Assembly: GCF_029227915.1 (NCBI RefSeq) | Contig: NC_079878.1 | Location: 10,170,001-10,234,000, forward strand | Reading direction: 5' to 3' | Length of the DNA stretch: 64,000 nucleotides | Source of the DNA: Hydractinia symbiolongicarpus | Lineage: Eukaryota; Cnidaria; Hydrozoa; Anthoathecata; Hydractiniidae | Part shown: in pieces, positions 1 to 64,000 of the stretch | Layout: the number at the start of each line of letters is the position of its first letter | How positions within the stretch are numbered: position 1 is the first letter of the stretch | Translations under genes and position numbers: made by a program | The notes under the pieces: model-generated | What the model was told of the DNA's origin: nothing | Seen by the model: only the letters and a program-made list of their open reading frames with translations | Database searches by the model: none

Positions 1-687
1 TTATGAATAAGACACTCACAACAACATGATTCAGTAAAACAAAAACGAATATTGTCCCATACAGTCTGTCTGAATTTTGCAAGATAACTAAATAATCATT
101 TAATGTAAGTGATGAAAACAGGTACCAAAAAGAGATTTCAGATGTAAGTCCTTCACCAACTATATAACACAGTAGTACATCTATATAAGTTCTCCACCGG
201 GATAATTTGTATTATTTAGCTGTTATACATATTTTAATGCTTATGCACTTACCTCTATCTTTTCTTTCTCCTTTAATTCATGTTTAAGTGTAATAACCTC
301 ATCCATTATTTTATTTTTTCATTTTCCTGCGATTTAAATGTACAAAAAAGGTTTCAATTGAGATGACGTCATCAAAAGTTATGTCAAATTGTGAATATAA
401 TAAAAAACAATGATTAATAGGCATGCCCCTTTTTTTGTTGTATAAACAATCTGGTTCAAACTATACACAGAGGACATTAAGTATGCTACAGAAATGTGCT
501 TAAGTGCGCAAAAAAGGTCAGTAAAGATAGGGTTATTATATGCAGAACATTACTCTGACGTTTTAAGGTATTTCAAATAACTGACTTACTTCTACCGCCT
601 TTTTTCTCGTGTCAGCACATCCTCAATCTCATGGAATTTAAAACAACAAAAGCATTTATCAATAAAAGTTAATAAATTTACATTTAC
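1..687. other. No recognisable gene, AT-rich
   Basis: No reading frame with recognisable homology, no RNA gene and no clear repeat is visible in this stretch. Base composition is the same AT-rich background as the other non-genic parts of the window. Confidence 0.5.
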
Positions 688-1080
688 TTGGAAAATTTTC
701 TAGCCCGTACAAATAACAATGACATACTATGGAAAACTCTAAATATAAATATATATATTTTTTATATACTATTTGAAAAGGTACATACTACTACATACTC
801 TAAAAATTTAAATTGTTTAAAGTTTTTTTTCTATGGACATACAAATCAAAACTTAGGGTGTTTGATCAAACTTTTACGGCATCAGCAATGTACAATAAAG
901 AAGCTTTAGTATAAGAATTTTCGTTATCATACTATATACAACACTCGGTGAGAAAGTTCAAATTGATTTCTGACCTTTACAGCGTTCAGTCGAGCAATTT
1001 TGTTGTCGATGAATATATTTTTCATTGACAACAGCTAGATGCAGCATGATATGGTAATTACACAGAAATTATACAAATAA
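688..1080 (+). repeat. Outlying copy of the 2.1-3.1 kb repeat unit
   Basis: This segment repeats the last unit and tail of the tandem array at 2.6-3.16 kb. Shared landmarks are CGGCATCAGCAATGTACAAT near 878, GTTGTCGATGAATAT near 1003 and AGATGCAGCAT near 1035, in the same order as at 2955, 3084 and 3116. It has diverged by substitutions and small indels. A further shared landmark, GCATTCTAAAATAAGA, lies at about 1126 and again near 3590, so the duplication probably covers more than the marked span. Confidence 0.7.
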
Positions 1081-2085
1081 AATTTTTACTTTTGTTAATT
1101 ACAAAATTACTGTACCCAATCAGTCGCATTCTAAAATAAGAGAAGGAGAAAAAAAATTTTATCGAGAGACTGAAATCTCTTTTTCCGAAACAGATTTATA
1201 CAATGCTATGCAAAATGTGAAACTTATCGCCACATTTTTAATATTATTCAAGGAAAGAAATAACTTAAAAAGTGTATTTTTCAAGAACATGAAGTGCATT
1301 ACTTCTTGGCATTAATACATGCATTATTTAAAACGCACTTACTCTCCGAACCTTCAAAACCAGAAATCCTTTTTGTTTATTTCGCCAATGAACAACACTA
1401 TTTTGTTGTTGAGTTTCCTATAAATAAGATATAAGAAAATATTTTGCATTACTGAATTTTGCTAGATGCAAAAAAATTAAAAAAAAAGAGATTCGACATT
1501 GTTTTAACTTTGACAGCTAGTCAAAAAACAACTTTTAGTTTTCTGCTTATAAACACTACCTTTACCCTGGACTGTTGATAGATGTTTTAAGGTCAAAAAA
1601 TGTTTTATATCAAATGAATCATACATATGTTCCTAAAGTCTTTCCAAGAAATCTTTTCACTGTGTAAACTTAATAAAATTCACCAATTTATGAGAAAAAA
1701 TATTGACATTGTTAGCAGATTGCCTTTGTTGTTATTGGTGGCAGCAATTACATGGCGTAGAGTGCAATTCACCACTAATTTTAATGAGTTTTTTTTAATT
1801 CTGTAGAATAAGAAAAATTTACACCTACATAAATTACTAGTCAAAAACTAAGAGTAACAAATTGCCACCTATACTATGCAATACGAACTATTTAACTTTT
1901 TTTCCATAACATTTTATGTGTTCGTAGTCACACATTGGAAAATTTGGTAACTTTACCGAACTATTATATAGCTCTAATTTTTTTCTTTGGATTTTACGTT
2001 GTAGTGTTACCAAAAAATGGGTGAAGTCTTGTAAAACATAAAATGTTTTCATACGCTTTAGGGGATTTAAAATTAGTGTGATTAA
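1081..2085. other. No recognisable gene
   Basis: AT-rich sequence between two copies of the same repeat family. I see no coding sequence or structured RNA here. Part of it may be a diverged interior of the duplicated segment. Confidence 0.4.
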
Positions 2086-2089
2086 GCTA

Positions 2090-3165
2090 ATTTTTACTAC
2101 TACATACCGTTAAAATTCGTATGTACAATAAAAAAAAGTTCAGGATAAAACTTTTGGTTATCATCCTATATACCGTAAAAGTTTGAACAAACACCAATGC
2201 TTAAAGTTTTTTTCCCACGGACATACATTTAAAAGCTTAGGGTGTTCATCAAACTTTCACGGCATCAACAATGTACAATAAAAAAGAAGACCGTTTGTTA
2301 TCATACTACATACCGTAAAAGTTCGAACAAACACCAATGCTTAAAGTTTTTTTCCCACGGACATACATTTAAAAGCTTAGGGTGTTCATCAAACTTTTAC
2401 GGCATCAACAATGTACAATAAAAAAGAAGACCTTTTGTTATCATACTACATACCGTAAAAGTTCGAACAAACACCAATGTTTAAAGTTTTTGTACCAATG
2501 ACAAACAAATAAAAACTTAGGGTGTTTGCTCAAACTTTTACGGCATCAACAATGTACAATTAAAAAAGAAGACCTTTTGTTATCATACACATACCGCAAA
2601 AACTCGAATGTATAATAAGAAAAATTCCAGTATAAGAATTTTGGTTATCATACTATATACAGTAAAAATTCGAACAAACACCAATGTTTAAAGTTTTTGT
2701 ACCAATGACAAACAAATAAAAACTTAGGGTGTTTGCTCAAACTTTTACGGCATCAACAATGTACAATTAAAAAAGAAGACCTTTTGTTATCATACACATA
2801 CCGCAAAAACTCGAATGTATAATAAGAAAAATTCCAGTATAAGAATTTTGGTTATCATACTATATACAGTAAAAATTCGAACAAACACCAATGTTTAAAG
2901 TTGTTGTCCCAATGACAAACAAATAAAAACTTAGGGTGTTCGATCAAACTTTTACGGCATCAACAATGTACAATAAAAAAGCTCTAGTATTAGACTTTTG
3001 GTTACATACTATATACCGTAAACACTCAGTGAGAAAGTTAAACTTAATGTCCTACCTTCACAGCGTTCACTTGAGTATTTTTGTTGTCGATGAATATTTT
3101 TTCATTGGCAATGGCTAGATGCAGCATAATATGGTAATTACACAAATATTATACAGATCTCAAGT
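2090..3165 (+). repeat. Tandem repeat array with 140-bp and 207-bp units
   Basis: The landmark CGGCATCAACAATGTACAAT begins at 2260, 2400, 2541, 2748 and 2955. The spacing is therefore about 140, 141, 207 and 207 bases. The shorter unit contains a block with AAAGCTTAGGGTGTTCATC. The longer unit adds about 67 bases containing AATTCCAGTATAAGAATTTTGG. The two 207-bp units are nearly identical, so the array grew recently by unequal exchange or slippage. The array has no coding capacity that I can recognise. Confidence 0.85.
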
Positions 3166-3179
3166 CTAAGCTAATTTTT

Positions 3180-3610
3180 AGCCATATTCGTATAATTGAT
3201 GACATCTTTAGCAATAATGCTAACATTGACTAAGTTGTTATTGGAGACCTTGTCAGCACTGGCCCTAAGTTTTAATCAACAACTTTAGAAATTACAGTGT
3301 TTGGTTGCTGCTTTATATTTCCATAAGGGGTGCAATTTCAGAAATTGTGCTCTCAATAAGCGAAACAAACTATGTAATAAGTTGAACCCTAATAGGTGTC
3401 GTTTTAAAAGTAACACTAAGTCATAACATTACTGCAGAAATTTGGTCCCTGTCTCATTTGGATTTCATGTTTTTTAAATTTCTCTCAATAAGGGGAATGA
3501 TGAATAATTTTAGCAAATTTTTGGTAGATATCCAAAGTTTGATTGCTTACTTGTTGTTGATTACAATATTCTTGTACCCATTCAGGCGCATTCTAAAATA
3601 AGAACAACAC
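3180..3610 (+). repeat. Dispersed repeat, copy 1 (partner at 24.4-24.76 kb)
   Basis: The segment shares an ordered series of blocks with 24395-24755: GATGACATC followed by AGCAATAATGCTAACAT, then AATCAACAACTTTAGA, AATAGGTGTCGTTTTAAAAG, and GCAGAAATTTGGTCCCTGTC. Both copies are in the same orientation and non-coding. This is consistent with an old non-autonomous transposon or its terminal part. Confidence 0.75.
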
Positions 3611-4275
3611 CTGTATTTCTTAGAATAAGTGGTTAGATGTTACATATGTGAAGGTGTATCTGATACATGTGACTTTACATTACATGGTACTTACCGCTAT
3701 CCATAATAGAATGTCATCTGAACAAATTAAGCCTATATTAGACCAAAATCAAAACTTATATCAACAAAAAGCCACATAATTGTGAGATATTCAATATGTT
3801 AAAACAATGCGTATACGTACGGAACAATGTAGGGTTCAGTTGTTGGACATGGACCTTCATAAACCCTAAATATAAAATATAACATGATATATGCTTTACC
3901 CTTTCGATACAGTAAACTTCCATGCTTCTCATGGAAGTATGATAAATTCTACAGTGCTATCCCAAATAACTTCACGTCTTAGGTCTTAGGTATTGCTTGT
4001 CATAATATTGCCAACGTACTTACTCAGGTACACGACAAGTCTTTGCCCTTTTTGCTGACCGAGCCTTGTAGCTGGTTAGTAAAAAATCTCACAATTATAA
4101 ATCGCTGGGTTCCTTATCATTATTTTATATAGACGTATTAGCAGTTGCCTAGGTTTTTAGCAAATATACATATATTTATAATAGTCGTTAGCCTGTGGCA
4201 AATTTAATGCCATACGTACTTCCAGAATCGCACTCTATAAGGTAGAGGTGGATAATATTGTGATTATAGGAGCAA
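3611..4275. other. No recognisable gene
   Basis: I see nothing coding here. The sequence leads up to the left inverted repeat of the transposon that starts near 4276. Confidence 0.4.
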
Positions 4276-4316
4276 ATATCGTCGCTTTGAAACAAAAAGG
4301 CCTTAAGTGCATTTTT
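4276..4316 (+). repeat. Left terminal inverted repeat of the 6.3-kb transposon
   Basis: Begins ATATCGTCGCTTT and contains GCCTTAAGTGCATTTTT. It matches the inverted sequence ending near 10622 with four mismatches over 41 bases. Confidence 0.8.
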
Positions 4317-4725
4317 CTTATTTTGAGGAAAAGCAAAAACAAAAATTGACTTGGAGTTATTTCTTGAGCTATTAGCCAAAAAATGAAAATTCTTGGTAAT
4401 AAAAGAGGTAATTTAGGATACTTTAAATATGTCTTACACTTTTTTTGATATCGACATTTTCTGTGCCAATTTTGAAAGAAAAGTGACTTAAGGCTTTTTA
4501 ACGTTAACCTTTTTGCATTTCTCTTATTTTGAGAAGAAGAAGAAGAAAAATTGGCTTCACAATATTTTTTGACCTATTAGCCATAGAATGAAAATTTTTG
4601 GTAATAAAAGAGGTAATTTGGAATACTTTAAATATGTCTTACACTTTTTTGGATTTGGACAGTTTTGGAGCCAATTTTGAAAGAAAAGTGACTTAAGGCT
4701 TTTTAACGTTAACTTTTTAAAAAAT
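4300..4725 (+). repeat. Tandem duplication, about 205 bp, in the transposon's left end
   Basis: Two consecutive copies share TCTTATTTTGAG, then GAAAATT.TTGGTAATAAAAG, then AAATATGTCTTACACTTTTT, and end with GTGACTTAAGGCTTTTTAAC. Landmarks are spaced 204-206 bases apart. The end motif CTTAAGGCTTTTTA recurs many times at the other end of the element (10.27-10.62 kb), which marks it as a subterminal repeat. Confidence 0.8.
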
Positions 4726-5019
4726 AACATCAAGGGGTAATGAAAAATAAACATGAATGTTAAAATCATTGGGAAAAAAAAAGTATTTGCTTTAAGAAAT
4801 GTTCATTTTATTGGACTTTGGCCTGGGTGTCAGTAACTAGTTTTATAAAAAATTGTTAAAGATCTTGGTATTAATGAGGGCACGTAAAATTTATGTTACA
4901 GACGGAATCATAGAAAATGTACCTCAGGGCAAACTTTAACTTTATAAGTAATATTTTTTGATTTTATTATCAGAATTCAAATAAATAAGACTAGAGTAAT
5001 CTAACACCACCCTCAGGGA

Positions 5020-6040
5020 TGAAAAGTCAAGGAATTATAAAACGTGGTTTAAAGTTTGTAAGTTGAAGTTAGAAGAAGTTAACTGCAGTTTGGTTTTTGA
5101 ATTTTTTGGTTACACAGTACAATCTTGTAAACGATATTCAGTTAAGAGAAGAGAAAAGGTCATGCAAATAGAAGTTTAGTAGAACCTTTTGCAGAACATT
5201 ACTAGTATACACAGTCTATCTATTTACTAAATATATCGTTAAATAAATTAGAAATATTCAATTGGAACAGAAAATACAAATAAATTTAAATATATTCACC
5301 ACGTGATGTCATGGATAGGGGGAGGGAGGTATCATTTGATACTGCCACCCTAATTTCACTGCCACGTGGTGAAACCCCACGTTTCTTTCCTTAGAATTTT
5401 TGTTTAATCAAACACTGTTTAAGATTTGTGAAAACCTTTGTATGCATGTTTAGTTAAAAATAGAAGTAGTTGATTGCAGTTTTTTTTACATTATTTTAGG
5501 CTACTATACAATGCACATAGCAACAGATATCTTAGAAGATATTGAGCCAAGAATAGAGAAGTTTATTTAAAAATAAATTTCATTTGTAAATATATTATTA
5601 AATCTAGAAATAAATTAGATTGAATGGAACAAAAAATAAAAAATAAAATATTCTCAGAACACGATGTTGTAGATGGAGAAAGGGCGGTAATCATTTGATA
5701 CTGATACCCTCATTCCACTGCCACGTTGTGATACAATCTCTGACTCCAAGTCCCACCCCTTAGAAATTTTTGTTTAATCAAACATTGTTCAAGGTTGTTC
5801 AAGAATCTTTGTATGCATGTAAAGTTAAAAATAGAAGTTTTTGCATTATTTTGTAGGTTATTTACTTTATAAATGAGACAAACATTTATGAAAATAAAAG
5901 TTTCGTAAAATAATTTTGAGAATATTGTTAGTATTGCAGTCTATCTAAATTGTTAATATATTAAATCTAGAAATAAATTAGGAAAATTTAAATGGAACAA
6001 AAAATAAAAATAAAATTGAAATATTGAAATCACTGGTAGA
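5020..6040 (+). repeat. Degenerate tandem repeats of about 360 bp, 3' of the transposase gene
   Basis: Blocks such as ATCATTTGATACTG (near 5331 and 5691), CACTGCCACGT, AATTTTTGTTTAATCAAACA (near 5395 and 5764) and CTTTGTATGCATGT recur with a period of about 360 bases. A third, partial copy runs up to the stop codon of the gene at 6050. The repeats are non-coding and lie within the 3' flank of the transposon gene. Confidence 0.7.
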
Positions 6041-6049
6041 GTGTAACAA

Positions 6050-8091
6050 TCATTTTGTAACTGGTAGGTTATCAAAAAAGGAATGGTGTCGTTCTGGAAT
6101 CAACCCTTTAGAACAAAGTTTCTTTAAATCTTCTTTTTTTTGTGATGAAATACCACAAGGAAATGGATATTTTTCCATATGCTTTTTCCTCTGAACCAAT
6201 TCTTTCTTTCTTATTTCTCTTTTTGGAGCAGAAAATGTAGCTTTGCGATACCCCTCATCATAGCTGTATTTAAAAAAGATTTGCTCAGGATTGTTGTACT
6301 CAAATTTTAATTCAACGATCTCTGACCAGTAGACTTTGTTTACTTTCCTATTTGACATACCTATTGTTTCATTTAAAGCCTTTTGTTGCTCCTTCTCTTT
6401 GGCAGTCATCTCCTCCTCTGTCTTATCAAGCATCACTGAATTGAATTCAGGAAAGGCAGATACATTTTTGTAATCAATAATATCTCTGTGGTTTAGAACT
6501 TCCAGAAAACATCGATTCTTTTTGAAAGCACATTTGATAATAGTTTCCCATTCAGCAGATGTGTAAATGGTTTTATTCCTAACCATTTGTTCAATCATGG
6601 AATGTGCATTGTCATTCTCACTATGTGAATGACCTGACACAAGATAGATTAAAGTAATGGAATTGATCCCACACGTGTACATTATATCAGATAGCATGAT
6701 AAATATCATGCGATTGTTGTTTTGTCCTCCACATCTATCGCAAAATAAGAAAAAGTCACGAATTCCATCTTCGGATCTTTTTTGGATGAACTTCTTCAAA
6801 CAAGTTGCAACTTCAACTGACCCCTTTCGACACTGTGATTCATTCCAAAAATAACAGTAAGTATCCATGTTATCTAGCTCAGTGATGGTAAAATTGTGGT
6901 TGGTTAATCTACGTGAATAGTAAAAGGAACTTGTTTGTCCGAAGGGACATAGCAAGACCTTTTGAAGATCAAAGGCTGCAGCAAGAACATCAGTATTTTC
7001 ACTGGCCATTTTTTTACAGGTTTCTTTAATCTCTCGAACACGATCTTTATCATGAAGATGGTTCTTTTGAGACTGTTCAACTTCTTTATCAATTTGTGTC
7101 TTGTCAAGATTGTTGTATGCCTCACATGTGTCGCATTTATCTTTTTTTGGCTGTTGAAACTTCAAATTAAATTTTTCCTTGAAGACACGATAATAAAACG
7201 CATAGTTTTCTAAGGTGTACCCCTTTTTGCTGCACCACTCACTGTACATCCTATACATTTCAGCTACGCTGAGTTCTTTTGGTAAATACTCATATTTGGC
7301 ATCTTTTCTCACATAATGAGACTCAACAACTTTGAAACAGCTGATGTGTTCAATTACTAGCTTCTCTCTCTCCTCCGAAGTTTTATGATTTTTGTGCCTG
7401 CCTCTGCCATCGACCAATGGAGCTCCTGTGTCTGTGACATTGTTCAAAACAGTACGAACTCTTTTCTCATTAATTCCAAGTGTGTTGAGGAACATAGTAG
7501 AGCACACTTTGACTTGTACACCATTTCTGATCAAAGTGTACAGCCTTGTGAACTCCCTATTTCTTTTCGGTTGGTAATTCTCATCTTTTGTGGACCGCTT
7601 TTTAGGAGCTTGTGTAACCAATGTCGCTAGCTGCTGAGATTGTTTACATTTGTCACCTGTGTTATAAAATTCGTGAAAGATTTTCAAACGTTCTTCATTG
7701 GTGAAGGATTTTGAACATTGGAGGCGGCACTTTTCTTGACATGGTGGTTTTATCTCCCTCTTTTTAATCTTTTTTGTTATCATTTGACCATCTTTATTAT
7801 TTTTGACTTGGTATGAAAATTCTTGTCCTGTATTTACAGCTTTCTTCCGTAAATTATTTTTCCATTCTTCTGGATTTCTTTTTCGTTTTCTAGAAGTGAG
7901 AACTGTTGGATATGAAGCTTCAGTTCCAACCTTTTGTTCTGCTAAAACTGATCTTCGTTTGACATCTTCTTTATTCCAAAGGATTGCTGCACCTTTACCC
8001 ATTTTCTCACAATTAAAGCCACTCCACTTTACTGCATTCCGTAAAACTTTTGTGATAAAAAAGCGTCCCTCCTTTTCTTTAATGGGTTCAC
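6050..8091 (-). CDS. Transposase-like protein, large C-terminal exon (DDE/RNase-H-like, tentative)
   Basis: The last exon of the transposon gene encodes about 680 residues; the longest ATG-initiated stretch is 650 residues from 8002. It starts after a clear acceptor (TTTCCTCTAG at 8092-8101). Numbered from the methionine at 8002, a KRKR basic cluster lies near residue 40, a zinc-knuckle-like KCDTCE motif near 290, FDLQKVLLCP at about 344-353 with D345, FCDRCGGQNNN around D422, and SENDNAHSMIE around D464 and E471. D345, D422 and E471 could be a DDE triad; that is inference. Proteins with the CDxCE and GGQNxN motifs are abundant, repeat-associated and mostly annotated as uncharacterised in invertebrates. 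This exon has no internal stop, but the upstream exons are damaged (separate entry), so this copy is probably not functional. I cannot name the superfamily with confidence. Confidence 0.75.
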
Positions 8092-8244
8092 CTAGAGGAA
8101 ATTAAAATTATAAATATGATAAAAATACAATCAGTTCTCATGCAATATAAGAAAAAAAAATTAGGTTAATTATTTTTCCTCCTTAATTTTGGAAAGAACA
8201 GGGAAAGGAGAAAACTCATTTATAATATCCAAACAAGATTTTAC

Positions 8245-9790
8245 CGTGTACAGTTGAGTTTGATTAGTCTGTTTGTTCAAACTTTGCTTTAAACACTTCC
8301 AAGTCATCTACATGAAGGTACACCTCTTCACCATCAATGAGCTCTCTCTTTTCAATGATCGGGATTTCTGCTTCACTATGTTCACTATCTTCAGTATCAT
8401 TATCTTCATCTTCAGCAATTGATGGAGGATCAATGCGGAGAACATGTCTTTCAAACTTTCTCTTCTTAACAGGCAAACCCAGCTTTGTGGCAAATTCTTC
8501 ATTTTCTTTTATAGCAGTCAATCTTTTTTTCTCTATATCTAGGTGCAAAAGAATAAGTTGAATTCCTGTTTTTCACACTCACTCAATATGGTCTATTTTT
8601 TTGTGTCCAAGTTTAGCAAGTCTTTTCCTGCTAAATTGTTTCCTTTAAATAATAAATAGATCAACACCTGGAATCTCTATGTTCTTTGGAGCATCCTCAT
8701 AAACACCACTCTCATCATCCATGTTCTTTGATCTTTCTGAAAAATAAATTAAACTACGTTCAGGATGAACGAATGTAGTAGTTTGCAACACTAAAGTAGA
8801 TTCAAAATTTTGACCTACAGTCTTAGCCAGGGACTTTTTATTAACTATACCAAAATTTCAGAACTTACCATCCTCCTGCCCAATAAATTTTTCTTCACTA
8901 CCTAAAAGGGAAGGAATATCACTGCTTAAAATATTTTATTGCTTTAATCAATTCTTTTTGTATGTTATTTGGAAGTTTGTGATTTTTCATGAAAACAAAA
9001 TCCTAAAAAGCCACTTTTAAAGCTAAAAAATAAAAGGTAAAGATTAATAATTCAGACCCAGACAAAAATAAAACCACATTCCCTGCTGTATTACCTAGTA
9101 CTAATTTACTGACATCAAAGAGGTCTTCCGGTACTTCAAACGATGGTGATTCTATAAAAAATATTAAAAAATAAAGCAAGATGTTAAAATAAGGAAACTC
9201 TAAAAATAGGCAATAATAAAGAGAAAACTTAAAAATAAAAATCTTTACCTAGATATATATACTTTGTATGATTACGAGGCAAATAAATAAAACAGTCAAA
9301 TAAGGTATTTTAATTTTGTTACCAGGTTTGGAGTCCAAAATGCCTGCTTGTTTCAGAGTTGAATTTAGGGTCTCATTTCCTAGGTTGAAATCTTTAAACA
9401 CTGGGTAAAGATTTTCTGGATTATCTATAAAAACATAAGAATCAGACGGTATTACAAAAGGTACTAAATGCTGTAAGTTTTCTAACCTTAAAATTAGAAA
9501 AAATTAAATGAAGCAGAAGTGTACCTGATTTTTTAGTCAAAATTTGAATAGGTCTGTCATCGCTTTCCTTGTAAAGGTTTTCCGTTTCCCATGAAGAAAT
9601 TTCTTGGTCAACATCCCACTTTACAAGCCACCTACTTCCTGATTTCCCAGTGATTGACCCAAATACCCTTGCAATCCAACCAAGCCTTCCCAAAGTAAGA
9701 ATATGACCACCGATCCTCTACTTTTATCTGTTTTCTGTCAAAACGCCATGCTTCTGTCGATACTCTTGAAGCTATTTTTATTCTATTCAT
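8245..9790 (-). pseudogene. Upstream exons 1-6 of the transposase-like gene, with frameshift and nonsense
   Basis: Six exons precede the large one: 9525-9790, 9323-9424, 9095-9151, 8869-8901, 8668-8736 and 8245-8538. Every junction has GT..AG ends and every intron falls after the first base of a codon. The middle five exons are multiples of three. The first exon begins with ATG at 9790. It encodes a stretch (GWIARVFGS.. RWLVKWDVD..SSW) that looks like a small chromo/Tudor-type barrel. Two lesions are seen. Exon 1 needs a one-base correction near 9705 to join its two frames. Exon 6 has an in-frame TAA about 11 residues before its donor. Apart from these lesions the seven exons would give about 953 residues. 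The short acidic middle exons look like a linker. Confidence 0.7.
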
Positions 9791-10264
9791 GTCTTATAAA
9801 CTTATAATCTAAACTAACAAAACTAACTATAAGACTACAGATTACTGAACTTGGTTAAAACACATCTTTACACAATTTCCGAAATATGGACATTTGATTT
9901 TGTCATGCAAAACATTCGAAATGCCATGCAAAAGCTTCTTGGTTAAAATTCGAAAAGCGAAAATGTATCTTCATAACTTTATTCTTTCCAAAAGAGCAAG
10001 GTCAGTTTAATCCTTGTAAGCAGCATAATAGGAAAGCTAAGTATAGGTAAGGAACTATAATGCAAGTATTCAATAGCAAAGAAATGTCCCAGCAGCTTGA
10101 ATGCAAAGAAATCCCAATCCAAAAAGTACAAACAAGTGTATAACAGTAACCTTATGTTGTGACAAAAAAAGTTTTTGACTTAGAAAAATCCTATTTAAGA
10201 GGATAAGTATGATAAGTAACAAATTTGGTTATAAACTCCTTACCATTACTGCAGCCCTATGTTA

Positions 10265-10622
10265 TAGGCCTCACAGGCTTTTTTAGGAATAAAAAGCCTT
10301 AAGTATGACATTGGGACTTAAGTCTTTTTAGTTTGAAAAATAATTAAAGTTAAAAAGACTTAAGTCCAGTTTTTTATCAATACTGCATTTAAGTCTTTTT
10401 AGATCTATATTACCTGTACTTAAAGCTTTTTACATCTAAGACCTTGATTGGCCTCCAAAACTTACAAATATAAAAACATGTAAATAAAACTCATTTTAAA
10501 TGAGAAATTTAGGAACTTAAGGCTTTTTAAACCTGAAGAATGATAGTACTAATATGAATCCACCATTAGTTTATTTTTCAAAAAAATGCACTTAAGGCTT
10601 TTTAATTTTAAAGCGACGATAT
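10265..10622 (+). repeat. Subterminal repeat cluster, motif ACTTAAGGCTTTTTA, and right TIR
   Basis: At least seven variants of ACTTAAGNCTTTTTA occur in both orientations within 360 bases, for example GGACTTAAGTCTTTTTAG, AAAAAGACTTAAGTCC, GAACTTAAGGCTTTTTAAA and GCACTTAAGGCTTTTTAA. The same motif occurs at the other end of the element (4.30-4.72 kb). Clusters like this often bind the transposase near transposon ends; that role is inference here. Confidence 0.75.
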
Positions 10623-10689
10623 GATGCTGTTTTTATTACAAAATTCGTGAGTTTTAAATCTGGTTACGGAAAGACAGTAAATATTATAA

Positions 10690-11285
10690 TATAGATATAT
10701 AAAATAATACTCACGCATCATTAAATATATCTTTTGCTGGTGTCATTGCATCCTTTTTGACCCTAATATGCAGCATGTAAGATGTTAACATGTGCAAATT
10801 AGCATATTTTGAAAATTAAGCCTTATTTATTTTTTTATATGCATTTATGAAGTTTGGAATATTAAAGAGTTGATTTTAGTATTATTAAATTTTTGCAGAC
10901 AAAATAAAGTACGTACGGAATAAAATTCTCCTGAGTTGGATCTCTATTAACCCTAAAATCGTAATAATGTCATGTCAAAATTACAAGAACCCTTAAAAAT
11001 TATAATAACATGTAAGAGTAATATAATAACACAATTGGCTACAGCTAATATATTTTTGATATTAGAAAATTTTTTAATTCCGTAATCAGAAAGAATAAAT
11101 GATATTAACCGGTCAAATAACATCTGCTGGTGCCCTTGCATCCTTTTTGACCCTGAGATGCAGCATGTGTAAGATGTTAACACGTTTATGAAGAGTATTA
11201 GCATATTTTAAAAATTAGAACTGATGTATTTTTTTCATATGCATTTCTGAAGTTTGGAATATCAAAGAGTTTGTACTGTCAAATG
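10690..11285 (+). repeat. Direct duplication (10.70-10.88 and 11.10-11.29 kb)
   Basis: Two direct copies of about 180 bases share GCATCCTTTTTGACCCT, ATGCAGCATG, TAAGATGTTAACA and GAAGTTTGGAATAT in order. The spacing between copies is about 400 bases. I see no coding function. Confidence 0.75.
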
Positions 11286-11399
11286 TTGTAATGCCGTAAT
11301 AAAAAAGGATAAGTTTCAAAAATCTATGTAAATTAATAAATGCATCTTCGTTTAAGTTTTGGTGTTTGTAAAAAATCTTTTTTTGTTAATGCGCATTTT

Positions 11400-12700
11400 A
11401 CTTCTATTGGTTTTGTTTTGCTAACAAGTCCATGCTGTCCATACTGCAACCCAACCAAAGCCATTTAGGTTTTATAACAAATCCACATTTTCCCACGAAC
11501 TTCCTGTGTAATTTCTTATTTGTAAACTGCAATACTTTCAGTTGAAACCCAATTACAGGCTTCTGAAAAACGTTTTCTTTTTCAGCAATAAAGCTGGAAA
11601 GACCCCTTTGCATCTGTTTACAACACTTCCAAAGTTCGATGCAGTTTATCCTTTTTTTCGTTCAACCGACCACATTTTGTTCTTAGATTGTTCTATCGTT
11701 TTCTCTTCTAAATTCTTAATTTCCTTGCACGTCATGGGAAAATTAATTTTCACGAAATTACGATTAGATTCAGTGGGGTACTTTGAATATCGTAATCAAA
11801 ATTTTCAATAATGTGTTTCCTAACTGCTGCATTTTTTCAGCTTGCCATCCCATAGTTTGTCACAAATGTTGTGAAAAAAAAAACAAGGCTCATAGTTATT
11901 TCCTTGTAGCAAAATTGCCATAGACCCCTCGTTTAAGTTTTTACCAAGCTTATTTTTTTGCTTGACGGTTTTTTTGAAAATAATGGTGTCAACCAATGCT
12001 TTTGGTCACCAGTTACTATTAGTCTTTCGACTTTTGTTTTTGTCCTCTTTAAAAAATTAGCCTTTTCAAACTGCAATTTTGAGACTAATACAGCTTTAGA
12101 TTTTGCAGCTTTTCCTGGTACATGCCACTGTTTCAAAACATCTGTACATACTTATCTGTACCTATCATATCGTCAGAAGTGTTTATAGATGTTTTTAGTT
12201 TTAGTTTCTTGTAATCTACAAGATGATAAAGGGCTGCAGAAACGTGTTAACAACAACGCAGCAGTTGCCTTTACCATATAACACATCGCCATATTTTTGA
12301 CAAAGATGAATGTAAACGCTGTACTGGTTTTCTTTCAATGAACAAACTTGTATTTACAACAACGTTTGGTTTTACTCTGACCTTCTTCACGAAATTCTCT
12401 CAATAGTCTGTATCCGAGAATTTTGTGCTTAAGCTTGGTTTCCAAAAGCCTAAATTTTGCAAGTCTTTCTTCCATTCTTTTATACCACAGGTCAGTTCCT
12501 CTTCTTTGTCTCGTTCAAATTGTTTAAGATTTCTTTGAAAATTTGCATTGGCACCGTGCTAGGGCAGTATCATTATCAGTAAATGTATGCTTAATTGATA
12601 TCCATTATAAGTTTTTGTTGTTGTTTTACTATCCCTCCTTCAAATAAGCCTTTCCCTAGTTTGTTTTGATAAACACAGGGTTTATCTATTACAGAGATGA
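11400..12700 (-). pseudogene. Decayed minus-strand coding fragments, family not recognised
   Basis: Several short minus-strand frames look once coding but are split by stops and frameshifts. One at about 12340-12500 reads as a charged helical stretch (KLKHKILGY, LLREFREEG). One at 11933-12136 contains KQWHVPGKAAKSK. One at 11404-11613 contains KPKWLWLGCSMD. Their order and strand agree with the hAT-like fragment just upstream on the same strand, so they may be its C-terminal parts or parts of another dead transposase. No product can be assigned. Confidence 0.4.
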
Positions 12701-12719
12701 AGGGCTAGAATTAGATAAA

Positions 12720-13098
12720 TATTTTGTAACATAAATTATGTTACAAAATGTGCGAGGGACATAAAACCTAGACAAGGTGATCACCAATTTTGGCCTTTTC
12801 GATTCGAGAAAGCTTGACTTTTGTACGTGTGCCATCCGAGATTTCACGATGACGGCGGTTAAAAGTAAAGTTACCTTTTGCGAGGGCTTTGTCAAGTGAA
12901 CATTTTATTCCATCAGCACTGGCTTCCTCGGGCACTTCAAGAGCGATCACGTCATATGATTGTCTACCAACTTTGCATGTTTTCAAAACGTAAACCTCCG
13001 TCTCACCGACAAGAGTGGCAGAAGATGATCTGTCAAAGAGAACGCTAAAATATCTTTTTTCACCACTGTTTATTGGATCAATAATGTTATCCAGGAGG
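12720..13098 (-). pseudogene. hAT-like transposase fragment
   Basis: The minus strand from about 13098 encodes YFSVLFDRSSSA, a match to the segment around the first catalytic Asp in hAT-type proteins of the zinc-finger/KIAA1586-like group. GETEVYVLKTC, IKCSLDKALAKGNFTFNRR and RIEKAKIGDHLV follow. An in-frame TAG occurs at about 12766 and a second stop soon after, while the reading continues recognisably beyond the first stop. The fragment has no visible TIRs or 8-bp duplication. Family assignment rests on the remembered pattern and is moderate. Confidence 0.5.
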
Positions 13099-13569
13099 GC
13101 AACTTAGAAAAATATTTCTTTCCCAGCTAAAGTAGTTAAATATCCATTACCAATGCCAATGTGGTAAACATCTTTCTCAAATTTGCATAAAATTCTGGAT
13201 AGGTTATTAACAGCGATAAAAAAAGCAAGTTTCGTACCACACTTGACCTTGAAATTTTTCTTTATTTCCAAAGCTATCTTTATTTCACTTCGCAGATCTT
13301 TTTTAAATGTCCTTCACCACAGAAGACAATTTCTGCAAGCTCCTCAACTATCTAACATTGTGTAAAGCCAATAAGATGGAGTGTTTTCATCGATGTTCAC
13401 AAAGATCCAAAGACAAAGGTGACAACTTAATAGTTGTTCCAAATGGTGTTTCTTGTTTCTCTTGTTATCACAGCTGCAGTCACATCTAATTAAAGTGCCA
13501 ATTTACTATATTTCACTACTAGTCATAAAGATAGCTAACATAAAAGTTATGGCAAGACCAAACTCTTTT

Positions 13570-13847
13570 TTCTGCAATATATTTTACACTTTGGATTTTG
13601 AAACTGCTATCCGTGGTCATCATGTTTACCAGTGAAAATGGACGCCTGAAATAAACTTAAAACTGAAATGTGCAGTTGATACAAGAAATGAAGCTACAGA
13701 ATACGATGAAAATGCAATCGGCGTTTATTTATGGGGCAAAGAAGGAACAGTAGATGGGCTTGTTGGTCATCTTCCATTGGAGTTATCAAAACTCATAAAA
13801 CAATTTCTAAACGCAGACCATTATAACGTCGTGACAGCAACCGTGAT
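13570..13847 (+). pseudogene. HIRAN-like domain ORF, 5' part, interrupted by a transposon
   Basis: The frame encodes FETAIRGHHVYQ, then TPEINLKLKCAVDTRNEA, YDENAIGVYLWG and VGHLPLELSKLIKQF. This matches the HIRAN-like pattern (invariant DxxAIxV and VGHxP) of small proteins common in cnidarian repeats. A TGA stop lies in frame at 13633. The frame is cut at 13847, where the ISL2EU element begins. It resumes in the same codon at 18388-18390 when the element and one copy of its AT duplication are removed. The host ORF is probably itself part of an older transposon, since terminal-type repeats follow its stop codon. Confidence 0.65.
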
Positions 13848-13910
13848 AGACCTTTTCATAAATTATTGCGCAATAGTATGCCTCGTATTGAAAACGAGAC
13901 AAGCGGTGCT
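13848..13910 (+). repeat. Left TIR of the ISL2EU element
   Basis: Starts AGACCTTTTCATAAAT and matches the inverted right end with scattered differences out to GCGGTGCT. It includes an internal imperfect palindrome, CTCGTATTGAAAACGAG. The transposase ATG follows 20 bases after its inner edge. Confidence 0.9.
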
Positions 13911-13929
13911 AAACTTTTTTGTAAACAAA

Positions 13930-15453
13930 ATGTCGGAGGGGAATACGAAGAAAAAACATAAAAGATCTCAAGGAAAGCAATGTGCTGCCTGGGGATGCAA
14001 TAATCGTAGCCTGGTTGAATTTGAAAATGAATTAATATCTTCAACCATAAGTTTTTTTAAATTTCCGAAAGATTCAGGAACAAGGAAAGTGTGGTGCAGC
14101 CGAATTAAACGTATTGATGGACAAGACAACTTTAGAGTAACCAGCCATACTGTGCTGTGCGAAAAACACTTTGCAAAAAGTGATATAATAAAAGCCCCTG
14201 GAGGGACACGCCGCAGATTGAGAGATGGAGCCAAACCTACACTATTTGAAAATGTGGAGGATTTTAGCAAAAGAAAAGCTCCTGTTAACAGACCATCTCC
14301 TCGAAAAAAATTTAGAGAAACATCCACTCTAATTCCTGATGAGACTGATATAGGGGATGATTCCACTGAATTTGTAGCTGAGCCAGACTTTATTATGAGG
14401 GAGGAACCAGACGCAATTTTTTTGTCAAAAGAAGTTGAAAAGCTTACAGAAGAAAAAAAGAGTTTGTGTAAAGAGATAGAAATGTTGAAACACAAACTCA
14501 TGGAAAAAATTTCTACAGTTAAAATAAAATTTGTCGAAAATGTTTTGTCATCTGATGCATCATGTAAACATTACACTGGCATACCAAACATCGAAGTGTT
14601 TAAAGAATTATTAATTTTTTTAAACCCAGGACAAAATGGAGAAAATGTTATTCTTTACAATAATCAAGATGTCAAAGGTTTTAGTGATAGAGGTAGACCA
14701 CGTACGCTGTCCCCTCTTGAAAGTTTTTTATTGACCCTTGTTAGAATGCGAAGAAACTTTGATGTTTGCCATTTATCATATTTGTTTGAAGTGTCTGAAG
14801 GTACTGTAACAAATACTTTTCAAACGTGGGTAAATTATATGTATGTTAAGCTCGGAACAATATGCATTTGGCCTTCCCGCAGTCAAGTTCAAGAAAATAT
14901 GCCAGCTAGTATGAAAGAAAGATTTGCAAACGTACGATGCATTATAGATTGTGTAGAGTTTAAAATTGCAGTGCCTTCATCTTTATATTTACACAAAATG
15001 ATGTACTCAGAATACAAAAGTCACACCACCGTTAAAGTACTTGTTGGCATTGCTCCTGGTGGAGGTTTCACATTTATATCGAGTGCCTACCCCGGTAGCA
15101 TCTCAGATAAAGATATTGTTGTCAAAAGTGGTTTATTATTTCCAGAACTTTGGCAGGCAGGAGATGCTATTATGGCTGATCGAGGTTTTTTGATAGAGGA
15201 CTATGTAAAACCTCTTGGTGTGGAATTAATTATGCCATCATTTTTGAAAGGACGCGAGCAATTTTCAGAGTCTGAAGTAGTCAAAAGTCAACAAATAGCA
15301 TCAGAAAGAATTCATGTGGAAAGAATGATTCAACGACTCAAATGTTTTCGAATATTCGATCGAGTTATTCCAGTAAACATGTTGAACTCCCTGAATCAAA
15401 TTATTTCGGTATGTGGTATTCTCACAAATTTTCAAGACCCTATTTTAAAGTAA
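13930..15453 (+). CDS. THAP-domain DDE transposase (ISL2EU type)
   Basis: The ATG at 13930 is the likely start: the open frame extends upstream to 13777 but there it is TIR and host sequence. The protein has 507 residues. A THAP zinc finger with C2CH ligands C18, C23, C77 and H80 opens the protein, followed by the RDGAKPTLF stretch that stands for the usual AVPTIF box. A coiled-coil segment (about 150-190) comes next, then a helix-turn-helix (SPLESFLLTLVRMRR, about 261-300) and a DDE_Tnp_4-type catalytic domain. The candidate triad is D340 (IIDCVEF), D417 (MADRGF) and E464 (HVERMIQR). It would cut the element's ends and join them at AT sites. The frame is intact, intronless and 92 bases from the convergent nuclease gene. 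Confidence 0.92.
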   Translation: MSEGNTKKKHKRSQGKQCAAWGCNNRSLVEFENELISSTISFFKFPKDSGTRKVWCSRIKRIDGQDNFRVTSHTVLCEKHFAKSDIIKAPGGTRRRLRDGAKPTLFENVEDFSKRKAPVNRPSPRKKFRETSTLIPDETDIGDDSTEFVAEPDFIMREEPDAIFLSKEVEKLTEEKKSLCKEIEMLKHKLMEKISTVKIKFVENVLSSDASCKHYTGIPNIEVFKELLIFLNPGQNGENVILYNNQDVKGFSDRGRPRTLSPLESFLLTLVRMRRNFDVCHLSYLFEVSEGTVTNTFQTWVNYMYVKLGTICIWPSRSQVQENMPASMKERFANVRCIIDCVEFKIAVPSSLYLHKMMYSEYKSHTTVKVLVGIAPGGGFTFISSAYPGSISDKDIVVKSGLLFPELWQAGDAIMADRGFLIEDYVKPLGVELIMPSFLKGREQFSESEVVKSQQIASERIHVERMIQRLKCFRIFDRVIPVNMLNSLNQIISVCGILTNFQDPILK

Positions 15454-15545
15454 ACAAACAACTTTAGACTGAAGCAATGTTTTAAATCAAAAATATTTAC
15501 AAAAAGAGTGATATATATACATTACAAATATATACAGGTCTTATT

Positions 15546-18032
15546 TTACATCAATTTGTCCTGATCTTTCTCTATGATTTGTGGTAGCATATATGTAAAG
15601 TAAAACCGTAAAATGTTTTTTTGTAGTTCTTGCCTGTATTTCATGTCAAATGGCACTCTGTCGATTACAAGACCTTTTGAGGTATAAAAAATAAAATCAC
15701 ACCATGTTTGACATGTGATAGCCAATTGCATTTGTATCTGATTGTAATATGTGTGATCTTTATTTATTTTAATATTTTCTGTATTGCTGTCATAGAGAAT
15801 GCAAGGGTTTTTCGCCACAGAACACACTAACTTTGGATCTATGTCTCTGTACAAGTGACTGCATTTTACCTCAAGGATGCCATAAAAGCCATTGCAGTTA
15901 ACTCTTCCATCTGGTGTAGCTCCAAGCACATAATTATTTTGATCTATTGTTAAACCATTATTTTCCACAACAACTTGGAAACCTGCAATCTTCATGTATC
16001 TTTCATAATGTGCAATGGCTATGGGTTCATGATATCGTCCATACTCAAATTTAACTTTTAAAAACTGTTGTGGTACACAACCATGCACTATATTTCGTGC
16101 TAAAGTTTTTAAGCCTCTTTCTGTTTTGGGTCCACTGTTTCCAAGTTTGTTGCACAGTGAGGCAGTAAATCTGTTTTCTCTATACTTGAACCAATTTGGA
16201 TTGTTAGCTTGGTCTCGTGTATTTTTTTCGATGCTGATTGCATCAGCTGCCTGCTCTTTTAAATTTTGTAGTAACATTAGCTTTTTTTGCTCAACTAAAT
16301 GAATTTCATTGGCATAATTATCGATAACATTGTCATTTTGTTTAAAAAAGTGGTCAGTAAAATCTGAAAACAAAACCCGGTCGCCCTTGTTTCCATCCTC
16401 CTTAATGTTACAGTAAACTTTAAAATCTGGTGGCATTAAGGCACATTGGTAGCTCAGAATAGATCCAAATGGCACCGGCCCAAATTGTGTTTGCGTGTAT
16501 AGCTGAGGATTTGTGTTCATAATTTTTGGTGCATGTGCTTTGCCATGAAAATTAGTGACAATGTCAAGCAAAATTCTCAAACTGTCACTACGTGTGTCTC
16601 TGTTATGTTCAGATCTTGGCTCGTACAATGAATATGTAATTCCTTTTTTAGAAGCTCCTTCAGTATTTGTGGCATTCCTTTTTGAATCTGGTGATTTAAT
16701 GGTTAGTTCTGAGACAGGTGGCTTTTGCATATATTCTCTTGCCTGCGGTACATTCCAAACACATGGCATTGATGTGCATGCTTTAGGCTCTGGAATCATA
16801 CGCAATTCATCAACTACCCATTTAGCTAACAGTTTCATAACGGCATAGCAATGCGAACATGTGCCGGTTTTTCCGGCTGGACATTGACAATGTGCAAATA
16901 CAACTTCACCATTAATTTTGTTAAGTACAATAAACACCCATCTATTCATTTTTTTTAAACTTGCAGCAGCTATACCTTTTATACAAAATATATTATTGTC
17001 TTGTTTGACATATATTGTGCTGGTATCAATGTATTTTTCTTCTACAAATTGTTCACCTCTTGCAAAATGTTTTTTAATTGTTTTAGCCTTTTCAACAAAT
17101 GTATTGTTTACTTTTGTGTGATAGTCTGTCATTTGCGTAACGGTAAAGACAGGTACACCTTGCAAAGACTTTGACCAGCCAGTGAGGTCCAATGGATTTT
17201 TCATATCATTTTGTATTGCTGAGGGTGCTTCAGGTAGTGAGCCTTCTTTCCAAAGCGGTTTTAAAATTTTTCCTAGCTCCATTGCTTTTTTCCTAATCCA
17301 AAGCTTATCAGGTGTTGGATCAACAATCTTCTGATTGTTTTTATTCTCAAAGTAGTTCCATACTCTAAAGTGAAGAAAAATACATTGAATACAAATGTGT
17401 TGCTTTTTATGCATACAAAATCTTGAATTTAGGAAAATATTTTTTTAGAATATATATTATATATAAATAGCTACATACACATATGATGGTAAAAAAGCAT
17501 GTAAAATAATTTTCTATGAAAATATTATAAAATCCAAGTTTATTGAGGTTGCTCTGACTTCTGTTGTGAAATTGTAATTACCAACATTCCACTTTTCTTA
17601 TGTTTCTAGATTTGTGTTTGCAATATAATAAAGCCATAATTCTGTTCAGCTTCTCTCTACAATTTAATATCACTTACCTAACTTGGGCATCTTTTAGTGT
17701 GTGAATACCACGTAGAGTGTCTCCTCTAAATACTAACCACTGTTTTAAATGTTCCATAGGATATTTTGAAAGCATTGTAACATTTAATTTTACATATGGG
17801 TTGTCAATATCATCTTCTGTGAGAGTAATGGCATCCATATCTACATAAATTTAAAAAACCTATATATATACATTTTTTATAGTTTTCGTTTTCCTAACAA
17901 TCACTTTTTTCCATTAAAACGTAAATTTCTCTTGCTAGCTAGCTTAAAAGTTTAAGGTTACTTACCAACCATGTTGTTTTTGAAATAATCATCAAAATCT
18001 GGTATCTCCAACTCGTGTTTTTTAAAATCCAT
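15546..18032 (-). CDS. YqaJ-type nuclease with SAP-like and SWIM domains, ISL2EU accessory protein
   Basis: Three exons, 17966-18032, 17678-17840 and 15546-17364, join with GT..AG ends to a 682-residue frame with no lesions. The ATG is at 18032. Residues about 40-75 (KYPMEHLKQWLVFRGDTLRG) resemble a SAP DNA-binding helix pair. A SWIM zinc finger follows, CQCPAGKTGTCSH at about 236-248. The C-terminal third is a YqaJ/lambda-exonuclease-type domain with D562 in GATPDG, E575 and K577 in LEVKC, and a QIQMQL helix. Proteins of this kind are the known second ORF of ISL2EU elements. The nuclease presumably processes DNA during transposition, but its exact role is not established. The second intron cuts an arginine codon after its second base. 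Confidence 0.9.
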
Positions 18033-18321
18033 ATTGAGCTGAGATTTAGCTATTAAAATAACTGTTTTTTACAAATTTTAGATATAATATTTCTGAAATA
18101 AAGCTTGTCACAAAACCAACACTTCCACAGATCTTGTCTTCAAACTCAGAATGCCAGCGCTTATTAATGTCAAAAGATACTTTATAGAGATAAAGCCTTT
18201 TATTAAGGAGTTAACTCGTTTTTATGTAAATATCGCCCTCATAATAATGTATCTCCGCAGCATTTTGAATCTGTTGTTAGCGTAAACAAAGAATCATATT
18301 GGAAGCAATTAGTAAAGAATT

Positions 18322-18387
18322 TTAAGCACCGCTTGCCTCGTTGCCGTGCAACGAAGCAAAGTTACGCAATCATTTATGAAAAGGTCT
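18322..18387 (-). repeat. Right TIR of the ISL2EU element, with hairpin
   Basis: The inverted counterpart of the left TIR. Within it, TTGCCTCGTTGC, CGT and GCAACGAAGCAA form a near-perfect hairpin of about 12 bp with one mismatch. The left TIR has the same element in weaker form. Confidence 0.88.
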
Positions 18388-18570
18388 ATTGGAAAGAGAA
18401 AAAGAGAAGTTGGGCTTGTCATCCCGGCAAAGTACAGTGCTATGACAACACGTAAAGAACTGATAACTATTCTAAATGATGAACTATTGAAAAGAAAAAA
18501 TAGATACGAACACTTTGCTATGAAATTTAACGCTGTAAATGATTTTAAAAAGAAAGCTATTTTTGAGTAA
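18388..18570 (+). pseudogene. HIRAN-like domain ORF, 3' part, downstream of the transposon
   Basis: This segment continues the frame broken at 13847. It reads IGKRKREVGLVIPAKYSA and then a charged helix (KELITILNDELLKRK), ending in TAA at 18568-18570. The GKRKREVGLxIP motif is the expected continuation of the HIRAN-like fold after the VVTATVI strand. The junction is in frame once the element and one AT are removed. Confidence 0.65.
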
Positions 18571-18594
18571 AACGTCTTTTTCCTATTTCCTAAA

Positions 18595-18745
18595 TATTCA
18601 AATAAGCGCCCCCTTTGGCTCTAAAATTATATTCGAATAAGCGCCCATGGGCGCTTATTCGAGAGGGGCGTTTATTTAGAAATTCAACTTTTAGGGTGGG
18701 CGCTTATTCGAGAGTGGGCGCTAAATCGAGCATTTACGGTACTTC
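18595..18745 (+). repeat. Terminal-type repeats, motif GGGCGCTTATTCGAG
   Basis: Within 150 bases there are five or more copies of GCGCTTATTCGA in both orientations, including the palindrome GCGCCCATGGGCGC. The cluster ends with CTAAATCGAGCATTTACGGTA near 18739. It starts just after the stop of the HIRAN-like frame, so it is probably the end of the older transposon that carried that frame. A related cluster lies at 56.89-57.07 kb. Confidence 0.7.
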
Positions 18746-21340
18746 GTTTACTACTCTACTTTCCTACTCCAGTTGAATCAATAAAAAAATATTGCTCTGT
18801 TATTTTGCAATGAAACTAGATGATACAACAGTGACGGCTTTGTGATGATGTGTCTCCGTTGTTCGTAAAGGCGTTTATTTTTACGGCGTAAATAATTTTT
18901 CAGATTATCAGTAAAAAAATTTTTTCGCAGTTTCTGTACCACCAGTCCACGATTCGTTCCGGCTTGGCACAGTTCCTATCAAAAATCATCATTTTTGTTG
19001 TTTTGATAATGCGATCTACAAACTTAGCAAAATACTTTGGTAATGTCATTTAGAGTAATTAGATTTAAACCCTAACTCAGAAAAATTCAACGAAGGAACT
19101 GGTTTTTTTTTCACCATGTTTACTTTCTTATTTCTTTCCTGAGTTGAATTTAGGAAGTTATGCGATCCATCAGTTTAGAACAAAATTAACCACCCGTCTA
19201 ATATTGTGTGCATTTCCATGTGCAGGCCTGTTTTTTTTTAGGATAAGGAACCCAAGAAAAAAGTATGCCAGTTTTTTTATCTTTGGCAAGAGAAAACGTG
19301 ATATAATATGAGATCAATTAAAAAGGTTGTTACCAAAAAAAATGATAGCACAACGGTTATAATACGTCAACATGTACAATAGAAATAGACATAAGCGCAT
19401 GTTTTTAATACTTAGACAAACCAAAAATTTATTCTTTGTTAAATTCTTTTTCTTTGTTGATGTTGAAAATAAGTTGTTGTTTTTTTGAAAAAATTTACAA
19501 TAAATAGTTGCGGTAGTTTTTTTGCCGACACAACAGTGCCGAATGCCGACGCAAATTTTAATAGAAAGGCGAACTGCGCATGCACGGCTGCTGAATAAAA
19601 GTTAATGATAACAGTGTTGATTTTGAAGACCAGACCCAGTGGCTCGGTCTGCTGCATTATAAATAAATTTACATGTGACAGCCATCACAACAAAAACAGG
19701 TTCTGAAACAAAGACTAAAAATGTTTTTCCACAACACATTGGTCCCAAAATAGAAAACAGTCTGTTACAAATACCGGTTCTGTTTACATTTTTGTGATCG
19801 CTGCATTATTTATAATTTACTATTTTGACACATTTGCCAAACGGGTCACTAAATTACAAAAACAATGAAATATATTTTTCCTTATTGTGATGGTCACGGT
19901 CAAAATAGCAACAACTTGTGACAAACATATTTTTTTAATAACTACTAACTCACTAAACAAACTTGTGAGTAAAAAGAATTAAAGAAAATAAAGATTCGTA
20001 AATAAAATAAAGCCTCCATATTGCGCGTTTGATTGTTGTTGATTGTTACCGGTCTGTATGTTTATTAAATATGACATCTCATTATAACAAACTTCTTCAT
20101 ACGAAGCTCGTAGTATGTTGTGGATGAAAGATACAAAACATGAAAAAATGTGTTGTTGTTTGTCATAACAGATATTCCTTAGATTCAAAGAAGTTTAAAC
20201 GAAGGTTATAAAAATGCTATTACTACTATACTACGTAAAATATTCTTGGTTATTTTGACTTTACAGATCTTATTTCTGATGTTAACTGATAAGTACATCT
20301 AAAACCGACTTATTTTTACCCAATACAGCCATGGAAATTCTGTAAAATTGTTATTAAGAGATATATAGACACTTTGTTGTGAAATATAGTTATTTATTTG
20401 TTATTATAGTATTTGTTTTAGTAGATTTGAGGATTTGAAATCTATTATTTTTTATCTTTCGCTTAAAATTCTGGCTGCTACAAAATTCTTTGTTTGCGTC
20501 CCCTTTAAGGACTGCATAATATCATTATTCTCCACAATATTTGTACTATTAATTTGTACAATTTGTACCACATTGCATTAGGTAGGTATATATGCGATGG
20601 AAACAATAACCGGCGTTAAGGTTAGGCAGGAAGGAATTTCAATCAACAATGCATAAATTTAGTAGGCCCCCAGTTCCTGGGTTTCAACAATTCCTGGGTT
20701 TCAGTTGAAAAAAATCTATATTTTCTTTATCTTTTCCTCTCCTATATCTTCGAAGTTCATTAGTTAATATGACAAAATGACTGTTAACTTTAAGTAAGGG
20801 CAAAATTTAGTCACTTTTCGGCGGTTTCTTTTTCCTCAATAAGTGTGGAATTACTGGAGAGGCGAAAACATTTTTCAATCCATACCAAAAAGGCGAAATT
20901 ACTAGAGTCGGGGTATTATTATGTCAGAATTAAAATGCGTTGGGACAAACTCTGGGAAGCAAAGATAAAATAGACATGTTGTGAACTTTCATGTCAAAGG
21001 TATCGCTATGCAAAATGAAAAAGGACACGTGCGAAATATGTATAAAATAAAATAAATAAATCTAAATGTTGTGGCAAATCGAAATCTATAGCATAATGCC
21101 CATTGTATGTCTGAGCATGGTGGCCGTGACTAGCGACAAAATAATTTACGTGGATTTTTCATGGGCTACCTAATAGGATGATAAATTATTAGACTGCAAA
21201 ATGTGAAAAACAAAAAGCTGTAACATTTGAGAGTTAATTAAACTTGAGACTACAATAGAATTTTATATGTTATCAACAGCATTAGTGATCATATAACTTA
21301 GCGCAGAACTTAATCTACTTACATCGTGTTCGCATATCAT
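18746..21340. other. No recognisable gene, 2.6 kb
   Basis: AT-rich sequence with only short open frames that lack codon structure or homology. No repeat shared with the rest of the window was found by eye. Confidence 0.4.
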
Positions 21341-21344
21341 ATCT

Positions 21345-21560
21345 AACAAAAAAATGCCCCAGTGGTTTGTTTACCCTTGCGAATTACATTTTTAGAGGTG
21401 ATTTTACTGTTATCACCCAATCCATACTCGTTCCTTCCAGTTTGGTTAAACCAATTATCATGAATAGATGTATTTGTTAATTTATTGACACGCATCAGCC
21501 AAAACTTTTCAGCATCGTCCTCTGGGACATAAACAGCCAAAACATCATTCTTTCAAGTCA
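21345..21560 (-). pseudogene. Coding-like exon, unknown transposon-type protein
   Basis: The minus strand encodes NDVLAVYVPEDDAEKFWLM, then NKLTNTSIHDNWF and GDNSKITSKNVIRKG, up to a possible donor (AAGGGTAAAC). The pattern (xVxxxDDxxxFWLxxV) resembles short modules of uncharacterised, repeat-associated cnidarian proteins. Upstream, an in-frame TGA precedes NDVLAVY. It may belong with the zinc-knuckle exon at 23.5-23.8 kb on the same strand. No function can be given. Confidence 0.35.
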
Positions 21561-22179
21561 TTTTTTGTAGATGATAAAATGGACAATAAAGATTTGCTAA
21601 GTTTTAAGCATTTCATTATTGTATTTAAGGTGCAATTTAAATTCAAAATTACCTCCCTTAACATCTGTCACTGCGTTTTTCCCAGCCACTGACTAGTATT
21701 TAAATATTGACTGTCGGTCATTGAAATTAATCGAATATAAATTAATATTGTGACTTCTTAGATGTTGCTTTACATTTTATTTGGTGGGAGAATGCTCATA
21801 TTTTGAAAATATATCAATTAATTACTTACACCAAATGCAAAATCAAAAATCTACCTTATCTTGAGCAGTAAAGGAGCTGCTTATATCTAAATAGGAATAA
21901 TGCAGACATAGGAACAATAAGTTGCAATTCACAACTTTAATAGAAATTTATCCGAAACTTTTTAGTCGAAACTTTGTGGGTGTTAGGAAAAAAAAAAAAA
22001 TGCAAATTCAATTTTCATGCAAAGTAACCAACTTACTTACATAATTACCATGTCTAACCATAGCAAGTTTCACAGAAATATGTGCATTTGTTGCTAAAAT
22101 AATAAATTGAATTTCAGCAGCTGAAATGTTCAAACTAATTTACCAGATTCACCGTTATGGTATTTAGTAGGCTAACATC

Positions 22180-22662
22180 AGTGGTCATTTTAGAACTGGG
22201 GCAGGCAGTGTTTTTTTTACTTGTGTAGAGCCACCTAACAGTCTCAAAATGCGGTTTAATAAACTTTTTAAAAATGTTTGGAGACATCGCTTTCTTTGAT
22301 AGAATGTTCTATTCATTAATAACTCGAGAAACAAATAATAATTTTCTTTTATGAACCCTACTATGAAACTTCCATATCTTTTTTTGTGTCCTCTCGTCAG
22401 TAAATTATCACTCAGTTCAAAAAAAGTCATTCGGGTTCAAATTTTTATACCCATTCGTTATTTTAAATACTTCTATAAGGTCAGCTCTTAATCTGCTCAC
22501 TTCCAGAGACATCAAATTACATTGTTTAAGTCTTTCTTCATATGGTAGATTACTGGTACATGTGATCATCTTAATAAATCTCTGGACCTTTTCCATGTTG
22601 TTATTGTCTTTATGCAGGAATGGTCTCCATGATTGTATGCTGTATTTAACATGTGGTCTCAC
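22180..22662 (-). mobile_element. CR1/jockey-like LINE, reverse-transcriptase C-terminal remnant
   Basis: The minus strand encodes RPHVKYSIQSWRPFLHKD, MEKVQRFIKMI, LPYEERLKQCNLMSLE and RRxxLRADLIEVFKITNG-like segments. This order is the signature of the region after the reverse transcriptase domain in CR1/L2/jockey-type LINEs. The next part (DNLLTRGHK, then WNILSKK) is in other frames, so at least two frameshifts have accumulated. This is the truncated 3' tail of a dead LINE. Confidence 0.8.
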
Positions 22663-23525
22663 CAGGGATTTGTATTAACAATATACAAAAAACCTTAGTG
22701 AATGAACATTTATCTTTAACATTTTCTTTATTACCTTCGCTAGTGCCTGGCAGTTCCTCGTTTTGTAATTCTGGAGAAGTTACTTTAAGATTATCAGTTA
22801 CTGAAATAACATGATCACAAGGTCAAAAAGACAATTCTGTTGGTCACTTTTCTAACCTACTTTAATCAAGCTGAAAGAAAAACGAAAGAAAAAGAAATAA
22901 ATAAAATGATTTCCATTAAAATTGCCTTACCCCCATTACCTCAGCGTTCTGTTCATTTTATTCTGTAACATTTTTTTAAACTCATCTGAAAATAATTTAA
23001 GTTTCGGATTTAAAATATGTAAAAATGATGTGTGCTGTTACACACAAATTTACTATACCTTTTCAACTTTCTGTAAACACACGTCGAATCAACTGACCAG
23101 AGTAACTGTTTTTATGTCTGTTGCAAATCCCTCTGTGATAAAAGATGAAAATGTCATCCAGAGGGATTCATATTTCCATACAAAACCCACATGGTTAAGT
23201 CACATGGTTAAAAATATTTTCCGATATGGCTCTGAATTTTAACTAAATAAAAACTATATTTTTTTTTCCAAGATCAGAAGTTACCTCTACTGAGAAATAA
23301 AGTTTGGTAGACTGGTATACAGCATTTCTTTCCTGTCCATTTGCGTGAGGGCATGGGAATATAAACAACACCGCGTCACAATGACAGTGGTCTATTGCAA
23401 ATTGCAAAAAAAAAAATTTTCTACAACCAAGTTTTTTATTTATGCTTAAAATTGAAGAAATAACCTTATTTACCATTTTTTCTGACAGTTGGTTTGGTCA
23501 TTCCTGGTTGTGTTTTTAGGAATGT

Positions 23526-23804
23526 TTAGTGCACGCTTTCTACTTTTATTTTCTGACCACAAGCAGATGCATTCAAGGTAGAACAATTAGGGCAAATCTG
23601 AAAATTACAATGCTTATATAAGAGAAATAGGTTTCATTGATTTCATATTAAGTAACCTACCTTGTTTCTAAATGACTTTTTAGGATCTGTTTTGCCATCA
23701 CTAGCTGCGTATTTTGCTGACTTTGCTGCCAAAGCTGATGTCGTTAATGCTGTTGACATAGTTGACGTTGTCATCGGCAATACTAACATTACCGATGTTG
23801 ACAT
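23526..23804 (-). CDS. Small two-exon ORF with a CxxC zinc-ribbon-like end, unknown
   Basis: Exon 23661-23804 begins with ATG and a Ser/Thr/Ala-rich stretch and ends at a consensus donor (AAG|GTAGGT). Exon 23526-23597 follows an acceptor (AATTTTCAG) and encodes ICPNCSTLNASACGQK, then stops at TAA. The joined frame has 71 residues. CPNC..ACG suggests half of a zinc ribbon of the type seen in repeat-associated proteins. It may be the 5' part of a longer dead gene on this strand. No function can be assigned. Confidence 0.35.
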
Positions 23805-24389
23805 ATTTTCTTATAAAAAACACTAGTAAAAAACAAACCAAGTATGGCTTCAGGAAAACCACCAGTTTAAACTAAAAATAGTAAAAAAAATAATCATGCA
23901 ACGTTTGAAAAACGTTTTGATAACAGTTCCTTTCTCTAGTAAAAAAAATGGTAAAAATTCACAGCGATCAAGTTTCTTCAGGTCGAAGCGAATACAGAAA
24001 GTGGGGTTCTTGTTCTTTATAGAATAGCTAATTCAAAACAATACCTTGTATACCTTGTAAGTTGAAATGTTATCTGTTAGGGAACTACCTGGGACCAAAT
24101 TTTTGCGGTTGGCTCCTGGGCGATGAAGTTTTTTTCACAGATTCCAACTTTGCTCATATCGAAAATTTTTTAAAAAAATCACTTAAATTTAAGTTTCACG
24201 GATAGAAAATAAACTCATACATGTATGCATGTATGCCGAATCAGAAATTCTTCGCTTATATCCACATCGCATTAAACTTTTTTGATTCGGCCACAAATAA
24301 TCTAAAATTGAAATGTCGGGTTAAACTCGTACATGTATGTCAAATGAAACCTTTCTGGTCATCATCACCATATTCACAGTAATATTTGT

Positions 24390-24760
24390 TTCCTGATAAT
24401 TGATGACATCATTAGCAATAATGCTAACATGAACTTAGTTGTTACTTAATGTCTTGTCAACACTGGTGGCACGTTCCATGCCCAATCAACAACTTTAGAG
24501 TTGGTTGAGAGAAAGAAACTATGTAATAATTTGAACCCTAATAGGTGTCGTTTTAAAAGTAACACTAAGACATTACATTACTGCAGAAATTTGGTCCCTG
24601 TCTCATTTGGAATCCATGTTTTTTAAATTTTACTTAATAAAGAGAATTATGAATAGTCGATAAATGAGTACCGAAGAAGAAACGAAAAATTTAGTAGAAA
24701 TTCAAAGTTTGATTGCTTACACGTTGTTATCTACAAAATTGGCTATAAAATAAGAGGAGA
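24390..24760 (+). repeat. Dispersed repeat, copy 2 (partner at 3.18-3.61 kb)
   Basis: Contains the same ordered blocks as copy 1, including AGCAATAATGCTAACAT, AATAGGTGTCGTTTTAAAAG and GCAGAAATTTGGTCCCTGTC. Several indels separate the two copies. Confidence 0.75.
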
Positions 24761-24774
24761 AAAATAACCTTTAT

Positions 24775-25040
24775 TTGTTTGCACCTGCTTCACCATCATC
24801 CAAACTTTATTATGTTACCGCCTTTTTCTGGACTTTTTTCAACACTCTATCCATTCGAGGCTTTTTGGATGCTCCTTTTTTAGATTGCTGGATAAAGCCT
24901 CGTCTAAAACTTTTATCGCATCCAAGTTTACTGGTCTGGGAGCCTCCAACTGCTACTCCTTAGTTCTTTTTCTGGTATGAATTCCTCGGTTGCACCGTTT
25001 ACATAAGAGTCTAAATCATCAGGAAGAAACCTTTTTAGTC
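24775..25040 (-). pseudogene. Coding-like minus-strand fragments, basic tail peptide
   Basis: One minus-strand frame reads PDDLDSYVNGATEEFIPEKE. Another, overlapping its end, reads a strongly basic stretch (DKSFRRGFIQQSKKGASKK then PRMDRVLKKVQKK) to a TAA. Codon structure looks real, but the frames are not joined by an obvious splice. These are probably remnants of a transposon gene. The plus-strand open frame over the same bases appears to be a shadow. Confidence 0.3.
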
Positions 25041-25488
25041 GACAGAAATAGTGGCAACATAAGATGTTGATTGCATAATGATAATTTTATAATAAAATAT
25101 ATAACAAATAATGCAATGATTGCGGTTAAATAAGTGGATATTAACTTGAACAAATATTGATATAACCGGAGCTCCTTTCTTGATCGCAAAGAAGTTGAAG
25201 GAGGTCCGGGCTCCACTAGCTTTGTGTAGTGGAGCGGGTCGGGTTGTAAGAATCCGGTATTAGATTGATTAAGATTTTATGAAAAAAAATAAGTGCTGGC
25301 AATTAATTAATTTACCTCACTGGATGTGTTCGGTGGAAAGAGGAACATGCTATTTTTTTAAAAAAAAACTTTCTAAATTTGGTGCGATAAACACACACAT
25401 AAATTCAAAGCTAAAAAAAGGAGAAAAAATAAATCACAAAAAAAAAACTAAAATAAATACAAATTAAAACTCAACACTTACTATTTTT

Positions 25489-25703
25489 AAAATCACGCAG
25501 ATTATCGCCATGCTCCACTATTCGGCTTTTTTTTTTTTTTTTACTAGCTAGGAATTTGGAATAATAAAACATACGATACGTGAATCGGTTTTTGTCATCT
25601 TTTTTAAACGCAATTTTTTTCTTTCGATCGTCTCTGGTCGGTCTCTCGATGGCAACTGATTCGCGGGGTGGTGCAGTGGGGCGTGACAATAATTACTGAA
25701 AAA
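25489..25703 (-). other. Possible minus-strand exon with consensus splice sites
   Basis: A frame bounded by a plausible acceptor (GATTTTTTCAG) and a good donor (AAATA|GTAAGTG) encodes a basic peptide (RPTAPPRESVAIERPTRDD, KKKIAFKKDDKNRF, GDNLRDFKN). There is no ATG at its 5' end, so it would be internal. No homology is recognised. Confidence 0.25.
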
Positions 25704-26535
25704 ATCAATCTAATATACCCGCAAAGAGAATAAAATATAATAAAGCATCCTTCACGGAGTTTCTCCGTCGCAACTGGATGTAACACCATTCATGATGTGA
25801 CAGAATCAATAAAGACACTTTGTTTTACATGACCACGACTAAATTATAACCTACTTTTATTGCAGACAAGACTTTTGCAGTGAAACTTATATTGTGTCTT
25901 CAAACCTAAGATTGTCTAAACTTTGTAAGGATAACCTTATTTTTCTTCTTTTCCATTTTCGTGTACTCACTTCCTACAAACGAAATATGAAGATTACTAT
26001 TTTACTAAATAAAACTTAGAGAGAATGCTATTATATGTCCCAAAGTGGCGAAAAATGGCCTAAATTTGCCATATTTATGCTGATGTTAATGTGTTTTATT
26101 GGCTTCTAAAAGATTGGAGTTAACTGATTTGACTTTGCTGTCAAATGTCTCACTGAACCTTGCGTAACTTGTGTGCTTTAATGATTTATTGAAAAATACA
26201 TATTTCATTTTCTTTCATTTTATAATTTTACTGAAAACTGGCTTTGCCTAAGACGTTTTGTTTTTTAAACTAATTTTCCGAATATCGGTTACCAATTTAT
26301 TTTATTGGATTTTATTGAGATTCGTTCTATGTATTGCTTACTCAGACTACTTTCCCTGATATCCGAACCTGTTCTGTTTTACTGTGGTGCAATAAATAGA
26401 ATTTTATTACCTGCAAACTTGTAAAATATTACATGTTATATATTTATATGTATTTCATTAATTTTATTATCTTAATAATATAACTTGTAAAGATTTTTGA
26501 CTTGTTGTTTTTTTCTGGATGTACATTAGAAACGG
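25704..26535. other. No recognisable gene
   Basis: AT-rich, with no coding signal or shared repeat seen. Confidence 0.4.
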
Positions 26536-26975
26536 ATATTTTTCGGGTTTTTTTCTGTCCGAAAGTTTTTCTGTCCGAAATTTGTTTCTGCCAAAAGTTT
26601 TTTTGTCCGAAAATTTTGTTTTTTCTAATATTTTTTAATAAAGGACCAGTGCATAGAAATTATATATAGGGTAATCAGAAAATCAATAAAAACTGCAGTT
26701 TTTGAACTTATTATTTTCGTTATTTTCACATTTGGCTGAGGCTCTATATATAAAGTTTGATCCTGAAGAAACTTTTTTTAGATGTTGATTAAATATATGT
26801 ACACTTTAAATGCTTTTAGCCTTCTTTTTGTGTCATTTCCCGTAATCATTACTTTTAGAAATTTGGTTAAAATTTGTTCAAAAGACTTACCCCATACATT
26901 TTTTACAAATCTTGTTCAAATATTTTTCGGCTGAAAAAAAAAATTGTGCCCAAAAGTTTTTCCATCTAAAATTTT
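26536..26975 (-). repeat. Dispersed repeat, inverted partner of 40.93-41.23 kb
   Basis: Contains several TTTCTGTCCGAAAGTTTTT-like blocks, then GAACTTATTATTTTCGTTAT, CACATTTGGCTGAGGCTCTA and CAAAAGACTTAC. Most of these appear in reverse complement in 40.93-41.23 kb. The copies differ by substitutions and a larger gap in the middle. Confidence 0.7.
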
Positions 26976-29900
26976 AGTTCTTAATGTAGTTTGGTGTGCA
27001 TTTCTTTCTTTTTTTTTTTTTTTAATAAGGTGGACAGCAAATGAGTGTCACTTGCTTTATGTAAAAAGCGAAACAGATATAACTGGAAATAATTTCAGTT
27101 AAAATGTTTCAAACAGTTTGGTCAAGGTTAAATTACTTCAGCCGACATTTCATATATACTTTGTCAACTTGTGCTCGATTTGAAATACAACCAGCAGGAC
27201 GACAATTTTTTCGTACAATTCTTTGTCAGATTTAATTGGACATTGGACAAAATATCTAAAATCACCGAAAAAGTGTTTGAAATTCTTTATAATGATATTT
27301 CTATCAAATAGCGCACTGTGTTTATCATAACGGTGTTTCAAGTGGACACGTGGAACAAGTCTGTGTAAACAATTAAAATATATGACGATTAACTAGAAAT
27401 GGCTTGCATCTCGAAAAAAAGGACAGACCAATATGGAGACTTGTCGTTTAAATGTTTCATAGCGTAAACATGCGTAAAACATGATTTTTTTTGAGGATGG
27501 AAGGTACTTTGTACTTCTTTTTCTTCCAGCAGCTTCATAGAACTGCTTTTTGAGTGTTTGTCAGTGATTAACGATTCTAAAATATTAAATTTGTCTTTTC
27601 TCTTGGAGGGAGGGGTAGAATCCTTACACTCTTGGCTTTGTGAGCCATTTCCTATAAAATAGATTGAAGAACCCGAAAGCGTTGACTATCTGATCTGAAC
27701 GTTTCTGTTGATTTAACAGAGGCTTTTTTAACGAGGTTCTTGAGGAAACAGTTTTCAATGCTAAAAAAGTGAGTGTAAAATCAGTTTCTATATATCGTAA
27801 ATTAATAGGTCCAATTAATCTCGCATACCCATTCAATTTCCAAATAGAAATATATGAACCTGCTAATACGTTTCTTAAGGCGAGTGTAAAGAAAAAAATG
27901 ATTTTTTTTCGTTTTTTTTTTTTCGTGAAATCAGGGCAAAATAAACTAAACTTTTTAATTATGAATTTTTTTTTCAAAAATTCCATCTGGATCTCTGTTT
28001 ATTTTGTTTGTTTATGTTTACTCGCTAATAACGCTGTGACGATCTTTGTAACACTTTTTCTGTGTCATATGTGCTCACGTGTGCATATTTCCTTCAAAAC
28101 AAAAAAAAAATTTGAAGAGCTGATATTTTTCTCTATTTCCAAAGAGAAAAATATCACGCTTTAAAAATAGAAAACCTGTCAAGTGTAATTTCAATGCCGC
28201 AAGTAGCCGCATGTGGGTAAAAACTTCAAAACTTTAAAACTCTTTTTGTCAGTGTTTATTTTTTGATAAAATGGTATCTACATCTGAACTTTCTCTTACA
28301 AAACTAAATAACGTTTGTGTAGGAGAGCTGTTTTGAAATAAAGCTAAATAATATATCTAAAAAGGTTTTTTTTTATTTTTTTGTAAAAACGTGTTTAAAT
28401 TTTTTTACAGCCGTCTATGTGGAAGAAAACAAGTTGAAAAAGTAGCATTTGGAAGAATATGAAATAGTAAGAAAACTATAAAATTTTGAACAAAATAGTA
28501 AAAACCCTTTTTAGATACAGCCCAGCTGGGAAGAATAGTCAAAAAATTTTGAAAAAAAATCCATCCGTTTTGTAAGAGAAACATCAGTTAGGAGAGACTG
28601 GGGTAAATTTTGTATACACCTAAACCTCAAACGACATTAATATTTTTCCAAAAAATATATATATCACTAAATTGAGAAAAATAAGAGCTTCCAAAATATC
28701 TACATATCAGGTTATTAAAATGTTATTTAGAGATGATATTTGGATTATAAAAATCATGCGCACTTTTCTTTACACCTGCCTTAAGTAAGAATTGACGTTG
28801 CTGTCTAGAAATCAATCCACTTTTAACAAACTTTTTCGATGGTGCTGTCAAATCAAGTAGGGTGGAAATGTTTTAAATGTTTCATATCACGATACTGAAT
28901 GCGTCATCAAAGTGGCCTTGGGTCATGAGGGTTCCTGAGATCATAAAAAAAGTCTCGGGATTTAGTTAGGTACAGAAAAGTCATAGAATTCACGTTTTTT
29001 TTTAAAAACATGCCATGACATTTTCTTTTCACGATGAGTATTAAAATTGCTTGTTTAAATTTTCAGCTCTTTGTGTTTTGCGTATGCATTTGCACTTAAC
29101 TTCTTAAAATTGACACGATAGGTCCTATTTATCTAAAAAAAAAGCAAGTCTTTGGAATTTATGCGTGTTTAATTCCATTTTTAGAGAAAATTACAAAGAT
29201 GATTTTCGTAATTTTTTAGAAAACTATCGCATCCAAAAAAGAATTGATAAATTGTTAAAGACGATAAGTAAGAAAAAAATTGCTTTTTTGTCCAAAAATG
29301 TCATTAAATAGAGAAATCTTTGTTCAAACTTTTAAAAAAGATTTTATGTCCGTGCTTTTGCTTTAATTAAATCTCCACGTGTAATTGACAATGATTTCCA
29401 GATTATCAGACTCGTTAGGCCTAACAGTGAAATATCTAAAAACACAGAATGTCCTGGTTCAAGGTTGCGGAATAGCTCAATACATATCTGTTTAAAAAGG
29501 TTGCTCAAAAGACCATTCGGTATTGATGCTACGGAATAGCGTTATTATTACTGTTTTGAGCTTTTAAAACTAAACTCTAAAAGTGTTACTCTACTATTAT
29601 TACTGAACAAAATACATAGATGACTGATCAAACGGCCAGACCTAAGGACTGCGCAGATATTAGGAATATCTTGAATTTATTTTTAACAAGTATTCTTGTT
29701 ATTTTTTTTTTACTATTCATAATACATTACCAACCGCAACACCTAACACCCAAACTCACCATTGTCCTCTTTTGTACTGTTATCAAATGTTGTCTTGCCT
29801 CTAGTGCATACTTGACAAACAGGTTACCTTACGTTTCTGTAAAAAAATTGATCTAAAAATTAAGGAGCTAGCCAGGAGACTCGCATAAATTTTTCTCCGC

Positions 29901-31980
29901 CCCGGAGAAATCGAAAGAAGTGAATGAGAAAAATTACGCTGGGTCGCAAACGATTTTCCTGCAGGGAAATAAGAATTGTCTGGTTGTTGCTATAGTTGTT
30001 AGACAACGATCTGTAACTGAGTTATAGTTTTTTGAGAGACGAAAGCCACCAACCAATTTATCCTACTCTAGGGTTCTCATATGTATGAAGCCAATATCTA
30101 ATCAAGATATCGTAATTCAATAAAAGACTCAAGTCTCACCTGCATAGCATTCGCTTAAAGGGATGCCAGGATAATTACTATAATTCTATTTTTTAAATTT
30201 CCACAAACGCAAGACTGAAATATAATGAAATGAAAAGTTACCTCATTTTTTGAGTAAAACGTTGTACCAATAAAAACATATTTTAATTAAACAAAATTCC
30301 CAGCATAAGAGCTAATATATTTCAAAAAAGAAAATACAGCATCGAGGAAACACTTTACAACATTCAGGTTAGCATTGCAGGTTAGGTTGACCACTTATTT
30401 CAGTTAAACCATGTCGTACAACTAGTGTGGAGTGCTTAACACATGTGCTGTTGTATGTTCGCGTGTTACACATACAATGAAAAGTACTTTTAGCAATGCT
30501 ATTTATATAATCATATAATAAACAGTCTGTCGTTTACCATGTCAATTATATACCTCTCTCGGTTAAGCGAACAAGATATGTATACTCGATAACAAAACAG
30601 GATCTGTTTGAGTTTTTATTGTATTATTTTATTATGTAAAATAAGGTTTTGGTGCTTGTTCTACAGAGGAAAAAATTAAACTGGAGAACTCCGTCTGAAA
30701 TGCACTTATACCAGACCAGACGAAATGGAAAATCACGTAATAACAAGAAATCTTACCCTTGACAAATGCACCTCGAATTTGAAACATTTTAAATTATAAG
30801 CCCTTAATTAATTAAACTTAATTAATTAAACAATATTTCCCAAAGTTTAAGACCAAAACGCTATAAATTCGTGTCTTGTTTCAACTTTCTTCGTAGAATA
30901 CAATGAATAAAAACGCTTTCATAAAAATGTCTCAATCTATGAGAAAGTTCTACGCGAGCAAAAATTACATTAGATCTCTATAATTCGCCAAAAATCTGTG
31001 TAGTATCATTAAGGAAGATATTAGAAAACGAACATTCTATTTGAGGAAGTTCCATCATATAGACGCCACCGTATACTTTCTTAACTGCTCTAAAATAACG
31101 GCAGTCGACATAATAAAATAATCAGGGGGGGAATTTCGGCTCTTTTGAAGTCACTTAAAAACTTTCCCCCGACTAGTTTTTGATATTCCTGTAGATAACA
31201 TCACAAGGGAATTTGAATTAATTTTTTTATATTTTATCTATGTATGTTTTTACACAAAAACAACTACGAGAAAAAGTACGAAGATCTTGTCCGACACAAT
31301 TATGTCGTTTTTTGCACTAATTGGAAAGTCAGTATCTGTGTCATTGTCATCCTCCTTCTGATTTTCTTCAACTAAGCCAGTGTAATTCCAATCGTAAGTT
31401 TTTTTTATCGTTGCACGTAAATGTTAGCAGTATCGGGATTTTCAAACCTCCAGATGGTATAGGCGATGGTCTGTACATTAAAGTATTTACATGACCAATA
31501 ACTGTTCCGCCTTCACTCTTAATAAAGTAATAAACACGACATGATGTTTTAAGGGGAATTTAAGTTCAACTGTTACAAGATTGTCAAAGAATCGAGTTTT
31601 AATTCTGTTAGCACAAGGATCAATTTCGAGTGACGATTCATTCGTTTCCATCCCCACTTTAACTTTTTCCCAAACTCTTGCATTTTTCCAGGACGTATTT
31701 TTGAAAACGTGGTATCCCCTTGAAGCGACAGTTACTGCAAACGAAACCATGATGATTATCATAGAATTGACAACCCATTCCTTGCTTCTCGAAGTGAAAA
31801 GAACTGAGAGACCATTCGTTGTGTGACTTAAACTACTGCCGATGTTATAGTTGTAGATTAAAAACAGAAAATGTTGTTCCTTTTTTTGTGCAATCTTCCT
31901 TGCAATTTATTAAGCTGGTAACAATGAAAAAAAAGTTTAGGATAAAAGAAAAAAGTCAGGGTAAATTTATAATTTTTGCA
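26976..31980. other. No recognisable gene, 5 kb
   Basis: Very AT-rich. Open frames up to 131 codons occur (for example around 27.77-28.16 kb) but they are built of Phe/Lys/Asn runs from poly-T and poly-A tracts. They show no domain or splice structure. I see no RNA gene or clear mobile element. Confidence 0.4.
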
Positions 31981-31989
31981 AAGCCTTCT

Positions 31990-32061
31990 TTTTTATATCG
32001 CATTAATGCGGTATAAAAAAGACGGGCGAACCCGTGGATTTTTCCACGGGCTAACGACTAG
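31990..32061 (+). mobile_element. Helitron-like 3' terminus with hairpin
   Basis: CCCGTGGA, TTTT, TCCACGGG (32031-32050) forms an 8-bp hairpin, followed by CTAACGA and CTAG ending at 32061, then T. A GC-rich hairpin a few bases before CTRR with a T after it is the standard Helitron 3' end. The 5' end is not seen. Sequence just upstream (GACGGGCGAA) resembles the other copies at 45.4 and 47.4 kb. Confidence 0.65.
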
Positions 32062-32410
32062 TGTTGTGAAAATAACAGACCTACGTGCCCTTCGGAGGAT
32101 TTTTACCTCCGCATCTGCACGGAAAAATGACTTCGTCAGAAGATGACCTTTTAAAAGATCATTTTTGGCAGTGGCTAACAATATATATCATAGTCCACAT
32201 TCTTTATGATGAAACAATTAAGCGTATTTTCTTTTTCGAGACAACATTAAATTTATAAAAGAAATTTTTTTACCAAGGTGTAAAATTAACAGAAAATTAT
32301 TAAGAATTCAGCAATTAAAAAAAAAAAAAAAAAATGAACACACCACTTTGCCTGTCACAGACATAGCGTATATAAGAAAATTTTTTTGTTGTCACACTGC
32401 CTACACATTT

Positions 32411-32580
32411 TGATACTGCTTTTGCTGAAAGAATAAGGGATTCACACATTACGTAATCAATTTTTCGCCTAATTTCTCCTCCCCCATGTAATCAGTTGTA
32501 ATCATTTGGTTGACCCCTCCCAGAATTACGTCGTCATCCATTTGAGCCCCCTCCCCCCTAAAAAAACAAAAAAATCCTTA
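32411..32580 (+). repeat. Transposon-end-like segment, inverted partner at 41.44-41.53 kb
   Basis: AGGGATTCACACATTACGTAATCA here corresponds to AGGGAGCGTTCACTTATTACGTAATCA in reverse complement at about 41.50-41.53 kb, each followed by a pyrimidine- or purine-rich stretch. These look like ends of two related elements rather than one element spanning 9 kb. Confidence 0.45.
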
Positions 32581-32979
32581 AAAAAATTACGAATATTTAT
32601 AGTTGCACCCCACCGAAGGGGCGCACATTTAGTGGACCGCGGGTATATAGTGTTTGTTTTGTGTATGGAGAAGTTTCATTCTTACTCTCAACTTCGCGGG
32701 GGACTTCGGCTCGAACATCCAACCTAGGTTTGATATAACGCAACCTGTGTGTTTAATACCATCAAGACAAAAAAAAACACTGATCGAGCAAAACTTATCT
32801 TGTCTCGGTTTCCTTGTTGTCTCTGAAGATTTGACTGCCATAAAAAATGTTAATCGAGATTGTTATGTTAATTTGAGGCTTTGTAATATTGTCTCGTTTA
32901 ATGTGCTTAAATGTCGCTGCACATAAAATTATCTTCAAGAAAAGATTTGTTTTTGTTTGTCCACAGTCAGGGAAATCCT

Positions 32980-33070
32980 CTTAATTAAGCTGTACAGCTT
33001 AATTTGTATGTCAGCTTAATTAGGATGTATCATACATCTTAATTAGGTGACATTCATATAAATTAGGAGG
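32980..33070 (+). repeat. Short cluster of CTTAATTA(A/G)G motifs
   Basis: CTTAATTAAG, GCTTAATTTG, GCTTAATTAGG, CTTAATTAGG and a TATAAATTAGG variant occur within 85 bases. They include the palindrome GGATGTATCATACATC. Meaning is unknown; it could be a protein-binding cluster or a transposon end. Confidence 0.5.
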
Positions 33071-33988
33071 TAGAAAAAGTTTTTCCCCGATTTCTCGAAA
33101 AAATTTTAGCAGAATCACCGCTGCAGCTCTTTCATCATCAGTTTGACCACTACGTTATAAAAAAGGAATGGTATCTCCAGAACCCCGGGTTCAAAAGATA
33201 TGGATAAAGAATGCTAGAAATCGCGAGCCCGGCGTCTTTTTTCAAAAGTCGCAAGCAACAAAAAACTTTTATCCTGCCCTATGTCATTTTATCAACGAGG
33301 GTGCTGATATGCCACATACACCGTAAAAAGTACGTTTTGGGTGAGTAAAATAACTTCTAAAGGAACCTTTGTGGGGCTACTATCAGGTGTATATATAAAA
33401 AGATATTTGTTGAATCATGAAAAAATATTGTTGTTCATTGCACGGAACAGTCAAGTTGAACTGATAAATTAACCAACAACATAACATAATTAGCCGTTGC
33501 AGTACAAATAGACGCTACCCACAGTATGTTACAGGTTTCTTTGTTTTCTTCACTTTTTCAAGTTTTTTCTTGAAATTATAATATGATGTTGTTGATTTAT
33601 CAAATCTGACAAATTTATTAATTGAGTGTCTGCCCTTTTTTGTATCAACTTGTTGAATTCAATTCGAAAACAATGACCAATCAATTTCCTCGATAATAAA
33701 CAATCAAATTTGTATATATAATTCAATAAATCGATTTCGACAAAATAAGTCCTGTATTGTCCACAGGTTTGAAAATCTTGTATCGCCTGCTTAATTTTTC
33801 TTGTTTAACCAGCTTGACTAAATTTATATAAATATTTATATAGTATACCTTTTGTGCATCACATGGCATTGATTTGTATCTTTTTAATAAATTCTAACTT
33901 TAAATAAGAGAAGTAGACAATAATTAAACATGTTATCAAACCATGCACCATCAGCATTTTCGAAAAATCTTTAACGAGTTATTATATA

Positions 33989-34729
33989 CTAGTCGATAAG
34001 GCCCGTGGAGAAATCCACTTAGGCAGATGGGCAATAGAAAAATAGGTTGTTTTAGATGTTTTGCTGACGTCAGCAGTGAAGATCCCAAAAAAGTTAGAGA
34101 AATTTATTTTATTATTTTATTGTAATGCGTAGAGGTTGAATCACGCTGATCAAAATAATGTGTAGGATGATATGTTTTCGAGGAACGCAAAAAGAGATAT
34201 AAGTGTTTAAAAATTGTGCTGACGTCAGCAAAGGCCCCTAGAAAACACAAAAAATTTTTTTTCAGAAATTCATGTACCTGTTGCCTCCCTCGTATAGATC
34301 TTGAAACGCTGATCAAGAAAATGTATAAGATCATGTACTTTTGACCAACGGTTACGGAAATATTGTGGTTTAAAGGTTTTTTGATGACGTCATAAACCCG
34401 TTCGTTACGAAACGAATTTGGGGACCCAGGTTTGGAAAATTACCCAAATTGGTCCCAGGTGGTCCCTAGTTACCCACGCGGTTAAAAAACATTGACGTCA
34501 CCAACTCGTTTCCAAGTTATTTGGCCTCAAAATTTTAGGTGCACTGTAATGGCTTCACTAATCTTAATTAACTTTCGTGACGTCAATACTATTTTAGCGT
34601 TAAAGTTTGGTAAATTACAGAACAATTTTATAGGCGATGTTTTATAGAATTTGTTAAAGAAAATTGTGAAGAATATAATCCACTTTGCAAAAGTCACAGA
34701 CAGACAGAACTGGCGTATTATTATATAGA
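33989..34729 (-). repeat. Helitron unit 1 (last in minus-strand order)
   Basis: 741-bp unit, longer than the other two. It has the hairpin and CTAG at 33989-33992 and a TCTATATAATAATACG start at 34729. Internal blocks include TGATGACGTCA and GGTCCCAGGTGGTCCCTAGT. Confidence 0.85.
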
Positions 34730-35297
34730 CTAGTCGATAAGGCCGTGGAAAAATCCACTTAGGCAGGATAACAGAGAAAAACAACCGTCATTTAAATTTT
34801 GATGACGTCAGCAGAGACATGTCAGAACACAAAATTTTTTTTTTAGAAATGTCTATGCCTGTTGCCTTTATCGTATAGATCTTGAAACGCTGATCAAGAA
34901 AATGTATAGGATCGTGTACTTGTGACAAACGGATGCAGAGATATTAGGGTTTAAAGGTTTTTTATGACGTCATTAACCCGTCCATTCCGAAACGGATTTG
35001 GTGACCCAGGTTTGGAAAACTTACCCAAATTGGTCCCAGGTAGTCCCTAGTTACCCACGCAGGAGATGACGTCAGTTATTTCCACTCGTTTCCAAGTTAT
35101 TTAACCTTAAATTTAAAAGTGCAATGCAGTAGCTTCACTAATCTTATTATTCTTTCCTTTGACGTCAATATTGCTCTAACGTCAAAGTTTGCTAATTTAC
35201 AAAACAAATTTATAAGCGATGTTTTATAGACTTAATCAAAGAAATTTTATCCACTTTGCAAAAGTCACAGACAGAAGCTCCGTATTATTATAAGAGA
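34730..35297 (-). repeat. Helitron unit 2
   Basis: 568-bp unit, with CTAG at 34730-34733 and a TCTCTTATAATAATACGG start at 35297. It is most similar to unit 3, including the shared GGAGCTTCTG start variant and the block around CAGGAGATGACGT. Confidence 0.85.
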
Positions 35298-35878
35298 CTA
35301 GTCGATAAAGCCCGTGGAAAAATCCACTAAAGCAGGATAAAAATTTTGATGTTAATGAGATATAAGAATTTAAAGATTTTGCCGACGTCAGCAATGGCCC
35401 CGTCAAAACCGATAAATTTTTTTTGGAAATTTGTATACCTGTTGCCTCTATCGTAAAGATCTTAAAACGCTGATCAAGAAAATGTAGAGGATTATGTACT
35501 TTTGACAAACGGTTGCAGAGATATTAGGGTTTAAAGGTTTTTTGATGACGTCATCAACCCACCCATTCCGAAACGGATTTGGGGACCCAGGTTTGGGAAA
35601 CTTATCCAAATTGGTCCTAGGTGGTCCCTAGTTACCCACGCAGGAGATGACGTGAGTTATTTCCACCCGTTTCCAAGTTATTAAGCCTTAAATTTAAAAG
35701 TGCAATGCAATGGCTTCACTAATCTTAATATACTTTCCTTTGACGTCAATATTGCTTTAACGTCAAAGTTTGCTAATTTACAGAACAAATTTATGGGCGA
35801 TGTTTTATAGACTTTATCAAAGAAATTTTATCCACTTTGCAAAAGTCACAGACACAAGCTCCGTATTATTATAAGAGA
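35298..35878 (-). repeat. Helitron unit 3 (first in minus-strand order)
   Basis: 581-bp unit. Its 5' TC at 35877-35878 is preceded on the minus strand by A, so it marks the true insertion boundary. Confidence 0.85.
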
Positions 35879-36230
35879 TATTCGAATCGTGAAGTTCATA
35901 CATAGCAATCCTGTATCCTGGAATTTTCAGAATTTTTCAGATCGAGATCAGTTATAAAAATATCCAGGTAAAGTTTTAACTATTGTTTTAAAATATATAC
36001 TATATATATGTAAAAAAATATTTTTTATTTTTTATCTATAAAGTTGTATTTTACGTTAATTACAATAATAATTGAGAATTAGGATACTTATGATGTGTTT
36101 ATATATATAGCCCCTTTGTTCTCCGTTTTTAAAGTCTACTTCAAATTTCAGAATCTTTCAGGCTAATGATGGAAATCTTCAAGTCGCAGGGCTTTTTATT
36201 TAAAATTTTTCCCCGGGCAATAAGCTTATT

Positions 36231-36410
36231 TACGATGGCCCACAAGGGTCACAGTGCGAGAATTTTTTATACACTGCGCGAGAATTCTAAAATGTGCGAG
36301 AATTTTCCACTACACTGCACGAGAGCTTATAAACTATGCGAGAATTTTTTTGTACACTGCGCGAGAATATTCAACAATGCGCGAGAATTTCCAAATATTA
36401 CGAGAAAATT
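36231..36410 (+). repeat. Left TIR and subterminal repeats, motif TGCGCGAGAATT
   Basis: The first 60 bases equal the inverted right end. About eight variants of (C/G)TG(C)GCGAGAATT then follow at intervals of 20-30 bases up to about 36405. Confidence 0.9.
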
Positions 36411-36553
36411 TATATAGACTGGACGAAAAAATATTTTAAATATCGCAGGCCTACATATCATCGATCTGGTCTTTAAAATTAATTTTCTTTCGCGCTTTTT
36501 TTCTCTTTTAATGGAAACAGCATGGACTTTCGAAAGCATAGCTCGAAGTCATA

Positions 36554-37876
36554 ATGCCTATACCAACGCACTTGCCATGCATTTCAGTGAGTGTTAACAG
36601 TGATCGTGATTCTTTGATATCGCAATACTTCTCTCAAGACATGACAAATCTTGAAATAATATCTTTTCTTGCAATTCATCACAGTATTTACATAAGTTTG
36701 TCAACATTGAAAAGAAGTTTAAGAAAAATGGGCTTGAGACGACGCATTGGTCAGTACGAGTCCAGAGAGGAAGTGATTCAAGCGATTTCAGGTGAATTGA
36801 CTGAAAGTGGAAAGTCACTAGGTATTATAGCATGAGTATACGAACAGGACTTAAATTTTTTAATGTCTTGTTCCCAAGCATTTTCTACCAGGCGTGAAAA
36901 CTGTTATTACAGTTGTTTACTTTTTTTAGGCTACAGAAAGCTGTGGAAGGCCATAAAGGCATACGGAATACCAGCCAGAAAATCATCTGTCATGGAAATT
37001 TTAAGAGAGTTGGATCCAGTAGGAGTTGAAAGTCGCGCAAAGAAACGGTTGAGGCGCCGAATCTACAGCGTACCTGGGCCAGATTTTTTATGGCACTTGG
37101 ACGGGCATGACAAACTGAAGCCCTACGGTTTCAGTATACACGGTTGTATTGACGGGTTTTCCCGCCGATTAATTTGGCTCGAAGTTGGACCCACAAATAA
37201 ACGACCAGAAGTTGTTGCTAACTATTTCTTAGAAGCGGTAACCCAGTTGAACAGACTACCTACTAGAATAAGAAGCGATGACGGGAACGAGAACAGCATA
37301 ATCGAGGCCATTCAGATATGCATGAGGGCTGATCACACGGATGAGTATGCTGGTCTCGGCAGTTTCATCGTGGGATCCTCTCCGAACAATCAAAGGATTG
37401 AATGTTTTTGGTCGCAGTTGGCCAAGGATAGACCAATGTGGTGGAGAGAGTTTTTTGCAGAGCTTTCTGGGATGGGCTACTTGGATGGTGGCAATGTATT
37501 GATTGCTCAATGCGCTCGTTTTTGTTTCATGCACTTGATTCGAAAAGATTTAGATGATATGGCGGTGCGCTGGAATCAACATATCATTGCACCGAGCAGA
37601 GGTTCAATCCTACCACGCGGACGTCCAGATACCTTACATTTTATACCAGAGCTATACAATAGCAAATCATACAAGAAATTTGTTGACATTAGTGACATCA
37701 GCGAATTCAACGATCCTACATTTGCTATTGCTGTTGCAGACAACGAGCCTGAGTTTATTGAATTTGCAGACACAGTCCTTGCAATGAAAGGACACCCAAA
37801 TGGACGTCCAAGTACAATTCAGCAAGCCTTAGAAATATACTTTCTTTTACTTGATGCTGTAGCAGAATTTATGTAG
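36554..37876 (+). CDS. Integrase-like (rve-type) DDE transposase, two exons
   Basis: Exons 36554-36821 and 36930-37876 join (G|GTATTA..TTTTTTTAG|GC) to a 404-residue frame without lesions. The N-terminal part (about 15-90) has a helix-turn-helix-like stretch, TNLEIISFLAIHHSIYISLS then KRSLRKMGLRRR. Residues about 91-135 include a YRKLWKAIKAYGI segment. The catalytic domain has D147 (WHLDGHDK), D206 (RSDDGNEN) and E247 (NNQRIECFW), a D-D(40)E spacing like retroviral integrases. PRGRPDTLHFIPE and HPNGRPSTIQQAL follow. Proteins of this type are annotated in fish and cnidarians as integrase core domain proteins. It presumably moves this element. Its frame is intact while the neighbouring HECT gene is broken. 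Confidence 0.9.
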
Positions 37877-38284
37877 ATAACAATGTAACAAGTTGGTGTT
37901 GAAAAATACAGATGTAATCTTGAAATCTTCAATCTTGAAACAAAATGTTTAATACATTTGAAACAGCTGTATTAAAAGTTAAAATAAAAAACAAAATAGA
38001 AGAATGGTCCATTATCAATGATAAAAAGCACTGATTCAGCTTCATTAAAAATAAAATACAGAACAAAATAGAGGAAAGAAAATCTGTGTCATTCAGAATT
38101 AAAACACAACAAAAACAGAAGACAAAACAAAAGACACCGCCCCCGTGTCAACGGCTATGAAAAACACAATTCAAGCATTGTCGTGGCCAATATTTGCAAA
38201 GCTGAATGATGTTTTAAAAATATGCTAATTCAAAAAACAATAGAATACCACTGATAAAATATACTTATCAAACAACAAGTATTT

Positions 38285-40672
38285 TTAAACAATGCCAAAG
38301 CCCGGCGAATTAATAATATCTTCGGTAATGTTTCTAGAAAATTTTGACCCAGTATATCTTGGTACAACCGGAAAAGTGAGCTGATACTGACATGTCGAAA
38401 CACTGATTCTTCCCTTTCCAGGTATATGATCAAAAAGAACTTTGATTTTTTCGTTATTAGGTACAACAGTAGAGCCTGTGAGAAACATCATAACATCGCC
38501 TAGTGAAAGTTTTTTCTCTGATTTAGCACTCTCTTCTGTTTTTTCATTCTCGACATCAGATACGGTGAAAGTTTTAACAGTGATAGACTTACCGTGACCC
38601 AATTCATCGAGGAAGTTTTTCCAATTGTAAAAAATATCTTCCTCTAGGGCAGCTTTAACACTTTCGTTCGAATATGTTACATCAAAACAGGACTTGATAA
38701 CCTCAGGATCAACAAGATCTTGGTTGTAAGTGAATAACTTCATGGCTTCCAAAGGATGCTTTCTAAGCAGATCAAGAACACCAAAAGCTTCAAGTCCCTT
38801 TAAAAATTGCTGAATTTCCTCTAATTGCATAGATATTATGATGTGGTGAGCAACCTTTCGCAATAAATCAGTTTTGTCTGCTAGTTTCGGACATGGTTTG
38901 TTGTAACCATAGTCAAATCGTTCATGGAAACGTTGAACTTGAGACTGAAATTCTGCTTCTTTATCACAATTTCTGATATTTTCAAGTTTAATTTTGAGGT
39001 CAATGCTGGGTATTTCATCAATGCAACATAAACAGTCTTTATGCCCTGAAATAGATTAAATAATCTTAGGCATAAACAAGAAGTCAATATCAAAATTTGC
39101 CAAATAATTCACTGAAACACATGCAAACAAGGCCTTTTATAAAGCTTCAATACATCAACACTAATGTAAACCAAACGCCACCTTGGAAATCACATGTTAG
39201 TTAATCCTTAGACTCACCGACCCTGAACCTTTGAAACCATATCCCCCCCCTCCCCCCAAACAATGTCGAAACGTACATATTTCATGAAGCAGTAAAATGA
39301 CATGAAGGCAAAAATAGGTTTTCGTTTTTAAAGAACTCACCCACTATAAAGCCACTGAGACCAGCACTGAAGTATGGTGGATTGCAACCATGTAATAAAG
39401 ATAATGACACAAATTTTCCAAAAAACATATATTGATCTTCTGTTAACTTTTGCAGATCATGGATGAAAAATTCATTATTTTGAAGGCCATATGTAAGTTT
39501 ACCAATTGTGCTTTGATAAAATAGCGATATTAACTCACGAGTAGGACCACCTGTGTCTACACCAGCTTCCTTACCACCCATACTGGTGAATTCTACCTTG
39601 AAAGGAGACAATTCAGCATCTGAAAAAAACACCTCCATTTTTTGCATAACATCATTAAATACACATCTTCTTCTGATATTAAAAGTTACTTTACTTTTTT
39701 TCATGAACTTCGCTGACAAAACATTCAACTCCTTCTCCAAGTTTAATTTTGGTGAATTACTAGATAAAGCTTTAATACGTTGTTCTCGCAAATTTTCGAT
39801 AGATCTGTCAGTAATATTTTCATTGGATGGTTCTTCGGATGTTGATCCACCTTCAGAGTCAAATGAATTCTTTTGACTATCTTTCTGCAATGACTGTTCA
39901 AACTCCTTATCTTGCTTACATCTGATGCAAAACCTGAAGTAAGTGCCCGAGCATGTGTCACAAATTTTTCTTTTCAAAGCAGGACCAGCAGCAGTAATAG
40001 GCTCAGAATCAGAGAGTGACATACAATCATCATTGTAATCATAATCAAAATAATTTTTAAGCTCTGGACCATTATCATTTAAACTAGTTCTCAAAACAAA
40101 CCATGTTTTTGATGGAAACAAACCCCTTTCTTTAAGATAATCTGGAATACTGTCCCGTAAGTTGACTGTAGTACCGGTAACATCTTCCAGTTTTGCAGTC
40201 ACTTCTAGTCGGTCTTCATTGAAACAGTTCTTTCCACACACACCAAAATAAACATCCAGACTTTTTGTCAATAAATGTTTGAAAGTTTGATTCTCCTGAT
40301 TTAAAGCAATGAAACGGCTTCCTCCTCCCTCTGCTTGTTTCACATTTATCCAATTTCCTCCAACCTCTCTCATTCACCTTACTTGGATTCTAATATCCTT
40401 TTTATTTGTTGAAGCATTGCCAGCAGCACGAACACTTTTTTTGGTTATCTTTGTCAACAAAGTGTTCAATCTGGTAGTGATGTTTCCATGTCTCTTCTGT
40501 TCGTTCTTGATATCACTGGATTCTCCATTACAAGCTTGGTCTTGGTCATGTTTTGACAAAATACTTCTTTCAATTTCTTCTTTCACCTCTTTCCTGACTT
40601 CTTCATTTTGAATTTGGAAAACAAACAGAACAACTTTGCTCTCACCCCGAGATACCTAAATAAATCCTCCAT
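38285..40672 (-). pseudogene. HECT-domain (G2E3-like) ubiquitin-ligase gene carried by the transposon, damaged
   Basis: Exon 1 spans 39341-40672 and exon 2 38285-39045, joined G|GTGAGT..TATTTCAG|GG in frame (FIVG-HKDCL). The expected product is about 697 residues. The N-terminus (from ATG at 40672) is charged. A GGGSRF segment, a small CDTC..FCIRC zinc-like motif and a HECT domain follow. The HECT domain begins near NIRRRCVFNDVM and includes GGKEAGVDTGGPTREL. The C-lobe ends VSTCQYQLTFPV, whose Cys is the expected thioester residue. Two lesions: a TGA at about 40374-40376 where a Trp fits, and a one-base loss near 40650 in a G run. A HECT ligase would pass ubiquitin to a target; a target linked to transposition is speculation. 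The gene converges with the transposase. Confidence 0.85.
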
Positions 40673-40789
40673 AAATGGTATGGGAGGCGCTGTGGTGGAG
40701 TTCAACCTCGGTTCCAGGATACTGCAGATAAACTTCAGACCAAGGTCTGTAAAATAGCATAAATTTGATTTTCATAAGAAACTTTCTAA

Positions 40790-40898
40790 CACAAATATAA
40801 ATTCTCGCGCACAGTTTCGAAATTCTCGCGCACAACAGTTAGAATTCTCGCGCAGTGTATAAAAAATTCTCGCACTGTGACCCTTGTGGGCCATCGTA
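40790..40898 (-). repeat. Right TIR and subterminal repeats of the HECT transposon
   Basis: Complement of the left end. Four copies of AATTCTCGCGCA-type motifs precede the terminal GGGCCATCGTA. Confidence 0.9.
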
Positions 40899-40929
40899 CT
40901 TATTCACAAGCCTCTATGCAATTCCGTAC

Positions 40930-41225
40930 TGCATTTCTGTTATCATATTCGTTATCACGCAGAACTAAAATTTTTGGCGGAAAATGTTTCAGCAGAAAAA
41001 CTTTCGGACACAATTTGTTATTTCAGCACAAGAATTTTCGGAGATTTGTTAAGTAAAAAATGTATGCGTAAGTCTTTTGAACGAATTTTAACCAAAATTC
41101 AAAAGCAATGATTACGTGTTTAATCAAGATCTAAGAAAGAGTCTTCAGGATCCAACTTTATAGATAGAGCCTTAGCCAAATGTGAAAATAACGAAAATAA
41201 TAAGTTCTAATACCACCATTTTCCA
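40930..41225 (+). repeat. Dispersed repeat, inverted partner of 26.54-26.97 kb
   Basis: Contains AAAACTTTCGGACACAATTT, TAAGTCTTTTGAACGAATTT, TAGAGCCTTAGCCAAATGTG and AATAACGAAAATAATAAGTT, the reverse complements of blocks at 26.54-26.97 kb. The HECT transposon lies just beside it. Confidence 0.7.
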
Positions 41226-42600
41226 TTTTAATTTTCAATCTTGTTCTAAATGTAAATGTTTTAAATCATTATTAGCAATTCGGGGCGCATTAGTGGCTAG
41301 TTTTACATTTTACCTTTATATTTTACATGCAACATATAGAATATGGTGAATGCAAACGCTTCAGATAGTTGATATTTTTCCCACTCATAATAGAATTTGC
41401 TGTTAAATTTTTTTGATTTGCTTATGTCATCAACCTACTTGACCCCTCCTTCTTCCCCATAATCAAGCGTAAGCAATTTCGATGACCCCCCTCCCCTTAC
41501 CTGATTACGTAATAAGTGAACGCTCCCTAACAATACCAGTCCTTTAGGGGAAAATTGTAGATGCAACGTTTACTGAATGACAGTGTATGATGATGAGTCT
41601 GCTCAGCATTTTTTAGAAAATCTTGAAAATACAGCTTTAATGATCTTATCAAAAACAGTTTAAGTAGAAAAAGGTCTGGGATTAGTGTAAACAGATCTTG
41701 ATAATGTCTACTTCGTGCAGAACCTTTCGTATGGTCAAGAACTTTTGCGAAGCTTGTTCACATTCGCGAATAATTCTTTTTATATGCGATAATATCAATA
41801 GGTGTTTATTCATTTATTTATTTACTCTAAGATAGGTGTTTTATGTTAATGCCATCGCGCTTTCAGAAAATATTTTAATCGCATGTACTTGTTGAATGAA
41901 AGATTAAATATAAATTTCAACTTATTAAGCGCTCCTCCCCACGCGGTTTTTATAGTTAACGTTTCTTTTGCTTTCCTGCTTGCATAATTTGAAGGTAACA
42001 AAATCTGCATAAAAATTTTTTTAACTTTTCCATTTCCTCTGTCTCCCTATTGACTCTGTGTTCTATTAATCAAAGTAAGTAAAAAGGGAGGATTTTTTAC
42101 CCCTTCAATGTTCACAACTATGGAGAGTACTTTTCTGATTTGAAAGGAACTAAAAAGATTGAAGCTATTTCTAACGGTTTGCGGGAGGTAAATGAGCTGA
42201 ATGAAATAGACTATTTTTGCTTTACAAAGCTCGTAAGACTTTTTCAGCCTTCAGGTACGAGATCATATAGACGTTATTTGAGTTCTGTTTTGTTTGCAAG
42301 GTAATATGAATAGGCAATTTTAAATGTAGTTTTTAATTTCATCACAAACATCAGGTTTCTTATCTATATTTTTTATCTCTACTTTTTTATCTTGTAAACC
42401 CTTATTATTTTTTTTTGTTTTTCACAAAGAAAGTTCTCTTATATTCAAGTTTGCATAATTTCTCAAATTTTGAGTTTATTTTAGGGTGCGGAAACAAGGT
42501 TGGCAAAAGGCAGTAAAACACAAGGTTGAAGCCAGTTTTTTTAGTTCTTATAAGAAAAACTGTGTGATGTTAAGTTTTTTTCGCTGCTTGAGGTTGTAAT
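41226..42600. other. No recognisable gene; 5' flank of the enoyl-CoA hydratase gene
   Basis: AT-rich, with a transposon-end-like segment at 41.44-41.53 kb (TTACGTAATAAGTGAACGCTCCC). There is no upstream exon that I can support, although CTTCTAG just before the start at 42638 could act as an acceptor for a 5' UTR intron. Confidence 0.4.
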
Positions 42601-42637
42601 ATTCTAACTGTGAATACACTCACTTCTAGTGATCATT

Positions 42638-43483
42638 ATGGCATACGAGGGATACACCACATTTAAAGTAAATGTGAACGAAGGCGTTGCTTGGGTGACG
42701 TTTGATTTCCCACCTGTCAATGTGCAAGGGATGCCCATGTTGAAAGATCTGGATAGTCTATCATCGGAACTCGAAAAAGACGGCAGCGTCAAGGTTGTAG
42801 TCTTCCAATCTGCACATCCAGATATATTTGTATGTCATGCAGATATTGATATGCTGTGTGATCTTAAAGCTGAGGAAGTGAAGAAAGACAAAGAATCATT
42901 GCTTTACTTACAGAAAGTCTTACATCGTGTTTCTACTTTACCACAAGCAACCATAGCGAAAGTTGAAGGTATGGCTCGAGGTGGAGGTCACGAGTTTATG
43001 TTAGCATGTGATATGAGGTTTGCCGCGCGTGGGAAAGCTGTCTTTATGCAAATGGAAGTAGGCATGGGTATTGTACCTTGTGGTGGTGGAACCCAAAGAT
43101 TGGCTCGTCAAGTGGGGTTAGGAAGAGCTTTGGAAATAGTATTGGGTGCGCATGACTTCGATGCTGACATTGCAGAAAAGTATGGAACAATTAATCGAGC
43201 TTTGAATGCAGACGAGATTGGTCCTTTTGTCGAAGAGTTAGCAAACCGAATTGCAAAGTTTCCAGCTGCATCAATCACTGCATGCAAGCGGTGTGTTTAC
43301 GCAGCAGTCGACACAACTATAGAGGAAGGTCTCGTTGAGGAGGTGTACCAATTGGGACAAGCTTTAGCACGTACTCCTGCGACGAAACGATTTGCGTATG
43401 GCAAAGAGCAGGGAATACAAAATGACCTAGAAACCCAAAAAAATTGGGACAAAGGGGTTATGGATATTCAAGGTATTCAATAA
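42638..43483 (+). CDS. Enoyl-CoA hydratase/isomerase family protein, intronless
   Basis: A 281-residue frame starts at ATG 42638, after an in-frame TGA 27 bases upstream, and ends at TAA 43481. It covers the whole crotonase domain: VAWVTFDFPPVNV near the start, HADIDML (about 70), GMARGGGHEFMLACD with the oxyanion-hole glycines and Glu (about 113), then MEVGMGIVPCGGGTQRLAR with the second Glu. Members add water to or isomerise acyl-CoA substrates. The exact substrate cannot be told. There is no PTS1 and no clear presequence, so it is probably cytosolic. The lack of introns and the bacterial-like form (DFPPVNV, PCGGGTQRL) suggest bacterial transfer or a retrocopy. The gene looks intact and converges on the acyl-CoA oxidase gene 2.7 kb away. 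Confidence 0.9.
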   Translation: MAYEGYTTFKVNVNEGVAWVTFDFPPVNVQGMPMLKDLDSLSSELEKDGSVKVVVFQSAHPDIFVCHADIDMLCDLKAEEVKKDKESLLYLQKVLHRVSTLPQATIAKVEGMARGGGHEFMLACDMRFAARGKAVFMQMEVGMGIVPCGGGTQRLARQVGLGRALEIVLGAHDFDADIAEKYGTINRALNADEIGPFVEELANRIAKFPAASITACKRCVYAAVDTTIEEGLVEEVYQLGQALARTPATKRFAYGKEQGIQNDLETQKNWDKGVMDIQGIQ

Positions 43484-44582
43484 TTGCGCGGTTTTAATAT
43501 CACAACTATTTGATATATATCTGCTGGATAAGTTGCATACTACACGCATAAGCATGTACAAATTATCATTCCATGTTCACACACACTTTAGTATACCTTC
43601 AAAAAAAATAAATGAATAATACTCCGTGTTCTAACTTGTTTTAAACTTCTTGGCGCAAGTACTGAGCTGCAGTTAGGTAGATGGCGATTTTCCATTACTA
43701 ATGGTAACAAATTGATTTGAAAACCATCTTGTTTCTTTCTACTCCACAGACTTTACATTGATGATCTTGTATACAACTGAATTATCGAAAACAGTGAGGT
43801 TTTTTTAACTTGTGTAGAAATAGGAATTTCTGCAGTAGAAACCACTTCTTTAAAAGAGTCCTTGATATGACACAAGTTTGCCAATTCTGATTGATTTGAT
43901 GTTAATTTTTCTTAAACTAACATCTTTAGTCTTTAGTCGGAAGTATTTTCACAGATTATTAATACTTTTTGAATTGGAAGAGAAATTTGCCACAGTCCAC
44001 CTCGATTTAAATGAGAAATCAAATTATTTCTTTCTTCCCCCTTACTTGCTGCCATAAGTGCTATTGCTTGTTGGTATTCCAGACTCTTCCAATTTTTTGA
44101 ACTTTTTAAATTTCTGCGAAGTTTGTGTAAAATATATCCCCAATGTACTGGAGTCCTCCTATTTCCTATATAAACACCGTTTGAAAATCCTTTAAAGTTT
44201 TCCGATCTTCCAAACCAGTGTCTTTTTCTAATAACTATGGTAAGATGTAATATGTTAATCTACTTTAATTTTTCCTCCTAGCCAGATATTATAGGTAGGA
44301 TGTTATAGTTAGCCTATGCACACTGAAATGATGAGCTGTCCAGCTATGTATATATTTTTGTCCCATTCCCTTGCTTATATCCTTTTACTTTTGCATTCAG
44401 CTGCATTTTTTGTTAACCCAGTAGTAATCACAAATTTTTTTTCGCCATTTTCGATTTTTACCAAATTTTATAATTAGCCTAATTGACAAGTTAATTTGAA
44501 AAATAATAAAAATAAACAAACGTATGTGCATCACTTCGCCGGAAAATTAAGTGTCTAAACTACTGACCTCGTTTTCATGTTA
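43484..44582. other. No recognisable gene; 3' flank
   Basis: Contains AAAAAAAATAAATGAATAA near 43602-43620, which can serve as a polyadenylation signal (AATAAA) for the gene ending at 43483. Nothing else is recognised. Confidence 0.4.
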
Positions 44583-45303
44583 ACGTGTGCGCAAATGCGT
44601 CAAACTTTTCATTAAACTCCATCAAACTAGCGAGTTTGATGAAAATTTTGACACATTTGAGTTGAACCATCAAACACGATTTTTTCGAAAAAATGAGAAA
44701 AGAAGAAAAAAATTGAGTTTGATGAAGTTTGTTCGTGATCAAACTTTTCATCAAACAAATAACTGCGATGAGTGCAAAAAACATCAACAGTGGAGGGTCT
44801 TTCGAACGTTTCGAACATTTTCAACATTCGAATACTGCTTTTGATAGTCCATAACAAAACACAAATGCTCATTCGGTCATTCGTTGAACGTTGAACAAGA
44901 CAAAATGGCAACGTTAGAAGGTGAAACGGAGATCAAAAATGGCAATTTGTTTGCCAACAAAAAGAAAGAGAAGAAGAAAACGGCTGCTAAAAACAAAAAA
45001 GAACTAAAGCTAAAGGTTGATGATAAAGCCAAGGCTTTTAGTTCCTTTACAATGTATCCCTTTTCATCTCTTCGTTTTATCCAGCTGCGTGTTTTTCCTC
45101 GATGTGGCTTTTGATCATCAGAATCCATAAGCTCACTTAACACCAGACGTTTCGCCATATCAGTCGCCATTTTGAAATTTTGTAAATGAATAGGCCTTCA
45201 ATCATTTCGAATGTTTTGATAAAACGTCTTTGACGAATTATTCGCAGTTTGATAAAATTTTCATCAAACAGTTTGATGAACAGTGACGCATTTGCACCCG
45301 TCT
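44583..45303 (-). mobile_element. 721-bp MITE derived from a PIF/Harbinger element
   Basis: TTA flanks both sides (44580-44582 and 45304-45306). The inverted ends share GCAAATGCGTCA, then TTTGATGAAAATTTT. Inside, the minus strand starts a protein at about 45170 with RGKTRSWIKRRDEKGY and IVKEL, the typical N-terminal motif of Harbinger transposases, which then runs into noise. A plus-strand start nearby (44905; MATLEGETEIKNG, lysine-rich) may be the stub of the second, Myb-like gene. The catalytic domain is missing, so this is an internal-deletion derivative. A 3-bp TTA duplication is standard for this superfamily. Confidence 0.8.
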
Positions 45304-45399
45304 TTAGCATGTTTATTCCGGCCGTGGATTTTTCGAAATAAAAATGAATAACAGTAAATGACTTGATTCGAACGTTTGTTGGAAAAGCTTAACGGAGTG

Positions 45400-45478
45400 T
45401 TCAATTCAGGTACCGCAAGTAACATTGTGGTATAAACGGGACGGGTAATCGCGTGAGTTTTCCACGGGTACCGCCTAG
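45400..45478 (+). mobile_element. Helitron-like 3' terminal fragment
   Basis: ACGGGACGGGTAATCGCGTG, TTTTCCACGGGTACCGCCTAG ends at 45478 and is followed by T. It shares GGTACCGCAAGTA and the CCACGG-CTAG layout with the copy at 47.3-47.4 kb. The hairpin is weaker here. Confidence 0.5.
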
Positions 45479-46174
45479 TTTGTTATAGGTTCTTCGTATA
45501 TACTTTACATTGTTAGAATTTAACAAATATTTTAAATAATTAGTCATCAAAAAAGGATACTTTTGTAGAATTTTGTGTTTCCACAGGTGCCTAATATTTT
45601 TATCGACTGAATATGTATACCAACGGTTTCGAGTCCACGCTTTTTTCTCCGACTATCGACAAGCAACCACATTATTGACAACAAACAGTCATAGGGGTGG
45701 CGTAAAGAAATATGTCGTGGTTAAACTACATATAATTATGAAAATAATTACAGAAATAGCATAAATTTACATACAAATTAACTGATTAATTCATTCAACT
45801 GCCCATGTGTAGGTTTATTGAGGTTGGAACTACATAAGAAAAGGAAGTTTTTGAGCCAGAAGTTTTTCGAAAAGTCATAAAAGTATTTCTTTCACAAAGA
45901 CAAATTACTTTTTGATTATGTGTGTTGTATTATTTTAAAATACACTCTATTAGTGGAAAAAAATAGGATATAAGAAAGAGAATGCTTGGCTTCTGCGAAA
46001 TAATTACCACCAAATGCAAGAAGAAAGAAACAAAAAAGAAATTACAAATTTGATTTAAAGTTTTAACCGCTGCTTCTGTAAAATTCAGGCTCTGTTTTAT
46101 TATTTTAAAATACAGTCTATTACTGGGAAAAAATAGGCAGGCTAAGTCAAATCAGGCTCCACAGCATACGAAAT
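45479..46174. other. No recognisable gene; 3' flank of the acyl-CoA oxidase gene
   Basis: A sequence with TATTATTTTAAAATACA(C/G)TCTATTA occurs twice (about 45927 and 46096), so a short direct duplication is present. No coding sequence is seen. Confidence 0.45.
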
Positions 46175-49100
46175 TTATAATTTTGATTTTAATTCTCCCT
46201 GATTGTCATATTCGTTGTACTTAATCCAATCCAGAGCAATTGGAGCTGACAACATGTCGTCTGTCAGCGCGAAAGCGTCCGTAAGCGCAAGCGATTGAGG
46301 GGCAATCTCTTTGCACAATTCGCGAGCAACTTCTGGAACTTTTTTAGCCGCCCACGCAGGCAGAAGTCGCTCACCCACAAACCATCCTAGATTTCGCTCT
46401 AAAATTGTGATCACGTATAGATGATGCAGCTTTAATAAAATATCTCGTAATGACGGATCTGCCGAAAGCCGAGTTTTAGTGCACACTTCGCTCACCAACC
46501 GTTCACCATACGCATGCGCAGCATGTTGAACAAGATCACTGGAGTCGTACATCCATGTTTCGAACAGTTTTGCTCTTCCAGCTTTTGCCATCTTCGTGCC
46601 CAGTTCTAAATACAACAAGTCTTCTCTTTTTTTCAACAAGCCATGCAAGTAATCAATGCTGTTAAGGTTTGGTCGCGATAAAATACCAGTGCTAAATTTC
46701 GACGATAACCAAATTGTCATAAGATCAGACTTCGTGTATGATGTCAACCGTTCCTTAGCAACCTTTTGCATCAACACGCAGTTGTCTCCTTCCGCAGTCA
46801 TCGAAGCATGGGAGGACGTGATAACAGTTCCTAAACGATTGACAGACAAGAATCCTTGTCCACCGGTTCTTTCGCGACAGATAGTTCCAACATTTTCCAC
46901 ATTCCATCCACACAGAGGCTTAATGACGCAACACATTGTGACAACATCAGCATGTTCGGATCCATCAGCAGCTTGGAACGCCCACCTATCTTTTACATAA
47001 TCCAATCCGATGTTCAAACAGTAAGTTTCTGCTAATAGGGGTATCAAAGCACGCTGCTGAAGTTGGTAGCTCAATATCGGTCTGTCTGATTTACCCTTTG
47101 GACCTACAGTCAATCTTGTTGCCGAGTACCTAAAATCAAGTTGTATAGAAATGTAAAGCTCTTACATCTTTTTATAAGCTTACAAACTCTGTGAAGTCCA
47201 TGAAAATTTAGCACATTGAAGATTAATTGCAGCCTAAACTTTGAAAGCTAAAAATTTTTACCCTGATACGCAGAAAGAAACCTTTGGCCAACACTGTTAG
47301 ACATACTTTAGGCATATTTAGATTATAATACCCATATATGTCTGTCTGTCACGCGAAATGGTACCGCAAGTAGCGAGACGCACGCAATAAAGTGTAAAAA
47401 GGACGAACGGGCCGTGAATTTTTTTCACGGCCAGTGACTAGTATATATAGAATAAAGCACCTACCGTAAGGCAACTGCTAATGCAGTTTTGGCACCGCCT
47501 TGCGACATGGCAGCTATGCACAATCGTCCGGAAAGCAATTGATCAGCTACCGTTAAAAAACGACCACGGTTGCTTTTGATATCAGTAGTGAAGGTTCCAT
47601 CCTCCGCCACATCAGAAAATTTATTCAATAAATTTTCTCTTGGCACTCGAACATTATCAAAACTGAGTTTGGCGTTGTCCACGCCATTTACACCCATCTT
47701 GTATCCCATATCTTCCACTGTAATTCCAGGCAATGGTTTTAAGTTATCGTCTCTGATTTGAACAAGTATACCATGTATGCCATGATCAACGTCTAAAACA
47801 CGAATAAACAGGCATAAAAACTTACAAACTGTAAGTTCCTGCTTTACAAAAATGCTGACGTGCCACATTCTTTCCATTAGTAAAAAAGGTTATAAATATC
47901 CCTAACCATTATTTTATGCATTTAATCTTTTAGAAATTGAGCCCATCAGAATGTATACGCTTTTTTATAAAAATATATTTTATAATCAACTTTTGTCTGA
48001 CAACTTAATTTTGCGAAAAAGCTATCTTATAAAACACCATTTCCTTTCCCAACTGAAGTTATCTCAGGTTGCCTAGTATATTTCAATTAAACTGCCAGAG
48101 TCTAAATTAAAAACAAAGAAGCTGAATGAAACAATTTCGGTTGAGACCTACCGCCTATTTTTAATTGTGCGAACACCACACAGTGTTTTGCATGGATGGC
48201 TCCATTAGTGATCCAATATTTCTGCGCCAGTGGTGTAGGTGTGTTTATGATGAATTCTTTCGTGGCTTTGTCATACACAGCTGTGGTTTCCATTTCCACC
48301 GCATTGTTGCCATAACTACCAGAATATAAAAACATACCAGTAAAATAAAACAAAAAAGAATAAAAAAGCCATCGGTTTAAATTGACAGTTTTTTTTATAT
48401 CGGTCAATGTTTATCAGTTTGCACGAAAGAATTACTTGCGTTTTCAGGATCAGTCAAGTAAAATTAGAAATTTTCATAATTAGTTTAATTACTACGATTA
48501 TTTACCCTCCTTAGATTCTAATGCTGCTGATTGATGACGGTCCTGAAAAGAGGGCCCTAGGGCATTTAAACCTTCAATTTGAGCTACAGAGGGCGTGTAA
48601 TTACAACAGCCGCTCAAATAATATCAATCCTATTCTCAGGCTGAATGTTAAGCATAAAGGATAGATTTACACTTAATAGTCTTTGGCATGGCTTGGTCAC
48701 AGAGTTAACGCTCTACCACAAAACCACCAGTCGGTAGCTAGTTTTTTAACATATTTTTGCCTGAATTTTGCCTGTATATATCAGTTTGCGCAAATACCTC
48801 TGTACGCAACACCTGTACCAAGTGCCAAGAATATAAAGTTTATCACCCCAAAATAGAGCTACAAATCCCAATTCCGTAAAAAAAAACTGGGACGAACGTG
48901 ATGCGTGACGTTACAAAGTGTGGAAAGCGCAATTTTATGAAGTGACTGGTCTAATAAAGTAGCAAATTTGTAAATCGTTTATAGTTTTCACAAATATAGC
49001 TACTCGCAATTCCATCTTATTTTATGCTAAATATGCCAAGTTGATCAGCTTTCGGTTGTACATGTCGCTGCACGTTTAACAAATTGCTTAGTTTTCATAA

Positions 49101-51021
49101 GATACGTTAAGAAAAATCAAACAACACACTTCGTAAAAAATGATTGCAAGCGATTAAAAGAGATAGGTCTTTAACAAAAGGTTCTGTTTTTTACATCTGC
49201 TCAAAACATTTCACTGGCGATTGTTTCCAAAGGGATATGATAGTGAGACAAAGTTCATCTTGATTTCTTGAATGTAAAAAAAGTCACTGGTCTTCAAGTC
49301 CACGCCATTGTATAATTTACGTTCACTTTCATTTTACTAATATTGTTTCACAAGTTTGTTACCTTCTTCCATTTTAAAATTTGATATTTTAAAGTTAATT
49401 TTTCGTCCTGCTTGCCACTTATGATTATCTTTTCTCACAACTCATAAGCAAAGTTTTACTTCAGAGACTAAAAAATTGTCCCTTTTACTCCCTGAATTGT
49501 TTCTCATTTAATATGCAAACTTTCCAAGTTGAGGACCATCACACAAAAAATATAAAAAAGAATGGGCTACTGTTCTCCTTTGTCCATAAAATTTCCTTTT
49601 TTAAAATTATAACGGTTCAACGGGAGAGGGACAATGCATCAAAAGTCTTTGAAAACATTTACAGTTTTTTTTATGAAGACTGTTTGTTCATTTGAGAAAT
49701 ATTGTTGTTTTTTGACGAAAAAGAAAGATTTATTTTTAATATATGCTTAGTTATTTTGCTTCTTGTTTATTAAAAAATAAGTTAATCGTAATGTCTCCTC
49801 TTCTTTTCGATGTGTTTTCTTGTAGGCCTCTCTCTGCTGCTTGCTACATGTCACACTTTGCAACGTCTTTTTTGATACTATTTCCAGTTTTCTTGTTTTT
49901 ACGCAGCCCGTTAAAAAAAAGGATAATTCTGGCAAAAAAATTGCTTTTATTGAGATAAAAACAGACATAATTAAGTTGCACTTTCTTATTTTTTTACATA
50001 TATTACCCATTTTTGACAATATATCAAAAAATATTTTTTGCACGCAGTTCCCCTTTAATTTAAAGGAATAAAAACTATGATGCTCTCCTAGAAGATAGCT
50101 TGTTCAAAATTAGGAAAACGTGGCCAACCTTACCCAAGCTCTGTCAGTCCGAAACACCCTACATCTTGCAATGAGTCAATTCCTTTTAAAAGTTTCTTGT
50201 GATGACGTTCCGTACCAAGTTTTAAAACAGTGCCACCAAACAAATTAAACTGGACTGTCATTTTTGTTGACATTGCTGGATCCACAATACTGGCCAACTC
50301 ATGAGCTGCAAATATTTTCAACGGATTGTCGCGAAAATCAAGCACTGAGATATACCCTTTGTCGCAAATCTTTTGCAAGCGCTGCAGAGCTACCTAGAAA
50401 ATCAATCAAATGTTCCAGTTAAAAATTTTTAAACTATATGACTATGAAAAAAAAATTGTCTGATAAATTTAAAAGAACCACACAAGGCAAATTGAAGAAA
50501 AAACAGAGAAAAGAAGACTTTATTTCATTCTTTCTGCAACCAAATAATTGTATATAAGGCACATGTAAGCTTTAAAATGTCAAGTGTGTTACATCACGCA
50601 AACATAAATAAAAACTACAAAACTACGAAGTCATTAAACAGTTTTGAAGCTAATTTCCAAACTTTAAAAATTTAATATATAAAACACGGAACATGCTAAT
50701 GCTACAAACCTCTCTTTCCTCTTGTAAGCTAATGTTATACTCTGGTCGAAACACAGGATCACTGAGAAACTCTCTCATCTCCTTTCTCATCTCATGATTA
50801 TCATGGTCAATCAAAGCAGTCATTTTGTCTACATCAAAAGATGCTTTTGGCCATTTTGATCGCAACTCTTTTGGATCACGGTTAAGTTCGACAGCAGTCC
50901 AAGCACATCTTTTCAAGTTTAATGATTGCCTGTTCCGAGGTTTAAGCTTAGTAGTGAAACTTGAAGCCCCAGTTGAAACAGCAAACCTTTGACTTGACTT
51001 AAGCATCTTACATGCGAACAT
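46175..51021 (-). CDS. Peroxisomal acyl-CoA oxidase, five exons
   Basis: Exons 50710-51021, 50134-50393, 48152-48315, 47465-47792 and 46175-47129 join with GT..AG ends to a 672-residue frame without lesions. The order of motifs is that of acyl-CoA oxidases: an alpha-helical N-terminal part, [31 protein letters not shown], a beta domain with [14 protein letters not shown] and [14 protein letters not shown], then [15 protein letters not shown] and a second helical domain. The C-terminus is GELKSKL, with SKL a classical PTS1 signal for peroxisome import. The enzyme oxidises acyl-CoA to trans-2-enoyl-CoA and makes hydrogen peroxide, the first step of peroxisomal beta-oxidation; FAD is the cofactor. 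A second ATG lies five codons in. The 1.8-kb second intron is the longest. The paralogue number cannot be told from this window. Confidence 0.95.
47320..47441 (+). mobile_element. Short Helitron-like element in an acyl-CoA oxidase intron
   Basis: Starts near TAGATTATAATACCCATA with TGTCTGTCTGTCACG, like the 34-36 kb Helitrons. It ends with the hairpin GGCCGTGAA, TTTTT, TTCACGGCC, then AGTGACTAG at 47441 and T. It is about 120 bp and lies in intron 4 of the acyl-CoA oxidase gene, on the other strand. Confidence 0.7.
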
Positions 51022-51060
51022 TGTCTAGTGTATCTATATATTTATTAAAAAAGTAATTTA

Positions 51061-51365
51061 TTATGCCAGAAAATAAAGTTGTGCCAGACCCCCAACTATT
51101 AAAAAAGTTTAAAAAAAGTATACATTCCATGGAACTTATACAATGCAACTTATATAGTCATATTACGGAGGATAATTGGGTAAGAAAGTGTAGAGACTTG
51201 ATAGTTCCTGGGGCAAAGCCTAGAGGCAGACCGAGAAAAACTTGATACAGAGGAGGTTGAGTTTGATCTAACACAGTCTACATGAGATTGGAAGAGAGTC
51301 ATTAATATACCCCGTCCAACCCATGCTAGCATGGAGAACGGACGTTAAGCCGAGAATGATGATTA
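51061..51365 (+). mobile_element. LINE 3' end (reverse transcriptase C-terminal tail)
   Basis: The plus strand reads NWVRKCRDLIVPGAKPRGRP and then, with a shift and stops, DWKRVINIPRPTHASMENGR. This is the typical C-terminus of a LINE family whose 3' end carries GGAGAACGGACGTTAAGCCG and then GATGATGAT-like repeats; here it is AGAATGATGATTAC. Only the last 300 bases are present. It ends 40 bases upstream of the ATG of the acyl-CoA oxidase gene, in opposite orientation. Confidence 0.75.
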
Positions 51366-51424
51366 CATTAATGGCAATATGTACGGGCAATTAGGTAATT
51401 TCTTGTATATATTTAAAATGATTA

Positions 51425-51426
<2 letters not shown>

Positions 51427-51463
<37 letters not shown>
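51427..51463. repeat. (AT)n microsatellite
   Basis: About 18 uninterrupted AT units. Confidence 0.95.
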
Positions 51464-51466
<3 letters not shown>

Positions 51467-51469
51467 TTT

Positions 51470-52500
51470 TTTAATTTATTTTTAAGTAAAGAATGAGTTA
51501 TATGACTTCCCTAAAAATATAAAGGTCTAAAATTTACTTATAAAACTGGAAATAAAGGTAGTTTAATTTCTTAAGTCTCCCATTGTTTTTTCCAGCTACC
51601 TACTTCCAGCTACTTTAAAATAATTCTGTATACAATGGCTATGCTTTTGAACTTTCAACAAAGGCATTTTACCGGAGAATGAGGATATTTTTTAAAGAAA
51701 ATTATAAACTCTGACTACACAGTAACAATTCGCAAACTAGTTTTCATTTATCATACTTTTAATGAAAAAGGTTAAGGCAAGCCCACCTTTTTTTCTTTAT
51801 TTTTCAGCCATTTTATTTGCCAGCTCTTACAACGCAGGCCATTAATAACACATAGACCATAATTTTGCCACCCTTCAAATATAACTGGAATAGAGTAGGT
51901 ACATGATCACTACATCACATCACCAACATAAAATCTAAAGTTTTATCATAAGTCAATTTACATAGCAGGCAGCGAAAATTTTTTGGTGGAGCAAGACAGT
52001 TTAATTTATTAATATTAAGCGGACGCCACAAATATCTTGTGTTGGTGTCAACTGACCAACCGTATTTTTTATTAAAATTTTTGTCTCCTCTACATAACAT
52101 AATGGCAAAAAGAGAAAAAAAGTCCTGGGATCGATATTGCTTACAATCTGCATTATTCTATATTTATAATCGCTGAAACAAAACGTCTAAAAATAAAAGC
52201 ATGTGCAACAAACAAAAATAAAAAAATTTATAAAATAAAATGTCTTAAATAATCCAAAGTGTCTAACAACCGTTACGTAAAAAGCGGAATACGCTAAAAC
52301 TATATACTTGCTTTGCCATTCCAGAAGTACACCTGGGAAAAAAAGAACACCAAACATTAAAAAAACCCAACATTTTTGATAAGTCATGCAAAAAGCTATT
52401 CAGTCTATTGCATCAACAAACCTTACAAAATTATACTAAAAATATAAAAAATTAATAGCTGAAAACACATAAAAGAGAAATATGAAAACTTGAATATTGT
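51470..52500. other. No recognisable gene
   Basis: AT-rich. No coding signal is seen between the LINE tail and the 3' flank of the Copia remnant. Confidence 0.4.
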
Positions 52501-52897
52501 ATATATTTCTTTATATGTATATAGGAATTACCAATGATACTATTAAAACACAATTAAAACCCCACCAACAATTATTAGTAATCGCCTAGATAGAAGATCA
52601 ACAATCTCCCTCTATTTTCTTTTTGTGTGGCTTTCAGTTGGTTATTGGAATGTGAGAGGAACTTATAGCAACTCCAACTCGCTTAGTACAGTGGTCTAGG
52701 GGCAAAACCCGCATTTCACCAAAACCCTCTACTGTACTGGTCTTGGTTAAGTCATCACTACATGTATCTCTCTTTCTTCGTGTGATTATTTGTGTGGAAT
52801 TTAAACATAAAAATTCCAAAAGATAAAAACTAAAAGAAACTTTAATTTTTAAGCAAAATATTCAAATTTTCAAAACTCAACATTTAATTGTTCACTA

Positions 52898-53340
52898 TTA
52901 TTCTTCATGACCCCTCTGTAGCACATTCATTAAGAGTGTGCTATTTGCTCCTTGTTTTGTTAATACGTCTGCTAACTGATGTTTGGTAGAAATCCACTTC
53001 AATTTAATCTTTTTCTGATTGACACTCTGTCTAAGTTAAGACATATCAACCCTTAACCGTTTGTCTTCCAAAGACTTTGTTGAAAGGGCAGCTTCGAATA
53101 ATGATTTGTTATTTGTATGACATAAGATGCCTTCTAGATTAGTATTCAACACTTAATTTATCACATTCTTCACCCATATGCATGAATCAATACCATTAAC
53201 AAGAGCAAGTGTCTCAGCAGCAAGAGTGCTACTCGCAACCCTCTTAATTTTCAAGATTCTCAACACCTTTCAGGAAAATAAAAATTCCACTTTGAGAGCT
53301 GCCATCTTGAAGGTTCCCAAATGAAACATCAGAATATAAG
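52898..53340 (-). pseudogene. Copia RNase H C-terminal region
   Basis: The minus strand ends with QKKIKLKWISTKHQLADVLT, KQGA and LLMNVLQRGHEE before TAA at 52898. KWxxTxxQLADxxTK is the hallmark of the end of copia pol. Frames upstream are broken. Confidence 0.75.
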
Positions 53341-53341
53341 A

Positions 53342-53990
53342 TCAGTTGTAATGGAAACTAAGCTTCCAAAATTTCATGGAAATGTTGGGATCCAATTTCA
53401 ACTTCTTTACCACTTTATTGGCTCTCATAACATCATCAACTACTGCATAGTTTAGTTTTCTGCTTAGCTGGCACACATCAAATGAAATATCAGGCCTTGA
53501 TTGTGATGACATCGAGTTTAGTTGTCCACACATGCATTGGAAGTTTGATTGTTCTTCATGTGTTAGTTGTTGATGTCTGTCACTTGAAAATCATGGAATC
53601 CTCCCCACAGAAAATTATCAACCTATATTACAATCAGTCCTTGGCAGCAATCATCTTGAATCCAATAAAATAATGCTTCATCAAATAAAGACATTCTCAA
53701 CCCCAAGCCGATTAGCTCTTCCTTCACACGTAGATACAAAGCTCTTGAAGCATCAGCAAGGCTGTATACAAGTTTATTTAGTTTCCAAAACACACCTGTT
53801 GATTTGCTTCCTTTAGGGGCTTTATGATAATCTCTCTGTCAATCTGGTTGCCTTGAAGAAATGCGGTCTTGACATCTAAGGTGTGACATTCCCATTCGTA
53901 TGTTGCTAACATCGTAAGTACAATGCAAAGACTTTCTTTTGAAAAAGTTGGGGATTTTTTACCTCTTTTTATTTTCGAAACCAAACGACC
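53342..53990 (-). pseudogene. Copia reverse transcriptase fragments
   Basis: One frame (53778-53984) reads SKESLCIVLTMLATYEWE, CHTLDVKTAFLQG and EIIIKPLKEANQ, the N-terminal half of copia reverse transcriptase. After a frame change, FWKLNKLVYSLADASRALYL (near 53750) continues. A downstream frame (53342-53533) reads GQLNSMSSQSRPDISFDVCQL, the region between the reverse transcriptase and RNase H. The YVDD-type catalytic segment is lost. Confidence 0.8.
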
Positions 53991-54303
53991 TTTAACTGTT
54001 TTGTATCCCCATGTTCTTTGTTGCGACCACCCATCTTGTGGATATTACAGATTGACCCTTATCTTCTATGGTGGAAAAAACTTTGTTGTCCTCCAATTGG
54101 TGAAGTCTTTATACTTTGCATTTAGGACCTCATCTGTAACAGTTGCTTAAGTCGATAATAGTACTTCTTCAGTTTTGTTTGTCTCAACAACAGGTTGCCA
54201 GTTACTCACACATCTTTTGAAATCTAACCAATTTATTTCACCTGTGTCTTCATTTTGGCATTTAAACAGCTACCATACTGTCTGCCTTCTTTTCCTTTTT
54301 TGC

Positions 54304-54857
54304 TCACTTGTCCAGCTCTGCTGTGGACCAATCCCCTTGTCGGGAGTTAGCTTGTAAATGATTTTTGTCCACAACTTTTGTGATTTCATTCATTGAGGCA
54401 CCGTCTGATGTTGTTTCTTTTGTTGTTTGTAAATTTGTTGTTTTCTCATTTTCTGGTTCTTCTGTATTTTTACTGTCAAAATCATCTGCACCAACACATT
54501 CACCAAAAACATCATCTGCACCAACACATTTACCAAAAACATCATCGCATTTAAGTGGAATGCAATTGTTTACTTGTGTAGTTGTCACTTCAGTACTCCT
54601 TTCTGTGTCTTGTGATGTGATTTTTGTGAATGCAAAACTTGGTCAAACTTCTGCAAGCGACACATGTATACTCTAACATAACTTCCACCATGTTTTACAA
54701 GGACCTGCTTATTCTCCTGTCCAATTACAGTGTCTGGTCCATGCCATTTTCCACTGTCTTTTCTTTTATAGAAAACTCTATCTTCATTGATACATCGGTC
54801 ATCATTGTAACATTCAGAGGATTTTTTCCAATATTTAACAATTGTCCTGTAGGTCAT
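54304..54857 (-). pseudogene. Copia integrase C-terminal region and linker
   Basis: The minus strand from 54857 reads DRVFYKRKDSGKWHGPDTVI then KQVLVKHGGSYVRVYMCRLQ, the C-terminal DNA-binding part of copia integrase. A frameshift near 54620 leads to an acidic linker with an in-frame duplication (CDDVFGKCVGADDVFGECVG). The linker ends at about 54304. Confidence 0.75.
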
Positions 54858-55059
54858 CTTTGCAATAGTTCTTTTCTGTGTATATAACGCAACGCTAAAT
54901 TAGTGTGATTGATTCAACTAACACTATGGAACAGAATCTTAACTGAAGACAACGACTTACCAATGATAATGGTTTAACACAATTAAAACTCCACCACCAA
55001 GTGATTCTATTAGTAATTGTCTACCGAAATATTTTAACCCAAAATATTAAAACAACAGT

Positions 55060-55520
55060 TTGCCTTACAGACCCAAACTTATAATCAACAAAATCATGCA
55101 TAAAATCAAAGAAGATAACAGTGCAGCGTTTTTTGAATTTAAGAATTGAATATTTTTCAAACGGTTGTAATGTAACAGATGAAAACATTGATTTAAGTTT
55201 AGTTTTTATGTTTAGGTTTTTTATAACAACATCAACACTGAATCACCCAGTCTGTAGTGTTAAATAGAGTAACAACGGCAAAATTACTTTGTACAGCTTA
55301 TGTAAATTTTTATAAGAATAGTATATTATTTTTAATATTTTCTTACCATAACTATAACCTCAAAAGACATATTTAAAAAAAATAAGGCCATCTAAAAGTT
55401 ACTATTTTTAATGCCAATTTCTACTGTATGCAACAACATTGCTTTGGACATAAAAAAGTTCAGTTTGTTTGATATGCAATAAAAAAGTAAACCTCTGATT
55501 AATTTTGTGCATCATAAAAA
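55060..55520. other. No recognisable gene
   Basis: AT-rich flank of the Copia remnant. Nothing is recognised. Confidence 0.4.
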
Positions 55521-55524
55521 TTTT

Positions 55525-56420
55525 CATATTGAACAAACAATCAAGCTTAGACATATTCTTAGGATATTCTGACCCATTGTTTAGAATGTATTCTTACAAA
55601 AAAAAGTTCCTAACTTTCTTGACAAATACAATCCTTGTAGCCTAAAAAGCTTGCTAAATATTGCTATATATAGCTATTGGCAATTTTTTTATATTTAGAA
55701 CAAACAATCAAGGGTAGATATATTCTTAGAATAATCTAAACTTTTGACCCATTGTTTAATATATATATATTCTTACAAAAAAGTTCCTAACTTTCTTGAG
55801 AAACACTATCCCTGGTATTCTTAATTATATTTTTAGCATGTCTATGTCCTGAAAATATATAAGGGCTATGAACCAGTTAAAACGCTCACATTCCGTATAT
55901 CCCGCGCACATATTAAAAATCCGACAAACGCGTTTTGTGCAATGAACAGACCAGTGCACTTTGCTTGCTGGTTCAATATTTTTTCCCAAAAGTATATTGC
56001 AAAGAAATATTTCAGCAAGACTCATTCTGGATGAAAACATGACCAAGGCTGTAGAAAATAAAAACTCTAGATATATCTATATGTTCGAGTCTGTAAATTA
56101 CATACATGCCGGAAAAATAACCATTTTTGTTTTTCGCTGCCTTCAGCTCTGATAGTTGTATCTTCTCATTAATAGTTATCTAACTAATACAGCTGCATGG
56201 GACGCTGAGTTTATATCAACAGAAGTATCACCAAAGTATCAATCTAGTTGGACAGGATCAAACTCACTGTAAGTGTTATATTTCAATTTAACAAGCTCGA
56301 CTTTCGTGTAAGTCATGAAAGTCGAAATCCAACAACTATAAGTTGCTGTATAGCTATTGGAAAATTCTTTTTATATTTAGAACAAACAATCTAGGTTGAA
56401 CATATTCTTAGGATATTCTT
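55525..56420 (+). repeat. Three direct repeats (about 55.53, 55.70 and 56.37 kb)
   Basis: AACAAACAATC(A/T)AG, then ATATTCTTAG, GACCCATTGTTTA, TTCTTACAAAAA and GTTCCTAACTTTCTTGA occur in order in the first two copies, about 174 bases apart. The first part recurs near 56377. The preceding TAGCTATTGG.AA.TTTTT is shared by the second and third copies. Confidence 0.75.
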
Positions 56421-56880
56421 AACTGACACTGTTATAATTTGTCTAATTGTCGCTAAACTGATTATACAAAAATCATAAAACATAGATGCATAAATGCAAA
56501 ACAAACCTATATATATTATGAAACTAAACATATGATAAAATGTGTGAATAAAAAGAAAGAAAAACACATTGCCAACAGACCAAAGGCCTTATTTTAGTAA
56601 TCAAGTGAACAGCTAGCTCAATTTGCTTGAACTGTTGCTATAAACATTAAATGTTGTTAAGACCCTCAGAAATCGAATTTTAAATTAAAAGGATTTTAAA
56701 TTAAAATAATAGTTAATTATGAAATTGAGTTACTTACCCTCAACCGAAATATGGTTTTGTCAATCGCGTCTTTTCGTGGACTTTGAACTCTATGTCTATT
56801 TTGTAGTGCCGAAGACTAGGGGCGGCTGCAGTAGTAACGACTGACACTGCGCCCACCCAGAAGAACCCAGGCTACGGATA
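56420..56880. other. No recognisable gene; one possible 5' exon
   Basis: A good donor (GGTTGAGGGTAAGTAAC on the minus strand near 56740) follows a coding-like stretch (QSPRKDAIDKTIFRLR), but no start codon or next exon is seen. This is not enough for a gene call. Confidence 0.3.
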
Positions 56881-56887
56881 CCGTCGC

Positions 56888-57075
56888 AATGATGCAATTA
56901 AGCGCCCAGCATTTTTTAAGTTCCCCCCTTTTGAATAAGCGCCCAGTTAATTTCCTTAAAGTTCAATGAGCGCCCAGCACTTATTAAGCGCGCCCCTCCT
57001 TGAATAAGCGCCCACCTGATAATGGGGGGCGCTTAATCGAAAACTACCTTGTGAAACTGGGCGCTTATTTGAAAA
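56888..57075. repeat. GAATAAGCGCCC terminal-type repeat cluster
   Basis: Six or more copies of A(A/T)TAAGCGC(C/G)C in both orientations within 190 bases, including GGGGGGCGCTTAATCGAAAAC and GGGCGCTTATTTGAAAA. The motif is that of the cluster at 18.6-18.74 kb. A further copy-like block (TTAGGCGCCCCTCACCC) lies near 57457. This is probably a transposon end or a solo remnant. Confidence 0.7.
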
Positions 57076-58840
57076 TTTTACTTTCTTATATTGAGAACCC
57101 TGAAAAGACTAAACTCATTTCGCTTGTTCGGATCATCAAGCTGTATATTGGAAGCGTGGACGCAACATAGTTACCAGCACTTGCCCCTGATTTAAATAAA
57201 AAGCAGCGTGCGTTAGAAAAAAGGTTGGCATATGAACGTTTCAACTAAATCGTTTTTTCTTTGTGGAAAATAAACCTAACGTTTGTCACAGACATCAAAA
57301 TACGTCTCAAACAAAAATCTCTAGGAAGATTGTCTTTTTCTGGGAGGGTCAAAAGTTTATTCTGGATTGTATCATGGTTATTAAAATAGAACACCTTTCA
57401 CTTTCTCTTGCGTACAATAGCACTAAATATTTTACATGGATCCCTCTTTTAAATTAGGCGCCCCTCACCCAGCCTTCTGTCCTTTAATAAACGCGATAAA
57501 TTAAATTAATTATTGTAGTGTCAAACGACGTTTAATTACCAGGCGCTTCTTTTAAGTAAAATTTCAAATAATCGGCTACTGCATTTGTCACGCTATTAAC
57601 CTGACCTGTAGTAGTACCTGAAGTCCAATTTTCTTTTTATCAAGAGACAATTAATGCTATCCGTTCACTGCTTTAAAAAAAATCGATTTTATTACCATTT
57701 CCTCCACACGTTATTCACACTTATTCCGAATTTTGTTGAAAAAAATTAACCATATCTTTAGACTGATCATGTAGTTACAGCACAAAAGTTCGATATGTCC
57801 AATTTGCTTTTTTATCACTGGATTCCATATGTCAGTTTGAAGATGGTATTATGTGTCCTATATGCCAGCCCTTATCGTATTTTTTCCGTCTAAGTGTTCA
57901 ATAAACTATGCTTTATTTTGTTGTTGCACCCAAGAAAATTGTGGAAACTACTCCCTCATTTCCCTAAATCCCCTTATGAGGTTTGAGGGTTAATGATATC
58001 TACTAGGTGACCAACAGGATAATAAAAAGACACTTAAATCTTAAAATATAATGCTCGTACACTGCCTTCTCACCTTACTATGTTCGCAGATTCAACTTTC
58101 AACGCATAGTTTGAATTTGGAACTTCGAAAATCGTTCTCGCATAATCGACACCACTGCACATGTTGTTTACCTTTGAGATTGACACTTGGCATGATCGAA
58201 ACATCTGATGCAAATTTTAATTCGTCAAAGATTCGTCAAGCAATGAAAGGTGACAGGTCGTCCCTTTTTTACTCTCCATTGGGCACACACAAAATTCTTT
58301 AGACATTCTAGACAATATCTTACCGAGTGGAAGCTAAGAATCCAAGCAGAGCATAATTTTTATTGTGAAAATTTCTAATCTTAAGGTTAGATTCAGGGCT
58401 GTTATACGATTTACTCGAAATGATCCTGGTAAGGGTCGCGTGCGAGTGAAGTTTGCTTATCTCAACTTTCACGGGTATAGTAATCAATTTACTTTTAGGA
58501 TTGTAAAAGACTTCGTCCACTACTCCTTTCAAACCTTATGCAGTTGTAGGTCTTCCTTAAGGCTAGTATCCTCCTTTCTTATTGTGATGACCTTACTGGG
58601 CAGTATTTTTTTAAATGCCATGCCCATGCAGCAAGACCATTCCACAGGACCTTCTTAACTTACCTTGTTAAATTTCAGTGCAATGTTGAAGATTTTATAG
58701 GTGGCATCAGCGGGCGTAAAGAAACAGAAGAAAGGTCTGGTGTACCTGCAACACCTGGACCAAGAATGATGGAGGCAGTGCTGCTGATGCAGCGGCTAGT
58801 ACTGGATGTAGTAGTGGTAAGCGCTTTGTGTGAAAACAGT
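57076..58840. other. No recognisable gene
   Basis: Short open frames only. The plus-strand frame near 58.74-58.84 kb contains a Gly/Ala/Ser-rich stretch (GGSAADAAASTG) which may be linked to the hydrophobic peptide that follows. Confidence 0.35.
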
Positions 58841-58857
58841 TTGAGAGGATTCCTAAC

Positions 58858-59043
58858 ATGCTAAAATGGCTAGCCGGTAAAGCTGCAGCTGTCCTACCTG
58901 GCATTCTAGCAAGGAAAATCAAGTTCTTCTTACGTTCAGCTGCTAACGTAAAATATTTTATTGTTCAAAATTTATACATTGCAGTTGCTTTCGTTGTAGC
59001 TAGTCATGACGTACACTCGACGTCGAAGTTTTATTGCTTGTGA
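58858..59043 (+). other. Possible hydrophobic peptide ORF, unknown
   Basis: ATG at 58858 opens a 61-residue frame that begins MLKWLAGKAAAVLPGILARK and continues with a hydrophobic stretch (YFIVQNLYIAVAFVVASH). It follows an Ala/Gly-rich stretch in another frame. Such peptides occur in mobile elements and virus-like elements of invertebrates, but nothing here proves it. It could equally be chance. Confidence 0.25.
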
Positions 59044-60460
59044 AAACTGTAAAACTGTCTAGCCTTGCTTATGCAAAATGAGGAATACTATACTTATTAC
59101 ACCAAAAGCAAGCACAATTTTTTTCATATCCTCATGAGCATCGGCCATTCTCCGAATATGTGGTGCAGACGTGTATTATATGCCATGGAGCTCCGCCTAA
59201 TCTAAAAATGTTGCCAACTGATCAAGATTTGGTTTTTGAAGCTTATAATTTTACTTATATGAAAAATTATTTTAGTGAATACACCTTTTTCAAAATGAAA
59301 ATTCGTTCTTCAAAATACACCACAAAAATAACCGGGAAAAAATTTCGAGTAAAACTTTGAATTGCTACATGGAAAAAATCAAAAGTGAATGTTTAAAATG
59401 TCACAAAAATGCAATTTAGCTGAGCTTGAGATCAAGTCGTGTGACGATTTTAATATATATGGTGCGAATGCACTTAACAGTACTTGGGTATTAGAAATAA
59501 ATCTTTAAATCGTTAATTCGATACTTTGGCCAAAAAGAAATCCTTTATTTTCATTTTCTTATAAGGTATGTGGTATCAAAAAGCTATGTTCTCGTTTTTT
59601 TTTCTTTTGCAAGCTTTTTTTGTTTTTTTGACTACACATTTTTTCACTTCTCTTCTTTCAGGGACATCGAGAACGTTTGTTACTGAAAGAGTACAAAGAA
59701 AAGGCTCTCTCTTTGGAAGATCCTTTGGCTTGACTAAGAGAAAATGAAGGATTAGCTTATTGGCCAAAGTTATATTGCTTGGACATATCTAGGTAATCTC
59801 GGTAAAGTACAACACAGATAATTTCGGTAACGTACAACACAGGTAATTTCACCAATTTACCTTCCAGGCTGTTTCCATAGAAAACGTGTAAGGTAATTTG
59901 CTACAGATCAGGTCATGATTCTCAAAACTCAAAGAAGTTTCTAGTGTCAAAACATCTCCTGTTTCTTGCATTTCGAAAAACAAATTTGTACCAAAGTTGT
60001 GCACTGGCGCGTGTAAACAAATAACAAAGGGATGCCGTTTCTCCCATACATGCCGTTTATTTTGGCGTTCCTTCAGGATATGGTTAAGTGGGTTTGAATA
60101 ATGGCTTGGTTGTTGTAGGACCATGCATTATTCAACCTTTGAAAGCTGACGATATTCGCGAAGTATGTAGGGATCTTGGCATGCTTGTATAAAATAGCCT
60201 TTCCCTGTAACATTTGCTACACACAAGATCTTTGTGTTTAAAACTCAAAGAAGTATAGTGAAGTATTATTAGTTAGAATCATGCAAATCGGTGTATTATT
60301 AACTCAGTGAGTAAATGTTGCTACAAGCGTGTGGCTAACATACTCAACAGATATCTTTAAAGAAAAGCAAAAAGAATTTGGACTGACATTCGAAAGTTTG
60401 CAGTTTCCTACCAAATGTAGATCGACGCTCATCACCACTTCGTGTTAATGTGGCTGCAAA
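59044..60460. other. No recognisable gene
   Basis: Near-repeats CAGGTAATTTC / AGGTAATCTC with CGGTAA(A/C)GTACAACACAG occur at about 59790-59850. No supported coding sequence. Confidence 0.35.
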
Positions 60461-60463
60461 GAT

Positions 60464-60799
60464 GTGTTATCCAACTTAAAAGAAGCATTTAAGATGGTAA
60501 AACGTCCAAATCCAAATTATTCTCCTAAGCTTACAGCGTTGCTGGAATCTTTAAAGAATTTGGAATACAAATTCATCTTTGCGTATGGGGAATATCTGAA
60601 AAAAGGACGTGTTAAATGTCACACAAAATCAAGCTTTAGTAAATCTACTTTGATGAATAAAACTAAAGAGTTTTTTAAAGACAGTAATGTTAGCATCATC
60701 TTCAGTCGTGTTGCCGTACGAAATTCTGTGATAATAAGAGAAACGGTACTATATTTAGATCATTTTAAGCGATATGTCATCCCATATTTAACAGCGTAG
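60464..60799 (+). other. 111-codon ORF, not recognised
   Basis: The frame reads RPNPNYSPKLTALLESLKNL, then a lysine-rich helix (SKSTLMNKTKEFFKD) and ETVLYLDHFKRYVIPYLTA to a stop at 60797. Composition is more protein-like than neighbouring frames, but no domain is recognised and no splice sites are obvious. It could be a fragment of a dead element. Confidence 0.3.
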
Positions 60800-63700
60800 A
60801 GAGAAAACAGTGTTTGATGTTTATTGACTTAGCTAAGCTAAGCCATTTTCAGACCAGGACACTCGACTTCACTCTTGTTATTCAGATTTTGTGCAACCAT
60901 TTCAAGCCTTTAAATATTTTTACCAAAATTTTAATTTTATATAACAAATCACTACAATATAATACATATTCCTTTTCAGTTATGTAGTTCGGTTTTTGTT
61001 ACCACAAAGGAAAAATGTTAAAAGTTTAAAAAATAAAGATATTATAAGAAATTGCCATATTCTCTAGTTTCGTCATTTGTCCCTAACCTTCGGCAAATTA
61101 AAACTTTTCTAATGAAAATTTGTATGCGAAGCTGGGTGTAATACACCTTTTTATTATTTTAACACTTTACTTATTATTGTATTAATTTATCTATGTTCGC
61201 TAATATTTATTAGTATTCATTAATAGCAAATTTTAGGAGAAAAAACTTGTGCCTCCCACAATTTGTTTTATTGCTGTACCTTTCACCAAAGAAATTTCGA
61301 TTTCCTACGCTGGTCTAACATGGCAATACATGCTACAACTCTGTTCAGTTATTAAACAGCAATTTTCTATTTTCGTGTAATTATATTTTTTTCTTTTCCC
61401 GTTGACACAAAACAAAAATGACATAAATTGTAATTACGATGAGCTGAGCGCTTAAGTGCAGGTAAATCGTGCTACACAGCCAGGTGAGGTTTGTAGTATT
61501 GACACACGTCGCTAAGCAAATCCAGTGGAGCACTTCCGCAACCATTAAGAACATATTTTATACTTAGCTAGCCAACTATCTAAGCTAGCTCTGGTTTGGG
61601 TTTTTTATTGAATATATAACTAACTAGCTAGATGCCTAAGACTTACACTTTTTTCCAAGGAGGAACAAGACTTTTAAAATAGAAAAGCTAGCCACCTAAG
61701 TTGGGCTAGGTTATCCATGTATCAGCTTATTGCAACAAAATCAGCTCTATCTAATCACACATGACCACATTTTGTTTATAAATAATATTTCTTAAAAGAT
61801 TTCATCACTATAAAATATAGTTTCATGTGAACAAATGATTTTGGTTTAAAATAAAACATTTTTAAAGTCAAGCGTTTAAAAACATTAACAACCAGAATAC
61901 TTCGCCATGTGAAAGAAACTGTAACAGAGCCACAAATCAATAATTATTTATAGTGACTAACATAGTGGTTATGAAAAGCAGCCTATACCAGGGTCTTGTT
62001 TAGCCGTCAAGTAAGCGCTAGAGGCTTTGGCATAGGGAACAAACCCTGGGGCATGTTATATTTTTACATCTGCAGTACAACGTTTGATACAAAATTAAAT
62101 TTTGAAAGACTTTAGAAGAAAATTTTGTTGATGCACATTTTCACTTTTTTCTGTCAAAAAGTTCATGTTTTTATTTAAAATATATATTCTAATAATTATA
62201 AGCTTACCAATGATATCAAAATAAATATATTGACAAAAATAACGCTTTGGGTGTTTGATATATAGTCAATTAGCTCTATAATCTCCAAAATTTAAGAAAA
62301 AATGTGGTGTTTTTGTTACTGATGCATTTAACTGGCTTTCATAAATAATTGCGCCCATATAAATATTTCGCAGTTAGCGTAAATTCTATAATGAACGCCT
62401 CGTAATTTTCGAATTTTTGGAGAGAAACGTTTATTGGAGACGGGTATTAAATTAGAGACAGGCCAGGCCGGTTATTAAAAACAAAGATTTGAGGAGAAAG
62501 AGAGGTCTAGCTTAGCTGAAGGTTTATAAACTAAGTTTCTCTCATACAAAAACTTGACGCAAACGAATGTCAGAACAAATCCCTAAAATTCAAATCCACC
62601 GAACAGCAAACACCCAAATCTAAGTCAACCAATGCGCACATAGCCGGCGTGGCCACATCTTACCCTCTTACAATACGAGAATTAATTACATTTGATCGGG
62701 TGGGTGAGACCATTTGCGTTTAAAACAAAAGATTTCCCGATATTGATCACGTGAGTGAATAAAGGTAATCAACCGAAAATAACCGGCCTTAACTATTTCA
62801 GTTTACAACAGGCTAGGAATATTATGCTGGGTTTTCTTGATAGAGGAGATCTGGCCCTGTTTTTTTTCAATTTTCAGTTTAGTTACGCACGTGATGCATG
62901 GGGTTAAACGTCAAACCAGTCTTCTCCCTGGGTGTCTTAGGTTCCTGTATTTGGACATTTCAATAAAAAGAAACTAAGGATTCCTGGAACGAGATGTGGA
63001 ATTTTATTTTGGTGCGTAACTTATGCACGAATGGGCGAAAAACCAGTACATGTAAGGTTATTATATTTATACAAGGTGAAAGCATGATTTCTTAGTTAAT
63101 CATTACTATACTTTAGTGAATTGTATTTCCTTAGATGAAAGTTTTCTGAATAAATTGTGATGGAAACATTAGAAAAATGAGAAGCGATCTTTACCTTAAT
63201 GAAAATTATTTTGGCAACTTTCGTGAAAAGAAAATTAATGAAGATGAGTTGAAGACGCATCATAGAAAACTAATTAATTTAAAATTCATGGAAAAGAAAA
63301 AAAAATTGGCAAAAATCGTTTTTTAGAATAGCTGAAAAAAATTAAATCCGCGGGAAAAAATGTTAGGAAGAATTAATTTCGCAAAGCTGATGAAACTCAG
63401 AAAATTTTGGCAACATAATTTCCGAAAAACTAATTCCCTATAAGCGTAGTAAATAAATATATCGTTTTTAATAAAAACATCCTAACAACGATTACCAAAA
63501 TATAGTCTCATTTTTGTTATATAAATAATAAAATAATTCAAAAAATGCTTCCGTCACAAACTACTTGTTCTACCTAATATCGAGGAAATGGTGTAAAATA
63601 CAATAAATTTTTATGACAAATATTCGTAAATATTGTGCTCCTTTTTAAAACCACTACTTCCTCTCCCTAGCCTGCAATTTATCCTGCTAATGACATGTAC

Positions 63701-64000
63701 ATGTAAAAATACATGTGGGTGACAAAAGTTTTAAGAGTAAGCCTATCGCAGCGCAATAATAACAGCAGGCCACTTTTAATTCATAGTAAAAAGAAAGAAT
63801 TTTTTTATTATTTTCACTGTAGTAACTTCTTGTAAACGCCACAAGACTATTATAAAGCAGTGTTTTTTGAAAGAGGCGTTTAGGTATTAAAATCCAAGCC
63901 TAAGTAACGCAAATAAACAATGTTACATTCAATTTATTCTTTATTAGTGGAGCGTTTATTCAAAGGCAGCATTCACAAAATAAAATACTGTGTTTTCTCT
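60800..64000. other. No recognisable gene, 3.2 kb
   Basis: AT-rich sequence with no frame longer than about 60 codons, no RNA gene and no repeat shared with the rest of the window that I could see. Confidence 0.4.

Follow-up and report, generated by a model that had tools for sequence, protein, structure and literature searches.

A DNA element of 4,668 bp was found at positions 36231-40898 of the window, the 64,000-nucleotide stretch of the Hydractinia symbiolongicarpus genome analysed here. The two arms of its terminal inverted repeat (TIR) were 100% complementary over 60 nt and were flanked by copies of CTTATT (Table 1), in agreement with the original prediction of 60-bp identical TIRs and a 6-bp target site duplication (TSD). 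The first 20 nt of the end occurred twice in the window (at most 3 mismatches) against 0.00 occurrences expected, so the element ends are not a product of chance. Repeats of the TGCGCGAGAATT type, located at both ends, gave seven matches in the window (at most 1 mismatch) compared with 0.14 expected in all.

Table 1. Features of the transposon and its flanks, in window coordinates.
Feature	Position	Strand	Basis or remark
Target site duplication CTTATT, left	36225..36230	.	Sequence and flank comparison
Left terminal inverted repeat, starts TACGATGGCCCACAAGG	36231..36290	+	60 nt; 13 pairs in the genome
Left subterminal repeats, TGCGCGAGAATT type	36275..36389	+	4 of the 7 window matches
Transposase exon 1	36554..36821	+	GT-AG junction; protein length matches relative P0006 (404 aa)
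Transposase intron (GT-AG)	36822..36929	+	Missing from annotated protein P0001 (98% identical)
Transposase exon 2, PF24764 integrase core, D147/D206/E247	36930..37876	+	Pfam and residues
HECT gene last exon: C-terminal half of HECT domain, catalytic-type Cys (STC)	38285..39045	-	Homology to P0121/P0122/P0123
HECT gene intron (GT-AG), 295 bp	39046..39340	-	Both splice sites in 8 of 8 copies holding the stretch (of 13)
HECT gene 5' part: N-terminal region, CxxC..CxxC motif, first half of HECT domain	39341..40604	-	tblastn with P0121
In-frame TGA in the HECT frame of the window copy	40374..40376	-	P0121 has Trp
Right subterminal repeats, TGCGCGAGAATT type	40800..40854	-	3 of the 7 window matches
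Right terminal inverted repeat	40839..40898	-	60 nt
Target site duplication CTTATT, right	40899..40904	.	Sequence and flank comparison

The spliced plus-strand gene was found to encode a transposase of 404 aa with no internal stops, which matched the Pfam model PF24764 ('Integrase core domain') with an E-value of 1.8e-33 (scanned frame 36836-37873). The residues matching D147, D206 and E247 were invariant in an alignment of 23 sequences, and the intact integrase-like protein anticipated with this triad was recovered under the same numbering. Of its earlier description as a 'retroviral-type' integrase, the integrase type was retained while 'retroviral-type' was not; IS3EU-type is preferred, as the transposase is without the HHCC N-terminal motif and has only one Cys before D147 in its translation.

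Minus-strand frames at 39341-40373 and 38285-39045 were joined across an intron to give a HECT protein with the end ...STCQYQLTFP..., consistent with the convergent HECT gene ending in STCxxxLxxP that had been proposed. This intron is absent from P0121, whose contig (2,225 bp) is too short to hold it. The HECT gene of the window copy is probably damaged, since its frame is interrupted by a TGA, missing from the text of the original prediction, where P0121 encodes Trp. The Pfam HECT model matched neither the window protein nor P0121, which is 98% identical to it; by homology to relatives that do match HECT models, the gene is identified as HECT based on the following: (i) P0122, 38% identical to the window protein over 65% of the query, matched PF00632 at 5.6e-8 (33.2 bits) and L032 scored 27.1 bits, both passing the cut-off of 23.9, with L030 and L033 (18.5 bits) falling under it; and (ii) a profile of six relatives, P0121 included, matched solved HECT domains in the PDB (best 1.3e-10), with all 48 matches listed (E up to 1) being HECT E3s. 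All six aligned relatives share the T-C of the catalytic-type Cys, which is located in the C-lobe and followed by a hydrophobic/Pro stretch; we take this residue to be the catalytic Cys of HECT domains. Ubiquitin ligase activity of the protein is probable. The transposon proteins share with cellular HECT E3s (ITCH, RSP5, WWP1, E6AP and others; PDB) the HECT domain detected by profile, GGP..E and the catalytic-type Cys near the C-terminus, whereas no host-type N-terminal domain, such as WW or C2, was detected by Pfam in the proteins scanned. Two protein searches with HECT as the query, each scoring only about 8,000 candidates, yielded 3 and 5 proteins. A structure prediction for P0121 from a four-sequence alignment (mean pLDDT 33.9) was set aside.

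Accessory genes of Ginger elements encode proteases and are not known to encode E3 ligases. Like the window element, Ginger1 and Ginger2/TDD are TIR elements with an integrase-like transposase; however, PMC10045372 gives them a 4- to 5-bp TSD and Ginger1 an HHCC domain, and the 6-bp TSD and missing HHCC of the window family do not fit these groups. The ends, duplication and transposase instead fit the IS3EU superfamily, which shares TA..TA termini, 6-bp TSDs and an integrase-like DDE transposase without HHCC; the assignment rests on these ends, the TSD, the DDE core and the lack of HHCC. The termini of the window element's family (family A), TACGATGG..CCATCGTA, have the TA..TA form and depart from TAYGG at the fifth base, whereas the TACGG and TATGG ends detected in families D and E match the TAYGG..CCRTA of fungal elements. 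The fungal TET+ IS3EU families, as presented in PMC12730594, have the same 6-bp TSD and an accessory enzyme gene opposite to the transposase; there the accessory genes encode an alpha-kinase and a TET/JBP dioxygenase, in place of the HECT-type gene of the Hydractinia elements. The words HECT and ubiquitin are absent from the main texts of both PMC10045372 and PMC12730594, and the literature search (papers only, without Repbase/Dfam entries) revealed no transposon carrying a HECT gene; its matches to 'hect' were a mention of HERC5/6, an author's name, 'hectares', 'hectic', or outside the main text. An unclassified Cottus repeat with a blastx match to G2E3 (PMC5638112) is likewise repetitive DNA resembling a HECT-type gene; it is a lead only, as the passage on it mentions neither a transposase nor element ends.

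A genome-wide search with the 60-bp TIR, which had been suggested as a means of listing full-length copies, identified 13 pairs and thus 13 two-ended copies of family A, all 13 of which contained sequence of both transposase and HECT. At least 97% of every exon of both genes was present in eight of these copies, and the other five had internal deletions. Twelve copies had an exact 6-bp duplication, with a different 6-mer each time, and the remaining copy was mismatched in the first 4 bases of one end. A 14th copy with only one end, L017, contained the transposase and gave no HECT match. The transposase was intact in five of the 13 copies, and the HECT frame was open from upstream to its end only in L009, the transposase of which is broken. 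The 12 broken HECT frames would suit a host HECT gene captured once and carried as a passenger without use, as would the 95 of 150 PF24764 matches listed that had no HECT match within 5 kb. On this count, and with fragments among the matches listed, many such elements may lack HECT or be able to do without it. Within family A, pN/pS was about 0.65-0.67, which mostly reflects decay after insertion.

To examine the pairing beyond family A, 19 diverged HECT loci, selected by HECT similarity alone, were compared. A PF24764-type transposase was found beside HECT at all 19 (at 18 within the fetched DNA and at one at 5.5 kb), with the two genes convergent, tail to tail, in every case. At 13 of the 19 loci both genes were enclosed by the locus's own TAYG inverted repeats and 6-bp duplications, of which 10 were exact and three had one mismatch. 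Wherever both proteins could be compared, transposase and HECT sorted into the same family groups. Genome-wide, 55 of the 150 PF24764 matches listed had a HECT match within 5 kb, against a mean of 0.44 and a maximum of 4 for random placement (500 trials), and HECT was detected within 6 kb of none of the 150 PF13359 control transposase matches listed. These results are difficult to reconcile with host HECT genes lying near transposons by chance or repeat crowding, a reading refuted for the bounded copies and of negligible probability overall, even in a transposon-rich genome and with 56 of 93 PF00632 loci having no PF24764 nearby among the matches listed; these 56 probably include host genes. 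Single capture of HECT, raised at the outset as a possible refutation, was likewise ruled out by the diverged loci and the genome-wide pairing. The core proposal of a transposon with an integrase-type transposase and HECT was thus upheld in this copy, in the two-ended copies of its family and in several diverged families, and we hold the identity of the element and the transposase-HECT pairing with high confidence. Relatives were not detected in the viral contigs and prokaryote genome contigs scanned.

Comparisons between families revealed pS of 0.75-0.83 versus pN of 0.27-0.39, demonstrating long-term protein constraint on both transposase and HECT. Judged by sequence divergence, the pairing in the H. 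symbiolongicarpus genome is old, since the transposases of HECT-bearing families share only about 40% of their residues and silent sites are saturated. The neutral rate of HECT protein change between families expected of a passenger was not borne out, and with the pairing spanning several families we consider the passenger explanation very unlikely. HECT is likely to serve a need of the element, given that the pairing is old, that it goes with one of the two transposase types compared and that selection has maintained it. One conceivable function is dose control, in which HECT marks the transposase for destruction and so limits copy number and host harm. The modest number of two-ended family A copies is in line with this function; however, a gene that restrains its own element should readily disappear, as copies deleted for it would outpace the rest, yet HECT was retained across families with such divergent transposases, and dose control appears unlikely. 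A stronger possibility, though still short of probable, is counter-defence, in which HECT would act at a distance from the transposon ends and ubiquitinate small-RNA, chromatin or DNA-damage proteins of the host that serve in silencing or repair, in the way that the TET/JBP enzymes of fungal transposons are thought to undo methylation. The alpha-kinase and TET/JBP genes of fungal IS3EU elements, as described in PMC12730594, mean that accessory enzymes that are probably host-directed are known in this superfamily. In addition, HECT changed faster than transposase in the D-E, A-B and A-G comparisons (pN 0.37-0.39 versus 0.27-0.31), a pattern that an arms race could give.

Counter to an action away from the ends, families D and E were found to have a similar zinc ribbon at the N-terminus of both transposase and HECT, which points to a common partner of the two proteins and hints that HECT may act at the transposition complex. 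This parallel was not found in family A, the HECT of which has an internal CxxC..CxxC motif only. That HECT acts at the transposition complex and not on host proteins in other places is a tentative preference, which we would put at somewhat below an even chance. Overall, the element is quite probably a cut-and-paste DNA transposon of the IS3EU kind that is young and present in multiple copies; it belongs to one of several families with a transposase and a HECT-type gene, with a proposed joint action of the two proteins at the ends. In this model, the transposase would bind the TIRs and subterminal repeats, excise the element and insert it into target DNA with a stagger of 6 bp; HECT would be recruited to the same complex and would ubiquitinate the transposase, or chromatin or repair proteins at the complex, such that the spent complex is dismantled or host silencing is lifted. 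The data suggest that transposon movement or survival in the host genome uses the host ubiquitin system, and a transposon-borne ubiquitin ligase would offer direct access to the ways in which DNA transposons exploit or escape protein control by the host. More doubtful is the broader view that the transposition machinery of an animal transposon superfamily includes HECT as a functional and nearly standard component, which would arrive at the ends with the transposase and ubiquitinate the complex or nearby chromatin, and that such elements seeded animal genomes with HECT genes. HECT-bearing transposons are a testable candidate source of animal HECT gene families, and annotators should bear in mind that HECT genes like these may belong to transposons.

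One bounded-element match, at L027, was discarded as spurious; it had 2 mismatches in 14 and another in the duplication. L042 was assigned to HECT from its match to residues 23-326 of P0121 at 31% identity, and tblastn found no HECT there. Five of the 41 HECT loci (C3:10445606, C3:20125476, C14:12059022, C6:25478261 and C9:28253227) had no transposase nearby among the matches listed, and at one further locus of the 41 (C12:20613457) the nearby transposase was divergent in orientation.

The window element was found to be bounded by perfect 60-bp terminal inverted repeats (TIRs), with CTTATT present on either flank as a 6-bp duplication. Seven subterminal repeats of the type TGCGCGAGAATT were detected, every one within the element, compared with 0.14 expected per window. 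The plus strand encodes, in two exons, a transposase of 404 aa that is free of internal stops, has the residues D147, D206, and E247, and contains the PF24764 integrase core of Pfam. The HECT-type gene lies on the minus strand as two frames joined across a 295-bp intron, and in the window copy its frame is interrupted by an in-frame TGA at 40374-40376. A relative 98% identical to the window HECT protein (P0121; 680 aa, 2,225-bp contig) was continuous across the intron position; this contig probably derives from a spliced transcript, as it is too short to contain the intron. The Pfam HECT model matched neither the window HECT protein nor P0121. A more distant homologue, 38% identical (P0122), matched it at 33.2 bits, and the HECT protein of diverged family D in genomic stretch L032 matched it at 27.1 bits, both above the cut-off of 23.9, while the HECT proteins of stretches L030 and L033 scored 18.5 bits, under this cut-off. 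When a profile of six relatives, P0121 included, was compared with the PDB, solved HECT domains were identified (best, ITCH, E 1.3e-10), and all 48 matches listed at E up to 1 were HECT E3s. Furthermore, the C-lobe Thr-Cys, the GGP..E motif, and the EEDI motif were invariant in all six aligned relatives.

Positions of the element, of related features, and of neighboring frames (L numbers are genomic stretches around copies or HECT loci; C4 is a genome contig)
Feature	Position	Remark
Window	C4:10170001-10234000	481-Mb genome
Transposon	window 36231-40898	bounded by TIRs and TSD
Zinc ribbons opening both proteins, families D and E	L032 3784, 7336; L033 2240, 6016; L036 2261, 6022; L040 4144, 7919	
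Family D element within terminal repeat of family E element	L029 3280 to L030 2738	duplication GGAAGC
Second copy of left end and transposase	L009 391-3986	same left flank, just before full element
THAP + DDE_Tnp_4 transposase frame	window 13636-15450	weak N-terminal HIRAN match
YqaJ exonuclease frame	window 15549-17444	convergent with THAP + DDE_Tnp_4 frame
Open frame, 683 aa	window 6053-8101	DUF7869 match
Enoyl-CoA hydratase frame and acyl-CoA oxidase-type frames	window 42614-43480 and 46178-47889	host-type, near the element

A TIR search of the genome identified 13 two-ended copies of the element (family A). The original prediction, that a TIR transposon pairs an integrase-type transposase with HECT, was borne out: sequence of both genes lies within all 13, in tail-to-tail order. 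Eight copies span at least 97% of each exon of both genes, and five are internally deleted. Exact 6-bp duplications, each different, flank 12 copies; in the 13th, one end has lost its match over the first four bases. Five copies keep an intact transposase, and one (L009) has a fully open HECT frame. The copies differ from that of the window by 0.8 to 1.6%, and therefore the family moved recently. Copies with the same TIRs and no HECT gene were sought, and none was found among the 13; a single-ended 14th copy (L017) retains the transposase with no HECT match in the 9.9 kb examined. The additional left end and transposase in L009 reflect either tandem duplication of part of the sequence or an error of assembly.

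Searching the genome with P0121 returned at least 73 matches (65 of 173 candidates scored), which cluster to at least 41 HECT loci, 13 of them family A. Twenty stretches around diverged HECT matches (26 to 48% identity), chosen blind to their neighbors and amounting to 19 HECT loci, were analyzed. A relative of the window transposase was present in the stretch examined at 18 of these loci and 5.5 kb away at the 19th, and the orientation was convergent at all 19. When elements with TA[CT]G ends and 6-bp duplications were sought automatically, a single bounded element enclosed both genes at 12 loci, nine with exact duplications and three with one mismatch; at one of the 12 (L042), the HECT match covers the N-terminal part only. 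The 13th bounded locus holds a family D copy lying within an end of a family E element, with an exact duplication. No bounded pair was found at six loci, several of which show an end motif of the expected type on one side. With 13 of the 19 diverged loci in bounded elements, the HECT gene was not captured once only, and the pairing is wider than originally predicted. The remaining nine of the 41 loci had, among the matches listed, a PF24764 match that was convergent (three), divergent (one), or absent (five), bringing convergent transposases to 35 of 41 loci.

Genome-wide, at least 151 matches to PF24764 (150 of 705 candidates scored; 150 listed) and at least 141 to PF00632 (129 of 198 candidates scored) were obtained. 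Among the matches listed, PF24764 was within 5 kb of at least 37 of 93 clustered PF00632 loci. These pairs were convergent (15), on the same strand with HECT upstream (12) or downstream (9), or divergent (1); the nine downstream matches were short (about 50 profile positions, 34 to 35 bits). A HECT match from either the P0121 or PF00632 search was within 5 kb of at least 55 of the 150 listed PF24764 matches (6 of the 55 in family A), while random placement in the same test gave a mean of 0.44 and a maximum of 4 in 500 trials. The PF00632 count is the more independent, since P0121 is the transposon's own HECT. For a control transposase, PF13359, HECT was detected within 6 kb (start to start) at none of 150 listed matches, and at 10 kb at one. 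The 56 of 93 PF00632 loci with no PF24764 nearby among the matches listed probably include host HECT genes. As 95 of the 150 listed PF24764 matches had no HECT match within 5 kb, HECT is common among PF24764 elements but may not be universal.

Other arrangements were also observed. In the best-scoring PF24764 family (264.9 bits; C2:11957143-11959918, C4:21333310-21336087, and others), HECT is upstream on the same strand, a gene order unlike that of the window family; in 9 of the 12 pairs of this orientation, the spacing is almost constant at about 1,366 bp. Another family (C10:11155470, C6:11019920, C13:21582474, and others) has a short HECT fragment downstream on the same strand; the gap is 3,221 to 3,222 bp in six of the nine pairs of this orientation. 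Three PF24764 matches on one strand (C10:7939548, 7943292, and 7947036), spaced by exactly 3,744 bp, suggest an element repeated in tandem.

Between families (D-E, A-B, and A-G), silent sites were near saturation (pS 0.75 to 0.83) and protein-changing differences far fewer (transposase, 0.27 to 0.31; HECT, 0.37 to 0.39), a pattern suggestive of long-term maintenance of both genes by selection. For copies of one family, the ratio was about 0.4 to 0.8 (1.26 for one HECT part, from 61 differences pooled over pairs), in line with decay after insertion. The transposase and HECT sequences gave the same family groups where both were comparable (L042 left out). In the trees of both proteins, D grouped with E (100% support), separate from A, B, C, and G, among which no clear branching order was obtained.

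IS3EU elements are described as ending in TA..TA, lacking an HHCC domain, and usually making 6-bp duplications (PMC10045372). All four features tested (6-bp duplication, TA..TA ends, integrase-like core, and no HHCC) were found here, the assignment being by features. The TET+ IS3EU families of rust fungi have TAYGG..CCRTA ends, and their accessory genes are of alpha-kinase and TET/JBP type (PMC12730594), whereas the accessory gene of the Hydractinia elements is HECT-type. No description of HECT inside a transposon was found in the papers searched; our guess is that a Repbase or Dfam entry already noting a HECT ORF is possible but rather unlikely. In Cottus fish, a repeat of no assigned class has been reported to match G2E3 (PMC5638112). 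Overall, the pairing is confirmed: elements of a known transposon superfamily carry an apparently new accessory gene, HECT, which selection seems to have maintained in H. symbiolongicarpus.

The transposase would be expected to cut and join like integrase-fold enzymes, joining at a 6-bp stagger as the duplications show. The transposase and HECT proteins of families D and E begin alike, with similar CxxC..CxxC zinc ribbons for which Pfam matches fall under cut-off. This similarity suggests a partner common to both, e.g., the transposon end or each other. Being the sole clue to the role of HECT, it leads us to favor action at the transposition complex; counter-defense, with host factors as the targets of HECT, is almost equally likely, and we infer both roles from sequence. 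Elsewhere in the window, the THAP + DDE_Tnp_4 and YqaJ frames form an ISL2EU-like element.
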